Source: Hyphomicrobium sp. CS1BSMeth3
GTDB taxonomy: Bacteria; Pseudomonadota; Alphaproteobacteria; Rhizobiales; Hyphomicrobiaceae
Direction of reading: 5' to 3'
Assembly (NCBI RefSeq): GCF_900117415.1
Contig: NZ_FPEI01000004.1
Location: 930,001 to 994,000, forward strand
DNA: 64,000 nt
Shown: positions 1 to 64,000 of the stretch, piece by piece
Numbering within the stretch: position 1 is the stretch's first letter
How the letters are laid out: every line of letters starts with the position of its first letter
The notes under the pieces: generated by a model
The model's database searches: none
The model's input: the letters and a program-made list of their open reading frames with translations, nothing else
What the model was told of the DNA's origin: nothing
Position numbers and translations under genes: made by a program

Positions 1-1
1 C

Positions 2-589
2 CTCGTCATCCTGCCACGCGGCTTGTCGGCCCTTCTGCTGTTCTCGGTGCTCGTTCCCTTCTGGACCTCCATCCTCGTGCGGACGAGTTCGTGGATTGTT
101 GTGCTCTCCAAGGAGGGCATCATCAATTCAACGCTGCTGAAGCTCGGCATCATCACCGAACCCATGCAGCTCGTCTTCAACCGGACAGGGCTTTACATCA
201 CCATGGTGCATGTCATGCTGCCTTTCATGGTGTTGCCGATCTACAGTGTGATGCGGTCGGTGCCCAAGACTTATCTTCGAGCCTCGCTCTCTCTAGGCGC
301 GCACCCGATTCTGGGATTCTGGAAGGTTTTCGTACCGCTCACGATGCCCGGCATAGCCTCGGGTTGCCTCATGACTTTCATCATCACGGTTGGGTACTAC
401 ATAACGCCGACACTGGTAGGTGGGCCGAAGGAGAACATGATCACCTACTTCATCGCGTTCTTCGTCAACGATACCATCAACTGGGGGATGGCCGCCGCGC
501 TAGGAACGATGCTGCTGGGCATTGTGATGGCGCTGTATTTCACGATCGGAAAGGTTGTCGGAATTCACCGCATTGTTGGACTGAAATAG
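2..589 (+). CDS. ABC transporter permease, PotB/PotH type (5' end outside window)
   Basis: This is the C-terminal 195 residues of an inner-membrane permease of the spermidine/putrescine-type ABC importer family. The frame is open to the first base of the window, so the true start lies upstream. The EAA-type cytoplasmic loop that contacts the ATPase is visible around RASLSLGAHPILGFWKVFVP and lies between hydrophobic segments. A second permease follows 12 bp downstream on the same strand, as in potABCD-like operons; the ATPase and binding protein are expected to the left of the window. The substrate is not readable from a permease alone. Confidence 0.9.
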   Translation, partial: LVILPRGLSALLLFSVLVPFWTSILVRTSSWIVVLSKEGIINSTLLKLGIITEPMQLVFNRTGLYITMVHVMLPFMVLPIYSVMRSVPKTYLRASLSLGAHPILGFWKVFVPLTMPGIASGCLMTFIITVGYYITPTLVGGPKENMITYFIAFFVNDTINWGMAAALGTMLLGIVMALYFTIGKVVGIHRIVGLK

Positions 590-601
590 GATCCAGCCCA
601 G

Positions 602-1372
602 ATGCTCCGTACCGTGGCGACCATCTATGCCATTGTGATGATGGTGTTCTTTCTCGGACCCATTCTCATCGCACTGCCACTTTCCTTCAATGGCGCGGGG
701 TTCCTTTCCTACCCCATCAATCCGTTTTCGCTCGTCTGGTACGAAAAGATCCTGGCACCGGTTCCCTGGCTAAGGGCTTTCGCAAACAGCCTTTTCGTGG
801 GGTTGAGCGCGACACTGATTGCCACCGTCCTCGGCGTCGGAGCCGCGCTCGCTCTTTCGCGAAAGGATCTGCCCGCGAAACGCCTGTTCCTTGCAATCAT
901 CATCGCGCCGATGATCGTGCCGAGCATCATCCTGGGGCTCGGGCTCTATTTCGTGTTCAGCCAATTACAGCTCAACTCTACTTATCTCGGCGTCATCATC
1001 GCCCATTCCGTCGTTTGTCTGCCTTTCGTGGTCATCGCCGTGAGCGCGCAGCTCCAGACCTTCGACGTAGGCCTCGTTCGGGCATCCCAGAGCCTCGGCG
1101 CGGACAATTGGAAAACCTTGCGCAGCGTCGTGCTGCCCATCATCGCGCCCGGCGTAATTTCGGGTGCGATCCTTGCCTTCGTCCATTCCTTCGATGAGGT
1201 GGTGATGGTGCTGTTCATAGCGGGGCCGCAGCAGCGGACACTGCCCCGGCAGATGTTCGACGGCATCAAGGACAACATCGACCCTTCGATCTTCGCGGTC
1301 TCAACGGTCCTGTTCGTCTTTACGACGACACTGATGATCCTGGTGAACCGGCTGTCAGCCCGCAAGCCATAG
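602..1372 (+). CDS. ABC transporter permease, PotC/PotI type
   Basis: This 256-residue inner-membrane permease is the usual length for the PotC family. It begins with a hydrophobic segment and carries the EAA loop RASQSLGADNWKTLRSVVLP about two thirds along. It starts 12 bp after the preceding permease, so the two are probably cotranscribed and form a heterodimeric channel for a polyamine or similar small cation. No further transporter gene follows, and the next 900 bp contain only small or degenerate frames. It could be cargo of the adjacent mobile element or the flanking chromosome; the sequence does not decide. Confidence 0.92.
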   Translation: MLRTVATIYAIVMMVFFLGPILIALPLSFNGAGFLSYPINPFSLVWYEKILAPVPWLRAFANSLFVGLSATLIATVLGVGAALALSRKDLPAKRLFLAIIIAPMIVPSIILGLGLYFVFSQLQLNSTYLGVIIAHSVVCLPFVVIAVSAQLQTFDVGLVRASQSLGADNWKTLRSVVLPIIAPGVISGAILAFVHSFDEVVMVLFIAGPQQRTLPRQMFDGIKDNIDPSIFAVSTVLFVFTTTLMILVNRLSARKP

Positions 1373-1830
1373 CAGTCGGGCTGAAGGGCCAAGCTGGAGG
1401 ACGTTCACCACATCGTCTACTCGGATGGCACCGTCAGCATAGACTCTGACGTCCTCGTTCCATCAGACATGTGATGAACCACAATCCCATGGGACAGCAG
1501 CGCGGCGGCACCAGACGGGACGAACGCGGATGAGCACACAACGACTGATGCGCAGCGCGCCCGTGCCAATGCGGGGCACCGCATACTCATTGCCTTTGAT
1601 CGTGCACCCGGCGAGCGCGAAGGTACCGTAGACCGCCAAGACCTTGATCGGTGGGTCGACGGCATGATCTAGGAGGCGCGGAAGGCGCGACGAATGAATG
1701 TCGTCTATTCCTACATCGGGCGCTCTCTTGCGCATTCCGCCGCCAAAGACGGCCTGTGGCCGCAGATCGCCATTGCCGAAGTCCTGGAGCGCCTCAAGTC
1801 GAGCGCGAGCTCGCGGTCGAACGCTCCAAT
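1373..1830. other. Gene-poor stretch with no supported CDS
   Basis: No frame here looks like a normal gene of this genome. Short fragments look protein-like, for example LDRWVDGMI ending at the stop near 1671 and a separate open stretch from 1694 (MNVVYSYIGRSLAHSAAK). They do not join into one frame. I read the stretch as decayed accessory DNA between the transporter and the recombinase module. No terminator with a U-tract was seen after the permease. Confidence 0.4.
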
Positions 1831-2034
1831 ATGCGCGGCGTCTACACGAAGGCCATGTACGAAGGTGGTAAGCAGGAGCGCGAACTCGCACAGCAATACC
1901 GCGACTGGGCGGCACGGCAACCCGGCGCGCATGTACGCACCCGAGCACTGCTGAACGCCATCGCGAACGATTGGGAGCGCGAGGCGAAGCAGGCGGACGA
2001 CGCCGCCAAAAGAGACAAACTTCGCTTCGACTAG
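1831..2034 (+). CDS. Small hypothetical protein, possibly a gene remnant
   Basis: This is a 67-residue hydrophilic, probably helical protein containing RELAQQYRDWAARQPG, then RTRALLNAIANDWEREAKQAD. That pattern (an YRDWA segment followed by a helix ending in ExEAK) resembles small uncharacterised proteins common in rhizobial genomes; no function is known to me. The frame stays open upstream to 1651, but the composition there is not protein-like, so ATG 1831 or ATG 1855 is chosen. No clear ribosome binding site precedes either. It may be the intact C-terminal part of a frameshifted gene, because a protein-like stretch in another frame begins at 1694. Confidence 0.4.
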   Translation: MRGVYTKAMYEGGKQERELAQQYRDWAARQPGAHVRTRALLNAIANDWEREAKQADDAAKRDKLRFD

Positions 2035-2282
2035 CAACGCTCGGGTTTTTGATCTGTGAGTTGACTGGGGAGCCACATCTACATGTCGCCGTGGTTTTTA
2101 CCCGCTCGACGTTGCTCTGCGCGAGGTTCCTCCGCGTTCCTCATTCTTCCTTCCAGCTCCTGCATTTCCCTTGCTTTCCCCGTTGAGGTCGACGCATGCC
2201 GCCGAGATGTTGTTGACCCATGCCCCGCGCCGTTCGCGGTGATCGCAACCGAGGCTAAGACCCTAAGACGGAGGACTTGTTC

Positions 2283-2537
2283 GTGTCGCGTGACCGGGAG
2301 ACCGAAGCCCTGCAGCGCATCAATCCGGACACAACGGCTTACGCGACTGTTGCGGGTGAGATCGGACCGGCAGAGTTCGAAGCCTATCTCGCCCATCTGG
2401 TGCATCTCGATCTTCCGCTTCCGGCAAAGATCGAATTGATCCGCGCGTTGCAGAAAATCATGCAGAGCTTTGTCGACCGCGCCTTCGGCGACGATCCAGC
2501 ACAGCTTGCGCGCGAATCCAAAGGTGATGCGAACTAA
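2283..2537 (+). CDS. Small hypothetical protein upstream of serine recombinase
   Basis: This is an 84-residue acidic, helical protein with no recognised domain. It contains AGEIGPAEFEAYLAHLVHL and KIELIRALQKIMQSFVDRAF. A longer frame opens at TTG 2277, but the Shine-Dalgarno-like GGAGGA at about 2270-2275 lies one base from it. It lies seven bases from GTG 2283, which is therefore preferred. It precedes a second very short frame and the recombinase on the same strand, so it may be an accessory protein of the element, for example a directionality or control factor. That role is inferred only from position. Confidence 0.6.
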   Translation: MSRDRETEALQRINPDTTAYATVAGEIGPAEFEAYLAHLVHLDLPLPAKIELIRALQKIMQSFVDRAFGDDPAQLARESKGDAN

Positions 2538-2561
2538 GCCAATATTCGTTCGAGCTCTGAC

Positions 2562-2659
2562 GTGGTAGAATTGGCTGAAGGGAACTCCCGCAAATTGGAC
2601 CTACTCGCTGGCTACTTCCGGCGTGATGCCGAAGTACCAAGTCGGAAGGAGATCGAGGA

Positions 2660-2663
<4 letters not shown>
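2562..2663 (+). CDS. Possible 33-residue ORF translationally coupled to recombinase
   Basis: A GTG-initiated frame of 33 codons (VVELAEGNSRKLDLLAG at the start, KEIEE at the end) stops in an ATGA overlap with the recombinase start at 2660. It is in the same frame as the preceding small gene, separated from it only by TAA 2535-2537 and a few codons. It may therefore be an independent coupled peptide, a readthrough extension, or a leader frame. There is no strong ribosome binding site before GTG 2562. The overlap is the main argument for reality. Confidence 0.35.
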
Positions 2664-4260
<1,597 letters not shown>

Positions 4261-4390
4261 GCCGCGCGATCGCGCCGCTCCCATGGGGTTGCGGCTTGGG
4301 TAGGTGGCGATCGGCTCGGCTTAACTAGTGCGCTCCGCCCCCGGGCGCAAGCAAAACTTGGGCTCCCTCGGGAAGTGCCCCGAACGCCCT

Positions 4391-5563
<1,173 letters not shown>

Positions 5564-5884
5564 TCAGAACTGCTTGCTCGGCACCTTGACGACGAGCCCG
5601 TCGAGCTTCTCCGAGATGCGGATCTGGCAGCTCAGCCGGCTCTCCTCGCGGACGTCGAAGGCGAAGTCGAGCATGTCCTCTTCCATTTCCGAAGGCGGGC
5701 CAACGGCCTCGCGCCACTCCGGCTCCACATACACGTGGCAGGTCGCGCAGGCGCAGGCGCCGCCGCATTCAGCCTCGATGCCGGGCACGTCCTCGGTCTT
5801 GGCGGCCTCCATGACCGTCAGCCCCGGCTGGGCCTCGACCTCCTGACGCGTGCCATCCTCTTGAACGAATGTGATTTTGACCAT
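5564..5884 (-). CDS. 2Fe-2S ferredoxin, adrenodoxin type
   Basis: This 106-residue soluble electron carrier has four cysteine ligands at C40, C46, C49 and C86, in the CX5CX2CX36C spacing of vertebrate-type (adrenodoxin/putidaredoxin/Isc Fdx) ferredoxins. It starts [11 protein letters not shown] and ends with the conserved [10 protein letters not shown]. The length is usual for the family. The ferredoxin reductase downstream on the same strand is the obvious electron donor. No isc or suf genes are adjacent in the window, so the downstream acceptor (Fe-S assembly, a P450 or another oxygenase) cannot be told. Confidence 0.95.
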
Positions 5885-6160
5885 CGTCTGTGCTGGCTCC
5901 TGACGCCAGCCCTTCTGGCGCGCGGTTGGTGGTCATTCAGGCCGAACCCCGCACAAATAGCCTCTGAAGACGAGGGATCGCCTTGACTTCGAGCACGTCA
6001 CGCCGGGGGAGACTGGGCGGACATAGCCGCTCGCGACCGCGATTTCAAGCCAAGCCGGGGCCTGATGGTTGCCTGCAGCCGCGAGCCTGGGTTGCATGGG
6101 CCGGCCAGAGATCCAGCCAGAGAAAAGCCCCGGAAAAAGCCCGTCAAGTTGCCGACTTCG

Positions 6161-7378
6161 CTACTTCCCGCTCCGTACGCGGTACTCCTGGTAGAAGGTA
6201 ATCAGCATCGTGACGAGCATGAAACCGACGGCCGCAAGAAAAATACCGCGATAGAAGCCGTGGTCGAGCAGCCAGGCATAGAACATCGGCCCCAAAAGCC
6301 CGGCGAAATTGAAACCCGTCGAAACAATGCCGAACACCCGCCCCTCGGCGCCGGCGGGCGAAGCGGCCCGCACCAGCATGTCCCGCGATGGCGCGATGAT
6401 GCCGAAAAGGAAGCCGGCCGCCGTCATCACGCCGACCAGCACGACCTGCGGCAGATTGACCAGGGCCACCAATGACACGAGCACCGCCGACATCAGGAGC
6501 GCCAGTGACGCGACGATGCCGTGCCGCCGCGTGCGATCGGCCAGGATGCCACCCGCGAGCACACCGAGTGAGCTCGCCAGCAGGAAGCCGGTCAGCGCCG
6601 CGCTGGCCATGGGGAGGCCAATGCCGAAGCCGGCCGTGAGCGCGGAAACCGAGAAATTCTGGATGCCGCCGGTGCAGAGGTTGAGCAGCACGAAGAGCAG
6701 CATCAGCGAGAGCACGGTGGGCGTCACCAGCCCCCTGAGCCCGCCAACGGGTGCGACGCCGGCCGTCTTCGTCGTGCGGGCGGGCGACGGCTGCCCCTCC
6801 TCGGCAGGGCTGAGCGCCAGCAGTCCTGCTACGACAAACGCGAGGCCCCCCGACATCGCGAACGCCAGCGGCACGCCCCCGAATGCGGCCGCCGTCAGCA
6901 GTATTGCCGGGGCGACAGCACCGCCGATGAACCCCGCAAATGTATGGAAGGAGAAGGCGCGCCCCATCTTCTCGCCGCGAATGCCGCGCGAGAGCATGGC
7001 GTAGTCCGCGGGATGATAGACGCCGTTGGCAAGGCCCGCGCTCATCATCGAGAGGATCAGGAAGACGTACGACTTCGTGAACGCCAGGGCCACGAAGCTC
7101 GCGCCGCCGAGCATCAGGCCAGCCACCAGCATACGCGGCGCCCCCAGTCGGTCCGTCAGGAAGCCGAGCGGCGTCTGCACGAGCAGCGAGACGAGATTGA
7201 AGGCCGTAATCGCAAAGCCGAGCTCGATGAAGCTCACGCCGAGATGGCCCGGCAGCAACGGGATCAGCGCCGGCAGCGTCATGATGTGAAAATGGCTGAC
7301 GAAATGAGCGGCCGCTACTTGCCCGAGCAGCGTTGCCTCATGCCGTTCCCATTTGCGTGCCGATGCGACTGCGGTCAC
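6161..7378 (-). CDS. MFS transporter
   Basis: This 405-residue protein has about twelve hydrophobic segments and the inter-helix 2-3 MFS signature GFLTDRLGAPRMLVAG. It begins with a short cytoplasmic tail and then HFVSHFHIMTLPALIPLLP. The general form resembles the fosmidomycin-resistance/small-solute branch of MFS antiporters, but the substrate is not readable. It stands alone: 276 bp without a gene separate it from the ferredoxin gene, and a roughly 280-bp gap with a degenerate family B repeat lies upstream. Confidence 0.9.
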   Translation of the reverse strand: MTAVASARKWERHEATLLGQVAAAHFVSHFHIMTLPALIPLLPGHLGVSFIELGFAITAFNLVSLLVQTPLGFLTDRLGAPRMLVAGLMLGGASFVALAFTKSYVFLILSMMSAGLANGVYHPADYAMLSRGIRGEKMGRAFSFHTFAGFIGGAVAPAILLTAAAFGGVPLAFAMSGGLAFVVAGLLALSPAEEGQPSPARTTKTAGVAPVGGLRGLVTPTVLSLMLLFVLLNLCTGGIQNFSVSALTAGFGIGLPMASAALTGFLLASSLGVLAGGILADRTRRHGIVASLALLMSAVLVSLVALVNLPQVVLVGVMTAAGFLFGIIAPSRDMLVRAASPAGAEGRVFGIVSTGFNFAGLLGPMFYAWLLDHGFYRGIFLAAVGFMLVTMLITFYQEYRVRSGK

Positions 7379-7445
7379 GGTTCAGCTCGATCCGGTTGCC
7401 AGGTCCCATGATGGGAAGCGGACCACGACGCGCGAACAGCAATAC

Positions 7446-7499
7446 CTCGAGGCGCGAAGGCAGGCCCGAGCGGGTCGCAATTGAGGTCCGACGCTCTAG
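7446..7499. repeat. Family B palindromic repeat, degenerate copy (B3)
   Basis: The right half (GGGTCGCAATTGAGGTCCGACGCT) closely matches the right arm of the two intact family B copies at 14782 and 61167. The left arm (ACCTCGAGGCGCGA) is a weakened match to ACCTCGAATGCGAC in the intact copies. The loop is shorter. It lies between the MFS transporter and the polysaccharide deacetylase. Confidence 0.55.
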
Positions 7500-7656
7500 T
7501 GCATCGTATACAATCCTCTCCCGGTCAAGATGATGCACGGCCGCGTCCGAGGCTTGCCCCGCCTGCCTCGGCGCTCTGGCGATGATCACGAGGAGATGGA
7601 TTGTCGGCCTTGCGCGCGGCGAAGCCTTTCAGCCGTAGGCCGCCGCAGGCCACGTC

Positions 7657-8451
7657 TCAGGCATAGGGGGAAGCGACACCGAACAGGGGATGGCGCACCG
7701 GAGCGGGCGACCGATGCGGCGCACCGGCAAAATCCGCCAACTGCTGCCCGATCGGCACGGTCATGAGGCCGCGCCGCTGGAGCTCGGGAATGATCAGGTG
7801 CAGGCTGGCCGCGGCCGCTCTTCCGGCCCCCTTGGAGATGGCCCCTCCGACGCCTGACAATCCATCGTGCAAAAGGATGATCGAGCCCGGCCTCACCCGC
7901 TCGAGCACATAGTCGGCAATGATCTCGGGGTCGCTCTCCGCATAGGGAGGCGCAACGTCCCATCCGACGAGCGCCTCTATCGAGCCCAATCTCGCCCGGT
8001 CGCGCATGTCCCATCTGAAATGACCGTAGGGCGCCCGAAAAAGTTTGGGCCGCGCGCCAAGGATCTCCTGCAAGGTCCGCTGGCACTGCAGGATCTCCCG
8101 GGCGAGGAGCCGCGGCGAAACCCGATGCAGATCCCGATGGTGCTGAGTGTGGTTCCCGATCTCGTGCCCGTCCGCCTGGATCTTTCGCACGATATCCGGA
8201 TAGCGGCGCGCATGATCGCCGATCACGAAGAAGGTGGCTTTGGTGTTGTATTGGGCGAGCGCCTCGAGAAGCTCGAACGTCGTGTCGGGCCGAGGGCTAT
8301 CGTCGAAGCTGATGCTCACATGAGGCGATGCATCGAAGCGACGAACGACGCTGCATCCGAGGCACATCAGCTCGTCGAACTCGATGCCGAACGCGCGCCT
8401 CGCGATCCCCCGGACGGGGCGCACCAACGCACTCCACGCCAAATCATTCAT
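7657..8451 (-). CDS. Polysaccharide deacetylase family protein (NodB homology)
   Basis: This is a 264-residue carbohydrate esterase family 4 enzyme that would remove N-acetyl groups from a polymer such as peptidoglycan or chitin-like glycan. The metal-binding and catalytic motifs are visible: SFDDSP (motif 1, normally TFDDGP), HTQHHRD (motif 2, H-x3-H), and RAPYGH (motif 3), with LLHDG near the C-terminus. In motif 1 the usual Gly is Ser. The frame extends to TTG 8484, but ATG 8451 is the better start. No signal peptide is evident. A family A repeat lies just upstream and would separate it from the amine oxidase. Confidence 0.88.
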   Translation of the reverse strand: MNDLAWSALVRPVRGIARRAFGIEFDELMCLGCSVVRRFDASPHVSISFDDSPRPDTTFELLEALAQYNTKATFFVIGDHARRYPDIVRKIQADGHEIGNHTQHHRDLHRVSPRLLAREILQCQRTLQEILGARPKLFRAPYGHFRWDMRDRARLGSIEALVGWDVAPPYAESDPEIIADYVLERVRPGSIILLHDGLSGVGGAISKGAGRAAAASLHLIIPELQRRGLMTVPIGQQLADFAGAPHRSPAPVRHPLFGVASPYA

Positions 8452-8490
8452 GACGACCCAATCTACAAACGCGGAAACAAACAATCGTCG

Positions 8491-8660
8491 CCCAGTGTCC
8501 CGATTCCGAAGTTCGCCCCACCTCGATGCTGGCGTCCCGAGCGAACTTCGGAATCAAAAGGGACACTGGAAGCATCTTCTTGCTGGTGTGATTCAGATCG
8601 AGAAATTCGCTCGATGCGGTGCCACGAAAGGTGGCGAATTTCTCAATCATCACACCAGCC
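8491..8660. repeat. Family A double-hairpin repeat, copy 1
   Basis: This is a roughly 170-bp element with two successive inverted repeats. Hairpin 1 pairs CCAGTGTCCCGATTCCGAAG with its complement ending GGGACACTGG. Hairpin 2 pairs GCTGGTGTG and GAGAAATTCGC with GCGAATTTCTC and CACACCAGC. A second copy of identical length lies at 23805-23973 with conserved stems and variable loops. The minus strand is open for 69 codons in this copy. Confidence 0.9.
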
Positions 8661-8783
8661 GGACAAAAACCGTCCGGAAGAGTGGATCTACAATGCTATC
8701 GCAAGCCCGACACGGGCCCAAGCCGCTTTGCCATGCACACCCCATCGCGGCGCCCACGCGTGGCAGGAAAGTAACAGCCGAGA

Positions 8784-10754
8784 TCAGCCATGCGCACCAT
8801 TGGCCTTGGCGTGGCAGCTCGCGGCGTTGACCTCGGGCGCGAGGTTGATGGCCGGATTGCCGTCGAAGAACCCGAACGGCATGAGCTTGAAGCCCGTCAT
8901 GACGCAGGGCTGCACGGGAAAGTCCTCGACCCGCACCGGATGGTGGAGACCGAAGACGTGCCAGAGCACGATGTCCGTGTTCTCGATCGGGCGATCTTTG
9001 GCCACGAAGGAGCGAATATCTCCCGAGCCATCGGAGTGATTGACGAAGTCGCCGGACGGGTAGCGCTCCTCGCTGTCGAACGCCGTCACCCAGACGTGGT
9101 TCTGCGTGAAGCCCATGCGCTGTCCCGAAGGCGAGTCCGGATGCACGAACGGCGTCACGCAGTGCGGGGCGTGCAGCTTGTAGCCGACCGGCGTGCCGGC
9201 GCGATTGCGCTTGTTCGGATTGATGACCTTCCAGTAGCGCATTGACGCGGGCTCGGAACGTCGCGCCGCCGCGCTCTCGCGCTTCAGAACCGTCTCTTCC
9301 TCATAGAAGGCATTTCCATACGGATTGGCCGGCCCGAGCGGTTCCGCGTACGTGTTGCACTCGACGAAGCTGTTGCGATCCCCATCGACGGCCATGTCGA
9401 GCCGCGCGCAGAGAATGTGCTGGTGGATATGGCCCATGAGCCCCGGCGCCACTTCGCGCGCATACTTCCCGGGCTGGCCGGGAACGCAGGCCGCCGTGTT
9501 GATGACGCCCGTCGCCTTCACCTCATGCTCGATCGTGCCGTCGAGGTAGAGATACCAATAGAAGCCGTACTCGTAGTTGCCGACCGTGCAGATCGTCGAG
9601 ACCACGAGGCGGCTGCCGCGGCGGGACTCGACCCGCTCGGTGCGGAAGTCGGTGTGCTTCCAGACGAGCCCCGCATCCTCCTCGTGCACGCAGATGGCGT
9701 TCTCGATCGTCCAGGGCTCGCCGTCGATCTTGTTGAGGTGCGCATCGATGTAGTGAATGACGCCGAGGCAATCGCATCCGAGCCGCAGCGAGTTGGCGAG
9801 CTTGCCGACGCCGTACTCGCCGACATCGAACACGTTCTTTCGGAAATGCCCGCCCTCCGGCGTACCGTAAGGCACCGTCATCTCGACGATCGAAGCGCGG
9901 TGAACGACCGGACGGCCGTTGAACCGCACATCATGCAGCGTCAGTGCCTCGCGCGCATTGAAGCCCACGACGAGCGACCAGTTGCGCCATTTCAGGCTCG
10001 GGCCGTCGAAGGAGAAATTGACGCCCTCGGGCTGCACCACGTTGATCGGCTTCGCCGGCGGCTGGAACTCGGTCAGGAACTCGCGCTCGTAGTTGTACTC
10101 GGTCATCGGGATCGGCGTGACGCCGTAGTCGTCGATGCGAATGACCTTGCCGCTGTTGAGATCGATGACGGCATTGAGGCCCTCGATCGGGTGCGCATAG
10201 AAGGCCTCGTTCTTCCTCAAGCGCAGCCAACAGAAGACGTGGCACAGAAAGCGCCCCTCCTCGCCGGGTATGCTGAACGAGCCCGCCGACCAGGGATCGA
10301 CGCAGACCTGCTCCATATCCGTGATGCCGCGCTTGGCGCACGCCGCGATGAATCCGGGATCGGCGCGGACAAGGCCCTCGATGACCAGGAACTGCTCGAG
10401 CTGGATCATGGGGCGCTGACCGTCCAGCACCTTGCGCGAGAGCACTTCGCCGCTCGCGAGATCGACCGTCATCTTGGTCACGCTGACCTTGCGCGCGCTC
10501 GAGACGTTCACGCGGGCACGGCGACGTATCGGGCTTCCCGGTTTGAAAGCGCGGACCTCCTCCTTGCTCGGCTCGAGCAGCTCGATGGTCTCGAAGCGGA
10601 TCGCATCCTCGTAGGACGGATTTCGGCGGACGATGTCCGCGACGCGGCGGATCTCGTCGGGGCTCAGCGGTTGGAGCGGGTGCCTGATTTCAGACCCCGT
10701 GGGGCGGGCGGACGTCGAGCAGCAACTCTGCGATGCCGTTTGCAGGTCGGACAT
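8784..10754 (-). CDS. Primary amine oxidase (copper/topaquinone)
   Basis: This 656-residue copper amine oxidase oxidises primary amines to aldehydes, releasing ammonia and hydrogen peroxide. The topaquinone precursor is Tyr394 in TVGNYEYG. The catalytic-base Asp310 lies in FDVGEYG, 84 residues before it, the same spacing as in the Arthrobacter enzyme. Copper ligands are HIHQH and a His in FGLHHPVRVEDFP. The frame extends upstream, but ATG 10754 follows GAGGAGGTG at seven bases and fits the family length. No signal peptide is seen. Divergent from the AMP nucleosidase gene. Confidence 0.95.
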   Translation of the reverse strand: MSDLQTASQSCCSTSARPTGSEIRHPLQPLSPDEIRRVADIVRRNPSYEDAIRFETIELLEPSKEEVRAFKPGSPIRRRARVNVSSARKVSVTKMTVDLASGEVLSRKVLDGQRPMIQLEQFLVIEGLVRADPGFIAACAKRGITDMEQVCVDPWSAGSFSIPGEEGRFLCHVFCWLRLRKNEAFYAHPIEGLNAVIDLNSGKVIRIDDYGVTPIPMTEYNYEREFLTEFQPPAKPINVVQPEGVNFSFDGPSLKWRNWSLVVGFNAREALTLHDVRFNGRPVVHRASIVEMTVPYGTPEGGHFRKNVFDVGEYGVGKLANSLRLGCDCLGVIHYIDAHLNKIDGEPWTIENAICVHEEDAGLVWKHTDFRTERVESRRGSRLVVSTICTVGNYEYGFYWYLYLDGTIEHEVKATGVINTAACVPGQPGKYAREVAPGLMGHIHQHILCARLDMAVDGDRNSFVECNTYAEPLGPANPYGNAFYEEETVLKRESAAARRSEPASMRYWKVINPNKRNRAGTPVGYKLHAPHCVTPFVHPDSPSGQRMGFTQNHVWVTAFDSEERYPSGDFVNHSDGSGDIRSFVAKDRPIENTDIVLWHVFGLHHPVRVEDFPVQPCVMTGFKLMPFGFFDGNPAINLAPEVNAASCHAKANGAHG

Positions 10755-10938
10755 AGTACGCACCTCCTCGATCAGCACTTCCCGAGTGCCTTGCGGATCC
10801 TCCGGTAGCTGAGGGCAGTGTGCGGGCCAGGAGAGCCAGAGGCAAGCGCAAGGAACTGGCCGACGCTGCCGAATTTGGAGGCGGCCCTCCTTCGCTGAAG
10901 CTTCGGAGGGCATCCTGCTTCGCCCCAGAAGACGCCCC

Positions 10939-11007
10939 AATCCTGCGAAGCTCGGAGAGCGAAGCAGGATGGCCTGCCACCCGAAGCCCGAAGGGCGTTA
11001 GGGTGGC
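10939..11007. repeat. Family C repeat, copy upstream of amn
   Basis: The core begins AATCCTGCGAAGCTCGGAGA and ends in a small hairpin GCCACCC...GGGTGGC around GAAGCCCGAAGGGC. About 60 bp of related inverted sequence (CTTCGCTGAAGCTTCGGAGG and CATCCTGCTTCG) precede it. It matches 12562-12718 on the other side of amn, so the two copies flank that gene in direct orientation. The rest of the 10755-11083 gap is the divergent promoter region of the amine oxidase and amn. Confidence 0.8.
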
Positions 11008-11083
11008 TCGCCCATCGATTTGCGCATCTGCGTCCCGAGGTCTACCACTGTATGAAAGGCATTCAGCGGCTGGTGATTGCGGC

Positions 11084-12556
11084 ATGGGTTTCACGAGTAG
11101 TCGTCCGGGACTGACACCGGAGGAGGCCGTCGATCGGCTGGAGCGCGATCACGCTGCCGCGTGCAGGGCACTCCGCGATGCGCTCTCCCGCTACGCCACG
11201 AGCGGCGTCGTTCCGACCTCCGATGAGCGCGCTTCCTTCCGCTATCCGGAGCTGCGCGTGGATTGGCAGCCGAGCGAGGCCGTTCCCTTTACCCGGCGCG
11301 CATGGGCAAAGTTCCAGGTCCCCGGCATCTACGCCACCACCGTCACGCAGCCGGGCTTTTTCCGAGGCTATCTGCTCGAGCAGCTCCGGCCGCTCGTTGC
11401 CGAATTCGGCGCGCATATCGACGTGCGCTCGAGCGATCAGGAGATCCCCTATCCTTTCGTGACCGAGGCCGGCGACGAGTTCGTTCACGGCAAGCTGTCC
11501 GTCGCCGAGCTCGCACGACATTTCCCGACGCCGCTGCTGGCCAACGTCGGCGACGAGATCGCGGACGGACTATGGCAGTTCGAAACGGGGCGCCCGCGCC
11601 CGCTCGCCTTGTTCGATGCCGTGCGTGTCGATTTCTCCCTGCGCCGCCTCACGCACTACACCGGCACCGATTGGCGCACGATCCAGCCTTGGATCCTCTT
11701 CACCAACTACCAGCGGTACGTCGACCAGTTCGTGGACTGGAGCCTGAGCGAGCTCCGCCGGCCGGACAGCCCCTATGCCGAGCTGGTGTTGCCAGGCGGC
11801 AGCAGCATTCGCCGCGGCGCAGACGCGCAGTCATCCATCGCGGCCGCGGCGGCCACACCTTGGCACCGCTACCAGATGCCCGCCTACAATCTGCTGCGCG
11901 CCGACACGGCGGGCGGCATCACGCTGATCAATATCGGCGTAGGCCCTTCGAACGCCAAAACCGCGACCGACCATCTCGCAGTGCTGCGGCCCCACTGCTG
12001 GCTCATGATCGGCCATTGCGGCGGCCTGCGGCAGTCGCAGACCATCGGCGACTATGTCCTCGCCCACGGCTATCTGCGGCGTGACCGCATTCTCGACGAT
12101 CAGGTGCCGCTCGAAGTTCCGGTGCCGGCGCTCGCCGAGGTGCAGGTGGCTTTGCAGGAGGCCGCGGCGCACGTCACCGGCGAGCGCGGGGAAGCATTGA
12201 AGCGGCGCCTGCGCACCGGCACGGTGGTCAGCTACGACGACCGCAATTGGGAGCTCCGCTGGTCACAGGAGCGCCGCCGCATCAATCTCGGCCGCGCCAT
12301 TGCCGTCGACATGGAGAGCTCAGCCCTCGCGACGCAGGGCTATCGGCTGCGCGTACCCTACGGCACGCTGCTGTGCGTCTCGGACAAGCCGCTGCATGGC
12401 GAGATCAAGCTGCCGGGCGCGGCGACGAGCTTCTATCAGCGCGCGGTCGGCGAGCATCTGAAGATCGGGCTCGCGGCCGTCGATCTCCTGCGCGGGCAGC
12501 TCAATACGCTGCACTCCCGCAAGCTCCGCAGCTTCGACGAGCCCCCATTCCGGTAG
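11084..12556 (+). CDS. amn: AMP nucleosidase
   Basis: This 490-residue enzyme hydrolyses AMP to adenine and ribose 5-phosphate. The N-terminal half is the AMP nucleosidase-specific domain; the C-terminal half is the nucleoside phosphorylase-like catalytic domain, with INIGVGPSNAKTATDHLAVL, IGHCGGLR and the substrate-binding AVDMESSALATQGY. The longest frame adds 88 residues translated from the family C repeat, which is not credible. ATG 11084 gives the usual length. A family C repeat lies on each side. Divergent from the amine oxidase; no other purine gene is adjacent. Confidence 0.93.
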   Translation: MGFTSSRPGLTPEEAVDRLERDHAAACRALRDALSRYATSGVVPTSDERASFRYPELRVDWQPSEAVPFTRRAWAKFQVPGIYATTVTQPGFFRGYLLEQLRPLVAEFGAHIDVRSSDQEIPYPFVTEAGDEFVHGKLSVAELARHFPTPLLANVGDEIADGLWQFETGRPRPLALFDAVRVDFSLRRLTHYTGTDWRTIQPWILFTNYQRYVDQFVDWSLSELRRPDSPYAELVLPGGSSIRRGADAQSSIAAAAATPWHRYQMPAYNLLRADTAGGITLINIGVGPSNAKTATDHLAVLRPHCWLMIGHCGGLRQSQTIGDYVLAHGYLRRDRILDDQVPLEVPVPALAEVQVALQEAAAHVTGERGEALKRRLRTGTVVSYDDRNWELRWSQERRRINLGRAIAVDMESSALATQGYRLRVPYGTLLCVSDKPLHGEIKLPGAATSFYQRAVGEHLKIGLAAVDLLRGQLNTLHSRKLRSFDEPPFR

Positions 12557-12561
12557 GTTTC

Positions 12562-12718
12562 AATCCTGCGAAGCTCGAAGAGCGAAGCAGGATGGCCTGC
12601 CACCCGAAGCCCAAAGGGCAGTCTCCCTGCGCTGCTGCGCAGCTTCGGGAGATCACCCTACGCCCAATCCATGTTTTTGCGTGGCGTGCCACCCGAAGCC
12701 CGAAGGGCGCAGGGTGGC
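12562..12718. repeat. Family C repeat, copy downstream of amn, abutting tRNA-Ser
   Basis: This is a longer version of the element at 10939. It has the AATCCTGCGAAGCTCGAAGA core, a first GCCACCCGAAGCCCAAAGGG unit interrupted by a short inverted stretch (CTGCGCTGCTGCGCAG), then a second complete GCCACCC...GGGTGGC hairpin. The final TGGC of the hairpin coincides with the CCA and discriminator positions of the convergent tRNA-Ser gene, so repeat and tRNA 3' end share bases. Confidence 0.8.
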
Positions 12719-12804
12719 GGATGGGGAGGGATTCGAACCCCCGGTGGGCGTGAACCCACGGCGGTTTTCAAGACCGCTGCCTTAAACCACTCGGCCACCC
12801 ATCC
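12715..12804 (-). tRNA. tRNA-Ser (anticodon TGA)
   Basis: The reverse complement is a 90-nt class II tRNA: acceptor GGATGGG paired with CCCATCC, D-arm GGCCGAGTGGTTTAAGGC, anticodon stem GCGGT/ACCGC with loop CTTGAAA (anticodon TGA, reading TCA), a long variable arm CGTGGGTTCACGCCCACC, T-loop GGTTCGAATCC, discriminator G and encoded CCA. Long variable arm and anticodon identify serine. Confidence 0.97.
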
Positions 12805-12903
12805 GTCGGGGCGCACTCTAGTCGAAGCGCCCGACAGGCGAAATCGCGAACCGCCATCAGCACCAAACCGCACTGGAAAACCTGGCGATGCCGCAAGCCG
12901 CCT

Positions 12904-13380
12904 TCAGTTGTGATCTTCGGGAAGAACGGGCACGGGATAGACCTCGACGCCCTCCTCCTTGAGCTCGGCCACCTCTTCGGGTGTCGCCTCGCCATGGATG
13001 CCCCGCGCCGGCGCTTCCTCGTTGTGGATGCGCCGTGCCTCCTCCGCAAAGCGCGGTCCGACATAGTCGGATTTCGACAGCATCTCGTCACGGAGCTGAC
13101 GCATCTGCGCGAGGAGCTTGCGCTGCTCGCCATTGAGCATGTGCTGCGGCTCGCGCGCAGGAACGGGCACAGGCGCTGCAGGTGCTTCGACAGGGACGGA
13201 AGCCTTGCGGCTCCGCGAGCGGGCGACGCGCGGCGCCATGATGGCCTTCTTGACCTCCGCCGTACCGCAGAACGGGCAGGTCACCTGCTTGCGCCGCACC
13301 TGGGCGTCATACCCCTTGCTGGAGCTGAACCAGGCCTCGAAGGTGTGTCCCTCGGCGCAATTGAGTTGATAGCGGATCAT
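12904..13380 (-). CDS. DUF1178 family protein
   Basis: This is a 158-residue protein of unknown function. The N-terminus MIRYQLNCAEGHTFEAWF with a later CPFCG suggests a small zinc-binding domain using C-x-xGH and CxxC. A Pro/Ala-rich linker follows, then a C-terminal segment with RFAEEARRIHNEEAPARGIHG that is characteristic of the family. Two adjacent ATGs occur (13383 and 13380); AGAGG is better spaced for the second. In many alphaproteobacteria this gene sits near glutaredoxin or carbon-nitrogen hydrolase genes, which are not seen here. Confidence 0.88.
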   Translation of the reverse strand: MIRYQLNCAEGHTFEAWFSSSKGYDAQVRRKQVTCPFCGTAEVKKAIMAPRVARSRSRKASVPVEAPAAPVPVPAREPQHMLNGEQRKLLAQMRQLRDEMLSKSDYVGPRFAEEARRIHNEEAPARGIHGEATPEEVAELKEEGVEVYPVPVLPEDHN

Positions 13381-13738
13381 CATCACCTCTCGAGCCGGGT
13401 CTCGCAGCACCCAATGGCGCGCGCCCTCGGCTACGTACTGAACTCCCCGCGCAGGCTGGCACCCGCACGCGCGCCGACCGGCACGAACGTCATAGAAGAA
13501 CACCAGTTTCCGTCAAGAGTGGACCAACAAAGCATCAATTCCTGGGAGCGTGGTTTACGATCCCATAAGAGCATATTACACCGCCCGGCATGGGGTCCGC
13601 AGGCCTCAAATGGCCGCAATCTGCGTGCTTCCCCTTGCCGCTCGGGCATCAAATCGCTAATTGACGGCAGCGCTTCGCAGGCCGACATGGCGATTCATGT
13701 TGCCGGGATAAGCGCGCCGACCCTCCAGGGGAACCGAC
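13381..13738. other. Divergent intergenic region between DUF1178 and asd
   Basis: These 358 bp contain no credible gene on either strand; the open frames have no family resemblance or ribosome binding sites. The region must hold promoters for both flanking genes. I see no convincing -35/-10 pair. CCAGGGGAACCGAC just before 13739 supplies the asd ribosome binding site. Confidence 0.5.
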
Positions 13739-14779
13739 ATGGGCTACAAGGTCGCCATCATTGGTGCCACCGGCAATGTAGGCCGGGAAATGCTGAACGT
13801 GCTCGCCGAACGGGAATTCCCCGTCGACGAGGTCTATGCGCTTGCCTCGCGCCGCTCGGTCGGCGTCGAAGTGACGTTCGGCGAGAAAACGCTCAAATGC
13901 CAGGATCTGGAGACGTTCGACTTCTCGAAGGTCGACTTCGCCCTGATGTCGGCCGGCGGTACCGTCTCCAAGGAGTGGAGCCCGCGCATCGGCGCAACGG
14001 GCTGCATCGTCATCGATAATTCCTCGGCGTGGCGCTACGACGTCGACGTGCCGTTGATCGTGCCCGAGTGCAACGCCGACGTGCTCGTCGAGTACATGGC
14101 GCGCAAGAACCGCAAGAACATCATCGCCAATCCGAACTGCTCGACGGCGCAGATGGTGGTGGCCCTCAAGCCGCTGCACGATGCCGCGCGGATCAAGCGC
14201 GTCGTCGTCTCGACGTATCAGTCGGTTTCCGGCGCCGGCAAGGAGGCCATGGACGAGCTTTGGGCCCAGACCAAGGGCAAGTACGTCCCCGGCCAGGAAT
14301 ATGAGCCGAAGAAGTTCCCGAAGCAGATTGCCTTCAACTGCATTCCTCAGATCGACGTCTTCATGGAGGACGGCTACACGAAAGAGGAATGGAAGATGCT
14401 GGCCGAGACCAAGAAGATCCTCGATCCCAAGATCAAGGTGACGGCCACCTGCGTGCGCGTGCCCGTCTTCGTCGGCCACTCCGAGGCCGTGAACCTCGAA
14501 TTCGAGCGGCAGATGACGGTCGCCGAGGCGCGCTCCATCCTGCGCGAGGCTCCGGGGATCATGGTCGTCGACAAGCGCGAGCCGGGCGGCTACGTGACGC
14601 CGGTCGAGGCGGCAGGCGAGTTCGCGACCTACGTCTCGCGCATCCGCGAGGATGCGACCGTCGAGAACGGTCTCGCCATGTGGATCGTGTCGGACAACCT
14701 GCTCAAGGGGGCGGCGCTCAACACGGTCCAGATCGCCGAGACGCTGGTGAACCGCAAACTGCTCGCCAAAGCAGCCTGA
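13739..14779 (+). CDS. asd: Aspartate-semialdehyde dehydrogenase
   Basis: This 346-residue enzyme reduces aspartyl phosphate to aspartate semialdehyde with NADPH, the branch point to lysine/diaminopimelate, threonine and methionine. The Rossmann motif is IIGATGNVGREML at residues 7-19, the active-site Cys134 is in NPNCSTAQ, and the substrate-binding His is in PVFVGHSEAVN. Start and length are usual. It lies about 6 kb from dapF, another lysine-pathway gene, but is transcribed alone and converges on a MarR regulator, with a family B palindrome exactly filling the gap. Confidence 0.97.
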   Translation: MGYKVAIIGATGNVGREMLNVLAEREFPVDEVYALASRRSVGVEVTFGEKTLKCQDLETFDFSKVDFALMSAGGTVSKEWSPRIGATGCIVIDNSSAWRYDVDVPLIVPECNADVLVEYMARKNRKNIIANPNCSTAQMVVALKPLHDAARIKRVVVSTYQSVSGAGKEAMDELWAQTKGKYVPGQEYEPKKFPKQIAFNCIPQIDVFMEDGYTKEEWKMLAETKKILDPKIKVTATCVRVPVFVGHSEAVNLEFERQMTVAEARSILREAPGIMVVDKREPGGYVTPVEAAGEFATYVSRIREDATVENGLAMWIVSDNLLKGAALNTVQIAETLVNRKLLAKAA

Positions 14780-14781
14780 GC

Positions 14782-14859
14782 CTGAAGCATCTTTGGATCT
14801 CGAATGCGACTTTGAGCCCGCATCAAACCGGGGGTCGCATTCGAGGTCCGACGCTTCAG
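14782..14859. repeat. Family B palindromic repeat, copy 1
   Basis: This 78-bp imperfect palindrome has outer arms CTGAAGC/GCTTCAG and inner arms TCTCGAATGCGAC/GTCGCATTCGAG around a GC-rich loop. It starts two bases after the asd stop and ends one base before the marR stop codon, so it could act as a shared terminator for the convergent pair, although it has no U-tract. A second intact copy is at 61167-61244 and a degenerate one at 7446-7499. Confidence 0.9.
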
Positions 14860-15372
14860 CTACTCGCGCCGGTCCGCTTCCTTGTTGCTCGGCGTGAGGA
14901 GCGCACTCACGATCGACTTGAGATCCTCGACCAGCGTCGCCTGCTGCCCTGCCGAGAGTACGGCCAGGATGCGCGCGTCGACGGCCTCGACCTTGGGGCG
15001 TGCCGCCGCGAGAATGCGCGTGCCCTCGTCGGTGAGCTTCACGGCATAGGCACGGGCGTCCTCACGCGTCCGGCGGCGCTGCAGCAGCCCCTTCTTAAGC
15101 ATCCGGCGAACGATGTCGGCGAGCGTCGAGCGGTCGATGCCCGTCAGCTCGACGAGGTCCGTCTGGCTCAGCCCCTCGTTCTGGGCGACCGTCAGCAGGA
15201 CGGCGAACTGGCGCGGCGTCAGGTCGAGATTGGCCATCTCGCTGGCAAAAATATCGCCGGCGCACTGGCCGGCCCTGTGCAGCAGATGGATAGGCGATCG
15301 CACGAGAGCCGCGGGCTCGGCCATCGGAGCATTCTGACGCGTTTTTTGTTTCATCTGAGTGATCGCCGTCAT
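14860..15372 (-). CDS. MarR family transcriptional regulator
   Basis: This 170-residue winged-helix DNA-binding protein has its recognition region in LSQTDLVELTGIDRSTLADI, followed by the wing LQRRRTREDARAYAVKLTDEG, typical of MarR proteins that sense aromatic or antimicrobial ligands. The frame extends upstream, but ATG 15372 is preceded by AAGGGA at a suitable distance and gives the family length. A dyad upstream of its start (15447-15460) is a candidate operator, suggesting autoregulation. No obvious target operon is divergent from it. Confidence 0.9.
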   Translation of the reverse strand: MTAITQMKQKTRQNAPMAEPAALVRSPIHLLHRAGQCAGDIFASEMANLDLTPRQFAVLLTVAQNEGLSQTDLVELTGIDRSTLADIVRRMLKKGLLQRRRTREDARAYAVKLTDEGTRILAAARPKVEAVDARILAVLSAGQQATLVEDLKSIVSALLTPSNKEADRRE

Positions 15373-15446
15373 CGTGAAGGTCCCTTTGAACGGACTCGCT
15401 GCATTGCCCGAAGCCATCGGTGTGAGCGGACACCGCTGGTAGATTA

Positions 15447-15460
15447 TTGTTACGGAACAA
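15447..15460. promoter_or_regulatory. Candidate MarR operator dyad
   Basis: TTGTT ACGG AACAA is a perfect 5-bp-arm dyad about 75 bp upstream of the marR start codon. Its size fits MarR-type operators, which are short inverted repeats. A second inverted repeat, GGATAG...CTATCC, lies at 15526-15545. Binding is inferred from position only. Confidence 0.35.
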
Positions 15461-15580
15461 GCACTCGCGCCTCGTCCACGCCAAATGCGCGCCGGAGAGG
15501 TCCCGATGGGCGAATCCATCGCACAGGATAGAAACAGATCTATCCGATCAGATCAAATACGAACTGCTGTCATACAGGGA

Positions 15581-16195
15581 CTAGGTCTGCGACCCGTCGT
15601 CCTGCGTGTCGAGGCCGTGGCGATGAATGAGGCCGACCTGCAGCATGGCGAAGATGACTGTGATGGGCAGAATGCCGAAGACCTTGAAGCTCGCCCAGGT
15701 CCCCTCGCTGAAGTTGCGCCAGACGATCTCGTTGAGCACGGCCATGGCGAGGAAAAAGCCGATCCAGCGGTACGTGAGCTTGCGCCAGCCGTCCTCCGTC
15801 AGCCGGAATGCCTGGCCGAGCAGGAGCTGAAGGAAGTTCCGACCCGTGAGCAATCCGCCGCCCAGCGCGATGGCGAACAGCAGATTGACCATCGTCGGCT
15901 TCATCTTGATGAAACGGGCATCGTTGAGCCAGAGCGTCAGCGCGCCGAAACCCACGACCAGAACGGTGGTCAGCACCAGCGTCGCCGAGATATGGCCGAG
16001 CCAGACCCGCGAGACGATCATCGAGACGACCGTCGCCGCCATGAGCACCGCCGTCGCGACGTAGATCCCCGCGGCCATGTAGGCGGCAAAAAACAGGAGC
16101 AGCGGCGCCAGATCGACAAGGAGCTTGGCGAACTGCTTGCTGTCGGTTGCCGGGGGCGAAGCGCCATGGCCATCGCGGGGAGCATCGACGCTCAT
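15581..16195 (-). CDS. YciB/IspZ-family inner membrane protein (paralogue 1)
   Basis: This 204-residue protein belongs to the intracellular septation protein A family, polytopic inner-membrane proteins implicated in envelope integrity and division. It shows the family pattern KPTMVNLLFAIALGGG, then GRNFLQLLLGQAFRLTEDGW, then WRKLTYRWIGFFLAMAVLNE, with about five membrane segments. It lies about 100 bp downstream of a clear paralogue on the same strand. The N-terminal 20 residues are hydrophilic and variable. Paralogue 2 may be the canonical family member and this one a diverged copy. Confidence 0.85.
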   Translation of the reverse strand: MSVDAPRDGHGASPPATDSKQFAKLLVDLAPLLLFFAAYMAAGIYVATAVLMAATVVSMIVSRVWLGHISATLVLTTVLVVGFGALTLWLNDARFIKMKPTMVNLLFAIALGGGLLTGRNFLQLLLGQAFRLTEDGWRKLTYRWIGFFLAMAVLNEIVWRNFSEGTWASFKVFGILPITVIFAMLQVGLIHRHGLDTQDDGSQT

Positions 16196-16296
16196 CGTGT
16201 ATCTCCTCAGCCGTTCAGCGGCGCATGAAGGCGTCGCCGGCGCACGGGCGGGCCATATAGTCGGCCCCTATGGCCCCGGCACGCCATCACAGCACG

Positions 16297-16929
16297 CTAC
16301 TGGTTGCCGGGCTTGTTCTCCACGGGGATGCGATAGCGCTGCAGCACGCGCACCTGCCACCAGAGATAGATCGCCGTCATGGGCATCACGACGAACAGCT
16401 TGAACAGGATCCAGACATCGACGCCGGTAAAGAGCCGATTGAGAGCCCAGAACTGAGTGTGCTCGAACCCGATGCGCACCGCCTCGTTGCAGGCGGCCGT
16501 CGCGAGGAAGAACCAGGCGAGGTTGGCCGTCAGCTTGTTCCAGCCTTCCTGGGTGTAGTGGAACGTCGTCCCGAAGACGAAGCGGAAGAAGTTGCGGTCG
16601 GTCTTGAGGCCCCACCAGAGGAGCGCCGCGACGAGCGTATTGAAGAGCGTGACCTTGATCTGTACCCACTTGGGGTCGCCCGTGATCAGCGTCAGCACGC
16701 CGAACGTGATGCTCACCGCGCCCGCTATGAACGGCATGACCGGCGGACGGCCCAGGATGGCCAATGTCGCAATGAGTGCGATGAGCGTCGTGCCGATCAG
16801 CGCCCAGGTGCCGGCCGCGATACCCCAGATGCCGTTGACGAGAAACATCGCCACCAGCGGTCCCATCTCACCGAGGATGTTGACGGTCTGGATTCGGTTG
16901 AATGGATAATGCTTCGTCAACCACCCCAT
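16297..16929 (-). CDS. YciB/IspZ-family inner membrane protein (paralogue 2)
   Basis: This 210-residue polytopic membrane protein is from the same family as its downstream neighbour, with the matching signatures KVTLFNTLVAALLWWGL, DRNFFRFVFGTTFHYTQEGW and LAWFFLATAACNEAVR. The order ftsY then septation protein A is common in alphaproteobacteria, so this copy is probably the conserved one. It follows ftsY by 83 bp on the same strand and is likely part of the dapF-mtaB-ftsY transcription unit. The two copies share perhaps a third of residues by eye. Confidence 0.88.
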   Translation of the reverse strand: MGWLTKHYPFNRIQTVNILGEMGPLVAMFLVNGIWGIAAGTWALIGTTLIALIATLAILGRPPVMPFIAGAVSITFGVLTLITGDPKWVQIKVTLFNTLVAALLWWGLKTDRNFFRFVFGTTFHYTQEGWNKLTANLAWFFLATAACNEAVRIGFEHTQFWALNRLFTGVDVWILFKLFVVMPMTAIYLWWQVRVLQRYRIPVENKPGNQ

Positions 16930-17012
16930 GAACCGCGTCCTAGCCCTTGCTTCCTCGCTCAGATGGCGCCCCAGAAGATGGCAGCCACCGTTGTCATTGT
17001 CGCCGCGACTGA

Positions 17013-18164
17013 TTAACCGACCGCAATAGCCCGCGCAAATTCCTTGGGATCGAAGGGTTGGAGATCGTCCGCGGCTTCGCCGACACCGACGGCGTGCACG
17101 GGCAAGCCGAAACGCGCCGAGATGGCGACGAGGATGCCACCCCGCGCCGTGCCGTCGAGCTTCGTCATGACGAGCCCGGTCACGCCTGCTCTGTCCTTGA
17201 ATACCTCGACTTGGGAGAGCGCATTCTGCCCCGTTGTCGCATCGAGCACCAGGAGGACCGTGTGCGGTGCAGTAGGGTCGATCTTGCGCAGAACACGGAC
17301 GACCTTCTCGAGCTCGTCCATGAGCCCCTGCTTGTTCTGCAGCCGCCCGGCCGTATCGATGAGAAGGACGTCGCTCTTGGCCTCCTGCGCCGCCTTGAGC
17401 GCGTCGAAGGCAAGACCCGCGGCATCGGCGCCGACCTTGTGGGCGACGACGGGCGAGCCCGTACGCTCGCCCCAGATCTTGAGCTGGTCGATGGCGGCCG
17501 CGCGGAAGGTATCTCCCGCCGCCATCATCACCGAGCGCCCCGCACGCTTGAACTGCTGCGCGAGCTTGCCGATCGTCGTCGTCTTGCCGGCGCCGTTGAC
17601 GCCGACGACGAGGATGACGTGCGGTTTGTGTGACGTATCGAGCACGAGCGGCTTGGCCACCGGCACGAGAACGCGCTCGACCTCCTCGGCCAGAACGGTG
17701 CGCACGTCCTCCTGCGAGATGCCCTTGGCATAGCGACCCTGGGAGAGCGTCGTCGTAATGCGCGACGCCGTCTCGACACCGAGGTCGGCCTGGATGAGCA
17801 CATCCTCGAGATCATCGAGCGTATCGATATCGAGGCGGCTCTTCGTGAAGAGGCCGGTGATGCCCTCGGAGAGCTTCGACGATGTCTTGGTGAGGCCGGC
17901 CTTGAGGCGCGAGAACCAACCGCCCTTCTGCGCGGGGGCGGGTTCCGCTTTCGCATTACTGTCGGGAGACGGGGCTTCGACGACAACCACGGAAGCCGCC
18001 GCGGCCGGCTCTACGCGCGCATCTGCGGCTGCAGGCTCGGGTTTGGCCTCAGGTTTGAGCTCTGGCTTCGTCTCGACTTCAGGAGCGGGCTGAGGCGCAG
18101 GCGTTTGCGCGCCGCCGAACAGGCGCCCGAACAAGCCGCGCTTCTTCTCTTCCGGTGCGCTCAC
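17013..18164 (-). CDS. ftsY: Signal recognition particle receptor FtsY
   Basis: This 383-residue SRP GTPase delivers ribosome-nascent chain complexes to the translocon at the inner membrane. The N-terminal ~85 residues are acidic, Pro/Ala/Glu-rich and variable. The N domain follows (WFSRLKAGLTKTSSKLSEGI), then the G domain with GVNGAGKTTTIGKLA (P-loop), DTAGRLQNK (G3) and TKLDGTARGG (G4). Its ATG overlaps the mtaB stop in an ATGA, so the two genes are translationally coupled. Confidence 0.97.
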   Translation of the reverse strand: MSAPEEKKRGLFGRLFGGAQTPAPQPAPEVETKPELKPEAKPEPAAADARVEPAAAASVVVVEAPSPDSNAKAEPAPAQKGGWFSRLKAGLTKTSSKLSEGITGLFTKSRLDIDTLDDLEDVLIQADLGVETASRITTTLSQGRYAKGISQEDVRTVLAEEVERVLVPVAKPLVLDTSHKPHVILVVGVNGAGKTTTIGKLAQQFKRAGRSVMMAAGDTFRAAAIDQLKIWGERTGSPVVAHKVGADAAGLAFDALKAAQEAKSDVLLIDTAGRLQNKQGLMDELEKVVRVLRKIDPTAPHTVLLVLDATTGQNALSQVEVFKDRAGVTGLVMTKLDGTARGGILVAISARFGLPVHAVGVGEAADDLQPFDPKEFARAIAVG

Positions 18165-19495
18165 GATCCACCTTTCGCCCAGAGCCGCCGACCGTCATGG
18201 CCGCCTGCGCGTACCTGAACGATATGGCCAACCGGGTGCGTATCGGCAAGGCGCACCTCGGTGAAATCCTCCGCGCGGCCGAGCCCCGGCTTCTCGATAA
18301 GTACCGATAATTCACGGCCGATCTGTGATCCGAGGTGGCGCTCTGTGGCGCATTGTCCCGCAGCCCGCAGGCGCTCGGCGCGCGCCTTCACCATCGCCCG
18401 ATCCACCTGCGGCATGCGCGCCGCCGGCGTCCCCGTGCGCGGCGAGAATGGAAAGGCATGGATGCCCGCGAGACCACAGCGCTCGACGAGATCGAGCGTG
18501 TTGGCGAACATGGTCTCCGTCTCGGTCGGGAAGCCGGCGATCAGGTCGGCGGTGATCGCGATGTCGGGCCGCAAACGCCGCACTTCATCACAGAAGCGGA
18601 TGGCATCATCGCGCAGGTGGCGGCGCTTCATGCGCTTGAGGATCATGTCGTCGCCGGCCTGCAGCGAGAGATGCAGATGCGGCATGAGGCGCGGCTCGCT
18701 CGCGATGGCCTCGATCAGCTCGGCATCGGCCTCGATGCTGTCGATCGACGAGATGCGCAGGCGCTTGAGCTCGGGCACGAGGCGCAGAATGCGCCGCACG
18801 AGACTGCCGAGCCGCGGCGTCGCCGGCAGGTCCGAGCCCCAGGACGTAAGATCGACGCCCGTCAGCACGACCTCGGCATGGCCTGCCGCAACCAGCGAGC
18901 GGATCTCGGAGACCACAGCGCCCGCCGGCACCGAGCGTGAGGGCCCGCGCCCATAAGGAATGATGCAGAACGTGCAGCGGTGATCACAGCCGTTCTGGAT
19001 CTGCACGAAGGCGCGCGCGCGGCTGCCGAAGCCCGTCTCCAGATGCCCCGCCGTCTCACGCACGGACATGATGTCGTTGACGGCGACGCGCGGGCTGTCG
19101 CCGGTCGCGAGCGCCGTCCATGTCTGCGCGGCAACCTTCTCGCCATTGCCGATCACATGATCGACCTCGGGCATGGCGGCGAAATTCTGCGGCTCGATCT
19201 GCGCCGCACATCCCGTGACGACAATGCGCGCCGAAGGATTTGAACGCCGCGCCTTGCGGATGGCCTGACGCGCCTGGCGCACGGCCTCGGCCGTCACCGC
19301 GCACGTGTTGATGATGATGGCATCGCCGAGGCCCGCCGCAGCCGCATGGCCCCGCATGACCTCGGACTCATAGGCATTGAGCCGGCAGCCGAGCGTGATG
19401 ATCTCGACACCATCGACCGAACTGCGCGCAGGCTCGCTGTCGAATGCCTCCACGGCATCCTCGATCGGCGCGGCGATGGCGGTGGTGTCCTCCAT
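18161..19495 (-). CDS. mtaB: tRNA t6A37 methylthiotransferase MtaB
   Basis: This 444-residue radical-SAM enzyme adds a methylthio group to N6-threonylcarbamoyladenosine at tRNA position 37. The UPF0004 domain has three cluster cysteines (C37, C65, C96). The radical-SAM motif CDHRCTFC places C170, C174 and C177, and the C-terminus has a TRAM-like segment. The MtaB subgroup is supported by the ITLGCRLN start and by its position between dapF and ftsY, a conserved alphaproteobacterial order. It begins 7 bp after the dapF stop and overlaps ftsY by 4 bp. Confidence 0.94.
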   Translation of the reverse strand: MEDTTAIAAPIEDAVEAFDSEPARSSVDGVEIITLGCRLNAYESEVMRGHAAAAGLGDAIIINTCAVTAEAVRQARQAIRKARRSNPSARIVVTGCAAQIEPQNFAAMPEVDHVIGNGEKVAAQTWTALATGDSPRVAVNDIMSVRETAGHLETGFGSRARAFVQIQNGCDHRCTFCIIPYGRGPSRSVPAGAVVSEIRSLVAAGHAEVVLTGVDLTSWGSDLPATPRLGSLVRRILRLVPELKRLRISSIDSIEADAELIEAIASEPRLMPHLHLSLQAGDDMILKRMKRRHLRDDAIRFCDEVRRLRPDIAITADLIAGFPTETETMFANTLDLVERCGLAGIHAFPFSPRTGTPAARMPQVDRAMVKARAERLRAAGQCATERHLGSQIGRELSVLIEKPGLGRAEDFTEVRLADTHPVGHIVQVRAGGHDGRRLWAKGGS

Positions 19496-19502
19496 GCCCG
19501 GC

Positions 19503-20369
19503 TCAGCCCGCTGCCATGAGCGGGATCTGATCGAGCGTCCCCTCGTGCTCGAGCTCGGCCGGGCCGGTCATGATGATGTGGTTGTCCGCGCGCCACTCGA
19601 TGACGAGTGGGCCACCGGGCAGCGTCACCGTCACCTTGCGATCCGTGAGACCGATACGCGCCGCAGATACCGCCGCCGCGCACGCCGCCGAGCCGCAGGC
19701 GCGCGTGAGGCCCGTGCCCCGCTCCCATGTGCGCAGCGTAATGGCCTCGCGGCTGTCGATTCGGGCAATGGAGATGTTGGCGCGCTCGGGAAAGAGCGGG
19801 TGGTACTCCAGCATGGGCCCGATCCGGCCGATATCGATCACCGCGGGATCATCCACCCAGAACACGGCGTGCGGATTGCCGACATTCACGACGGCCGGCG
19901 AATGGATGATCGGCTTGTCGGCCGGCCCGACCTGCAGCTCGATGCGGCGCGTATCGTGAAAGGGCTCGGAGAGCGGAATATCCTGCCAGCCAAAGCGCGG
20001 CTGGCCCATATCGACCGAGATCGACCCAGGGTTCGTCACGTGCACGTCGAGCAGTCCGCCGGCCGTCTCGTACTTGAAGTCGGACCGCCCCGTATCGCGC
20101 GCAGCCAGCAGGCCCACGCACCGCGTGCCGTTCCCGCAGGCCTGCGCCAAGGAACCGTCCGTGTTGTAGATCAGGATCTGGGCGTCGAGCCCCGTCAGCG
20201 GCGGATCGTGCAGGACCATCATCTGGTCGAAGTGCGTCTCGGGCCGGGCGGCGATGGCGGCCGCTTCCTCGGCCTTGAAGCGCTTGGACGATCCGCGCAG
20301 ATCGACGACCACGATCTCGTTGCCGAGGCCGTTCATCTTTGCATAGCGGATTGCCGAGGGCGCGCTCAT
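19503..20369 (-). CDS. dapF: Diaminopimelate epimerase
   Basis: This 288-residue cofactor-free epimerase converts LL- to meso-diaminopimelate for lysine and peptidoglycan synthesis. The two catalytic cysteines are C78 ([11 protein letters not shown]) and C225 ([12 protein letters not shown]); the N-terminus [15 protein letters not shown] is the family signature. The frame extends 26 residues further, but [14 protein letters not shown] fits the family. The ribosome binding site is weak (ATGGGCGC). It is first in the dapF-mtaB-ftsY-IspZ run and is divergent from the methyltransferase gene. Confidence 0.96.
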
Positions 20370-20474
20370 GCGCCCATATATGGGAAAATCAGGCGCCGGC
20401 ACAATCGCCTTGCCGGTGCGCACGGGGCCGCATGGGCCCATTTCCACGCCTGTTCAGTTCCTGTCCACCGCCCG

Positions 20475-21062
20475 ATGCCCCCATCTCAGCCTGAGCCCGC
20501 ACACCACGTCCCGCCCTCGCCCTGGGTTGCCCATTTCCTGGCCGGGGCTCCCCCAGACAGCCGCGTGCTCGACCTCGCCTGCGGGACCGGGCGGCACACC
20601 CGCCTGGCGCTCCAGCGCGGGCTCACCGTCACCGCCATCGATCGGGATACCTCACGCCTCGGCGATCTGGCCGGACATCCGAACGTCGAGGTCATCACGG
20701 CCGATCTGGAGGACGGATCGCCCTTTCCGCTGACAGGCCGCCAGTTCGGCGCCGTCATCGTCACGAACTACCTCTGGCGGCCGATCCTGCCGGCCATCTG
20801 CGCCGCGGTCGCGCTGGACGGCCTGCTCATCTACGAGACGTTCGCCCTCGGGCATGAGCAGCTCGGCGGCCGGCCGTCCAAGCCCGCCTTCCTCCTCAGG
20901 CCGAACGAGCTGGCCGAGACCGCGGTCGCCGCCGGGCTGCCCCTCATTGCCTTCGAGCAGGTTCGCGAGGACCACCCATGGCCACGCATCGTCCAGCGCA
21001 TAGCCGCCGTCGGGCCGGCCCATCCATGGACCACCACCCCGCCGACCCGCTTCATGCCCTGA
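20475..21062 (+). CDS. SAM-dependent methyltransferase, class I
   Basis: This is a 195-residue Rossmann-fold methyltransferase. Motif I is VLDLACGTGRHTRLAL near residue 30, an acidic residue follows in TAIDRD (motif II), and TADLEDGSPFPL is motif III. This resembles small TehB-like or UbiE-like enzymes; the methyl acceptor is unknown. The frame continues upstream antisense to dapF, but that part is a shadow; ATG 20475 is chosen from the domain start. It is divergent from dapF and is followed by proC after 70 bp on the same strand. Confidence 0.87.
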   Translation: MPPSQPEPAHHVPPSPWVAHFLAGAPPDSRVLDLACGTGRHTRLALQRGLTVTAIDRDTSRLGDLAGHPNVEVITADLEDGSPFPLTGRQFGAVIVTNYLWRPILPAICAAVALDGLLIYETFALGHEQLGGRPSKPAFLLRPNELAETAVAAGLPLIAFEQVREDHPWPRIVQRIAAVGPAHPWTTTPPTRFMP

Positions 21063-21132
21063 CGAACTGCTCGCCTTGCCGGGCGCGTCGTCTATGATCA
21101 CGCGAACGAACACAAACGCAGGAATAGGCAGC

Positions 21133-21954
21133 ATGATACGGCTCGATGGCCCCCTCGTCCTCGCAGGTGCCGGCAATATGGGCGGCGCCATGCTCGCAGG
21201 CTGGCTGGCGCGCGGGCTCGCACCGTCCGACATCATCGTGCAGGATCCGGGTCCGCCGCCGGCCACGGCCGAGCTGCTGGCCAAGCACGGCGTTCGCTCT
21301 GTCCAGACGATCGAGAGCCTGCCAAAGCCGCCGTCCGTGCTGCTCATGGCCGTGAAGCCGCAGGTCATGGATCAGGTCTTTCCGCCGCTCGCCAAGCTGG
21401 CCGGGCCGAACAGCGTCGTGCTGTCCATCGCGGCGGGCCGCACCATCGCAAGCTTCGAAAAGTATCTGCCGGCGGGCTCGGCCGTCGTGCGCTCGATCCC
21501 GAACACGCCCGCTGCCGTCGGCCGCGGCATCACGGTCGCGGCCGCCAACACGCATGTCACTGCCCAACACAAGCAGACCGTGACGGAGCTTCTTTCCACG
21601 ATCGGCGAGGTCGCCTGGGTGGACGACGAAGCGCTCATCGATCCCGTAACGGCCGTGTCGGGCTCCGGTCCTGCCTATGTCTTCTACATGGTCGAGGCGA
21701 TGGCAGCCGCCGGCGTGGCCGCCGGACTCAAACCGGATCTCGCCATGCAGCTTGCCCGCGCGACCGTCACAGGCGCCGGCGAGCTGCTGCATCAGTCGCC
21801 GCTCGATGCCGCGACGCTTCGCCAGAATGTCACCTCACCCAATGGCACGACATTCGCCGCCCTGCAGGTGCTCATGGCCAAGGACGGCCTCGAACCGTTG
21901 ATGACCGCCGCCGTCGCCGCCGCAACCAAGCGCTCGCGCGAGCTGGCGCAGTAG
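21133..21954 (+). CDS. proC: Pyrroline-5-carboxylate reductase
   Basis: This 273-residue enzyme performs the last step of proline synthesis, reducing pyrroline-5-carboxylate with NAD(P)H. The Rossmann motif is VLAGAGNMGGAMLAGWL near residue 8, PNTPAAVGRG lies mid-protein, and the family signature VSGSGPAYVFYMVEAM and TSPNGTTFAALQVL are near the C-terminus. ATG 21133 is chosen over upstream frame extensions since the domain begins there and AGGAATAGG precedes it. It lies between the methyltransferase and a TetR regulator, all on the plus strand. Confidence 0.96.
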   Translation: MIRLDGPLVLAGAGNMGGAMLAGWLARGLAPSDIIVQDPGPPPATAELLAKHGVRSVQTIESLPKPPSVLLMAVKPQVMDQVFPPLAKLAGPNSVVLSIAAGRTIASFEKYLPAGSAVVRSIPNTPAAVGRGITVAAANTHVTAQHKQTVTELLSTIGEVAWVDDEALIDPVTAVSGSGPAYVFYMVEAMAAAGVAAGLKPDLAMQLARATVTGAGELLHQSPLDAATLRQNVTSPNGTTFAALQVLMAKDGLEPLMTAAVAAATKRSRELAQ

Positions 21955-22026
21955 CCACGCCGACCTTGTGCGCCGGCCGCCAGTTCTTATCTCTGTTGCA
22001 GAAGTTTCATTCAGCGAGGTGCATCG

Positions 22027-22701
22027 ATGATCGACACCACCACACCCAAGGGCCGCATACTCGCCGCCGCCCTGGATCTCGCCGCGGAGCGGCCGTGGCG
22101 CGACATCTCGCTCGCCGACATTGCCGAGAAGGCGGAAATCCCCCTCGTCGATCTCAAGGCCTCCTTCGACAGCAAGGCCGAGATGCTCGTCGCCTTCAGC
22201 GGCCTCGTCGATGACGAGATGCTGCGCCGAGCGCCGCGCCGCGCACCCGACCAGAGCACGCGCGATGCGCTCTTCGAGGTCATCATGAGCCGCTTCGATG
22301 CGCTCGGCCCCTACCGCGCGGCATTGAAGTCCATCGCAGGCAGCGGCTTTGCCGACATCGCCCACCTGCGCGCGGTCATGAATGCGCAGCACTGGATGCT
22401 TGCAGCGGCGGGCGTCAACGCGGAAGGTCCTGCGGGTGTCGCGCGCGCAGCCGGCCTCGCCACTGTCTACGCAAGCGTCTTCCGCACGTGGCTCGACGAT
22501 GAGGATCCGGGCCTTGCCCGCACGATGGCCGCACTCGACCGCCGCCTGCGCCGTGGCGAGAGCGCGCTCAATCGCATGGATGAAGTGTGCAGCGGCGCCC
22601 AGCGCCTCGCCTCGGCCATCCTGCCGAGCATCTTCGGGCGCCGGACAAAACCGCGGCCTCAGCCCGAGGCGCCTGCGCCCACGCCGCCACCCGGGGTGTA
22701 A
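22027..22701 (+). CDS. TetR/AcrR family transcriptional regulator
   Basis: This 224-residue regulator has a TetR-type DNA-binding domain over residues ~8-54: GRILAAALDLAAERPWRDIS, then LADIAEKAEIPLVDLKASF. The C-terminal ligand/dimer domain is alpha-helical and unassignable; the tail is Pro-rich (QPEAPAPTPPPGV). The order proC-TetR with close spacing (72 bp) suggests they may be read together, but no target is evident. The second half weakly recalls COQ9-like proteins, which share the TetR fold; I keep the regulator call. Confidence 0.82.
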   Translation: MIDTTTPKGRILAAALDLAAERPWRDISLADIAEKAEIPLVDLKASFDSKAEMLVAFSGLVDDEMLRRAPRRAPDQSTRDALFEVIMSRFDALGPYRAALKSIAGSGFADIAHLRAVMNAQHWMLAAAGVNAEGPAGVARAAGLATVYASVFRTWLDDEDPGLARTMAALDRRLRRGESALNRMDEVCSGAQRLASAILPSIFGRRTKPRPQPEAPAPTPPPGV

Positions 22702-22767
22702 GAATATCTTCGGTCACTGATCATAGCACTGCAACCGGGCGCGCATTTTTCGAAGGTTTTATTGGGC

Positions 22768-22998
22768 ATGAAAGGCATTGGCGGCCTTTTCTTCATTTTG
22801 TCCACGGTGCTCTGCTTCGGCTCGGGAGCCGTTAATTTGTTCCATGAGCTGAGGCTTCGGCGTGCCAAGGACGAAGCCAGCGCTGCGAAACTCGCCCTCA
22901 TCCGACAGTGGCATTTCAAGTTTCGACTGTTCTTTGTGATCTTGGGTTTGCTCGGCTTCTGGGGTTCGGTCATCTTCGGCGGCAAGAGTGGCAGCTAA
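22768..22998 (+). CDS. Small two-helix membrane protein
   Basis: This is a 76-residue protein with two hydrophobic segments, GIGGLFFILSTVLCFGSGAV near the N-terminus and FRLFFVILGLLGFWGSVIF near the C-terminus. They are joined by a charged loop (ELRLRRAKDEASAAKL), giving a hairpin topology. The frame opens at TTG 22762, but ATG 22768 is more likely. I do not recognise the family. The gene ends 12 bp before the convergent gene at 23011. It is probably a real small membrane protein because the amphipathic pattern is coherent throughout. Confidence 0.65.
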   Translation: MKGIGGLFFILSTVLCFGSGAVNLFHELRLRRAKDEASAAKLALIRQWHFKFRLFFVILGLLGFWGSVIFGGKSGS

Positions 22999-23010
22999 CA
23001 GGCTCCGCCC

Positions 23011-23763
23011 CTAGACCGCGCGCTCGACGCCAATACCGCGGCAATCCATCTCGTACTCGAGCTCGACGACGGGCGGACGCGCGAAGTGCCACGTGAGGCC
23101 GCAGCGGGCCGCCCCTCGCCGCACGATCTCGCTTGCAAGGAAGGGATGCGGATCGTGGACCGTGTAGAGCTGCGCCGCCGTCGACTGCGCCCAGGTGAAG
23201 CCGAGCAGCCCCATGCGCCGCTCCATCTCGGTCAGCACGAAGCGCGCTTTTTCCGTGAGACCCGCAGGCGAGAGGTCGCCGCGCCGCGTGATGTGATCGC
23301 GGTAGTTGGCCTTGCCCTCCGGCGCCTCGCCGCTGCCGGCCACATGGAAGGAGGGAGCCGCGTCCGCATCGGGAACGGTGAAGACGAACGCATGGAATGA
23401 CGGACCGGCCGGCTTCTCGATCTCCGGGCACACATTCGAGCGCGCCACCGGGTTCGTGCGCGTGGCAGGATCGAAGATGCCCCACTCGGCGAGCGTGCCG
23501 ACGTAGATCTCGTTGAAGCTGCGGAAGCCCTCCTCGCTGAAGGGCTCGGGCGAGCGCAGCTCACAGGCCGCGAATGATGTGAGCGGACGGCCGGCCGCGC
23601 GGATGATCTCCGAGATGCGCGCGAAACCCTCCTTGAGCGGCACCGGGTTCTTGAACATGACGCGCTCGAGGCGATAGCCGGGCTCCGCCGCGACGCCGCC
23701 CGAGTACTGGAACACAGCCGGGATGTAGCGGTAGCTGCCAGGGCCGAAAGTAGCGGTGCCCAT
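23011..23763 (-). CDS. Conserved hypothetical protein, possibly RidA-like
   Basis: This 250-residue soluble protein has no catalytic motif I can identify. The segment SFNEIYVGTLAEWGIF followed by TRTNPVARSNVCPEIEKPAG resembles the NPVAR-x-NV pattern of RidA/YjgF-fold proteins, and the C-terminal half (LGFTWAQSTAAQLYTVHDPH) could be a second such domain. I offer this only tentatively. The start MGTATFGPGSYRY is preceded by AGGAGACGTCAC, a good ribosome binding site. A family A repeat lies 40 bp upstream. Confidence 0.7.
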   Translation of the reverse strand: MGTATFGPGSYRYIPAVFQYSGGVAAEPGYRLERVMFKNPVPLKEGFARISEIIRAAGRPLTSFAACELRSPEPFSEEGFRSFNEIYVGTLAEWGIFDPATRTNPVARSNVCPEIEKPAGPSFHAFVFTVPDADAAPSFHVAGSGEAPEGKANYRDHITRRGDLSPAGLTEKARFVLTEMERRMGLLGFTWAQSTAAQLYTVHDPHPFLASEIVRRGAARCGLTWHFARPPVVELEYEMDCRGIGVERAV

Positions 23764-23804
23764 TGTGACGTCTCCTGATCTTTTGGATCTGCTTTGATCT
23801 CACA

Positions 23805-23973
23805 CTAGTGTCCCGATTCCGAAGTTCGCTTACCCTTGATGCTGGCGTCCCGAGCGAACTTCGGAATCAAAAGGGACACTAGAATCATAGACTTGCTAGT
23901 GTGATTCAGATCGAGAAATTCGCTCCATACCATGCCGCGAGATAGGGCGAATTTCTCGATCATCACTCTAGCC
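23805..23973. repeat. Family A double-hairpin repeat, copy 2
   Basis: This has the same length and architecture as the copy at 8491. Hairpin 1 has CTAGTGTCCC paired with GGGACACTAG; hairpin 2 has GAGAAATTCGC paired with GCGAATTTCTC inside GCTAGTG/CACTCTAGC. Differences from copy 1 are concentrated in loops, and at stem positions C/G is replaced by T/A on both sides. The minus strand is open (63 codons) with a translation similar to that of copy 1. Confidence 0.9.
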
Positions 23974-24000
23974 GGAAAAGCAGGCGCGCGCGCCATTGCA

Positions 24001-24032
24001 TAAGAAAACGGCCCGGACTTGCGTCCGGGCCG
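24001..24032 (-). terminator. Rho-independent terminator of the rpsB-tsf operon
   Basis: A perfect 10-bp stem CGGCCCGGAC/GTCCGGGCCG (24009-24032) with loop TTGC is followed on the minus strand by TTTTCTTA (24001-24008). It lies 24 bp after the tsf stop codon, in the right orientation. Confidence 0.92.
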
Positions 24033-24056
24033 CCTGTTACAGAGCTGAAAGCCTGA

Positions 24057-24998
24057 TCAGTTGGACTTCGAGAGAGCGGCGACTTCCGCCGCGAAGTCCG
24101 TCGTCTTCTTCTCGATGCCTTCGCCGAGAGCATAGCGAATGAAGCCCTCGACCTTGATCGGGCCGCCGACGGCCTTTTCCTCGCCCTTGAGGTACTGCGC
24201 GACGGTGATCTTGCCGTCGCCGCCGGGACCCATGAAGACCTGCTCGGTCAGCACGACCTGGCCGAAGAACTCCTTGCGCAGACGCCCCTCGACCATCTTC
24301 TCGACGATCTCCTTGGGCTTGCCGCTCGCCAGAGCCTGCTCCAGGTACACCCCGCGCTCGCGCTCGATGAGCGCCTTGTCGAGCTGCTCGATGGTGGCCG
24401 CCTGAGGGCTCGCCGCCGCGACGTGCAGCGCGACCTGCCGGCCGATCTCGGCGAGCTTCGCCTTGTCGCCGCCCGAGCTCAGCGCCACGAGCACGCCGAT
24501 GCGGCCGACGTTGTCGGCAACGCGATTGTGGATGTAGCTCGCAACAGCACCGTTCGGCGACGAGAGCGAGGCCGTGCGGCGCACGCTCATGTTCTCGCCG
24601 ATGGTGGCGATCGCCTCCTTGACGTGCTCGTCGACCGAATGCCCCTTGCCGGGGTAGGCCGTCGCGAGCAGCTTCTCGAGGCTGCCGTCAGCCTTGATCG
24701 CGAGCGCCGCGATCTGGCGCACCATCGCCTGGAAGGTCTCGTTGCGGGCGACGAAATCCGTCTCCGCGTTGACCTCGACGAGCGCGCCGGTCGAGCCCTC
24801 GAGAGCAACGCCGATGAGGCCGTCCGCAGCGACGCGGTCCGCCTTCTTGGCAGCCTTGGAAAGGCCCTTCTTGCGCAGCCAATCGACGGCCTGCTCGACG
24901 TCGCCGCTGGTTTCGGTCAGCGCCGTCTTGCAGTCCATCATCCCTGCGCCGGTCTTGTCGCGCAGCTCCTTGACCATGCTGGCGGTCACGTTTGCCAT
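24057..24998 (-). CDS. tsf: Translation elongation factor Ts
   Basis: This 313-residue nucleotide-exchange factor recycles EF-Tu-GDP. The N-terminal UBA-like domain has VKELRDKTGAGMMDCKTAL, and the core begins with ETDFVARNETFQAMV, the EF-Tu contact motif. Length is normal for alphaproteobacteria. The start follows GACAGGACAGCC. It lies 150 bp downstream of rpsB, the near-universal order, and ends at a strong terminator. Confidence 0.98.
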   Translation of the reverse strand: MANVTASMVKELRDKTGAGMMDCKTALTETSGDVEQAVDWLRKKGLSKAAKKADRVAADGLIGVALEGSTGALVEVNAETDFVARNETFQAMVRQIAALAIKADGSLEKLLATAYPGKGHSVDEHVKEAIATIGENMSVRRTASLSSPNGAVASYIHNRVADNVGRIGVLVALSSGGDKAKLAEIGRQVALHVAAASPQAATIEQLDKALIERERGVYLEQALASGKPKEIVEKMVEGRLRKEFFGQVVLTEQVFMGPGGDGKITVAQYLKGEEKAVGGPIKVEGFIRYALGEGIEKKTTDFAAEVAALSKSN

Positions 24999-25059
24999 TG
25001 GCTGTCCTGTCTAGGTTCGGGCAGCGCGGGCTCGAGCCCTTCGCTGCGCTATAATGAGA

Positions 25060-25084
25060 GCACGCCGCATTTTGGGCGGCGTGC
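25060..25084 (-). promoter_or_regulatory. Hairpin between rpsB and tsf
   Basis: A perfect 9-bp stem GCACGCCGC/GCGGCGTGC with a 7-nt loop sits in the rpsB-tsf intergenic space. There is no run of U after it on the minus strand, so it is more likely a processing or partial attenuation element than a full terminator. A similar intercistronic structure is known in other rpsB-tsf operons. Confidence 0.5.
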
Positions 25085-25148
25085 AAGCTGTTGCTTATAT
25101 AGTGAGCCTGTCGCACGGCGACGACAGGCGGCTCGAAGTGGCGGATTG

Positions 25149-26144
25149 TTAAGCCGCCGCCTCATCGACAAACTTCTTGGCCTGCGCCACCCAATTGTCG
25201 CGGGCGACCCGGCCATTGAGCTTCAGCGCGCCATCGAGCGCCGCAATGCCGTTCGCGTCGAGGTCCGAGATCTGCCAGAAGTGATAGACGCCGAGATCGT
25301 TGAGGCTCTGCTCGAGCTTCGGGCTGATCCCGCTGATGCGCTTGAGGTCGTCCGCTTCGCCGCGCGGCGCGTCGATGCCGACGAACGCCGGAACGTCGGG
25401 CAGCTCCTCCTCTGGCGGCGCCTCGGAAGCACCGACGTCGATGCCCGCCGAGCTCTGGCTCCGGCCGAGACCGTCGATCGCGGCACGCGCGATGAGGTCG
25501 CAGTAGAGCGTGATCGCGCGGCCAGCGTCGTCATTGCCGGGGATCGGGAAATCGATGCCGTCGGGATCGCAGTTCGTGTCGACCACGGCGACGATCGGGA
25601 TCTTGAGCTTGCGCGCTTCCTTGATCGCGATGTCCTCCTTGTTCGTGTCGATCACGAACAGGAGGTCCGGGAGGCCGCCCATGTCACGGATGCCGCCAAG
25701 ACCCTGGTTGAGCTTGTCGCGCTCGCGCGTGAGGTTGAGCAGCTCCTTCTTGGTGCGGCCGTGGGTGTCGCCACCGAGCATGTCGTCGAGCTGGCGCAGG
25801 CGGCGGATCGACTGGGAGATGGTCTTCCAGTTGGTCAGCGTGCCGCCGAGCCAGCGGTGGTTGATGTAGTACTGCGCCGAGCGCTTGGCGGCGTCGGCAA
25901 CGGCCTCGCCGGCCTGCCGCTTGGTGCCGACGAAGAGCACGCGGCCACCCTTGGCGACGACATCGCTCACCGCGACCAGCGCCTGATGGAACAGCGGCAC
26001 GGTCTGCGCGAGGTCGACGATGTGGATGTTATTGCGGGCGCCGAAGATGAAGGGCGCCATTTTCGGGTTCCAGCGGTGGCTCTGGTGGCCGAAGTGAACG
26101 CCAGCTTCAAGGAGCTGACGCATATTGAATGCAGGCAGGGCCAT
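25149..26144 (-). CDS. rpsB: 30S ribosomal protein S2 with C-terminal helix-hairpin-helix-type extension
   Basis: This 331-residue protein has a standard S2 core of about 230 residues ([54 protein letters not shown]), which binds the 30S head-body junction. After an acidic linker it adds about 65 residues, starting [20 protein letters not shown] and ending [14 protein letters not shown]. This domain matches the three repeats of the membrane protein at 56571-58115 and is a known kind of addition in alphaproteobacterial S2. ATG 26144 is chosen because the conserved S2 start follows; the extra upstream frame is leader. Confidence 0.97.
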
Positions 26145-26199
26145 GCGTAAGGGCTTCCTATTTTCCGGTTGATCCTCCGCCCACCTGAGAAGGCCCTCA

Positions 26200-26253
26200 C
26201 CGATGGGATCAACCATCGGCAAAAAGCCCACCGGAGCGTCGGCCCGGGCTTTT
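26200..26253 (-). promoter_or_regulatory. rpsB leader with two hairpins, terminator-like
   Basis: In the 5' leader of rpsB, reading the minus strand, a hairpin with arms AAAAGCCC/GGGCTTTT (26222-26253) ends in a short T run. It is followed at once by a perfect 7-bp hairpin CCGATGG-GATCAA-CCATCGG (26200-26219). The start codon is 56 bp further on. A leader structure of this kind fits autoregulation by S2 or attenuation, but this is inference. Confidence 0.5.
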
Positions 26254-26294
26254 GGTCGGGCGCGGCGCGCAAGGTGTGCGTGTGAGATGCGGGC

Positions 26295-26323
26295 TGTTTA
26301 GCCGCAGGAGCAGCTTTTGGCAA
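26295..26323 (-). promoter_or_regulatory. Candidate sigma-70 promoter of rpsB
   Basis: On the minus strand TTGCCA (26318-26323) is followed after exactly 17 bp by TAAACA (26295-26300). Transcription would start near 26288, leaving a leader of about 145 nt that contains the two hairpins at 26200-26253. The rest of the 26145-26448 gap, shared with the divergent GntR gene, holds nothing else I can identify. Confidence 0.45.
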
Positions 26324-26448
26324 GGCCCCCGCGCTCTGTCACATTCCAGGCGCCCGACAGGCCCTGATGGAAAAGCAGGCAGTTTTCCTTCGTGACTTCG
26401 GTCAGGTCTTTGAATACAGAGAGCAAAAATCGCTGCCCGAGGGAGCCC

Positions 26449-27135
26449 GTGCCCCAGTCCGCCCGCAATCTGATCGCCGACCCCGTCGCCAAGACAACGA
26501 CGCTGACGGACCTCGCCTATGCCCGGCTCGAGGAGATGATCGCGACGTTGCTGCTGGCGCCGGGGGAATTCCTCTCCGAGCAGGTGCTGGCGGAGACGGT
26601 CGGCCTTGGCCGCACGCCGATCCGGGAAGCGCTCCAGCGCCTCGCCCGTGAAGGGCTCGTCAGCATCCTCCCGCGCCGCGGCGTCCAGGTCACGCCGATC
26701 GATGCCGAGGAGCAGCTCCTCGTCGTCGAGGTGCGCCGCGAGCTCGAGCGTCTGATCAGCCGTAGCTCTGCGGCGCGCGCAACCGAAGAGCAGCGCGCCT
26801 CCTTCGCCGCCATTGCCGACGGGCTCGACCGCGCCGGCCGCGCCAACGATGCGCTGGAGTTCCTGCGGCTCGACCGCGAAATGAACCTTCTGATGCTGGA
26901 CGCGGCCCACAACACGTTCGCCGTCCGCACCATGCAGCTCCTCGCAGGGCTTTCGCGGCGCTACTGGTATCAGCATCATCGCGATGCCGCCGACCTGCCG
27001 CTCTGCGCACGCCTTCATGCGGCGCAAGCCCGCGCCGTTGCTGCGGGCGATCCGGACGCAGCCGCCGCCGCCTCGGATGCACTCATGGATTATGTCGCGG
27101 CATTCACGAAGGCAGCGCAGCCCGAACAGGAGTGA
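26449..27135 (+). CDS. GntR family transcriptional regulator (FadR/FCD type)
   Basis: This roughly 228-residue regulator has an N-terminal winged helix over residues ~20-80 with LSEQVLAETVGLGRTPIREA and LQRLAREGLVSILPRRGVQV, the GntR signature. The C-terminal FCD effector domain is all-helical, with LDREMNLLMLDAAHN. FCD-type members respond to carboxylates. The frame starts earlier at 26392, but GTG 26449, preceded by GAGGGAG, is more plausible. It is divergent from rpsB and convergent with a small hypothetical gene, so the regulated operon is not adjacent. Confidence 0.87.
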   Translation: MPQSARNLIADPVAKTTTLTDLAYARLEEMIATLLLAPGEFLSEQVLAETVGLGRTPIREALQRLAREGLVSILPRRGVQVTPIDAEEQLLVVEVRRELERLISRSSAARATEEQRASFAAIADGLDRAGRANDALEFLRLDREMNLLMLDAAHNTFAVRTMQLLAGLSRRYWYQHHRDAADLPLCARLHAAQARAVAAGDPDAAAAASDALMDYVAAFTKAAQPEQE

Positions 27136-27153
27136 GCCGGCGCGTCCCGCTGC

Positions 27154-27516
27154 TCACGCCGCAACGGCCCGCATCCGCTCGATCAGCTCGGCGCGCGTGA
27201 CCTCGTCATAGATTGCGACGATGTCGAGCAGGATCGCATCCACGTCCTCGTCCGACATGGCGTTGACCGTCGCGAAGACGGCCGAACGCGTCGGCTCGTT
27301 GTAGGATCCCTGCAGCCGGCGGACGAGGCGCCCGATCCAATCTCTCAGCTCGGGATCGTTGACCTGGCTCCCAAGCTCCGCAACCACCAGCATCTGGCGC
27401 TCGGCGACGCCGAGGAGGCGCTGGCGCGGCGTCGCGCACCGTGTCGCGAGCTCGAGCACAGCCTCGTGAAGCTGTTCCCAGCAGGCCACGATGGCTCCTG
27501 GTGCGCTTGTCCTCAT
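27154..27516 (-). CDS. Hypothetical protein
   Basis: This 120-residue, mostly helical soluble protein includes WEQLHEAVLELATRC and DPELRDWIGRLVRRLQGSYN, with an acidic segment NAMSDEDVDAILLDIVAIYD. I do not recognise a family. The frame extends to 27621, but ATG 27516 is preceded by AGAAGGGA, and the upstream translation lacks helical pattern. It converges with the GntR gene 18 bp away and lies upstream of, and on the same strand as, prpE, with a 147-bp gap after the prpE start region. Coherent heptad-like helices make it likely real. Confidence 0.55.
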   Translation of the reverse strand: MRTSAPGAIVACWEQLHEAVLELATRCATPRQRLLGVAERQMLVVAELGSQVNDPELRDWIGRLVRRLQGSYNEPTRSAVFATVNAMSDEDVDAILLDIVAIYDEVTRAELIERMRAVAA

Positions 27517-27662
27517 ACCTGAGCAGTCCCTTCTGTTAGCCGGCGGCGCACCCCTCACATGTTTCATAGTCGTACGGCGATGTGGGGGGAATATTACCGA
27601 GAGGGAAACAGAGTTGCGCAAACGGTGCTCTGACTAATATCAATTTTCTGTTTCGCCTCCGG

Positions 27663-29585
27663 CTAGGCCCCCGAGCGCTCCTTGCTGATCATCCCGCGGG
27701 TATCCATGACGCCGGTGATCTCGTCGAGAATGGCCGGGTCGTCGATGGTCGCCGGCATCTTCCAGGCCTCGCCGTCGGCGATCGCGCGCATGGTGCCGCG
27801 CAGGATCTTTCCTGAACGCGTCTTCGGCAGGCGCGGAACGGTCATCACCTGCTTGAACGCGGCCACGGGACCGATCTCCTCGCGAACGAGCTTCACGACC
27901 TCGGACTCGATTTCCTTCGTATCGCGGTTCACGCCAGCATTGAGCACGATGAAGCCCATGGGGATCTGCCCCTTGAGCTCATCGGCAACGCCGATCACGG
28001 CGCATTCGCCGACATCCTTGTGCTTGGCGACGACCTCTTCCATCTGCCCGGTCGAGAGGCGGTGGCCGGCGACGTTGATCACGTCGTCCGTGCGCGCCAT
28101 CACGAAGACGTAGCCGTCCTTGTCGATGTAGCCGGCGTCGGATGTCGTGTAGTAGCCCCTGAAGTCCGAGAGGTAGCTCTTGCGGAAACGCTCGTCGTTG
28201 TTCCAGAGCGTCGGCAGACAGCTCGGCGGCAGCGGCAGGCGGACGGCGAGCGTGCCTGTCTCGCCGCGGCGCACCTCGTTCCCTTCCGGATTGAGCACTT
28301 GCAGATCGTAGCCCGGCATGGGCACGGTCGGTGAGCCGTACTTGACCGGCAGCGTGCCGAGCCCGACGGGATTGCCCGCGATCGGCCAGCCCGTCTCGGT
28401 CTGCCACCAATGATCGAGCACGGGCACCTTGAGATGCTGCTCGGCCCACTTGATGGTCTCGGGATCGGCCCGCTCGCCGGCAAGAAAGAGCGTGCGGAAT
28501 TTGCTGAGATCGTACTTCTTGATGAACTCGCCGTTCGGATCGTCCCGCTTGATGGCGCGGAACGCGGTCGGCGCGGTGAACATCGCCGCGACCTTGTGCT
28601 CGGAAATGACGCGCCAGAAAGCACCGGCATCGGGCGTACCGACGGGCTTGCCCTCGTAGAGGATGCTCGTCGCGCCGTGAAGAAGCGGCGCATAGACGAT
28701 GTAGCTGTGCCCCACGACCCAGCCGACGTCGGATGCGGCCCAGAACACGTCGCCCGGATCGACGCCGTAGTGGTTCTTCATGGTCCACTTGAGCGCGACC
28801 ATGTGCCCGCCGTTGTCGCGCACCACGCCTTTCGGCGCGCCGGTCGTGCCCGACGTGTAGAGGATGTAGAGCGGATCGGTCGCCGCGACCGTCACGCACT
28901 CGGACTTGTGCCCGCGCTTCTTCGCATCGGCGACGAGCGCTGCCCAATCATGATCACGGCCGGCGATGAGCGATGCCTTCTCCATCGGCCGTTGCAGGAT
29001 GATGCAGTTCTTCGGCTTGTGCGCGGCGATCTCGATCGCCTTGTCGAGGAGCGGCTTGTAGGGAATGACGCGCGCCGTCTCGATGCCGCAGCTCGCGGTG
29101 AGCACGGCGACGGGCTGGCAGTCATCGAAACGCGTCGCGAGCTCGCTCGCCGCAAAGCCGCCGAAGACCACGGAATGGATGGCGCCGATGCGGGCGCACG
29201 CGAGCATGGCGATCGCGGCTTCCGGCACCATCGGCATGTAGATGATGACGCGATCGCCTTTCTGGACGCCGAGATCCTGGAGCACCGCACCGAGCGTCGC
29301 GACTTCGTCGGTCAGCTCCGCATAGGTGTACGACTTGACCGTCTTAGTTACCGGGCTGTCGTAGATCAGGGCCTTCTGCTTGCCGCGGCCGGCGGCGACA
29401 TGGCGGTCGAGGCAGTTGTAGGCGGTGTTGCACTCGGCGCCGACGAACCACCGCCCGTACTCGCCGAGATGCGGATTGAAGACCTTGGTCGCCGGCTTCA
29501 CCCAGTCTATCTCTGCCGCCGCTCTCGCCCAGAAGTTTTCCGGGCAACGTTTCCAGTCAGCATAGACCTCGGCGTAGCGGCTCAC
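27663..29585 (-). CDS. prpE: Propionyl-CoA synthetase (acyl-CoA synthetase)
   Basis: This 640-residue ANL-superfamily enzyme activates propionate to propionyl-CoA through an acyl-adenylate. Motifs are YTSGTTGAPKGVVRD (phosphate loop), WWQTETGWPIAGN (A5 region), YTTSDAGYIDKDGY and the catalytic lysine in LPKTRSGKILRG. The start RYAEVYADWKRCPENFW, and the lack of the acetyl-CoA synthetase-specific insertions, favour PrpE. GTG 29585 follows ACGGAGGGCC at seven bases and is preferred to ATG 29633. The acyl-CoA genes at 31-33.5 kb lie nearby on the same strand but are separated by other genes. Confidence 0.93.
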   Translation of the reverse strand: MSRYAEVYADWKRCPENFWARAAAEIDWVKPATKVFNPHLGEYGRWFVGAECNTAYNCLDRHVAAGRGKQKALIYDSPVTKTVKSYTYAELTDEVATLGAVLQDLGVQKGDRVIIYMPMVPEAAIAMLACARIGAIHSVVFGGFAASELATRFDDCQPVAVLTASCGIETARVIPYKPLLDKAIEIAAHKPKNCIILQRPMEKASLIAGRDHDWAALVADAKKRGHKSECVTVAATDPLYILYTSGTTGAPKGVVRDNGGHMVALKWTMKNHYGVDPGDVFWAASDVGWVVGHSYIVYAPLLHGATSILYEGKPVGTPDAGAFWRVISEHKVAAMFTAPTAFRAIKRDDPNGEFIKKYDLSKFRTLFLAGERADPETIKWAEQHLKVPVLDHWWQTETGWPIAGNPVGLGTLPVKYGSPTVPMPGYDLQVLNPEGNEVRRGETGTLAVRLPLPPSCLPTLWNNDERFRKSYLSDFRGYYTTSDAGYIDKDGYVFVMARTDDVINVAGHRLSTGQMEEVVAKHKDVGECAVIGVADELKGQIPMGFIVLNAGVNRDTKEIESEVVKLVREEIGPVAAFKQVMTVPRLPKTRSGKILRGTMRAIADGEAWKMPATIDDPAILDEITGVMDTRGMISKERSGA

Positions 29586-29693
29586 TGTACGGCCCTCCGT
29601 AGATTCCTGCAGTATGATCTGCCTTTTCACCACCGATCCGACGCCCGCCGCAATAGGAAAGGCGTAGGGTCCCGGCCACCCTCGGAATGGCCG

Positions 29694-30203
29694 CTATGAG
29701 CGTGCGGCAACCATGCCGCGGAATTTTTCGAGTGCTCCCGCCTCGATCTCGACGGCCAGCAGGCGGGCAGGATCCACCGGCCCGGGCAGCCTGATCTGGC
29801 CCGGCGGGACCCGAATAAACCCGAGCCGCCCGTAATAAGCCATGTCGCCAACGAGCAGGACGAGCGCCTCGCCCCTAGCACGCGCAGCATCGAGAACTTC
29901 AGCAACGAGGCGGCGCGCATAGCCCCGGCCTGCCAGCTCGGGGGTGACGGCCAGCGGCCCAAGCAGGAGCGCACCCGGACGGCCACCGATCGTGACTTCA
30001 GTCATGCGGACGGCAGCGATGAGCCGATCAGCCTGCACAGCGACGCGACAGTAGGGTGACAGATCCGGCGCCCCCTCACGTACGCGATAGGCCGTCCGCG
30101 CAAAGCGGCCGGGACTGAACGCGAGTGCCTGCAGGGCCACGATCGCTGGCAGATCCTCTGGCACGGCAGGCCGTGTCTCGACGGCAAGCACATCACTGGT
30201 CAT
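29694..30203 (-). CDS. GNAT family N-acetyltransferase
   Basis: This 169-residue acetyl-CoA-dependent acetyltransferase has the CoA-binding motif A in LLLGPLAVTPELAGRGYARRLVAEVL (Q/RxxGxG/A form, here GRGYAR) and motif B around GDMAYYGRLGFIRVPPGQIRLPG. That last stretch resembles the YhbS-type predicted acetyltransferases. ATG 30203 is chosen because the domain begins there; the upstream extension has no domain. The substrate is unknown. It is 108 bp upstream of prpE on the same strand; whether they share a promoter is unclear. Confidence 0.87.
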   Translation of the reverse strand: MTSDVLAVETRPAVPEDLPAIVALQALAFSPGRFARTAYRVREGAPDLSPYCRVAVQADRLIAAVRMTEVTIGGRPGALLLGPLAVTPELAGRGYARRLVAEVLDAARARGEALVLLVGDMAYYGRLGFIRVPPGQIRLPGPVDPARLLAVEIEAGALEKFRGMVAARS

Positions 30204-30468
30204 CAGACAAAAGGCCCCGATGTATCCTGGCGCCACGCCACTCAGATGATAAAGCGCGCCCCGGCCGGCAGTCGGCCAAGGCGCGCCGGGAAGCACCTAG
30301 ACCCGGCGATCTCCGGCGTCAATCAGACATATGGAGGGAGGCGGCAGCGCTATGCGCTTGGCGTCTCAAGAGATCGGGCGCAAGATCATCGCGAGGGTTG
30401 CGCTTGCACGTCGCGCATCGGGGCTGTAATGCAGCCCAGCTCTCTCAGGCCACGAGGACGCTCACCAG

Positions 30469-30834
30469 GTGTACAATTGCTCGAAGTGTCCCGGATTCTG
30501 CTGCTCATATCCGGTGATCGCCATCAACAAGCGAGATGTCGAGCGGCTCGCGCGCTATCACGAGGTCTCCTTTGACACGGCCGTGAAGCGCTTTACCAAG
30601 CGCGCGCATGGGCACAAGTACCTGCTGCGGCGCAAGGCCGATCCGCATTTCGGCAAGATCTGCCGCTTCTTCGACACCGAGGCGCGCCGCTGCACGATCT
30701 ACAAGGCGCGGCCGTCGACGTGCCGCTCCTATCCGGGGCCGGGCCGCTGCGGCTATTACGACTTCCTGAGCTTCGAGCGCCGCGCCCAGAACGATCCCGA
30801 GCGCGTCGCGGTCACGGATCACAGCGAGAATTAA
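30469..30834 (+). CDS. YkgJ-family cysteine cluster protein
   Basis: This 121-residue protein has a cysteine-rich metal-binding pattern: CSKCPGFCC at the N-terminus, then CRFF, RRCTIYKARPSTCRSYP and GRCGYY. It fits the Zn- or Fe-binding YkgJ/UPF0153 family, whose biochemical role is not established. The start is GTG 30469, with GAGGACGC upstream. Composition and spacing are typical. It converges on the acyl-CoA dehydrogenase gene, with the family E and F repeats in between. Confidence 0.85.
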   Translation: MYNCSKCPGFCCSYPVIAINKRDVERLARYHEVSFDTAVKRFTKRAHGHKYLLRRKADPHFGKICRFFDTEARRCTIYKARPSTCRSYPGPGRCGYYDFLSFERRAQNDPERVAVTDHSEN

Positions 30835-30864
30835 AGCCGACACGCGGACTGCGTGCTCCCTTCC

Positions 30865-30980
30865 CCTTCTCCCCGTGTTTACGGGGAGAAGGTCGGGATG
30901 AGGGGCGGGAACTTGTGCTGACGTTTGCGTATGCCGCCGCCCCTCACCCTAACCCTCTCCCCGTAAGCACGGGGAGAGGG
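30865..30980. repeat. Family E double-hairpin (REP-like) element
   Basis: Two strong hairpins, CCTTCTCCCCGT/ACGGGGAGAAGG (30865-30892) and CCCTCTCCCCGT/ACGGGGAGAGGG (30953-30980), are each closed by a four-base loop. They flank the inner inverted pair GATGAGGGGCGG/CCGCCCCTCACC, so the whole unit can fold on itself. Such CTTCTCCCCGT-type elements are widespread in Hyphomicrobiales intergenic DNA. It lies just after the YkgJ gene. Confidence 0.85.
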
Positions 30981-31032
30981 GACTAGAGGGACACCGCTGC
31001 TCGGCCGCCTCGATTTCGCGCTGTCCGCATGG

Positions 31033-31165
31033 CCGCCGCGGGCATGGCACCACGGAAGAATGCGATAGCACCTCTTCCCAGCAGCCCGCGGCCAAGAATG
31101 GAGCTCCGCCGCGGGCATAGCACAACAGTGGAACGCGGCAGCACCTCTTCCCAGCAGCCCGCGGC
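31033..31165. repeat. Family F: two 73-bp-period direct repeats
   Basis: Two imperfect tandem units, each starting CCGCCGCGGGCAT and ending GCACCTCTTCCCAGCAGCCC GCGGC, recur with a period of 73 bp; roughly 60 bp are conserved in each. The second unit ends four bases before the stop of the convergent acyl-CoA dehydrogenase gene. Together with family E it fills the 335-bp gap between convergent genes. Confidence 0.8.
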
Positions 31166-31169
31166 ACTT

Positions 31170-32339
31170 TCAATAAGACTTAGGCAGCCCCAACTGCCGC
31201 TCGGCCACATGCGAGAGAACGAGCTCGCGCGAGACCGGCGCGATGCGCGCGATGAGGATCTCGCGCAGGTAGCGTTCCACGTGGAACTCCTTCGCGTAGC
31301 CCATGCCGCCGTGCGTCATGATCGCGGTCTCGCAAGCCTCGAAGCCCGCTTCGCCCGCGAGATACTTCGCCGAATTCGACTCGATCCCGCACGGCAGGCC
31401 GCGGTCGTAGAGCGAGGCCGCCTTGAACACCATGAGATTTGCCGCCTCGAGGTTCATCCAGCAGCGCGCGAGCGGATGCTGAATGGCCTGGTTCTGGCCA
31501 ATGGGCCGGCCGAACACGACGCGGTCCTTGGCGTACTGCGTCGCACGATCGATGGCCGCGCGACCGAGCCCCACGGCCTCCGAGGCGATCAGGATGCGCT
31601 CGGGGTTCATGCCGTGCAGGATGTACTGGAAGCCCTTGCCTTCCTCGCCGATGCGATCCTCGATCGGAATGTGAAAGCCGTCGAAGAACACCTGGTTGGA
31701 GTCGACGGCCTTGCGGCCCATCTTCTCGATCTCGCGCACCTCGACGGTCTTGCGGTCGATGGTCGTGTAGAAGAGCGAGAGGCCTTCCGTCGGCTTCTTC
31801 ACCTCCTCGAGCGGCGTCGTACGCGCGAGCAGCAGCATCTTCTCGGCGACCTGCGCCGTCGAGATCCAGATCTTGGCGCCGTGGACCTTGTAGCCTGAGT
31901 TGCCATCGCGCACCGCGCGCGTCTTGAGGCGCGTCGTGTCCAGGCCGACGTTCGGCTCGGTGACGGCAAAGCAGCTCTTCTCCTTGCCGGCGATGAGCGG
32001 CGGCAGCATGCGCTGCTTCTGCTCATCATTGCCGAACACCACGACCGGGTTCAGGCCGAAGATGTTCATGTGGATCGCGGAGGCGCCCTGCATGCCGGCG
32101 CCCGACTCCGCAATGGCCTGCATCATGATCGCAGCTTCGGTGATGCCGAGACCTGCGCCGCCGTACTGCTCCGGCATGGCAATGCCGAGCCAGCCGTCAG
32201 TAGCCAATGCCTGATGCAGCTCCACGGGAAAGCCGCCGTGACGGTCTTTCTCGAGCCAGTAGCTGTCGCCGAACCGCGCGCAGACCTTGAAGATCGCATC
32301 GCGGATGCCCTGCTGCTCCTCGGTGAAGGAGAAATCCAT
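31170..32339 (-). CDS. Acyl-CoA dehydrogenase
   Basis: This 389-residue flavoenzyme oxidises acyl-CoA to trans-2-enoyl-CoA, passing electrons to ETF. Domains run N-terminal helical (MDFSFTEEQQGIRDAIF), central FAD-binding barrel (CFAVTEPNVGLDTTRLKTRA, KIWISTAQVAEKML) and C-terminal helical (TAIMTHGGMGYAKEFHVERY). Length is typical. It lies 23 bp downstream of the racemase gene on the same strand, suggesting joint use on a branched-chain or other acyl-CoA. The chain specificity is not readable. Confidence 0.93.
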   Translation of the reverse strand: MDFSFTEEQQGIRDAIFKVCARFGDSYWLEKDRHGGFPVELHQALATDGWLGIAMPEQYGGAGLGITEAAIMMQAIAESGAGMQGASAIHMNIFGLNPVVVFGNDEQKQRMLPPLIAGKEKSCFAVTEPNVGLDTTRLKTRAVRDGNSGYKVHGAKIWISTAQVAEKMLLLARTTPLEEVKKPTEGLSLFYTTIDRKTVEVREIEKMGRKAVDSNQVFFDGFHIPIEDRIGEEGKGFQYILHGMNPERILIASEAVGLGRAAIDRATQYAKDRVVFGRPIGQNQAIQHPLARCWMNLEAANLMVFKAASLYDRGLPCGIESNSAKYLAGEAGFEACETAIMTHGGMGYAKEFHVERYLREILIARIAPVSRELVLSHVAERQLGLPKSY

Positions 32340-32362
32340 GCGGGTGTTTCCTGCTCTTTGTT

Positions 32363-33517
32363 TCAGCGCGGCTTGCTGACGATACCGCGTTCGATGAACG
32401 ATGCGATCTCGCTCGGTGAGTATCCTGCTGCCTTCAGCACGGCTTCGCTGTCGGTGCCGGCGGCCTTCGACGGCCCCGCGATCTCCGGCGGCGTGCGGCT
32501 GAAACGCGGACCCGGTGCCGGCTGCACGACGCCATCGCGCTCGACGAAAGTTGCGCGCGCCACATTGTGAGGATGCGCGCCGACTTCCTTCATCGCGAGC
32601 ACGGGCGCGAAGCAGGCGTCGCTGTCAGCGAAGACCGCCGTCCACTCATCGCGCGTGCGCGTCTTGAAGACTTCGGCATAGCGCTTGGCGAGTGTCGGCC
32701 AGCCGGCGCGATCATGCTGCTTCGGCAAATTCTCACCCGCGATGCCGAGGCGCTCGAGAAGGTCGGCATAGAAGCGCTTTTCGATCGAGCCGATCGAGAC
32801 CCATTTGCCGTCCTTCGTCTCGTAGACGCCGTACCAGGGCGCGCCGGTATCGAGGATATTCTCGCCGCGCTCGTCCTTCCACATGCCGCCGGCGAGGAAG
32901 CCGTAGATGCCCGCCATGAGCAGCGAGGCACCATCGACCATGGCCGCATCCACGACCTGCCCCTTGCCCGAATTCCGCGCTTCCAGAATGCCGCACAGCA
33001 CGCCGAACGCGAGCAGCATACCGCCGCCGCCGAAATCGCCCACCAGATTGAGCGGCGGGATCGGCGGGCCATTCTTCTCGCCAATGGCGTGAAGCGCGCC
33101 GGACAACGCAATGTAGTTGATGTCGTGCCCCGCACGCGGCGCCATCGGGCCGTCCTGGCCAAAGCCCGTCATGCGGCCGAACACGAGCTTCGGATTGACC
33201 TCCCAGAGCACCTCCGGCCCAAGTCCGAGCCGCTCCATGACGCCCGGCCGGAAACCCTCGATCAGAGCATCGGCGCCCTTCACGAGCCGGCGGACGATGT
33301 TGCGGCCGGCCTCCGTCTTCACGTCCACCGCAACCGACTGCCGCCCGCGATGCAGCACCTCGAAGCGCGGCTCGCGCCCCGGCAGGCCCAGATCGGCGCC
33401 GTCCGAGCGATCGACGCGGACGACCTCCGCGCCCATGTCGGACAGCATCATGCCGCAGAACGGAGCCGGCCCGATGCCGGCCATCTCGATGATGCGGACA
33501 CCCTTCAGCGGCCCCAT
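32363..33517 (-). CDS. CaiB/BaiF-fold protein, alpha-methylacyl-CoA racemase type
   Basis: This 384-residue class III CoA-transferase-fold enzyme carries residues H131 (GHDINY), D161 (LVGDFGGGG) and E246 (GSIEKRF). Their spacing matches the catalytic His126, Asp156 and Glu241 of the Mycobacterium tuberculosis 2-methylacyl-CoA racemase, as I recall them. It is thus more likely a racemase interconverting (R)- and (S)-2-methylacyl-CoA than a CoA-transferase. The acyl-CoA dehydrogenase 23 bp downstream would act on the (S)-form, a coherent pair for branched-chain degradation. Confidence 0.9.
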   Translation of the reverse strand: MGPLKGVRIIEMAGIGPAPFCGMMLSDMGAEVVRVDRSDGADLGLPGREPRFEVLHRGRQSVAVDVKTEAGRNIVRRLVKGADALIEGFRPGVMERLGLGPEVLWEVNPKLVFGRMTGFGQDGPMAPRAGHDINYIALSGALHAIGEKNGPPIPPLNLVGDFGGGGMLLAFGVLCGILEARNSGKGQVVDAAMVDGASLLMAGIYGFLAGGMWKDERGENILDTGAPWYGVYETKDGKWVSIGSIEKRFYADLLERLGIAGENLPKQHDRAGWPTLAKRYAEVFKTRTRDEWTAVFADSDACFAPVLAMKEVGAHPHNVARATFVERDGVVQPAPGPRFSRTPPEIAGPSKAAGTDSEAVLKAAGYSPSEIASFIERGIVSKPR

Positions 33518-33699
33518 CTGCGTCTCCTCTTGATGATTGTTCTGACCGGCTTATTCGAGCGATCGGCCCCGGGATGTTCAGTTCCCGCGGACGCTTCTTA
33601 ACGTGTCATTCACTGTAGCCCAAGAGCGTAATCATTCAGCAAGGGGCCTTGTGGTTGGATGGCGTTCAACAAGAGGGACATCCGCGGAGTAAGCGTCCG

Positions 33700-36036
33700 G
33701 TGCCCGACCGCAACGATAAAAACGACGAGGCAGTGCCGTCGTCCGGCGCCGAAGGCGTGCCCGGCGAACGCCCTGCGCGCGGCCGAACACACGACGGGAG
33801 GGGCCCCTTCTCCGTTCACGATGGCTCGATCGTGTTGCGCCGGCTCGCGCGCCTCTTGCAGCGTCCGGGTGTCGCCGAGCGCATCGCGGAGCGCGCCCTG
33901 CGCGACCAGAGACGTCGCCGCCGGCAAGAGCCGGATCATCACGCGATCGCGCATCCAGGGCTCGAGCAGCTCAAGGACCTCGAGTGGGAGCTGCGCGACA
34001 ACGAAGCGCGCTATCGCGATCTTCTCGACCGCCAGAGCCACGTCATCAGCCGTACGGACATGGATGGCCGGCTCACGTTCGTGAACCGCTCGTTCTGCCG
34101 GACATTCGGTGTCGATGCAGAGATCGTGCTCGGCACGAACTTCGCGCCTGTCGTCGTCGATGGCCATAGCTGGCCGCCCGCATCGAACGCACCGGCCGCG
34201 CCCTTCGAGCTTCGGCTGCTGACAGCGCACGGCCCACGGTGGTTCGCCTTCGAGCAGCAAACGGCTGCCACCATCGACGGCGTCGGCACCGAGATCCAGC
34301 GCGTCGGCCGCGACATCACGGATCAGCGCCGCATCGAGCAGGAGCTGGCGACAGCCCGCGATGCAGCCGAAACGGCCAACCGGGCGAAGTCGCGTTTCCT
34401 CGCGACCATGAGCCACGAGATCCGCACGCCGATGAACGGCATCCTCGGCATGTCGGCGCTTCTCGCAGAGACGGCACTCGACGCCGAGCAGCGGACCTAC
34501 ACGCACGCCATCGAGGAATCGGCGCGCACGCTGCTCGCGCTGATCGACGAAATCCTCGACTTCTCGCGCATCGAGGCCGGCAGGCTCGAGATTGCGGCCG
34601 ATCCCTTCGAGCTCGACCAGTGTGTGGAATCCGCCGTCGAGCTTCTGCAGCCCAAAGCGAGCGAGAAGAAGCTCGATCTCGCCTGGTGGATCGAGCCCTC
34701 GCTGCCGAAGCTCGTCATCGGCGATGCCATGCGCTTGCGGCAGATCCTGCTGAACCTCATCGGCAACGCGATCAAGTTCACCGACCGCGGCGGCATCGCC
34801 GTCCGGATCGACGGCGATCTCGAGCCCTCGGGTTCGGCCGTGCGTCTGCGCATCCGCGTGACGGACACCGGCATCGGCATGGCCGAAAGCACGCTGCCGG
34901 CGCTCTTCAGCGAGTTCGAGCAGACCGACGAGGCTGTGCGGCGCCAGCGCGGCGGCACCGGTCTCGGGCTCGCGATCTCGCGCCGGCTCGCGCGGGGCAT
35001 GGGCGGCGACATCGTCGTTACGAGCGCGCTCGGCATCGGCTCGACGTTCTCGCTCAGCCTTTCGGTCGGCATCAAGCCGCAGAACCGCCCTGTGCTCGAA
35101 GTGCCGTCGCGCATTGGCGAGCCGCAGCTCATCCTCGTCGCCCTCGACGGCCCTGTGGAGCGTCGCATCGTCGCGGAAATCCTGCGCTCGCTCGGCTTCG
35201 ACGCCATCGAGAGCAACGTCGCCGATGCCCATCGCCTCGTGCGCGGCCCCCGTGCGCCGAGCCGCCCCTTCAGCACGCTGCTGGTCGGCGGCGAGAGCGG
35301 CGTGGACGGGGCACGTCACCTGCTCGAGGCCATGCGCCGTGGCGACAAGAGCGCCGTACGCGGCGTCGTCCTGATCGAACCGTCGAGCCGCCCGTCGCTC
35401 CCCGCCTTCAAGGCGAGCGGCTTCGATGCCTACCTAGTGCGCCCCGTGCGGCCGTCGTCCATTGTGACGCAGGTCGTCTCGCGCGGCGGCGCGCAGCCGC
35501 CGGCATCGGCAATAGCGCCGCATCGCGTGCCGGCCGCCGAGAGCGCCGACCCGGGACACAGCGGCATCCGAGTCCTGCTCGCCGAGGACAACGATATCAA
35601 TGCGCTGCTCGCCACGCGCATGATCGAGCGTTCAGGCTGCAAGGTCGAGCGCGTGACCAATGGCCGCGAGGCCGTGGAGGCCCTCCGCGCGACGATCGAC
35701 GGCGCCGCGGCACGCTATGATCTCGTGTTCATGGACATGCTCATGCCCGAGGTCGACGGCCTCGAAGCGACACGCCAGATCAAGGACATGTTCGAGACGG
35801 CGGGCGGGCGCCGCCCCCCGATCGTGGCGCTCACGGCCAATGCGTTCAGTGAGGATCGCCAGCGCTGCCTCGACGGCGGCATGGACGACTATCTGGCCAA
35901 GCCCTTCGAGCCCGACGATCTCGAGCTCGTTCTCAGCAACTGGTGCGGCAATGCCCATCCGCGCCAGCCGGACGGGGCCCTCGATACGGTCAGCGACCCC
36001 ATTGCGGACACCGACGTGGCCCGCGTCGCGAGCTGA
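33700..36036 (+). CDS. Hybrid sensor histidine kinase/response regulator
   Basis: This roughly 778-residue cytoplasmic-looking kinase lacks an evident membrane segment. The Arg-rich N-terminus is followed by a PAS domain ([20 protein letters not shown]), the dimerisation domain with phospho-acceptor His239 ([15 protein letters not shown]) and the ATPase domain ([29 protein letters not shown]). A degenerate receiver-like segment follows ([11 protein letters not shown] where the phospho-Asp should be), then an intact receiver with Asp679 ([11 protein letters not shown]) and Lys in YLAKPFEP. The frame opens at TTG 33649; GTG 33700 with GGAGTAAGC upstream is preferred. Confidence 0.92.
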
Positions 36037-36217
36037 GATCTGCGCCACGACCACATTCTCGTCGGAATTCTCGATACCAGTGGCCCCGTCATCGGCGGGG
36101 CGCACCCTAACAGCCGAGTTCTGCACGCATTTTGCACGGGGGCGCGAAGCGGCTATCTTGAAGGCCCGGCGCAAGGAGCAGCCGGACGGTGCGTGCGCCC
36201 GAGAGGCAGGAGATCTT

Positions 36218-37129
36218 ATGGTCCACATGCGAGCCGCACGGGCGCGTTTAGCCGCTGCTGTGCTTGCCGGTGCCGCGGCCTGCATTGGATCCGGCTCCGC
36301 ACGCGCGCACCCGCACGTCTGGGTGACGACGGAGACGACCGTGCTCTACGAGAACGGCACGATCGTCGGCCTGCGCCAGAAGTGGTCGTTCGACGACTTC
36401 TATACGTCCATGGCCATCCAGGGCCTCGATACGAACAACGACGGCACCTATGACCGCAGCGAGCTCGCGGAGCTGGCCAAGGTCAACATGGATGGCCTCA
36501 AGGAGTTCGAGTACTTCACCGCCGCCAAGCTCGGATCCGAGAAGCTGAAGTTCGACGCGCCGAAGGACTTCTGGCTCGAGCACGCCGAGGCGCCCGAAGG
36601 CGCGGTGGAAGTCACGATGAAGACCGGCGATGCCGCCTTCGAGGGCACGGGCGCCGAGATCGTCAAGCCGCCGGAGCCGCCCAAGGGCATGTTCGCGCGC
36701 CTGTGGGACTGGCTGTTCGGCAGCTCGGCGAGCCAGCCGAAGACGGAGGCGGCGGCACCGCCCGAGCGGCCGAAAGTCCTGAGCCTCCACTTTACGCTGC
36801 CGCTCGCCCAGCCGGTGCTGGCGGAAGCGCCGGGCTTCTCCTTCACGATCGCCGACCCGAGCTTCTTCATCGCTTTCCAGCCGGCGGAGAAAGACCCCGT
36901 GGCGCTCGGTCAGGGCGCGCCGCAAGGCTGCCGGATCTCCATCGGCGATGCGCCGCCTGAAAAGACGACGCCACCAACGGCCGAAGACGTTGCGAAGGCC
37001 CTCAAGGAGCCCGATCCCGCCGCTGACGCGAGCCGGCTCGGCGATGCTTTCACCCAGCAGTTCGGCGGTCAATCAGTCGGCTTCGGCTTTGTCAGGCCGG
37101 CCACGATCTCGTGCGGTCCACCCTCATGA
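36218..37129 (+). CDS. DUF1007 family periplasmic protein
   Basis: This 303-residue protein has a signal peptide ending in ARAHPHVWV; the AHPHVW motif directly after cleavage is the DUF1007 signature and may bind a metal. A domain rich in acidic residues follows, with EF-hand-like DTNNDGTYDRSELAEL near residue 70. The family often accompanies nickel/cobalt transporters, and here the stop overlaps the start of one in ATGA, indicating translational coupling. The start follows GGCAGGAGATCTT. The exact role (metal delivery or sensing) is not known. Confidence 0.88.
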   Translation: MVHMRAARARLAAAVLAGAAACIGSGSARAHPHVWVTTETTVLYENGTIVGLRQKWSFDDFYTSMAIQGLDTNNDGTYDRSELAELAKVNMDGLKEFEYFTAAKLGSEKLKFDAPKDFWLEHAEAPEGAVEVTMKTGDAAFEGTGAEIVKPPEPPKGMFARLWDWLFGSSASQPKTEAAAPPERPKVLSLHFTLPLAQPVLAEAPGFSFTIADPSFFIAFQPAEKDPVALGQGAPQGCRISIGDAPPEKTTPPTAEDVAKALKEPDPAADASRLGDAFTQQFGGQSVGFGFVRPATISCGPPS

Positions 37130-38319
37130 TCTCAGCCCGTTTCAGGCATCTCGCCGCGACCTGGCGTACCCTCGCCTGTGCCCTCCTGGTTGCCGTGTTC
37201 CTGGCACCGGCCACAGCCGCGCTCGCGCAAGCGCCAAGCGCGCCGCCAGCAGCGCCGAAGAGCTTTCTTCCGCCTGCCAAGGCCGCCGAGCCCCCTCAAG
37301 GCATCGCCGCCCGCGCCTATGCCTGGCTCATGAGCAAGCAGTCGGAGGTCAACCGCCGGCTCGCGGCCGCCGTGCGCGAGATCCGCACCGGCGACCCGTG
37401 GTTCGCGACGCTCGTTCTCGCCGGTCTCAGCTTTGCCTATGGCGTGCTCCATGCGGCGGGGCCTGGGCACGGCAAGGCTGTCATCTCATCCTATGTGCTC
37501 GCCAATGAGCAGACGGTCCGCCGCGGCATCGCACTCTCGTTCCTTGCGGCAGCCTTCCAGGGTCTCTCCGCGCTGGTGATCGTCGGCATCTTGATCGTGC
37601 TGCTCAGTGCCACCGGCATGACCATGAAATCGACCGAGGCCTGGCTCGAAACCTTGAGCTGGGGGCTCGTCGCCGTGGTCGGTGCCTGGCTGCTCTACAC
37701 GCAGATCAAGGCCGCGCGGGCAAAGCCGGCAGCCGCTGCGTCCCACGCGCACGATCATGATCACGCGCACCATGCGCACGACCATCATCACCACGATGGG
37801 CATCAGCATCACCGCGGGCACGATCACGGTCACCACCATCATGACCATGATCACGGGCACCATGACCACGGCCATGGGCACGCCCACGCTCACGTCCATC
37901 ACGACCACGCACACGAGCACGCCGCCGACGGAAGCTGCTGCAATCACGCCCACATGCCCGATCCGAGCCAGCTCCAGGGCCCCTGGTCGTGGCGGCAGGC
38001 CTTCGCGATCGCCTTCGCCGTCGGCATTCGCCCCTGCACGGGCGCCATTCTCGTGCTCGTCTTCGCGATCAGCCAGGGCCTCATGTGGGCCGGCGTGTTT
38101 GCCACCTTCGCCATGGCGATCGGCACCGCGATCACCGTCTCGGCACTGGCCGCGCTGGCCGTCGGCTCGCGCGAGCTCGCCATGCGGCTCGGCGGCGGCG
38201 CGGAGAGCGTGTGGGGGGCGCGCGTGCGGACGGCGGCCGGCATCGGCGGCGCCGGCCTCGTCCTCGGGCTCGGGCTCGTCCTGATGGTCGGCTCGCTCCA
38301 GAACGTGAGCGTTTTCTGA
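37126..38319 (+). CDS. Nickel/cobalt transporter, NicO/RcnA type, with His-rich loop
   Basis: This 397-residue inner-membrane transporter has an N-terminal signal-like segment, a periplasmic linker and about six membrane helices. The motif GVLHAAGPGHGKAVISSY in the first membrane block and GIRPCTGAILVLVFAI in the second are typical of the HoxN/RcnA superfamily. Between them a cytoplasmic loop of about 60 residues is largely His with Asp and Gly (HDHDHAHHAHDHHHHDGHQH and onward), then CC. It is cotranslated with the DUF1007 gene. Metal (Ni2+ or Co2+) and direction (efflux versus uptake) cannot be told from sequence. Confidence 0.9.
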   Translation: MISARFRHLAATWRTLACALLVAVFLAPATAALAQAPSAPPAAPKSFLPPAKAAEPPQGIAARAYAWLMSKQSEVNRRLAAAVREIRTGDPWFATLVLAGLSFAYGVLHAAGPGHGKAVISSYVLANEQTVRRGIALSFLAAAFQGLSALVIVGILIVLLSATGMTMKSTEAWLETLSWGLVAVVGAWLLYTQIKAARAKPAAAASHAHDHDHAHHAHDHHHHDGHQHHRGHDHGHHHHDHDHGHHDHGHGHAHAHVHHDHAHEHAADGSCCNHAHMPDPSQLQGPWSWRQAFAIAFAVGIRPCTGAILVLVFAISQGLMWAGVFATFAMAIGTAITVSALAALAVGSRELAMRLGGGAESVWGARVRTAAGIGGAGLVLGLGLVLMVGSLQNVSVF

Positions 38320-38407
38320 CGCGCGTGTTCTTTGGCTGGCACCGGCGCACGCTCGTGCTAAGAAGGCACCCGCCATCATCAACTTCAGCGTGAGGAAGCC
38401 AGTCACC

Positions 38408-38755
38408 ATGGCCATTGTCAGACACGAGTCCGCCGGCATTCTTTCCAAGGCCGTCGAGGCGAACGGGTTTGTCTTCACCGCCGGCATCACGGCGAACGAT
38501 CGCAACAAGGACGTCGGCGGTCAGACGAAGGAAATCCTGGACGAGATCGATCGGATTCTCGCGCTCGCCGGCTCCGACAAGTCGAAGGTCGTCTCGGCGA
38601 CGATCTGGGTCACCGACATCCGCAATCGCGATGCCATGAACGTCCATTGGAACGAGTGGACGGGCGGCAAGAACCTTCCCGGCCGCGCCTGCATCGAGGC
38701 CCGCCTCGCCGACCCGAAGCTGCTCGTCGAGATCGCTGTCATCGCGACGAAGTAA
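38408..38755 (+). CDS. RidA family protein (copy 1)
   Basis: This 115-residue protein of the RidA/YjgF/UK114 family is a trimeric enamine/imine deaminase fold. Visible signatures are GFVFTAGITANDRNKDVGGQ, ILDEIDRILALAGSDKSKVV, and the C-terminal LPGRACIEARLADPKLLVEI, where the Arg preceding ACIEA contacts the substrate carboxylate in family members. A second RidA gene follows 3 bp later and a thioesterase overlaps that, so the three form an operon. The frame runs in from 38390; ATG 38408 is favoured by GAGGAAGCC. Confidence 0.92.
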   Translation: MAIVRHESAGILSKAVEANGFVFTAGITANDRNKDVGGQTKEILDEIDRILALAGSDKSKVVSATIWVTDIRNRDAMNVHWNEWTGGKNLPGRACIEARLADPKLLVEIAVIATK

Positions 38756-38758
38756 TCG

Positions 38759-39136
38759 ATGATCATCCGCCGCGAGCTCGAGCCCCTCCTCGCCAACGTG
38801 GTCGAGGCAGGGGACATGATCTTCACGGCCGGCTGCATCGCCGACGACGAGAGCCTCGACGTCGGCGGGCAGACGCGGCAGGCGCTCGGCGATCTCGACC
38901 GCTGGCTCGCCATGTGCGGCAGCGACCGCTCGCACATCCTGCAGGTCGTGATCTGGCTCTCGGACATCCGCTTTCGCGACGCCATGAACGCGGTGTGGCT
39001 CGAGTGGGTCGATCCGGCCAATCTCCCCGCGCGCGCCTGCATCGAAGCGCGCATGGCGACGCCCGGCTGCCTCGTCGAGATCATGGCGATTGCCGTCAAA
39101 CCTGCTGCCGGTGGAAAACAGAAGGCCGGATCATGA
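38759..39136 (+). CDS. RidA family protein (copy 2)
   Basis: This 125-residue RidA-fold protein is clearly related to its upstream neighbour: MIFTAGCIADDESLDVGGQTRQALGDLDR and LPARACIEARMATPGCLVEI align without gaps. It starts 3 bp after copy 1 and its stop overlaps the thioesterase start (ATGA). Keeping two RidA proteins together suggests different imine substrates or a heteromeric trimer; neither can be shown here. The C-terminal tail PAAGGKQKAGS is specific to this copy. Confidence 0.92.
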   Translation: MIIRRELEPLLANVVEAGDMIFTAGCIADDESLDVGGQTRQALGDLDRWLAMCGSDRSHILQVVIWLSDIRFRDAMNAVWLEWVDPANLPARACIEARMATPGCLVEIMAIAVKPAAGGKQKAGS

Positions 39137-39588
39137 GCAACGCCCGCCCCGAGGGCCGTCCCGAGCCTGGCCGCCGCAGCCAGTATGCCCAGTTCATGCC
39201 GGTGCAGACGCGCTGGATGGACAACGACGTCTATGGCCACGTGAACAACGTGGTCTACTACTCGTACTTCGACACGGTCGTGAACCGCTACCTGATCGAT
39301 CCCGGCGGCCTCGACTTCCACAACGCGCCGATCGTCGGCATCATGGCTGAGACCATGTGCCGCTTCCACCGCTCCTTCGCCTATCCGGAAGCGATCGACG
39401 CGGGTCTCAGAGTCGGTCGGCTCGGCACGTCGTCCGTTCGCTACGAAATTGGTCTCTTCGGCGAAGGCGAGGATCTGGCTCGCGTTGAGGGCCATCTCGT
39501 GCACGTGTTCGTCGAGCGCGCGACCAACAAGCCGGTGCCCATCCCGGCCGGCATTCGCGCAGCCCTCGAACGGCTAATTGTCGACTAG
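39133..39588 (+). CDS. Acyl-CoA thioesterase, 4-hydroxybenzoyl-CoA thioesterase (YbgC) type
   Basis: This 151-residue hot-dog-fold enzyme hydrolyses acyl-CoA. The motif VQTRWMDNDVYGHVNNVVYY contains the catalytic Asp in the D-x-GH-NN pattern of the 4-hydroxybenzoyl-CoA thioesterase family, followed by YFDTVVNRYL. It overlaps RidA copy 2 by 4 bp. An operon of two imine deaminases and a thioesterase suggests a common catabolic route with imine and CoA-thioester intermediates, which is inference. Confidence 0.92.
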   Translation: MSNARPEGRPEPGRRSQYAQFMPVQTRWMDNDVYGHVNNVVYYSYFDTVVNRYLIDPGGLDFHNAPIVGIMAETMCRFHRSFAYPEAIDAGLRVGRLGTSSVRYEIGLFGEGEDLARVEGHLVHVFVERATNKPVPIPAGIRAALERLIVD

Positions 39589-39742
39589 TACGGTAGAGAT
39601 TTCCGGCTGAATGCCGCGCACTGTAGCTTTCGGGCCATAGCGGGCGCCCAACCAAATCAGGCATGGTCTCGGCGGACATACTTGAGTGAGTCCGCACGCA
39701 TGGGGCTATTCGCGGACCGCTCCAAAGGGGCTGGGAACCACG

Positions 39743-40156
39743 ATGAAGCGCACATGCTTGGTGGCCGCTGGAGCGGCGCTGCTGATAGGTCTTGGGCTCA
39801 CTCCGGCGCTGGTTCACGCGCAGGAGACCGGGCTCGCATCAATCCACGCCTGGGTTCCGGCCGGCCGCACCAAGACCTGCCTGGCGACCCACTTCCACGA
39901 CGGCTCCGGCGCCGGCAAGACGAAGAAGGACGCCGAGCGCGCCGCCATTCAGAGCTGGGAGTCGTTCACGATCTGGGAGTACGGCCCGTCCTGGGGCCGC
40001 TGGAACCTGTCCGAGACGAAGACCATTAACTGCGATCGGAAGACGACGTCCGAGTTCAGTTGCCAAGTGTCCAGCCGTCCGTGCATTAGCAAGGTCGCGA
40101 GAAAGACGGCAAAGACGGCAAAGAGCTCAAAGGCGGCCAAGGGTGAGAAGCGCTGA
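39743..40156 (+). CDS. Secreted hypothetical protein
   Basis: This 137-residue protein has a clear signal peptide (KRTCLVAAGAALLIGLGL, cleavage near VHAQE). The mature part includes SIHAWVPAGRTKTCLATHFH and DGSGAGKTKKDAERAAIQSW, with four cysteines after the signal region, possibly two disulfides, and a basic Ala/Lys-rich tail. I do not recognise a family beyond weak similarity to small exported proteins in rhizobia. ATG 39743 is used because the signal peptide begins there. It is upstream of trkH on the same strand. Confidence 0.75.
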   Translation: MKRTCLVAAGAALLIGLGLTPALVHAQETGLASIHAWVPAGRTKTCLATHFHDGSGAGKTKKDAERAAIQSWESFTIWEYGPSWGRWNLSETKTINCDRKTTSEFSCQVSSRPCISKVARKTAKTAKSSKAAKGEKR

Positions 40157-40199
40157 GTTGCAGGCGCGGCCCTGACGTCGTTCGGCGACGGGGACCCTC

Positions 40200-41645
40200 G
40201 TGATCCAGTTCCGCCCGATCCTGCTGGCTCTCGGCCTGATGGCCTGCCTTATGGGCGTGGCGATGCTGGTCCCCATGGCTGTCGACTATGCCGACAGCCA
40301 CTCGAGCTGGCGCACATTCGCCGTCTCGGCCATGGTCACGCTGTTCGTCGGCGTGCTCATGGTTCTGTTCGCCTATGACAACCGCCCGGTGAAGACCGGG
40401 CTGCGCGAAGCATTTCTGCTGACCACGCTCTGCTGGGTATTGGTGTGCGTCTTCGCGGCGATCCCCTTTGCAGGCCTTGGTCTGCCAATCGCAGATGCTT
40501 TCTTCGAGGCGGTATCGGCGCTGACGACGACCGGCGCCACGGTGATCACCAATCTGAGCGGCCAGCCCCGCGGCATTCTGCTTTGGCGGGCTTTGCTGCA
40601 GGGGATCGGCGGCCTCGGGATCATCGTCGTCGCGATCCTCGTCCTCCCCTTCCTGCGCATCGGCGGGATGCAGCTCTTCCAGACGGAGAGCTCGGATCGC
40701 TCGGAGAAGATCGTACCGCGCGCCAGCCAGCTCGTTGCCGCCATCTGCGGCGTGTTCGTTGCGCTGCTGCTCGCGTGCATGATCGTTTTCATGCTGCTCG
40801 GCATGACGCCGTTCGACGCGATCTGCCATGCGCTGGCAACGGTCTCGACGGGCGGGCTCTCCACGCACGATCAGAGCTTCGGTTACTTCAAATCGCCCGC
40901 CCTGCACTGGGCCGCAATCTTCTTCATGATCTGCGGTGCGCTGCCGTTCGTCCTGTACATCAGGGCCATGCGCGGCGACACGCAGGTGCTCTGGCGCGAT
41001 GTGCAGGTGCGCGGCTTCCTGATGCTCATATTGGTCGCCTCGGCGGTCATGACCGCATGGCTGACCATCGCCCGCGGCGTGGAGTTCAGCGACGCCCTCC
41101 ACCTCGCGGCCTTCAATGTCGTTTCCGTCATCACGACCACGGGCTTCACCGCGGGAGACTTCGCCGCCTGGGGACCGTTCGCAGTCGGGGTTTTCTTTCT
41201 GCTGCTCTTCATCGGCGGCTGCTCGGGATCGACGTCGGGCGGCATCAAGATCTACCGCCTGCAGGTCGCCTCACTGCTGACGCGCAGCCACCTTCAGCAC
41301 CTCATCAGCCCCAACCGCATCGTTCCGCTGACGTACAACGGCCGGCGCCTTCCCGAGGACGTACCGTTCTCGGTCGTCGCTTTCTTCGCCGTCTACATGG
41401 CCACGATCGGGCTGTTCACCGTCGTTCTCTGTGCCATGGGGCTGGACCTGGTCACGGCGTTGTCGGGGGCCGCGTCAGCCGTCTCGAACGTCGGACCGGG
41501 ACTCGGCTCGATCATCGGCCCCTCGGGCAGCTACGCCGACCTGCCGGCGGGCGCGAAATGGGTGCTTTCGGGCGCCATGCTGCTCGGCCGCCTCGAGCTC
41601 TTCACGGTGCTCGTGCTCTTCCGGCCGGAGTTCTGGCGGGGCTGA
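40200..41645 (+). CDS. trkH: Potassium uptake protein TrkH
   Basis: This 481-residue inner-membrane ion-translocating subunit of the Trk system has four pore-loop repeats: ALTTTGATV, TVSTGGLST, TTTGFTAGDFAAWG and a fourth around SNVGPGLGSIIG, each with the selectivity-filter glycine. GCSGSTSGGIKIYR is the well-conserved TrkH segment. The start is GTG 40200 with GGGGA upstream. No trkA is adjacent in the window; the cytosolic regulatory subunit must be elsewhere. Confidence 0.95.
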   Translation: MIQFRPILLALGLMACLMGVAMLVPMAVDYADSHSSWRTFAVSAMVTLFVGVLMVLFAYDNRPVKTGLREAFLLTTLCWVLVCVFAAIPFAGLGLPIADAFFEAVSALTTTGATVITNLSGQPRGILLWRALLQGIGGLGIIVVAILVLPFLRIGGMQLFQTESSDRSEKIVPRASQLVAAICGVFVALLLACMIVFMLLGMTPFDAICHALATVSTGGLSTHDQSFGYFKSPALHWAAIFFMICGALPFVLYIRAMRGDTQVLWRDVQVRGFLMLILVASAVMTAWLTIARGVEFSDALHLAAFNVVSVITTTGFTAGDFAAWGPFAVGVFFLLLFIGGCSGSTSGGIKIYRLQVASLLTRSHLQHLISPNRIVPLTYNGRRLPEDVPFSVVAFFAVYMATIGLFTVVLCAMGLDLVTALSGAASAVSNVGPGLGSIIGPSGSYADLPAGAKWVLSGAMLLGRLELFTVLVLFRPEFWRG

Positions 41646-41684
41646 GCGCCTGAGCCCAATGCCCCGCCAGATTACTGTCGAACG

Positions 41685-43757
41685 TCAGGCCGTAGCTGGC
41701 GCCACGGTGCGCGTTCGCTGCATGGTGTGCGCGGCCAGGAAGAGCAGCACCGCCAACACGACATTGTACCCGACGTGCACGCCAAGCTGCGGGAAGAGCG
41801 GCATGTAGCCGGAGATGTCGATCCCGATGATCGGCTTCAGGATGGCGGTAACGATCGTCGGCAGCACCAGCAGAAGACCCGCAACGCTGAACAGCGCCGT
41901 CTCCACGCCGTTCGTGCGGACGCGATAGTAGCGCTGGAAGGCGAATGCGAGCAGCGCGATGCCGGCGCCGACCTGGAGTGTGATCTCCAGGATGTCGAAC
42001 CACGTAGCTCCATCGGGGAACTTGAGCAGCAGGCCGATGCCGAGCGGATCGAGGACGAACACGAACGGCACCAGGAAGGCCGGCATCGTGTACTTCCAGG
42101 ATTGCAGCGTGGTCGCGTAGGGATTGCCGCCCGTGATGGCCGCCGCCGCAAAGGGCGAGAGCGCCGTCGGCGGCGAAACCTCGGACAGCACCGCGTAGTA
42201 GAAGATGAACATGTGCGCGGCGAAGTCCGGCACGCCGAGCTTGATCAGCGCCGGCGCCGCAATGACGGCGCACAGGATGTAGGAGGCCGTCACCGGCACG
42301 GCGAGACCAACGATCCACACGATCAGCGAGGTATAGATCGCCGTGAGGATCAGACTGCCGCCCGCATAGGTGATGATGATGTCGGCGAACTTCTGCGCGA
42401 GGCCGGTGAGCGTCACGCTGCCGACGATGATGCCGGCCGCGGCGCACGTCGGCGCCACATTGAGAACGCCCGTCGTGCCCTCGGTCAGGGCCTTGGCGAG
42501 CTTGCGCGGCCAGAGCGCCGTATCCCAGCGGAAGTAGCTGACCAGGATCGCCATGATGGTCGCCCAGAACACGGCGAGCACGGGCGAGAAGCCCATCAGC
42601 ATGAATACGACGATCGAGATGAGCGAGAGGAAGTGGAACCAGTAGCCCTTGGTGAGCTTCCAGAGCGTTCCCTTCTCGATCAGCAGGTCGCTGCCGCCGG
42701 CGCCGTACTTCTTCGCGTCGAGCTCTACCATCACGTAGATGCCGAAGTAGTAGAGCAGCGTCGGGATGATCGCCATCCAGATGACTTCGATGTACGAAAT
42801 CTTCAGGTACTCGGCGATGAGGAAGGCCGCGGCACCGAGCACGGGCGGCGAGATGATCGCGCCGAGACCGCCGGCCGCAAGCAGGCCGCCCGCAGCATTC
42901 TTGTCGTAGCCGGATTTGGCGAGCATCGGATGCGCGACGGTGCCGATGGTCACGGTCGTCGCGACGCCCGAGCCGGAAGGGCCTCCCATCAGGAAGGACG
43001 AGAGAACGACGGCGCGCCCTGCGGAGTTGCGGCGCCCGCCCATGGCGGCGAACGAGAAATCGATGAAGAACTTGCCGGCGCCGGATGCCTGCAGCACCGC
43101 GCCGAAGATCGTGAAGAGGATGATGAGGCTGGACGAGACATCGACGGCCGAGCCGAAGATGCCTTCAAGCGTCATGTAGAGATGGGCGACGAGACGGTCG
43201 ACGTCATAGCCGCGGTGCGTCCACGGCGCCGGAAGGTGCTGCCCGTAGATCGCGTAGAGCACGAAGGCCATCGCGACGATCGGCATGATGATGCCGGTCG
43301 TGCGCCGCGTCGCCTCGAGAACGAGCGCGATGAAGACGATGCCGACCCACACTTGAATTTCCGTCGGTGCGGTCGCGTAGTCGCCGAAATCGGCGCCCTG
43401 ATAGAGGATGTAGCCGACCGTGCCGGCGCCGGCTGCGGCGAAGAGCCAGTCCCACCAGCGGATCTGGTCGCGAAAGCGGCTCGCGATCGGGAACAGCAGG
43501 AACGTCAGCACGAGCACGATGCCGACGTGACCGGGCCGCAGGACGTGCGTCGGGATGATGTCGTAGGCCGCGTAGAGATGGAACAGCGTCGAGCCGATCG
43601 CGAGGGCAGCTATGAGGTAGCCGATCCAGCCGCCGACGCGATTGAGGGCGCCTTCATCCTCCTCGATGAACTTCTCGGCGGCCTTGAGCGCGTCCTCGCT
43701 GATTTCACCGGCATTCGACGCCGTGGCAGCCGGCGCGCCCCCCAATTCCTGGCTCAT
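41685..43757 (-). CDS. TRAP transporter fused permease (DctQM type)
   Basis: This 690-residue membrane protein fuses the small four-helix DctQ-like subunit (N-terminal ~180 residues) and the twelve-helix DctM-like transporter, as in TRAP systems that use TAXI-type binding proteins. Segments such as FTIFGAVLQASGAGKFFIDF and GGPSGSGVATTVTIGTVAHP are typical. A C-terminal extension of about 100 residues with further hydrophobic helices is present. It follows the TAXI binding-protein gene on the same strand, with an attenuator-like hairpin between. The substrate is unknown. Confidence 0.93.
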   Translation of the reverse strand: MSQELGGAPAATASNAGEISEDALKAAEKFIEEDEGALNRVGGWIGYLIAALAIGSTLFHLYAAYDIIPTHVLRPGHVGIVLVLTFLLFPIASRFRDQIRWWDWLFAAAGAGTVGYILYQGADFGDYATAPTEIQVWVGIVFIALVLEATRRTTGIIMPIVAMAFVLYAIYGQHLPAPWTHRGYDVDRLVAHLYMTLEGIFGSAVDVSSSLIILFTIFGAVLQASGAGKFFIDFSFAAMGGRRNSAGRAVVLSSFLMGGPSGSGVATTVTIGTVAHPMLAKSGYDKNAAGGLLAAGGLGAIISPPVLGAAAFLIAEYLKISYIEVIWMAIIPTLLYYFGIYVMVELDAKKYGAGGSDLLIEKGTLWKLTKGYWFHFLSLISIVVFMLMGFSPVLAVFWATIMAILVSYFRWDTALWPRKLAKALTEGTTGVLNVAPTCAAAGIIVGSVTLTGLAQKFADIIITYAGGSLILTAIYTSLIVWIVGLAVPVTASYILCAVIAAPALIKLGVPDFAAHMFIFYYAVLSEVSPPTALSPFAAAAITGGNPYATTLQSWKYTMPAFLVPFVFVLDPLGIGLLLKFPDGATWFDILEITLQVGAGIALLAFAFQRYYRVRTNGVETALFSVAGLLLVLPTIVTAILKPIIGIDISGYMPLFPQLGVHVGYNVVLAVLLFLAAHTMQRTRTVAPATA

Positions 43758-43815
43758 ACTGTGTTCCTACTTGGTGACAATCCGAGCGCGAGCGGGCGCC
43801 GGGTAACAGGCAAAA

Positions 43816-43839
43816 CCGCCGGAGCGTGGGCTCCGGCGG
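43816..43839 (-). terminator. Attenuator-like hairpin between TAXI binding protein and permease
   Basis: A perfect 10-bp stem CCGCCGGAGC/GCTCCGGCGG with loop of four bases is followed on the minus strand by TTTTG. It lies 25 bp after the binding-protein stop and before the permease start, so it probably lowers permease expression relative to the abundant binding protein. Confidence 0.75.
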
Positions 43840-43863
43840 CTGGTGACTTATAGAGAGCGGGGC

Positions 43864-44826
43864 TCAGTCGACCTTGATGCCCTTCTCGGCGAAGTACTTG
43901 AGAGCACCAGGATGGAAGGGGATGCCCGACTTCTTCTTGGTCTGGTTCTCCGCCTTGATGTTGAGGCCTTCCTTGTGGACGATGCCGAGCTCCTCGCGCT
44001 TCTCGAGCATCAGCTTCGTGAGCTGATAGGCGAGGTCCTCAGGCATGTTCGCGTTGACCGCCATGACGTTCCAGACGGCGACGTTGTGGTTGTCCGCATC
44101 CTGGCCGCCGTACGTGCCCTTGGGAATGACCGTCGCCGCGTAGATCTCGCCGTACTTGGCAACCATCTTGCCGACGTTCTGTGCGATGTCGATCATGCGG
44201 AGCTTGGTGCCGGGCGTCGCGCCGAGGTCGGTCACCGCCGCCGTCGGAAGGCCGCCGACCCAGAAGAAGGCGTCGATCTTCTTGTCCTTGATCGCGTTGA
44301 CGCTCTCGGCGACGCCGAGGCGCTCACGCTTCATGTCCTTGTCCTTGTCGAGACCGGCCGCCTCGATGACGCGGAATGCGAACACCTCGGTGGCGCTGCC
44401 GGGCGAACCCGTGGAGACGCGCTTGCCCTTGAGATCCTCGATCTTGGTGACGCCGGTGCCGTCGATGGTCACGACGTGCATGTGGTTCGGATACATGACG
44501 ACGAGCGACTGGACCGGCAGCTTGCCGCTCTTGAACTTGTCGAGACCGCTGACGGCATCCCACGCGGCATCGACCTGCGTGAAGGCGATGTCGGCGCGGC
44601 CGGAGCCGATGAGCTGCAGGTTGGCAACCGAGCCGCCGGTCACTTCCGCCGCTGCCGTCGTGTTCGGGATGTTCTTGCCGATGATGCTCGCGAACCCGCC
44701 GCCGAGCGGATAGTACACGCCGCCCGTGCCACCCGTGGTGATCGAGAGCTGCTTCGTCTGCGCGATGGCGGCAGCCGCGGTGAGGGCCACAGCAATGCCG
44801 GCCGTGAGCGCAAGTAGTCGCTTCAT
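43864..44826 (-). CDS. TAXI family TRAP transporter solute-binding protein
   Basis: This 320-residue periplasmic binding protein has a signal peptide (MKRLLALTAGIAVALTAAAA, cleavage near AIAQT) and the TAXI hallmark SITTGGTGGVYYPLGGGFAS at the N-terminus of the mature protein. KRVSTGSPGSATEVFAFRVI and IGSGRADIAFTQVDAAWDAV are also typical. TAXI proteins bind small organic or amino acids. The gene is upstream of its permease. The start follows GGGAGGAATGAGGAA, an excellent ribosome binding site. Confidence 0.95.
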   Translation of the reverse strand: MKRLLALTAGIAVALTAAAAIAQTKQLSITTGGTGGVYYPLGGGFASIIGKNIPNTTAAAEVTGGSVANLQLIGSGRADIAFTQVDAAWDAVSGLDKFKSGKLPVQSLVVMYPNHMHVVTIDGTGVTKIEDLKGKRVSTGSPGSATEVFAFRVIEAAGLDKDKDMKRERLGVAESVNAIKDKKIDAFFWVGGLPTAAVTDLGATPGTKLRMIDIAQNVGKMVAKYGEIYAATVIPKGTYGGQDADNHNVAVWNVMAVNANMPEDLAYQLTKLMLEKREELGIVHKEGLNIKAENQTKKKSGIPFHPGALKYFAEKGIKVD

Positions 44827-45136
44827 TTCCTCATTCCTCCCAGGGATCCAGTTTCATTCCGAGGCGCGATCGGGACGAGCCGTAACGACGCTTGCCGTTC
44901 GGGCCGCCCTGAACAAAAGGCCGATCGGTGTCTAGCGGACAACCATCCCTGGAACCAAGAAAAAATCGCTGCTCATGCTTATTTTCTCGGGTGCGCCCCC
45001 CCGCCGCTCCTGTGCGGAAATGCGGGCCGGATCGCTGCGGCAAAGTGGCACTCAAACGCATACGGCCGCCCTTGTGACAGGGCGGCCGTGAGATCCTGGA
45101 ATTTGTGGCGGGCGGCCTGCGTAGTGCGCGCTGGCG
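44827..45136. other. Intergenic region between greA and the TAXI binding-protein gene
   Basis: These 310 bp contain no credible gene. They hold the greA terminator at 45062-45089 and, nearer the binding-protein gene, its presumed promoter. No convincing -35/-10 pair was seen; the best partial match on the minus strand (TTGGTT, 18 bp, TAGACA) is weak. Confidence 0.5.
45062..45089 (-). terminator. Hairpin terminator downstream of greA
   Basis: A perfect 11-bp stem ACGGCCGCCCT/AGGGCGGCCGT with a six-base loop lies 47 bp after the greA stop codon. The minus-strand sequence after it (ATGCGTTTGAG) has only a short T run, so this is a strong hairpin with a weak U-tract. Confidence 0.7.
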
Positions 45137-45616
45137 CTACTTCCACTCGATCTTGGTGATCTCGTAGGACTTGGCACCCTTGGGCGTCGTCACCTCGGCG
45201 GTGTCGCCCTTGCCCTTGCCGATCAGCGCACGCGCAATCGGCGAGCTGATCGAAATCTTGCCCTCGCGCACGTCCGCCTCCATCTCGCCGACGATCTTGT
45301 ATTTGACCTTCTCGTCGGTGTCCTCGTCGATGAGGCTGACCGTGGCGCCGAACTTGATCTTGTCGCCGGACATTTTGGTCGTGTCGATGACCTCGGCGCG
45401 CGAAAGCTTATCCTCCAGCTCGGCGACCTTGGACTCGTTCAGCCCCTGGGCCTCCTTGGCGGCGTGATATTCCGCATTCTCGCTCAGGTCCCCGTGCGCA
45501 CGTGCCTCGGCGATGGCCTGGATGATCCGTGGACGTTCCACGGCCTTCAGGCGGTGCAGCTCCGTCTCGAGCTTCTGAAAGCCCTCGATTGTCATCGGAA
45601 CCTTTTCCATCGCCAT
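45137..45616 (-). CDS. greA: Transcription elongation factor GreA
   Basis: This 159-residue factor rescues backtracked RNA polymerase by stimulating transcript cleavage. The N-terminal coiled coil ([14 protein letters not shown]) ends at a tip with the acidic pair in [20 protein letters not shown]; the C-terminal FKBP-like domain has [20 protein letters not shown] 45616 follows GGGAG at a good distance; ATG 45610 is an alternative. It lies downstream of carB on the same strand, a typical alphaproteobacterial order. Confidence 0.97.
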
Positions 45617-45725
45617 ATCCAAGTCTCCCAACCGGCTCGGCTGATGTGCCGATACCGCCGAATCAGTCGCAACAGTCCACGGGAAAACGCCAGCTTCCCC
45701 CGTCCGGGGCCCGTTTGCAAGGGCC

Positions 45726-49061
<3,336 letters not shown>

Positions 49062-49312
49062 GGGGCCGCTTTCTATTGCAGCGCGCCACGCTTGGCTATA
49101 GGGCGCGGCAAAGAGGCGGGGAGAGTGGCCGGCAGGTCTCCGGGCGTGCCATGCGCGCCTCGCCGGACGCCCTCCCGGCTCCGTCTTCCGTCTTGACGGT
49201 ATTGCCCCGGCCGCGCTCCCATGAGCCGAGCCATATCAGGCGCCATGGGCCGTGACGGCTGCCGGCTCGGGCGGGCCAACAGGAACAACGAGGAAACAAC
49301 CAGGAGACGAAA

Positions 49313-49729
49313 ATGCAGATCAAGTTCCACCACGTTAACCTGTGCACCCGCGACGTCCCCGGCCTCGACACCTTCTACCGCGAGGTCCTCGACATGAAGA
49401 CCGAGCCGGGCCTCGCCGGAAACCGTGACAAGGACCAGGGTTACTCGGGCAATGTGTCATTCCTGACGGACGGGCGCGCCGACGCGGCGCAGTTCCACCT
49501 CGCCGAGCAGGACATGAAGATCGGCTTCAAGACCGGGCAGGCGGTCAATCCGCTCGAGCGCGGGCACCTCGCCTTCCGCACCGACGACATTGCGGCCTTC
49601 AAAAAGCGCCTGGAGGAGAAAGGCATTCCCTATTCGGACTTCGGCGCCTGGGCCATGAAGGGTTGGGAGCAGATCTTCTTCTACGACCCCGCCGGCAACA
49701 TCATCGAGGTCCACCAGGTCCGCGAATGA
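49313..49729 (+). CDS. VOC family (glyoxalase/dioxygenase superfamily) protein
   Basis: This 138-residue single-domain metalloprotein fold has His in QIKFHHVNLCTRDVPGLDTF near the N-terminus, a second metal-ligand candidate in QFHLAEQDMKIGF, and the terminal Glu in DPAGNIIEVHQV, the pattern of glyoxalase-type proteins. Function in the family ranges from lactoylglutathione lyase to dioxygenase and fosfomycin resistance; this one is not assignable. It overlaps the next gene in ATGA, so the two are cotranslated. The start follows AGGAGACGAAA. Confidence 0.88.
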   Translation: MQIKFHHVNLCTRDVPGLDTFYREVLDMKTEPGLAGNRDKDQGYSGNVSFLTDGRADAAQFHLAEQDMKIGFKTGQAVNPLERGHLAFRTDDIAAFKKRLEEKGIPYSDFGAWAMKGWEQIFFYDPAGNIIEVHQVRE

Positions 49730-50139
49730 GCACCGAGACCAACTACCTCTTCGTCTACGGCACCCTGCTGACGCGCGCCCACGGCGAGCTCGGGGCGGAC
49801 ATGCGGACCCGCCTCGGGCAGGAGAGCGCGAGCCTCGGCGAGGCGACCATCCCCGGCCGCCTCTTCAGTCTCGGCACGTTTCCCGTCATGCTGGAGCCCG
49901 CCGCCGCCTCGGACACGGTTCATGGCGAGGTCCTGCGCCTCGACGATCCCGAGAGCGTCTTCGTCTGGCTCGACCCCTATGAGGGCATCACCCCCGGCCA
50001 CAAGCGGGAAGGCGAGTACGAGCGCGCACGCCGGTCCGTGCGCCTCGCAAGCGGCGAGGAGCTGGTCGCATGGGTCTACCTCTATGTGGCGGATCCAGTC
50101 GACGCACCGCCCATACCAAGCGGCCGGTGGCAAGCCTGA
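49726..50139 (+). CDS. Gamma-glutamylcyclotransferase family protein (AIG2/GGCT-like)
   Basis: This 137-residue protein has the GGCT-fold start YLFVYGTLLTRAHGEL, the YGTL signature, a Glu in HGEVLRLDDPESVFVWLDPY and a basic ERARRSVRLASGEELVAWVY core. Characterised relatives convert gamma-glutamyl peptides to 5-oxoproline. It overlaps the VOC gene by 4 bp; together these may act in glutathione-linked detoxification, which I infer from families only. The gene ends just before the family D element. Confidence 0.88.
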   Translation: MSTETNYLFVYGTLLTRAHGELGADMRTRLGQESASLGEATIPGRLFSLGTFPVMLEPAAASDTVHGEVLRLDDPESVFVWLDPYEGITPGHKREGEYERARRSVRLASGEELVAWVYLYVADPVDAPPIPSGRWQA

Positions 50140-50141
50140 GC

Positions 50142-50377
50142 CTAGAGTCTGTTCGATCAAAATGGCATCGCAATCCCCCTCCCCCAGCGCCGAAGGCGCG
50201 CCTTCGGCGCGGTCGCGCGGGACGCGCGCCTCTGGCGCGACGGGGAGGGGATAGGGGTGGGGGGAATCCCCGTCGCGAATGTTCTGCAATCCCCCCTCCT
50301 AACCTCCCCCACAAGGGGGGAGGAATAAGCGCGGAGCGCGATGCGAAGTGATGCCGTATGAAATGAACACGCTCTAG
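50142..50377. repeat. Family D element, copy 1 (MITE-like, inverted relative to copy 2)
   Basis: This roughly 236-bp element has imperfect terminal inverted repeats of the form CTAGAG-N3-GTTC. Internally it holds CCCCCTCCCCCAGCGCCGAA, a GGCGCGCC palindrome, and GGGGAATCCCC next to a TAACCTCCCCCACAAGGGGG stem. The same sequence lies in reverse complement at 54649-54859. It exactly fills the gap between the convergent cyclotransferase and HD genes. Confidence 0.85.
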
Positions 50378-50386
50378 AGCGCGGGC

Positions 50387-50938
50387 TCAGCCGATTTGTG
50401 CCCGCGCACGCTCCATCACGCGCACGAACTCGGCATCGAGGGCTGCATTGTTGCCGCGGCAGCCGATGGCGATCTGCTCGGCGAAGTCGATGTAGTCGTG
50501 CCTGCGGCTCCGCGACCAGCTCGCCGGCGGATTGCTTGCCGTATCGGCGACGTTGCAGATCTTGTCGGCCAGCTTGATCAGCTTCGCGCGCGGGCTCAGG
50601 TGAGGGGCGTGCTCGATCTCGAGCCGCTTGCGCTCTGATTGCGTCAGCGGCGGGTCCGTCACCTCGAGAACGAGCGCGACAACCGACGTCCCAAATTTCC
50701 GCTCGATCTCTTCCGCCTTGGTCTCGGTATCTTCAATGGTGTCGTGAAGAACGGCCGCGACCAGCACCTCGATGTCGTGAACACCGCCGACGCGCACGAT
50801 GAGCTCGGCAACCTCGATCGGATGGTTGATGTAGGGCGTCTCGCGCACGCCCTTCCGCCGCTGGTCGCGATGGCGCTCGGCGGAAAAGAGGGCGGCCGCC
50901 AGCAATTGCGCCTCGACGGAAGATCCAGCGCGCGTCAT
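50387..50938 (-). CDS. HD domain phosphohydrolase (RelA/SpoT hydrolase-like)
   Basis: This 183-residue protein is built around an HD metal-dependent phosphohydrolase domain: RETPYINHPIEVAELIVRVG, then VAAVLHDTIEDTETKAEEIE (the HD pair and the ED of the SpoT hydrolase), and KLIKLADKICNVAD. It has the size of small SpoT-hydrolase (Mesh1-like) proteins rather than full bifunctional RSH. It could hydrolyse (p)ppGpp or another nucleotide. ATG 50938 is chosen over 50983. It lies 22 bp downstream of the amidase on the same strand. Confidence 0.87.
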   Translation of the reverse strand: MTRAGSSVEAQLLAAALFSAERHRDQRRKGVRETPYINHPIEVAELIVRVGGVHDIEVLVAAVLHDTIEDTETKAEEIERKFGTSVVALVLEVTDPPLTQSERKRLEIEHAPHLSPRAKLIKLADKICNVADTASNPPASWSRSRRHDYIDFAEQIAIGCRGNNAALDAEFVRVMERARAQIG

Positions 50939-50960
50939 TGCAGGCTCCGGTTCGCACGCC

Positions 50961-52394
50961 TCATGTCGGAGCGAGCTTGGCAAGATCAGGAATGGGCCGC
51001 GCCGTCTCCTTGTTCAAGGCGAGCATCTGCTCGAGCGCGTGCGCAACTTCGAGCACCATCGCATCCGAGCCGTTGGGCCCCGCAACCTGAATGCCGAAGG
51101 GCATTCCGAGATGATCGACGCCGCACGGAATGACCGCGACCGCCGGCAGCGCCGTTGTCAGCGCGTAGGAGAGCGCGAGCCAGCGCATGTAGGTCGGCAT
51201 CTTCTCGCCGTTGATCGTTTCGACGTAGAGCTGTTCGTGCGGGAAGGGCGAGACCGCCGCCGCCGGGCAGATCAGCACGTCGCACTCGTCGAAGAATTCG
51301 AGATAGCGGTTGTAGATCTTCGTCTGCTCGACATTGGCCCATGACACGTCGCCGAGCGAGTACTTGAGACCCCGCTCCGTGTTGTCGATGACATTGGGCC
51401 CGAGCAGATCACGATGCTTTTCGAGGCGCTCGCGATGCATGCCGACGAACACCATGCCGCGCAGGATCTCGAAGACCTCGTGCACGTTCGTGAAATCGGG
51501 ATGGCGGTTGCTCGTCTCGGCAAACACCGAGCGGAACGTGCGCGTGCGCTCCTCGAAGATGCCCGCGATGTCATTGTCGACCGGGCAGCAGCCGAGATCC
51601 GTCGAGAAGGCGGCGCGGATGGAGCCGAGGTCGATGTTGCCGAGCGCATCCGGAATGTCCTGGACATCGCTGCTGGCGAACGGATCGATCTTGTCGCTGT
51701 CGATCTGCGCCTTGAGGAGAAGGTGCAGGTCCTCGATCGTGCGGCCCATGGGCCCGATGACGGGGAACGGGCTCAGCGAGACCGGCCGCTCGGCAGGCAC
51801 GAGGCCCGGCGAGGGCCGGAAGCCGGCAATGCCGCAGAAGGCGGCCGGCGTCCTGAGACTGCCGCCGTAGTCCGAGCCGGTCGCGATCGGCACCTGGCTC
51901 ACGGCAAGCGCCGCCGCCGAGCCGCCGGACGAGCCGGCCGCGGTCTTCTCGGGATCGAAGGGGTTGCCCGTCGCGCCATAGACGCGGTTCTTGGTGTTGG
52001 CGCCCGCGCCGAACTCGGGTGTGTTCGTCTTGCCGACGATGATGGCGCCCGCCGCGCGAACGCGCGCGACCATGCCGCTGTCCTTGGCCGGCACATGATC
52101 CTTGTAGATCAGGCTGCCATAGGTGGTCTTGAGGCCGGCCGTGTCCGAGAGATCCTTCACGCCGACCGGCAGGCCGTGCAGGACGCCAAGGTCATCGCCC
52201 CGCATGACGGCCTTCTCGGCATCGCGCGCCGCCTTGCGCGCGACCTTCTCGTCGAGCGCGACCATGGCGTTGATCGCGCCGTCCGTCGCCCGGATGCGCA
52301 TGAGGCAACTGTCGAGCAGCTCGATGGGCGAGACCTTCTTGCGGCCGATGAGGCGGCGCAGCTCGACTGCGGAAAGATCACAAAGCTCGCTCAT
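50961..52394 (-). CDS. Amidase (amidase signature family)
   Basis: This 477-residue amidohydrolase carries the Ser-cisSer-Lys triad of the amidase signature family: Lys in HGLPVGVKDLSDTAG, and the two serines in GSSGGSAAALAV and DYGGSLRTPAAFCG. The upstream extension of the frame is translation of the neighbouring gene in another frame and is excluded; ATG 52394 overlaps the M20 peptidase stop as ATGA. The pair likely act in sequence on an amide or carbamoyl compound. Substrate not readable. Confidence 0.92.
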   Translation of the reverse strand: MSELCDLSAVELRRLIGRKKVSPIELLDSCLMRIRATDGAINAMVALDEKVARKAARDAEKAVMRGDDLGVLHGLPVGVKDLSDTAGLKTTYGSLIYKDHVPAKDSGMVARVRAAGAIIVGKTNTPEFGAGANTKNRVYGATGNPFDPEKTAAGSSGGSAAALAVSQVPIATGSDYGGSLRTPAAFCGIAGFRPSPGLVPAERPVSLSPFPVIGPMGRTIEDLHLLLKAQIDSDKIDPFASSDVQDIPDALGNIDLGSIRAAFSTDLGCCPVDNDIAGIFEERTRTFRSVFAETSNRHPDFTNVHEVFEILRGMVFVGMHRERLEKHRDLLGPNVIDNTERGLKYSLGDVSWANVEQTKIYNRYLEFFDECDVLICPAAAVSPFPHEQLYVETINGEKMPTYMRWLALSYALTTALPAVAVIPCGVDHLGMPFGIQVAGPNGSDAMVLEVAHALEQMLALNKETARPIPDLAKLAPT

Positions 52395-53800
52395 GGCCGA
52401 TAGCCCGTTTGTTTGTCGCCGAGGTCCCAATAAATGCCCGTCACGTGGCGCAGCCCTTCGCGCATGAGCGGCACCAGAATGTGCTCGTCGGGCGCGTGCT
52501 GCGAGCAGCCGGCGTAGCTCAGCGGCAGCCACGCGCAGGGCATGCCGATGCCATACTGCAGCATGTACGTCATGTTGGAGCCGCCGCCGTTCGGCAGCAC
52601 GCCGCACGGCTGGTTCGAGTTGCGCTCCACGGCCCCCTTCACCCACTGCGCCCAGGGATGATTATGGTCCGTGCGGCTAGCCTCGAAGCGGCCGTTGTTG
52701 CCCGCAGGCGGCGGCTCGATCGTCACTTGGGTAAAGCCGCGCTCATCGAGATGGCGCCGCAGATTGCTCACGATGTTCTCGGCATCCGTGCCCACGACAT
52801 AGCGCAGCGCACAGACGGCGCGCGCTTTCGGCGGCACGGCATTCACGGGCTTTGCCGGATTGCCGGTCTCGAAGGCCAGCACGTCGAACGAATTGAAGGC
52901 CGCGATCTTTTCGATGCGGCTGAGCCCGGGCTCGCCCCAGTAGTCGTCGATCTTCGGCGCGCGCGGCCCCGCATCGCGGTCGATGCCCTTCAGCACCTCG
53001 CGCACACCGCCGGGGATCTCGGGACGCCAGCCATCGACAAGAATGCGGCCCTTGGCATCGACGATGCTCGCGAGCGCGTGCGCGAGAATGATGCCTGGAT
53101 TGGCGAGCAGGCCACCCCAGTTGCCCGAATGGTGACCACCCTCGCGCAGATCGACCGTAAGGATGAAGTTCGCGCAGCCGCGATTGCCGAGCGTGATGTT
53201 GGGCCGCCCGATCTCCGTGCGCGGGCCATCCGACGAGAGAAAGCCGTCAGCGGCAAAGTCCGCCTTGTTGGCGTCGATGATGTCCTTGAGGCCTTTCGAG
53301 CCGTTCTCCTCGCCCGTCTCGATGAGGAATTTGTGATTGAAGCCGAGCTTGCCGCCGCGCGCCTTCATGACCTCGCGCAGCGCCGCGACATGGACGAGCG
53401 TCTGCCCCTTGTTGTCGGCGACGCCGCGGCCATAGACGCGCTCGTCCTCGAAGGAGAGCTTCCACGGGTCGCGGTCATTGGCCCAGCGGCCTTCCATGCC
53501 GAGCACGACATCGCCGTGACCATAGGAGATGAACGTCGGCAGGCTCGGGTCCTCGATGCGCGTCCCGAGCAGCACCGGGCCACAGCCGGCGAGCGGATTG
53601 GGAAAGATCTTGATCGCGTAGCCGAGCGCCTCGAGCTCCGGCCGGATCACCGTCTGCAGATACTCGCCGAGGACGCCGACCCGCTCTGGGTTCTGGCTCT
53701 CCGTCGGCACGGCCACCCACCGCGCCAGGTCCGCGAAATAGCCGCTCCCGCGGTCGTCGTAGTACTTGAGGGCACTGGCTACGGCCGTTTCACGTGTCAT
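52391..53800 (-). CDS. M20 family metallopeptidase
   Basis: This 469-residue zinc-dependent hydrolase of the M20/ArgE/DapE/carboxypeptidase group has metal and catalytic motifs: ISYGHGDVVLG, YGRGVADNKGQTL, IETGEENGSKGL (the catalytic Glu), and RTEIGRPNITLGN. A dimerisation domain follows. The gene overlaps the amidase gene, so the two enzymes are cotranslated. The start follows the usual purine-rich region and gives normal length. The substrate, a peptide or N-acyl amino acid, is not readable. Confidence 0.92.
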   Translation of the reverse strand: MTRETAVASALKYYDDRGSGYFADLARWVAVPTESQNPERVGVLGEYLQTVIRPELEALGYAIKIFPNPLAGCGPVLLGTRIEDPSLPTFISYGHGDVVLGMEGRWANDRDPWKLSFEDERVYGRGVADNKGQTLVHVAALREVMKARGGKLGFNHKFLIETGEENGSKGLKDIIDANKADFAADGFLSSDGPRTEIGRPNITLGNRGCANFILTVDLREGGHHSGNWGGLLANPGIILAHALASIVDAKGRILVDGWRPEIPGGVREVLKGIDRDAGPRAPKIDDYWGEPGLSRIEKIAAFNSFDVLAFETGNPAKPVNAVPPKARAVCALRYVVGTDAENIVSNLRRHLDERGFTQVTIEPPPAGNNGRFEASRTDHNHPWAQWVKGAVERNSNQPCGVLPNGGGSNMTYMLQYGIGMPCAWLPLSYAGCSQHAPDEHILVPLMREGLRHVTGIYWDLGDKQTGYRP

Positions 53801-53961
53801 GGTTCTTCCCTGGCTCTTTTTGGGCTTTGCCGTCCGGTGCGGCGATTGCTTGGCGCGGGACGTTAGAGCAAGAAGGGGGGAAGCCCAAGGGGGCCGGCGC
53901 GCATGGCTGAGGCGAGCCCCGGACGGCCTTGACCGGCCTCCCGGCCCAGAGGAGCAAGCCC

Positions 53962-54642
53962 ATGTGCTCGCGGTACAATCTGACGGTGCAGGTGGAGGCC
54001 GTCAGGGCCTATTTCCAGGTCGAGAATGGCGAGCCGTACCCGCCCCGCTACAACATAGCGCCGAGCCAGCCCGTGCTGATCCTGCGCCTCGACCACGCCC
54101 GCGAGCGCGAGCTGGCGCTGGTCCGCTGGGGGCTCATCCCCTCCTGGGCCAAGGACCCGGCCCGCCTGTCGAATCTCTTCAATGCCCGGGCCGAGAGCGC
54201 CGCCGAAAAGGCCTCCTTCCGCGGGGCCATGCGCCATCGCCGCTGCCTCGTGCCGGCCAATGGCTTCTACGAGTGGACGGGCAAGGCCGGCGCCCGCCAG
54301 CCGCACCTCATCCGGCGGCCGGACAGCGGGCTCATGGCCTTCGCCGGGCTCTGGGAAAGCTGGCTCGGCGCCGATGGCAGCGAGATCGACACGATGGCCG
54401 TCCTCACGGTCGCCGCCAACAGCACCCTCTCCTCGCTGCACGAGCGGATGCCGGCGATCCTTCAGCCCGCGGACTTCGACGCCTGGCTCGACACCCGCGG
54501 CTTCTCCGCTGAAATGGCGGCAGAGATGCTGCGACCAGCACCGGCCGACCTCCTCGAGCATGTCACCGTCGATCCGCGCCTCAGCAACGCCCGCAACGAA
54601 GGGCCGGAGCTGATCGCGCCCTATCGCGGCACGCTGCTGTAG
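53962..54642 (+). CDS. SOS response-associated peptidase (SRAP/YedK, HMCES type)
   Basis: This 226-residue protein forms a thiazolidine crosslink with abasic sites in single-stranded DNA via Cys2, protecting the site. The start MCSRYNL is decisive because the family uses the N-terminal Cys after Met removal; the longer frame from 53929 would lose it. Other conserved parts are PPRYNIAPSQPV, NARAESAAEKASFRGA, ANGFYEW and SLHERMPAIL with the active-site His. It is often SOS-induced, but no LexA box was seen upstream. It converges on the caspase-fold gene. Confidence 0.95.
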   Translation: MCSRYNLTVQVEAVRAYFQVENGEPYPPRYNIAPSQPVLILRLDHARERELALVRWGLIPSWAKDPARLSNLFNARAESAAEKASFRGAMRHRRCLVPANGFYEWTGKAGARQPHLIRRPDSGLMAFAGLWESWLGADGSEIDTMAVLTVAANSTLSSLHERMPAILQPADFDAWLDTRGFSAEMAAEMLRPAPADLLEHVTVDPRLSNARNEGPELIAPYRGTLL

Positions 54643-54648
54643 CCGCGC

Positions 54649-54859
54649 CTAGAGCACGTTCATTGCAGATGGAAGCGCTCGGCCCCACGAGCAGCCTCGT
54701 CCCTCCCCCCTTGTGGGGGAGGTTAGGAGGGGGGGATTGCAGAACATCAGCGGCAGGGATTCCCCCCACCCCTAGCCCCTCCCCACACTCGCGCCGAAGG
54801 CGCGCCTTCGGCGCTGGGGGAGGGGGATTGCGATTCTATTTTGATCGAACAAGTTCTAG
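54649..54859. repeat. Family D element, copy 2 (inverted)
   Basis: This is the reverse complement of the element at 50142, about 211 bp, with terminal CTAGAGCACGTTC at the left and GAACAAGTTCTAG at the right. It fills the gap between the convergent SRAP and caspase-fold genes. The two copies are opposed, so recombination between them would invert the 4.3-kb block from the HD gene to SRAP. Confidence 0.85.
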
Positions 54860-54867
54860 CCGCCCGC

Positions 54868-56469
54868 TCAGCACTGCCATTGGAACTCGGCCGTCTTGTA
54901 GCCCGCGTGGATCTGGCGCAACACGAACAGGCAGGCGCGATCGCCGACATATGCCTCGGCCCTCTCGCCGATCGCCAGCCCCTTCTCCTCGCCCTGGATG
55001 CGCACGCCGACAAGATCGCGACGGCCGCGGTAGGGTGCCGCAACGAAAGTGACGAGGGCGCTGGCGCTGCCGATCTGGATCTCGCGGCTCGTTCCCCGCT
55101 CGAGGGTGATAACCTCGGCCAGAGGGGCCTTGTAGGGCAGAGCGACGGCGAGAGCTGCCCTGTCCAGCGGCGGATCGCCGAAAGCCGCTCCGCACAGCAC
55201 CTGGAAATCGGCCTCTCGCGTCTTCAGGTTGATCTCGCGGAGGAAGATCCCGCACACTTCTTCCGGCCGGCTCAAGTGCACGAACTGGCCGACCCCTAGG
55301 CTCGCCGTTTCGCCGTTGACGCGGATCCCGACCAGGTCCCGCCGCCCCCGATATGGCGTTGCAATCATCGAGAACAGCACACGACCGTCGAGCAGATCGA
55401 GGCTCTTGTCTCCGGTGAGCGTCCACGGATCGCTCGGCAGGGAGCCGGGCTGCGGCGAATTTGCCCGCGCGTCGGGAGCTGATGGCGCAGGCGCGGACGG
55501 CGTTGCCGCCGCTTGCCTGCTCGAAAGCGTCTGCAGGCGCTCGCGCGCGAGCTCGGCATAGAACGAGCTGCCATAGCGCTTGATGAAAGCTTCCAGCACC
55601 GCCGGGCTCGTGCTCTCCCTGGCAGCCGCCCACGCCTCGGCGGCCTCGTCGCGCGGTGAAGCAACGGCGGCGCTCGGTGAGGCTGCGTTGGGCGCCCGGG
55701 GCGCGGCATCGAAATAAAAGCGGCCCGTGAGCGAGGAATGCTCCCAGGGCACCTGCTTGTTGCCCGTCGACTGCATGACGTCATTGCGCACGGCAATCAG
55801 CAGCGAGCTCAGATCCTCGCTGGACGCGCGCATGTTCCGCACGAGCGCGCCGGCGAACGGCGAGTTCCGACCGCCCCCATCGAGCGCGACGTTGCCGGGC
55901 TGCGTGGAGAAGCTGATCAGCGTCCCGACGCCCGCTTCGACACTCGCAAGGCCGCGGCCGATGCCGGCCGAGCGCGTCCCCATCGAACGCGCGAGGTTCT
56001 TCGCCAGCGGGTTATCGCGGCAGGCATCGAGGAACAGGATGTTCGTGCGCGCATGGCTCTCCATGGTGCGCTGAACGAGATCGAGGCGCACCATTTCGAA
56101 ATCGAGCGCCGCCGCAGCCGAGAGCTCCGCATCGACCGGAACGAGATAGTTCTGTCCCTGCACCTGGATGCCGTGGCCGGCATAGAAGAACACGCCGACG
56201 TCGGCCCCCTGAAGCGCGGCGGCAAAGGCCCTGACCGTCCGGTCGAACGCGGCCTTGTCGAGGTCATAGCCTTCGACGATCTGGAATCCGAAGCTCGTGA
56301 GCGCGGCGGCGACATCACCGGCGTCGTTCCGCGGATTGGCGAGCGTCGGCGTGTGCGCGTAGGCCGAATTGCCGATCACGAGCGCGACGCGCTTCTGCGC
56401 GCTGGCCGTCTCTGCAAAGCAGAATGCACCGACGACGAAAGCAATCAATACATGCAGCAATGCGCGCAT
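54868..56469 (-). CDS. Secreted caspase-fold (metacaspase-like) protein with C-terminal duplicated domain
   Basis: This 533-residue exported protein begins with a signal peptide (MRALLHVLIAFVVGAFCFAE, cleavage near SAQ). The caspase p20 domain has the catalytic dyad H99 (FYAGHG) and C150 (LDACRDNP). A linker with Pro/Ala-rich stretches leads to two copies of a domain sharing PYRGRRDLVGIR near residues 380 and 490, each with a conserved cysteine near its end. Bacterial caspase-fold proteins cleave after Arg or Lys or act as adaptors. ATG 56469 follows the signal peptide rule. It is last in the OmpA-peptide-H3TH run. Confidence 0.9.
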   Translation of the reverse strand: MRALLHVLIAFVVGAFCFAETASAQKRVALVIGNSAYAHTPTLANPRNDAGDVAAALTSFGFQIVEGYDLDKAAFDRTVRAFAAALQGADVGVFFYAGHGIQVQGQNYLVPVDAELSAAAALDFEMVRLDLVQRTMESHARTNILFLDACRDNPLAKNLARSMGTRSAGIGRGLASVEAGVGTLISFSTQPGNVALDGGGRNSPFAGALVRNMRASSEDLSSLLIAVRNDVMQSTGNKQVPWEHSSLTGRFYFDAAPRAPNAASPSAAVASPRDEAAEAWAAARESTSPAVLEAFIKRYGSSFYAELARERLQTLSSRQAAATPSAPAPSAPDARANSPQPGSLPSDPWTLTGDKSLDLLDGRVLFSMIATPYRGRRDLVGIRVNGETASLGVGQFVHLSRPEEVCGIFLREINLKTREADFQVLCGAAFGDPPLDRAALAVALPYKAPLAEVITLERGTSREIQIGSASALVTFVAAPYRGRRDLVGVRIQGEEKGLAIGERAEAYVGDRACLFVLRQIHAGYKTAEFQWQC

Positions 56470-56570
56470 TCCAAAATGCTCCGGTCTTCGGAAATGAAGC
56501 AGGCCCCTGCGGCACGCGATCACTGCGGCGCCACGAGGCCTATCATGCGCGAGCGAAAGCCCGTCGACAA

Positions 56571-58115
56571 TTACACTTCGCCGCGCTCGAAACGGCGCGA
56601 GAAATCCGTATGACCACCCGAGGCGAGAATGCGCGCCTGCTCGATCCAGTTCTCGCGCTCGATGCGGCCCTTGAACTCGAGCTTGGCATTGACCGTGCTC
56701 ACGTCATCGGCCGTCCAGTTGGCGATCTGCTCGTAGCTCGAAATGCCGAGCGCATTGAGCTTGCGCTCGATGAGCAGGCCGATCCCGCGAATGCGCTTGA
56801 GATCATCCGGCGTCGCGGGCGAGGCCGCAGCCATGCTGTCCGGCGCGCGGAAGGCTTCCGAACGCACCGAACGCATACCGGAGAGGTCCGGCGCACGCTC
56901 CGCGGGCTCGCTCTCGACGGCCGCAGCCTCGACTTCAGGAGTGGTGGTGGGCGCCGCCACGACAGCGGGCGGTGCTTCTGTCGAAGGTGCTGCCGCGGCG
57001 ACGGGCAGGACGGCCGTCGGCTCCGGCGGACCGCCGCGCTCGTCGAAGGCGCGCGAATAGGCGGTCGCGCCGCCGCGCGCGAGGATCTGCGCCTGCTCGA
57101 TCCAGTTCTCGCGGCTGACCCGGCCGCTGAAGCCGAACAGTCCTTCCACGCGCGTGACGTCGTCCGCGCTCCAGCCCGCGATCTGCGAATAACGCGTCAC
57201 ATCGTGCGCGCTCAGCACATCCTCGATCTCTACGCTGATGCCGCCAATGCGCTGGAGATTGTCACGGCCGCTGACGCTCGCCGGCACCGGCGAAGGAGCT
57301 GCTGCCACGGCCCGCGGCTCGGCGAACGCCGCCCGCGTGGAAACCTCCGGTCCGCGCTCGGGCAGCGGCGAAGCGGCATCGGGGCCTTCAGCGCGCAGCG
57401 CCACGCTCGCGAGGCCGGTGGCATAGGACGTGGCACCGCCGCGGGCGAGGATCTGCGCCTGCTCGATCCAGTTCTCGCGCTCGATGCGGCCGCTGAAGCC
57501 GAGGGCCTCGCTGATCGTGCGTACATGGTTGCTGCTCCAGGCCGCGATATCCGCATACTGGGCAACCCCGAGCTCATTGAGTTTCGCCGCCAGCTCGCCG
57601 TCGATCCCGCGGATCCGCGTGAGATCATCGCCGGCGGAGTCTGCCGGCTCCGGGGCAATCGGCGGCGTCGGGACGGCCATTCTCTCAGCCACCGCCGCGG
57701 CAACGGCGGCCGCAGCCGAGACGGGCTCGCCGATCGTGGTCCGCGGCGGCGCATCTGCGGCCTTCGCAGGAGCGGGCCGCGGAGGCTCAGGCTCGGCCAC
57801 GGGCTCCGCTGCTGCGGCATCGCCCGGCGCATCGACATCGGCGCGACGGAAGGCCTTCGGCGGCGGCGATCCGGGGACCACCCGCGGAGCAGTCTCCGGA
57901 GCCGATGCCGGAGCAGATGCAGGCACGAAGACGACCGGCGGCCGGGAATCACGTGCCGGCGGCGTCGCGGGAGCCGGCGCCGCGCCCTGCCATTCGGGCT
58001 CCTCGACTTTCGCGGCCCCCGCGCCGAACAGCTTGCGGGCGAGACAGCCGACGATACAGCCCGCGAAATACGCGATCGTCAGAATGAGCAGCGTCTGCCA
58101 GGTCAGCGCGATCAT
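56571..58115 (-). CDS. Membrane-anchored protein with three helix-hairpin-helix-type (COG3743-like) domains
   Basis: This 514-residue protein has one N-terminal membrane anchor (residues 6-24, GCIVG motif) and a long Pro/Ala-rich cytoplasmic or periplasmic region. Three domains of about 70 residues lie at ~162-231, ~283-353 and ~436-507. Each starts DDLxRIxGI and ends GRIERENWIEQAQILAxGG. They match the predicted helix-3-turn-helix domain of COG3743, which otherwise appears fused to ribosomal protein S2 and to NuoE-like proteins. No nuclease active-site residues are visible, so binding is more likely than catalysis. It lies between the 33-residue peptide and the caspase-fold gene. Confidence 0.9.
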   Translation of the reverse strand: MIALTWQTLLILTIAYFAGCIVGCLARKLFGAGAAKVEEPEWQGAAPAPATPPARDSRPPVVFVPASAPASAPETAPRVVPGSPPPKAFRRADVDAPGDAAAAEPVAEPEPPRPAPAKAADAPPRTTIGEPVSAAAAVAAAVAERMAVPTPPIAPEPADSAGDDLTRIRGIDGELAAKLNELGVAQYADIAAWSSNHVRTISEALGFSGRIERENWIEQAQILARGGATSYATGLASVALRAEGPDAASPLPERGPEVSTRAAFAEPRAVAAAPSPVPASVSGRDNLQRIGGISVEIEDVLSAHDVTRYSQIAGWSADDVTRVEGLFGFSGRVSRENWIEQAQILARGGATAYSRAFDERGGPPEPTAVLPVAAAAPSTEAPPAVVAAPTTTPEVEAAAVESEPAERAPDLSGMRSVRSEAFRAPDSMAAASPATPDDLKRIRGIGLLIERKLNALGISSYEQIANWTADDVSTVNAKLEFKGRIERENWIEQARILASGGHTDFSRRFERGEV

Positions 58116-58157
58116 CCACGTGCACTCCGAACCACTGTCACCGCTCTGCTCATGACC

Positions 58158-58259
58158 TCAGCGATCCTCGCGCCGGGAGCACGTGCTCCAGCCGACGAAC
58201 ACGCCGAGCAGGAAGGCGCAGCCCACGTAAAAAATCAGGTGTTGCAGCAGGTAGTCCAT
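58158..58259 (-). CDS. 33-residue single-pass membrane peptide
   Basis: The peptide is one hydrophobic helix (HLIFYVGCAFLLGVFVGW) with a basic/acidic tail CSRREDR. The start ATG 58259 follows GAGGATCCGGCG (GAGGA, seven-base spacing). It sits 19 bp after the OmpA gene and 42 bp before the helix-hairpin-helix gene on the same strand. Glycines at positions 19 and 23 form a GxxxG pair, and the anchor of the neighbouring protein has glycines at the same positions 19 and 23. It may pack against that anchor, which is inference. Confidence 0.65.
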   Translation of the reverse strand: MDYLLQHLIFYVGCAFLLGVFVGWSTCSRREDR

Positions 58260-58278
58260 CGCCGGATCCTCGCTGGTA

Positions 58279-60774
58279 TCACTTCGCCTTGACGGTGAAC
58301 TCGATGCGACGGTTACGGGCCATGCCCTCCCGCGTATCGTTCGGAGCAACCGGACGCGATGCGCCATAACCGATCGCCTTCATGCGCTCGGCCGGCACGC
58401 CCCTCTGAGCCAGATAGTCGGCGACCGCCTGCGCACGCCGCTCCGAGAGGGGCTGATTGCGTTCGTCGATGCCCTCCGCGTCGGTGTGGCCCTCGATTTC
58501 GATCGTGACATCAGGGCAAGCCTGCGCCGTTTGCGCGAGCCTGCGCAGTGTCGGCAGGCTGCGCCGATCGAGCTCCGCGCTCGCACGCGCAAACTGGATC
58601 ACGCCTTCGCTGGAGGCCGTGCGCAGGGCCTTCTGACAGGCCTCGGCCTCCGCATCCTTGCGCGCCTGCTCTTCCGAGACCTTTCGCGTCTCGGCATCGC
58701 GGACTTTCCGCGCGGCCTCTTCCTCGGCACGCTGCTTGGCGTCGCTTTCGGCACGCTGGCGGGCTGCAGCCTCGGCCGCGCGGCGCGCTTCCTCCGCCGC
58801 CCGCTGACGCGCCTCGTCCTCGGCGCGCTGCTTGGTCTCCGCTTCGGCGCGCACACGAGCCTGCGCCGCTTCGGCCGCACGCCGTGCTTCATCCGCGGCG
58901 CGCTGGCGGGCTTCGTCCTCGGTCCGCCGCTTGTTCTCCGCTTCGGCGGCCGCGCGCTTCTTCGCGGATTCTTCCGCCGTGCGCCGCGCCAGCTCCTCGG
59001 CGGCGATCACCGCATCGGAACGCACGACGACGACATCGCGGGCCGTATAGCCTTCGGGGACATCGCGCCCGAGTGCATCGCGAATGGCCGCCTGCGCCGC
59101 GACATCGCGCGCCTCGCCTTCGAGACGCAGCGTCTGCTCGGCGATCTCTGCCCGTCCCAGTCTGAGGCGCGCCAACTGCGTCAGCCCGGCGAGCGCGGTG
59201 CGCGTCCACTTCTCGGAGGCCGCATCGACGATCTGCATCCGGTCGACGACATTGCGGCCATCGAAGAGGCGAGCCGCGGTCGACATCAACTGATCGCGCA
59301 CGGCCGCGCCCGGTACCTGCCCCTCGAGAACGACATCGCCTTGGGCGCCGGCTTGCGCCGACCAGCGCAGCGCGGGCTCCGCGGGTGTCTTGCTCGCGAG
59401 CCGAACCTCTGCATCGCAGTCGCGCCCGGCCGCCGATTGAATTTCACCCGGCAGGCTCCGCGCCGCGTCGGCTTCGGCCGTACCCTCGACGAGCATCCGC
59501 CGATTGGTGAGATCGAGCCGCCCATTGCCGAGCTTTGCCAGTGCCGCAATGCCGATGTCGAGGCACCGCTGCCAGCCCGGCGCCGCCCCCGTCCCGAGCT
59601 CGAGCTGATCCACGACCCGCACACCCGAGAGGCGTGCCTGCGCGAGCCCGAGCAGCGCCGCGCGGGCTGCCTCGCTCGGGGCATAGCCTCTGAGCGTCAC
59701 GGCGCCTCCCTCGATGGACAAGGACGTCCGATAGGGGCTGACCGGCTTGATCGTCGGCTCGCGGAAGGTGATCCGCTCCGCCAGGCGATAGGCGGCGGGA
59801 ATGCCCTCTTTGAGCTTGGCGCGCACCTCTTCAGCAGTCGCCTCGCGGATGGCCACGCCGTTGAGCGTGATCGTCTGATCGCGCAGCTCGGCTGTGCCCT
59901 CTTCGAGCTGCAGGAGCTCCCGGAGCACGACCTGCGCCGCCGCCGCCCATCCATCCGGCTCGCCGCGCGCCGGCATCATGCCATCCGTCAGGCGTACCTG
60001 CGGCGAGAGCTGCCGGAGCGCCGCCAGGAGATCTCCACGCGCCTGATCGCTCGGCACGGCGCCGCGCACATCGAGCTGGCCGTCGGCGAGGCGCGCGGTC
60101 AACACATAGGGCGCCACGATCGGCGGCTCGACCCGATCGGCCTTGAGGCTGATGCCCGGCGGCAGGCCGGTCGCCAGTGAGCTCTTCAACGTGCGGTACG
60201 TGCCTGCGTCGACCGCCTCGCCGGTCACCGTCAGCTCGGTGCCTTCCAGGCGGATGGTTCCTGCTTTCAGAAGTGCGAGCTGCTTGAGCGCGAACCCGAC
60301 GCCGCCGAGCCAGATATCCAGCGCGGGAGCGCCACGCGCGAGCGTCAACCGGTCGACGATCTCGTTGCTCGGGTAGGTCGCGCGCGCAATGCCGATGATT
60401 TCGCGGCGCGTCTTCTCGTTCGGCACGAGGCCGGTGAGGCGCACGCGGCCTTCGCGTTTGGTGGCGGACCAGTCGTAGCGCTCGACGGCGTCGATGAGGC
60501 GCGCATCATTGCGCACGATCCGCACGCCAAACGTCCGCGCCACGCCATCCGCCGCGCGGGCCGGCTCTGCTTCCTCGGCGGCGAGACCCGTGAGTATGGC
60601 GTCGCGTCCATCGAATGTTGCGTTCGCCCATCCAAGTCCGGCCGCATCGAGCGTCTGCCGGGCGCGATCGCTCAGATCCTTCTCGATGCGCCCGCGCTCG
60701 CCGATCACGGCTACGCCCGCGAGCAGAAGAATTGGGATGATCCCGAGAAGCCAGCGTAACGGATTACACTTCAT
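58279..60774 (-). CDS. OmpA family protein with BON-like repeats and a coiled coil
   Basis: This 831-residue envelope protein starts with an N-terminal hydrophobic segment (NPLRWLLGIIPILLLAGVAV). The next ~450 residues contain several BON-like repeats recognisable by ...LKSSLATGLPPG..., ...RGAVPSDQARGDLLAAL... and similar. A highly charged coiled coil follows (residues ~600-700, EARQRAADEARRAAEAAQAR). It ends with an OmpA C-terminal peptidoglycan-binding domain: EIEGHTDAEGIDERNQPLSE and ARNRRIEFTVKAK. The frame opens at 60918, but ATG 60774 precedes the hydrophobic segment. First gene of the four-gene cluster. Confidence 0.92.
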   Translation of the reverse strand: MKCNPLRWLLGIIPILLLAGVAVIGERGRIEKDLSDRARQTLDAAGLGWANATFDGRDAILTGLAAEEAEPARAADGVARTFGVRIVRNDARLIDAVERYDWSATKREGRVRLTGLVPNEKTRREIIGIARATYPSNEIVDRLTLARGAPALDIWLGGVGFALKQLALLKAGTIRLEGTELTVTGEAVDAGTYRTLKSSLATGLPPGISLKADRVEPPIVAPYVLTARLADGQLDVRGAVPSDQARGDLLAALRQLSPQVRLTDGMMPARGEPDGWAAAAQVVLRELLQLEEGTAELRDQTITLNGVAIREATAEEVRAKLKEGIPAAYRLAERITFREPTIKPVSPYRTSLSIEGGAVTLRGYAPSEAARAALLGLAQARLSGVRVVDQLELGTGAAPGWQRCLDIGIAALAKLGNGRLDLTNRRMLVEGTAEADAARSLPGEIQSAAGRDCDAEVRLASKTPAEPALRWSAQAGAQGDVVLEGQVPGAAVRDQLMSTAARLFDGRNVVDRMQIVDAASEKWTRTALAGLTQLARLRLGRAEIAEQTLRLEGEARDVAAQAAIRDALGRDVPEGYTARDVVVVRSDAVIAAEELARRTAEESAKKRAAAEAENKRRTEDEARQRAADEARRAAEAAQARVRAEAETKQRAEDEARQRAAEEARRAAEAAARQRAESDAKQRAEEEAARKVRDAETRKVSEEQARKDAEAEACQKALRTASSEGVIQFARASAELDRRSLPTLRRLAQTAQACPDVTIEIEGHTDAEGIDERNQPLSERRAQAVADYLAQRGVPAERMKAIGYGASRPVAPNDTREGMARNRRIEFTVKAK

Positions 60775-60983
60775 ACCGACCCCACTCCGAGCACCAGCGC
60801 CGCATCGGGCGCTTGTCCCGCCCCTGCGCGTCGATAGCTCCCCTTTGCCGGCCTTTCGTCCGATGGGCCCCCGCACACGTGTTGCAGGCGCCCGCCCGTG
60901 CTCCCTGCCGCGCCCCATTCCGTCGCGCAGCCTTGAGCCTTCGAGCGAGCCCGACCCCCGTCGTAAGCCTCGTTTTGCCGGCC

Positions 60984-61012
60984 ACTATAGACAAGGCATA
61001 CGCGCTTTCCAA
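60984..61012 (-). promoter_or_regulatory. Candidate sigma-70 promoter of the OmpA/caspase cluster
   Basis: On the minus strand TTGGAA (61007-61012) is followed after exactly 17 bp by TATAGT (60984-60989). Transcription would start near 60977, giving a leader of about 200 nt before the ATG at 60774. Confidence 0.45.
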
Positions 61013-61166
61013 GACAGACAGGAGGTCAATCTCGAACAGGGGTAAAGCCTGAACAAGACGGAATTTCAGTCATTTGGAGCCTAAAGCAGCGGCCTTGTAT
61101 TCCGCCTCACGTCGATGCGGGCGGGGAGCGAACGGCAAGTCCAAAGCTGCTCTAGAACCATCAAGT

Positions 61167-61244
61167 CTAAAGCGTCTTTGGACCTCGAATGCGACATTGA
61201 GCCCGACCCGAACCGAGGGTCGCATTCGAGGTCCGACGCTTTAG
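61167..61244. repeat. Family B palindromic repeat, copy 2
   Basis: This is an intact 78-bp palindrome with outer arms CTAAAGC/GCTTTAG and inner arms ACCTCGAATGCGAC/GTCGCATTCGAGGT. Compared with copy 1 (14782), the outer arms differ at the same position on both sides (G-C pairs replaced by A-T pairs), so pairing is kept. It lies in the divergent promoter space 142 bp before leuD. Confidence 0.88.
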
Positions 61245-61385
61245 GCGCCTACCCGTTGGGCGTTGGCGGTCGGCCGCTCGGAGGCGTCAGCCCTTCGCCT
61301 GCCGCGCGTTGACGCAGCCCCGCACGCACGCTATCGACGATGCAGCCGAAGACGAGCCGCAATTCCTGGAGCAGCGGGCCTTTCC

Positions 61386-61997
61386 ATGGACAAATTCACG
61401 CAACTGACCGGCGTCGCCGCCCCGATGCCGGAGATCAATATCGACACCGACCGGATCATTCCGAAGAATTACCTGAAGACCATCAAGCGGACCGGTCTCG
61501 GCACGGCGGCGTTCGCCGAGGTGCGCTATGACGAAAACGGCAAGGAAAACCCGGATTTCGTTCTCAACAAGCCCGCCTATCGCAAGGCGCAGATCCTCGT
61601 CACGGGCGAGAACTTCGGCTGCGGCTCGAGCCGCGAGCACGCTCCGTGGGCGCTGCTCGACTTCGGCATCCGCTGCGTCATCTCGCCGTCATTCGCCGAC
61701 ATCTTCTACAACAACTGCTTCAAGAACGGCATTCTGCCCATCAAGCTGCCGCAGGAGGATGTCGACAAGCTGATGGACGACGCCGGGCGCGGCGCGAATG
61801 CAGTCATCACCGTCGACCTTGAGAAGCAGGAGATCCGCGGCCCCGATGGCGGCGTGGTCAAGTTCGACATCGATCCCTTCCGCAAGCATTGCCTGCTGAA
61901 CGGCCTCGACGACATCGGCCTGACGCTTCAGCACGAGAAGCAGATCAGCGACTACGAGAGCCGCCAGAACGCCGACAAGCCCTGGCTCGCAGCTTAG
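61386..61997 (+). CDS. leuD: 3-isopropylmalate dehydratase small subunit
   Basis: This 203-residue subunit acts with LeuC to isomerise 2- to 3-isopropylmalate in leucine synthesis. Signatures are [37 protein letters not shown] (substrate recognition) and [20 protein letters not shown]. Length is normal. The frame extends upstream, but [13 protein letters not shown] is the family start. leuC is not adjacent in the window, so leuD is separated from its partner here, as in other alphaproteobacteria. It converges on the outer-membrane protein gene. Confidence 0.96.
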
Positions 61998-62032
61998 TTT
62001 TCTGATTGCTGCGGCCTGCCGAGGGGAGAGGA

Positions 62033-62050
62033 GGGCCGGCTGTCCGGCCC
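62033..62050. terminator. Hairpin between leuD and the convergent outer-membrane protein gene
   Basis: GGGCCGG-CTGT-CCGGCCC is a perfect 7-bp stem in the 60-bp gap between two convergent genes. It has no T run on either side, so it may be a rho-dependent or bidirectional stop rather than an intrinsic terminator. Confidence 0.4.
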
Positions 62051-62057
62051 CCTAAAC

Positions 62058-62840
62058 TCAAAACTTGTAGTTCAATCCAAGTCGCGCGATCTGGGTTGTC
62101 AGGTCGACCGAATGCGCGAAGGGAATTGGCTGGCCACCGCCATCCCACGGCGTATCGGGATAGGTCGTGGTGCGAAACGAGCCCAGATCCGCGTACAGAT
62201 ACTCGGCTTTGATCGTCCAATTGCGATCCAAAGCGAATTCGGCTCCCGCGCCTACCGTCCAGCCTATCCGATGACTCGTTTCAGACGCATCATCGTTTGT
62301 CGGCAAAGATGCAAGCACCGTCGTTTGATTGAACGACACCTTCGAGTATGCGAGGCCGCCCGTGACGTAGAGCAGTCCGCCGCCCGCGGCGTACCCGAGC
62401 CGCGCGCGCAGCGTTGCGAGATTGTTCGCTTTGACGGTGGTCTCGGTGGTAAAATTGGAAGCGGCGCTCGGCAGCATTTGCGTGCTGGATGCCTGCCCTT
62501 TGAAGCCAAGCCGTCCGATATCTATCTCAGCGCCAAGCAGAAGGTTGCCGAATTGGACGCTGTATCCGGCTTGTCCCCCAATACTTAGCTCTCGATGCCT
62601 CCACCTTATGCTGCCAGCGGCGTTTATTGCCTCTGCGTCCGCAGGATAAAAATATGGAGGATTGCCGTCACCGATGGGCGTTCGAAGAGATTTGCGAACG
62701 TCGCTCCAAGCGGCTCCTAGATTGGGACCAACATAGAAGCCCGACCAATCGCGCTCGGCGGCCGATGCTTGAATTGATGTTGCGCCCCACACGCCCGCAG
62801 CGAGTGTCGCCGCGAACAGCACTGCTGCCGCTTTCGTCAT
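62058..62840 (-). CDS. Outer-membrane beta-barrel protein (Omp25/porin-like)
   Basis: This 260-residue protein has a signal peptide (MTKAAAVLFAATLAAGVWGA, cleavage near ASAAE), then DWSGFYVGPNLGAAWSD, the pattern of the Omp25/Omp31-like surface proteins of Hyphomicrobiales. Alternating hydrophobic residues and GYAAGGGLLYVTGGLAYS, ending TQIARLGLNYKF with a C-terminal Phe, fit an eight-stranded barrel. Function is structural or adhesive; not more specific. It is transcribed toward leuD, with 60 bp between the stops. Confidence 0.9.
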   Translation of the reverse strand: MTKAAAVLFAATLAAGVWGATSIQASAAERDWSGFYVGPNLGAAWSDVRKSLRTPIGDGNPPYFYPADAEAINAAGSIRWRHRELSIGGQAGYSVQFGNLLLGAEIDIGRLGFKGQASSTQMLPSAASNFTTETTVKANNLATLRARLGYAAGGGLLYVTGGLAYSKVSFNQTTVLASLPTNDDASETSHRIGWTVGAGAEFALDRNWTIKAEYLYADLGSFRTTTYPDTPWDGGGQPIPFAHSVDLTTQIARLGLNYKF

Positions 62841-62999
62841 CGTCCCCCCGTATCACAACAGGGAAAGGACCCACTCTCCCCGAAGAACCCGCGGGGGCAT
62901 GGGTTAAACGCCTGATTCGCTCCACGCGGAATTCGATGGGAGCAGCGCGAGTGAATGCACGTTACTTGAAAGGCACACTACGAAGCTGGCGCGGGTGCG

Positions 63000-63530
63000 T
63001 CAGTTGCCAAGCCCCTTCAGCCCCTCGGCGAAGCCCTTGAGCGAGACCGGGATGCCGATGCCGGCCTCCTCGGTCTGGTAGATGATGAAGACCGCCGACT
63101 GCCCCTTCGACAGCCGCTCGATCAGCGTCGCGTCGGCGACGACCTGCGCATAGCAGGCGAAGTTGTGACAGCGTAGGAACGGCGCGCTGCCCACATCCTG
63201 ACCATCGACCTTGAGGCCCAGCCCCGGCGGCAGCAGCACGCCGAGCGGCGAGAAGACGCGCAGCACCTGCTGGCCATTCGAGAAGCGCTGGAAATACACG
63301 GTGAGGCCGACGTTGTTGCGGTCCTCGGCGGCAACGCTCTGCACGAGCGCGCACGTCTCGTTCTTGGCCCCCGGCGGCGGCGGGCGGCACACGATCTGCC
63401 AGTCACCGTGCTGCGCCTTGACGGTGCCATCCTGCCCCGGCCCGAGTTGTGCCTGCGCCGCAAATGCGCCGGCAAGCAGCATCAGTGCAGCGGCCACGAG
63501 CCGACAGCTCAGTTCACGCCATTCCTTCAC
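63000..63530 (-). CDS. Invasion associated locus B (IalB) family protein
   Basis: This 176-residue secreted protein has a signal peptide (RLVAAALMLLAGAFAAQAQL, starting from GTG 63530) and the family layout: HGDWQIVCRPPP, then KNETCALVQSVAAED, LLPPGLGLKVDGQDV, and FLRCHNFACYAQVVAD with paired cysteines. The frame runs on upstream without a signal peptide; GTG 63530 follows GAGGGGACC and is used. IalB-like proteins are envelope proteins with unclear molecular roles. It is divergent from the alcohol dehydrogenase gene. Confidence 0.88.
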   Translation of the reverse strand: MKEWRELSCRLVAAALMLLAGAFAAQAQLGPGQDGTVKAQHGDWQIVCRPPPPGAKNETCALVQSVAAEDRNNVGLTVYFQRFSNGQQVLRVFSPLGVLLPPGLGLKVDGQDVGSAPFLRCHNFACYAQVVADATLIERLSKGQSAVFIIYQTEEAGIGIPVSLKGFAEGLKGLGN

Positions 63531-63749
63531 GCGATGGGTCCCCTCTACGTTCGGCGCTGCTCTGAGCGGTGAATCCGGCCGAAGTGCGACCAGCCCCAGG
63601 GCCGTGCGCCAGATGCCGGGGCCTTTCGATCCCTCGCGAAGGCTGTAATACTTGAAATGAATCATCCCCGCTGAACGGCCGGCAGCATAAGCACGCGTGG
63701 CCGGTCCGTACAACCGCACGCCAACAGGACTGGTGAAGGATCGCAAGCC

Positions 63750-64000
63750 ATGAAAACACGCGCCGCCGTCGCTTTCGAGAAGGGCAAGCCCCTCGAGATC
63801 GTCGAGGTCGACCTCGAAGGCCCCAAGGCGGGCGAAGTGCTCGTCGAGGTGAAAGCCACCGGCATCTGCCACACCGACGAGTTCACCCTGTCCGGCGCCG
63901 ATCCCGAGGGTCTCTTCCCGGCAATCCTCGGCCATGAAGGCGCGGGCGTGGTGGTCGATGTCGGCCCCGGCGTCACGAGCGTCGCCAAGGGTGACCACGT
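63750..64000 (+). CDS. Class III alcohol dehydrogenase / S-(hydroxymethyl)glutathione dehydrogenase, N-terminal part
   Basis: The first 83 codons of a zinc alcohol dehydrogenase are present; the gene continues beyond the window. Visible are [20 protein letters not shown], the catalytic-zinc Cys in [13 protein letters not shown], and the conserved Glu/His in [19 protein letters not shown]. The start resembles the class III (formaldehyde-detoxifying, glutathione-dependent) group rather than ordinary ethanol dehydrogenases. The start ATG follows AAGGATCGC. Subgroup assignment needs the rest of the gene. Confidence 0.85.

Follow-up and report, generated by a model that had tools for sequence, protein, structure and literature searches.

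A conserved alphaproteobacterial gene trio with the layout of mycobacterial arfABC and helix-hairpin-helix domains on its third protein

The window analysed here, a 64,000-nucleotide stretch of the Hyphomicrobium sp. CS1BSMeth3 genome, carries four neighbouring minus-strand genes for an OmpA/BON protein, a 33-residue membrane peptide, a helix-hairpin-helix (HhH) membrane protein and a caspase-fold protein. Do these genes constitute one unit, and does that unit correspond to a system that already has a name? The preliminary description had taken all four as a single envelope cluster of a composition unlike any named system. All four reading frames are present (Table 1), and the gaps of 19, 42 and 101 bp attributed to them follow from their coordinates. 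The candidate promoter is also there, as a weakly matching -35/-10-like site about 210 bp 5' of the OmpA/BON gene start. The region holds 3 promoter-like matches (0.4 +/- 0.6 in shuffles), of which two are one and the same site, and none of its 3 terminator-like matches lies on the minus strand. We infer that the OmpA/BON, peptide and HhH genes are cotranscribed.

Table 1. Features of the locus, together with the rpsB gene outside the operon (positions within the window)
Feature	Position	Strand	Basis
ArfA-like protein (OmpA/BON), 831 aa	58279-60774	-	NF051434; Pfam OmpA, BON_like, BON; PDB 2l26
ArfA module 1	60160-60465	-	NF051434 match
ArfA module 2	59791-60084	-	NF051434 match
ArfA module 3	59455-59724	-	NF051434 match
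ArfA module 4	59053-59340	-	NF051434 match
OmpA-like peptidoglycan-binding domain	58309-58593	-	PF00691, 78-83.8 bits, cut-off 27.2
33-aa single-span membrane peptide, ArfB-related	58158-58259	-	Profile-profile match to mycobacterial ArfB
HhH membrane protein, 514 aa, ArfC position	56571-58115	-	HHH_5 passes cut-off; three HhH units
HhH domain 1	57420-57632	-	HhH match
HhH domain 2	57039-57266	-	HhH match
HhH domain 3	56574-56819	-	HhH match
Caspase-fold (Peptidase_C14) protein, 533 aa	54868-56469	-	Pfam Peptidase_C14; His99/Cys151
Sigma-70-like promoter match (weak), upstream of trio	60984-61012	-	Promoter-pattern scan
rpsB, 30S ribosomal protein S2 with C-terminal HhH tail, outside operon	25149-26231	-	PRK12311, HhH match

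The proposed four-gene unit held for three of its members, the OmpA/BON, peptide and HhH genes, whose co-occurrence in the same order is strongly conserved. An OmpA-HhH gene pair on one strand was found in 45 of the 60 genomes searched, the window genome included; ten of the 60 (G030, G036, G037, G038, G040, G043, G047, G051, G057 and G058) were unread beyond the first search and scored as lacking the pair, and G030 has the two genes on separate contigs. The genes flanking the trio vary between genera. When the peptide profile alone was run against 199 whole genomes of the order, it matched in 100 at E<=0.01 and in none of the other 99, so that the trio is not universal. We examined the neighbourhoods of 95 matches up to E 1e-3, leaving out the window itself, three matches between 4e-4 and 1e-3 and all weaker ones; the loci L184, L241 and L258 were short, ending near the peptide. 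The 82 matches at E<=1e-5 had an OmpA gene just upstream in 73 cases, an HhH gene just downstream or fused in 69, and both in 63. After removal of the 15 loci that had trained the profile, the corresponding numbers among 67 matches were 58, 56 and 50. As a control, 12,468 ORFs from 77 OmpA loci of other groups gave no peptide match at E<0.05. The trio is rare outside the order. Plasmid searches yielded one good named neighbour pair, in Rhizobium lusitanum, and a Shinella plasmid stretch carried HhH genes with no OmpA or peptide match. These comparisons make it well supported that the trio is a unit widely conserved in alphaproteobacteria, with order and strand kept. Our literature search met no description of the peptide or the HhH gene beside an ArfA-like gene; Marassi 2011 and Song 2011 lay outside that search, and prior publication is possible.

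The peptide, despite its size, behaves like a real gene as judged from its sequence. Peptide-like ORFs occur at 45 of 50 loci, one of them fused, and the peptide is conserved across the bacterial order. Among four copies from the same genus, the third codon position was the most divergent in 6/6 pairwise comparisons. A chance origin was rejected on this codon-position pattern together with the order-wide conservation and the genome-wide linkage.

The product of the first gene consists of an N-terminal membrane span, four BON-type ArfA modules, an Ala/Glu/Arg-rich stretch and a C-terminal OmpA-like domain, with OmpA and BON domains above their Pfam cut-offs and Rv0899 (2l26, E 9.4e-26) as the best match in the PDB. 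The whole protein scored 122.9 bits against the NCBIfam model NF051434 (ArfA_OmpATb_N), above the cut-off of 81, which was reached by the sum of the four repeats; single modules scored 33-41 bits each and stayed under it. Six of ten relatives were over the same cut-off and four under it. PMC3816664, citing Marassi 2011, reports Rv0899-like proteins chiefly from bacteria that take part in nitrogen fixation and metabolism, and by NF051434 the first gene of the window belongs to the same family as the Rv0899-like proteins of nitrogen-fixing bacteria.

The claim that no named system has such a composition needs correction, because the trio shares the layout of mycobacterial arfABC (the ompATb operon, Rv0899-Rv0901). 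In both, the genes for ArfA, a small single-span protein and a larger single-span protein follow in the same order on one strand, the first protein combines BON modules with an OmpA domain, the second is ArfB or a peptide related to it, and the charge patterns are similar. The names ArfA and ArfB are also those of ribosome-rescue factors, which we take as unrelated. The second gene is also close behind the first in both, 11-12 nt past the arfA stop in mycobacteria and 19 nt here. There are differences as well. Mycobacterial ArfA has one module, whereas the window protein has four and the Ala/Glu/Arg-rich stretch; and seven ArfB proteins have 37-51 residues, whereas the 42 aligned peptides mostly have 31-36, with one of 46. 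ArfC carries a sunset domain, in place of which the third protein of the window carries HhH domains. The window lineage, unlike mycobacteria, would have a Gram-negative envelope.

How close is the peptide to ArfB? The ArfB sequences came from mycobacterial-side loci, 8/26 of which (7 distinct) showed the arfA end, the search pattern having found no OmpA end in 18. Alignment by hhalign of the peptide profile (A1, built from 42 peptides, with L080, L083 and L087 left out) with mycobacterial ArfB gave a probability of 93-94%. The score of 29.6 compares with maxima of 17.1 in 150 whole-column shuffles and 27.0 in 150 core-only shuffles, the latter lying within 2.6 score units of it, and with 6.6 and 8.5 for the reversed and OmpA-span controls. 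Among 18,950 NCBIfam models, ArfB_Rv0900 was the one matched by most peptides (15/42; best E 5.5e-4) and by most HhH anchors (6/32), at weak E-values. The window peptide itself was hit by none of the NCBIfam models, the curated ArfB model (NF051435) included. None of the 199 genomes of the order had a match above the cut-off of the ArfB model; 158 matched at E<=2, as did 10 of the 14 genomes used as controls. Of the matches listed, nine overlap places of the peptide (G056, G293, G279, G207, G318, G243, G280, G055 and G278) and one, in G298, is in the same reading frame as the peptide; the rough chance estimate for these overlaps, taking the listed matches as about 150 (uncounted), is 0.005. 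In the opposite direction, the two best places of the peptide profile in the mycobacterial genome G202 are its two arfB genes. The mycobacterial genomes G201 and G203 showed no arfB among the places at E<=10, and the ArfC span of G201 was among them at E 1.4. With the caution that short membrane spans can converge, profile comparison makes the peptide a likely relative of mycobacterial ArfB.

The third protein has an N-terminal span, a Pro/Ala-rich linker and the three HhH domains, in this order. Its span is less readily connected with ArfC: the ArfC N-terminal span models (NF051433 and NF051455) gave no ArfC_N match among 32 anchors, the score of 11.5 between the HhH anchor and the ArfC span was reached by 3/150 shuffles and is not significant, and no sunset domain was matched in the window HhH protein. 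The peptide and HhH anchor profiles aligned with a score of 28.3, by which the N-terminal span of the HhH protein is a paralogue of the peptide. Each membrane anchor bears one to seven HhH copies (40 loci), a number whose link to the length of the ArfA-like protein found no support (Spearman 0.06, p 0.70, 40 loci). The flanks of the HhH anchor contain 1 K/R on the N-terminal and 85 K/R on the C-terminal side, a charge pattern that would put the HhH domains in the cytoplasm. The peptide has 0 K/R and 31 D/E in its N-flank, but its orientation can be argued only weakly from charge, the C-flank being mixed (60 K/R, 70 D/E). The N-flank of the OmpA span has 51 K/R and 0 D/E. Fusions bear on the same point: peptide, extra span, anchor and HhH domains occur in one protein, also in Rhizobium lusitanum, and since such a fusion has three spans, peptide and HhH anchor would be parallel. 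The physical layout suggested initially has to be modified for the HhH domains, which the charges place in the cytoplasm instead of the periplasm with the OmpA domain.

The same HhH domain is found as a tail of the ribosomal proteins S2, L19 and L21, of NuoE and of the phasin PhaH; in all of these it ends a soluble protein, whereas the copies of the trio sit on a membrane anchor. The 40 regions inspected outside the operon are a selection among the stronger matches and not a random sample. The window contains one such case, rpsB, which scored 600.5 bits with PRK12311 (cut-off 526) and whose tail is of the same HhH family, and in the window genome the HhH domain outside the trio was found only on S2 and L19.

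The caspase-fold gene has a different distribution. Its product matches Peptidase_C14 with 151.8 bits (cut-off 21.4) and shares with prokaryotic caspase homologues (metacaspases and orthocaspases) this domain, the His/Cys dyad and an exported N-terminus as judged by eye, while differing from them in two unnamed C-terminal repeats of about 90 residues. The earlier view of an exported protein with an intact dyad is thereby borne out for the dyad, and export is suggested by the signal-peptide-like appearance of the N-terminus. If all four genes formed one module of regulated proteolysis or envelope stress, the caspase could have the BON/OmpA protein, or partners of it, as its target. Such a module would accord with the single strand, the 101-bp gap without a minus-strand terminator-like match, the adjacent caspases of G002 and G004, which are 81-83% identical, and the OmpA domains in 14/217 predicted metacaspase operons of an earlier survey (PMC3501461). 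The caspase adjoins the trio, however, in 3/50 loci, namely the window genome, G002 and G004, all of one genus, and G001 of the same genus keeps the trio and the downstream flank common with the window with no caspase between the HhH gene and that flank. The remaining 47 loci, stretches of about 5-17 kb of which some stop at a contig end, gave no caspase match at E<=1e-4, so that outside the genus none of the loci read links the gene with the trio. Because of its absence from G001 and these 47 loci, the module is unsupported and we consider it very unlikely. By this distribution the caspase gene is best seen as an accessory, genus-level neighbour outside the conserved core.

Two further explanations leave the trio intact as an operon. 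One takes the likeness to arfABC as convergence, BON and OmpA domains having been joined independently and the peptide-ArfB match reflecting traits common to short GxxxG-type spans. The failure to reach the curated ArfB and ArfC models, the different cytoplasmic domains of the third protein, the peptide profile missing ArfB in 2/3 mycobacterial genomes and the insignificant match of the HhH and ArfC anchors all fit this idea. It does not readily account for three positions agreeing in order and type, an ArfA cut-off passed by the window protein, a peptide-ArfB score above all 300 shuffles and far above the reversed and OmpA-span controls, and ArfB_Rv0900 matching more peptides than any other model; we regard convergence as distinctly unlikely. 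The other, somewhat less improbable but still unlikely, sees the ArfA-like protein as an oligomeric pore with the two single-span proteins as channel accessory subunits for ammonia or small solutes. The NCBIfam family names (channel-forming ArfA, channel accessory ArfB/ArfC) and the OmpATb pore models and low-pH permeability data reviewed in PMC3816664 and PMC6151718 speak for a pore. Yet according to PMC3816664 the structure is not a transmembrane barrel and the porin function is controversial, and in our view four modules and an N-terminal anchor suit a strut better than a porin.

The best explanation as a whole, which we consider probable, is that the first three genes make up an arfABC-type operon of alphaproteobacteria for a wall-tied inner-membrane complex with a cytoplasmic HhH adaptor, to which the caspase is accessory. 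The function that follows is read from sequence and would be this: the ArfA-like protein, anchored in the inner membrane, would span the periplasm to reach the wall; in the inner membrane, the peptide would pack in parallel against the HhH anchor (N-out, C-in for both); and the HhH domains would point into the cytoplasm, where their partner may be one to which the HhH tails of ribosomal proteins and of NuoE bind as well. By analogy with arfABC at low pH, the complex may adjust envelope function under stress. In M. tuberculosis, arfABC accelerates the release of ammonia and growth at low pH and has a known part in acid adaptation (PMC3816664 and PMC6151718).

NCBIfam variant models place the sunset domain, which is unrelated to HhH, on both ArfC and the ribosomal proteins L17, L4, L20 and S2. 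HhH and sunset would thus each be common to ribosomal tails and the third Arf protein, which is the same kind of tail in two lineages. On the sunset side the parallel rests on the variant models only, because three mycobacterial genomes showed the domain on ArfC-type proteins and one other long protein each and on no ribosomal protein. A speculative extension, to which we give little probability, is that the third Arf protein docks the translation machinery at the membrane, bringing ribosomes or a tail-bound factor to peptidoglycan-bound inner-membrane sites under envelope stress, with the 33-residue peptide controlling assembly. If this were true, two lineages would have equipped both their ribosomes and their wall-anchored Arf complex with tails of the same kind. 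The sharing of these domains raises a new and testable question about translation and the envelope, and the peptide-anchor fusions predict directly which parts touch and how they are oriented. An operon architecture that serves acid adaptation in mycobacteria, and is poorly understood there, would extend to a large bacterial order of soils and plants, whose harmless strains lend themselves to its study, and a conserved micropeptide family, mostly of 31-36 residues and present in roughly half of the 199 genomes sampled, is added beyond the reach of the curated ArfB model.

The preliminary description had grouped four minus-strand genes, separated by gaps of 19, 42 and 101 bp, into one cluster with a candidate promoter upstream. 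The coordinates bear out this arrangement, and some 210 bp ahead of the first gene, which encodes the OmpA/BON protein, there is a promoter-like site. Together with the lack of any minus-strand match among the terminator-like matches found around the four genes, this site hints weakly at a single transcript. A perfect 16-nt inverted repeat (61180-61234, arms 61180-61195 and 61219-61234) also lies upstream of the first gene; a 29-nt pattern spanning one of its arms occurs once within the window.

Genes of the four-gene cluster and the HhH-tailed ribosomal protein in the window
Feature	Position	Strand	Basis
OmpA/BON gene	58279-60774	-	reading frame
Peptide gene	58158-58259	-	reading frame
HhH protein gene	56571-58115	-	reading frame
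Caspase-fold protein gene	54868-56469	-	reading frame
Ribosomal protein S2 with HhH tail, same family as the trio's third protein	25149-26231	-	domain match

We queried the OmpA/BON protein (P0001) and the HhH membrane protein (P0003) against 60 genomes, including that of the window, and read 50 neighbourhoods, namely the window's and 49 fetched ones, after ten genomes were dropped. Co-occurrence of all four genes in the same order, as previously proposed, held for the OmpA/BON, peptide and HhH genes and failed for the caspase gene. The OmpA/BON and HhH genes adjoin on the same strand in 45 of the 50 neighbourhoods (45/60 genomes); three of the loci without the pair sit on short contigs, 5-7 kb long (G003, G005, G009), and two (G012, G022) show none. 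A short hydrophobic ORF follows the OmpA/BON gene at 45 of the 50 loci, being fused to the HhH gene in G053; G005 and G009 are among these 45, yet their neighbourhoods gave no HhH match. Forty-two of the 45 ORFs align, with the consensus MDYLxxKLxWYxxxAFxxGxxVGWxSC. The conserved unit is thus three genes without the caspase. Its flanking genes vary by genus; in G010 and G033 it lies beside genes resembling, by eye, those for aldehyde dehydrogenase and lipoamide dehydrogenase. In G001, of the same genus as the window, the HhH gene is split over two frames, either frameshifted or mis-assembled (L039).

The caspase gene adjoins the trio only in the window's genome, G002 and G004 among the 50 loci. 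In G001, the gene pair found behind the caspase in the window (starts MCSRYNLT and MTRETA) stands behind the HhH gene, leaving no room for a caspase between them; the G003 locus is interrupted by contig ends. Caspase homologues elsewhere in the relatives' genomes lie outside the loci read. The caspase is an accessory neighbour of the trio. OmpA/metacaspase neighbourhoods are not new, because OmpA domains occur in 14 of 217 metacaspase operons according to the accessible text of an earlier survey (PMC3501461). The C terminus of the caspase protein contains two repeats of about 90 residues around 'PYRGRRDLVGIRV', for which Pfam gave no name over cut-off.

As a linkage test independent of neighbouring genes, we searched 199 whole genomes of the window's order, probably Hyphomicrobiales/Rhizobiales, with a peptide-only profile, which matched in 100 of them at E<=0.01, genome counts not being independent events. 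Surroundings were read for 82 matches at E<=1e-5, 81 outside the window from this search and one from a class-wide search. An OmpA-domain gene lies directly upstream in 73, an HhH gene is either downstream of the peptide or fused to it in 69, and both are present in 63; without the 15 profile-training loci, the corresponding counts among 67 matches are 58, 56 and 50, and only three have neither neighbour, of which one lies at the edge of a contig. Across a class-wide sample of 142 genomes, the peptide profile matched at E<=1e-4 only in G124, G139 and the window, and an ArfA module was found at E<=1e-5 in seven genomes, the window's among them. The trio thus belongs mainly to this order. Two further loci (L247 in G011, L271 in G034) carry a second peptide-like span fused to an unknown protein of about 300 residues in which an 'NSTVFAI.G.DKAGR' stretch is conserved; neither an OmpA nor an HhH gene lies alongside.

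P0001 exceeds the NCBIfam ArfA/OmpATb cut-off (122.9 versus 81 bits, four modules), its single ArfA modules scoring weaker than the whole protein; six of ten relatives also pass, and its best solved-structure relative is Rv0899. We fetched 80 loci with a fragment of the OmpA domain of Rv0899, three of them mycobacterial. These three have a protein of 49-51 residues (start MDFVIQWL) 11-12 nt past arfA, followed by a protein with one N-terminal span, and in M. ostraviense NCBIfam names the two proteins after arfA ArfB and ArfC with sunset domain. ArfB was found at eight of 26 mycobacterial-side loci (seven distinct), the remaining 18 not showing the arfA end. One Mycobacterium MAG (G202) has two arfABC-like loci (L089, L335).

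Profile-profile comparison of the peptide family with the seven ArfB sequences gave a probability of 93-94% and a score of 29.6. Shuffled profiles peaked at 17.1 (150 whole-column shuffles) and 27.0 (150 core-only shuffles); reversed ArfB scored 6.6, and the OmpA N-terminal span, taken as a natural control, 8.5. ArfB_Rv0900, out of 18,950 NCBIfam models, was the one matched by most peptides (15 of 42) and by most HhH anchors (6 of 32), with weak E-values. In G202 the peptide profile scores highest at the genome's two arfB genes (E 0.22 and E 1), the lower-scoring one exceeding the third-ranked place by 0.1 bit; arfB was not among the matches listed for G201 and G203, and the ArfC span was among those listed for G201. 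Judged from these profiles, the peptide appears to be ArfB-related; we do not call it a member of the curated family because the curated ArfB model had no match over cut-off in the 199 genomes of the order.

By profile comparison, the peptide and the HhH anchor are paralogues (score 28.3, reached by none of 300 shuffles); the peptide profile also matches the anchors of several HhH proteins (G054, G056, G307, G308, G283). Twelve of 95 matches examined have the peptide in frame with the HhH domain, and the order peptide span, extra span, anchor span, HhH (spans by eye) recurs in G053, G334, G306, G358, G276, G258 and Rhizobium lusitanum. The odd number of spans in these fusions implies that peptide and anchor are parallel. 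Anchor charges agree (one K/R before the span, 85 after), and those of the peptide agree only in part, with an acidic N-flank and a mixed C-flank (60 K/R and 70 D/E). The ArfA-like protein, with 51 K/R and no D/E before its span, reads N-in, C-out. Most likely it would link the inner membrane to peptidoglycan across a variable number of BON modules, the peptide and the HhH anchor would form a paired-span subcomplex with it, and the HhH domains would read or recruit a cytoplasmic partner.

Our best guess, a tentative one, is that the trio has a role akin to that of arfABC, in adaptation to pH or of the envelope. In the accessible portions of PMC3816664 and PMC6151718, the M. tuberculosis arf operon accelerates ammonia release and low-pH adaptation, and pore formation is disputed; ArfA-like proteins are reported mostly in bacteria that take part in nitrogen fixation and metabolism (Marassi 2011, as cited in the same portion of PMC3816664). 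Aluminium stress induces BON-domain genes in a rhizobial study, in whose accessible text the protein has a single BON domain and may be the product of a gene other than the ArfA-like one (PMC8909678).

With one HhH domain as query, the window's genome (6.02 Mb, 6 contigs) returned only the three repeats of P0003, ribosomal protein S2 and an L19-type protein (by eye) with an HhH tail, encoded elsewhere. Forty further regions, hand-chosen from the P0003 search list in relatives, gave 41 HhH proteins: seven S2 and two L19 by BLAST, and about eight L21-like and 16 NuoE-like by eye. An NCBIfam check on ten of the 41 confirmed two L21 and five NuoE, three matching in the HhH tail only. The operon's own HhH protein has 1 to 7 repeats (40 loci). 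NCBIfam variant models of L17, L4, S2 and L20 include the sunset domain, that of mycobacterial ArfC, although a search of three mycobacterial genomes found this domain on no ribosomal protein. Each of these genomes encodes one long protein bearing the sunset domain at its C terminus (L292, L293, L294). HhH and sunset, two unrelated domains, are each used in two ways, to extend ribosomal proteins and to form the cytoplasmic portion of the third Arf protein; this is a correlation only. Because both occur in these two settings, the third Arf protein might be a membrane dock for the translation machinery, which we consider unlikely; the double use itself is the most surprising point of the analysis.
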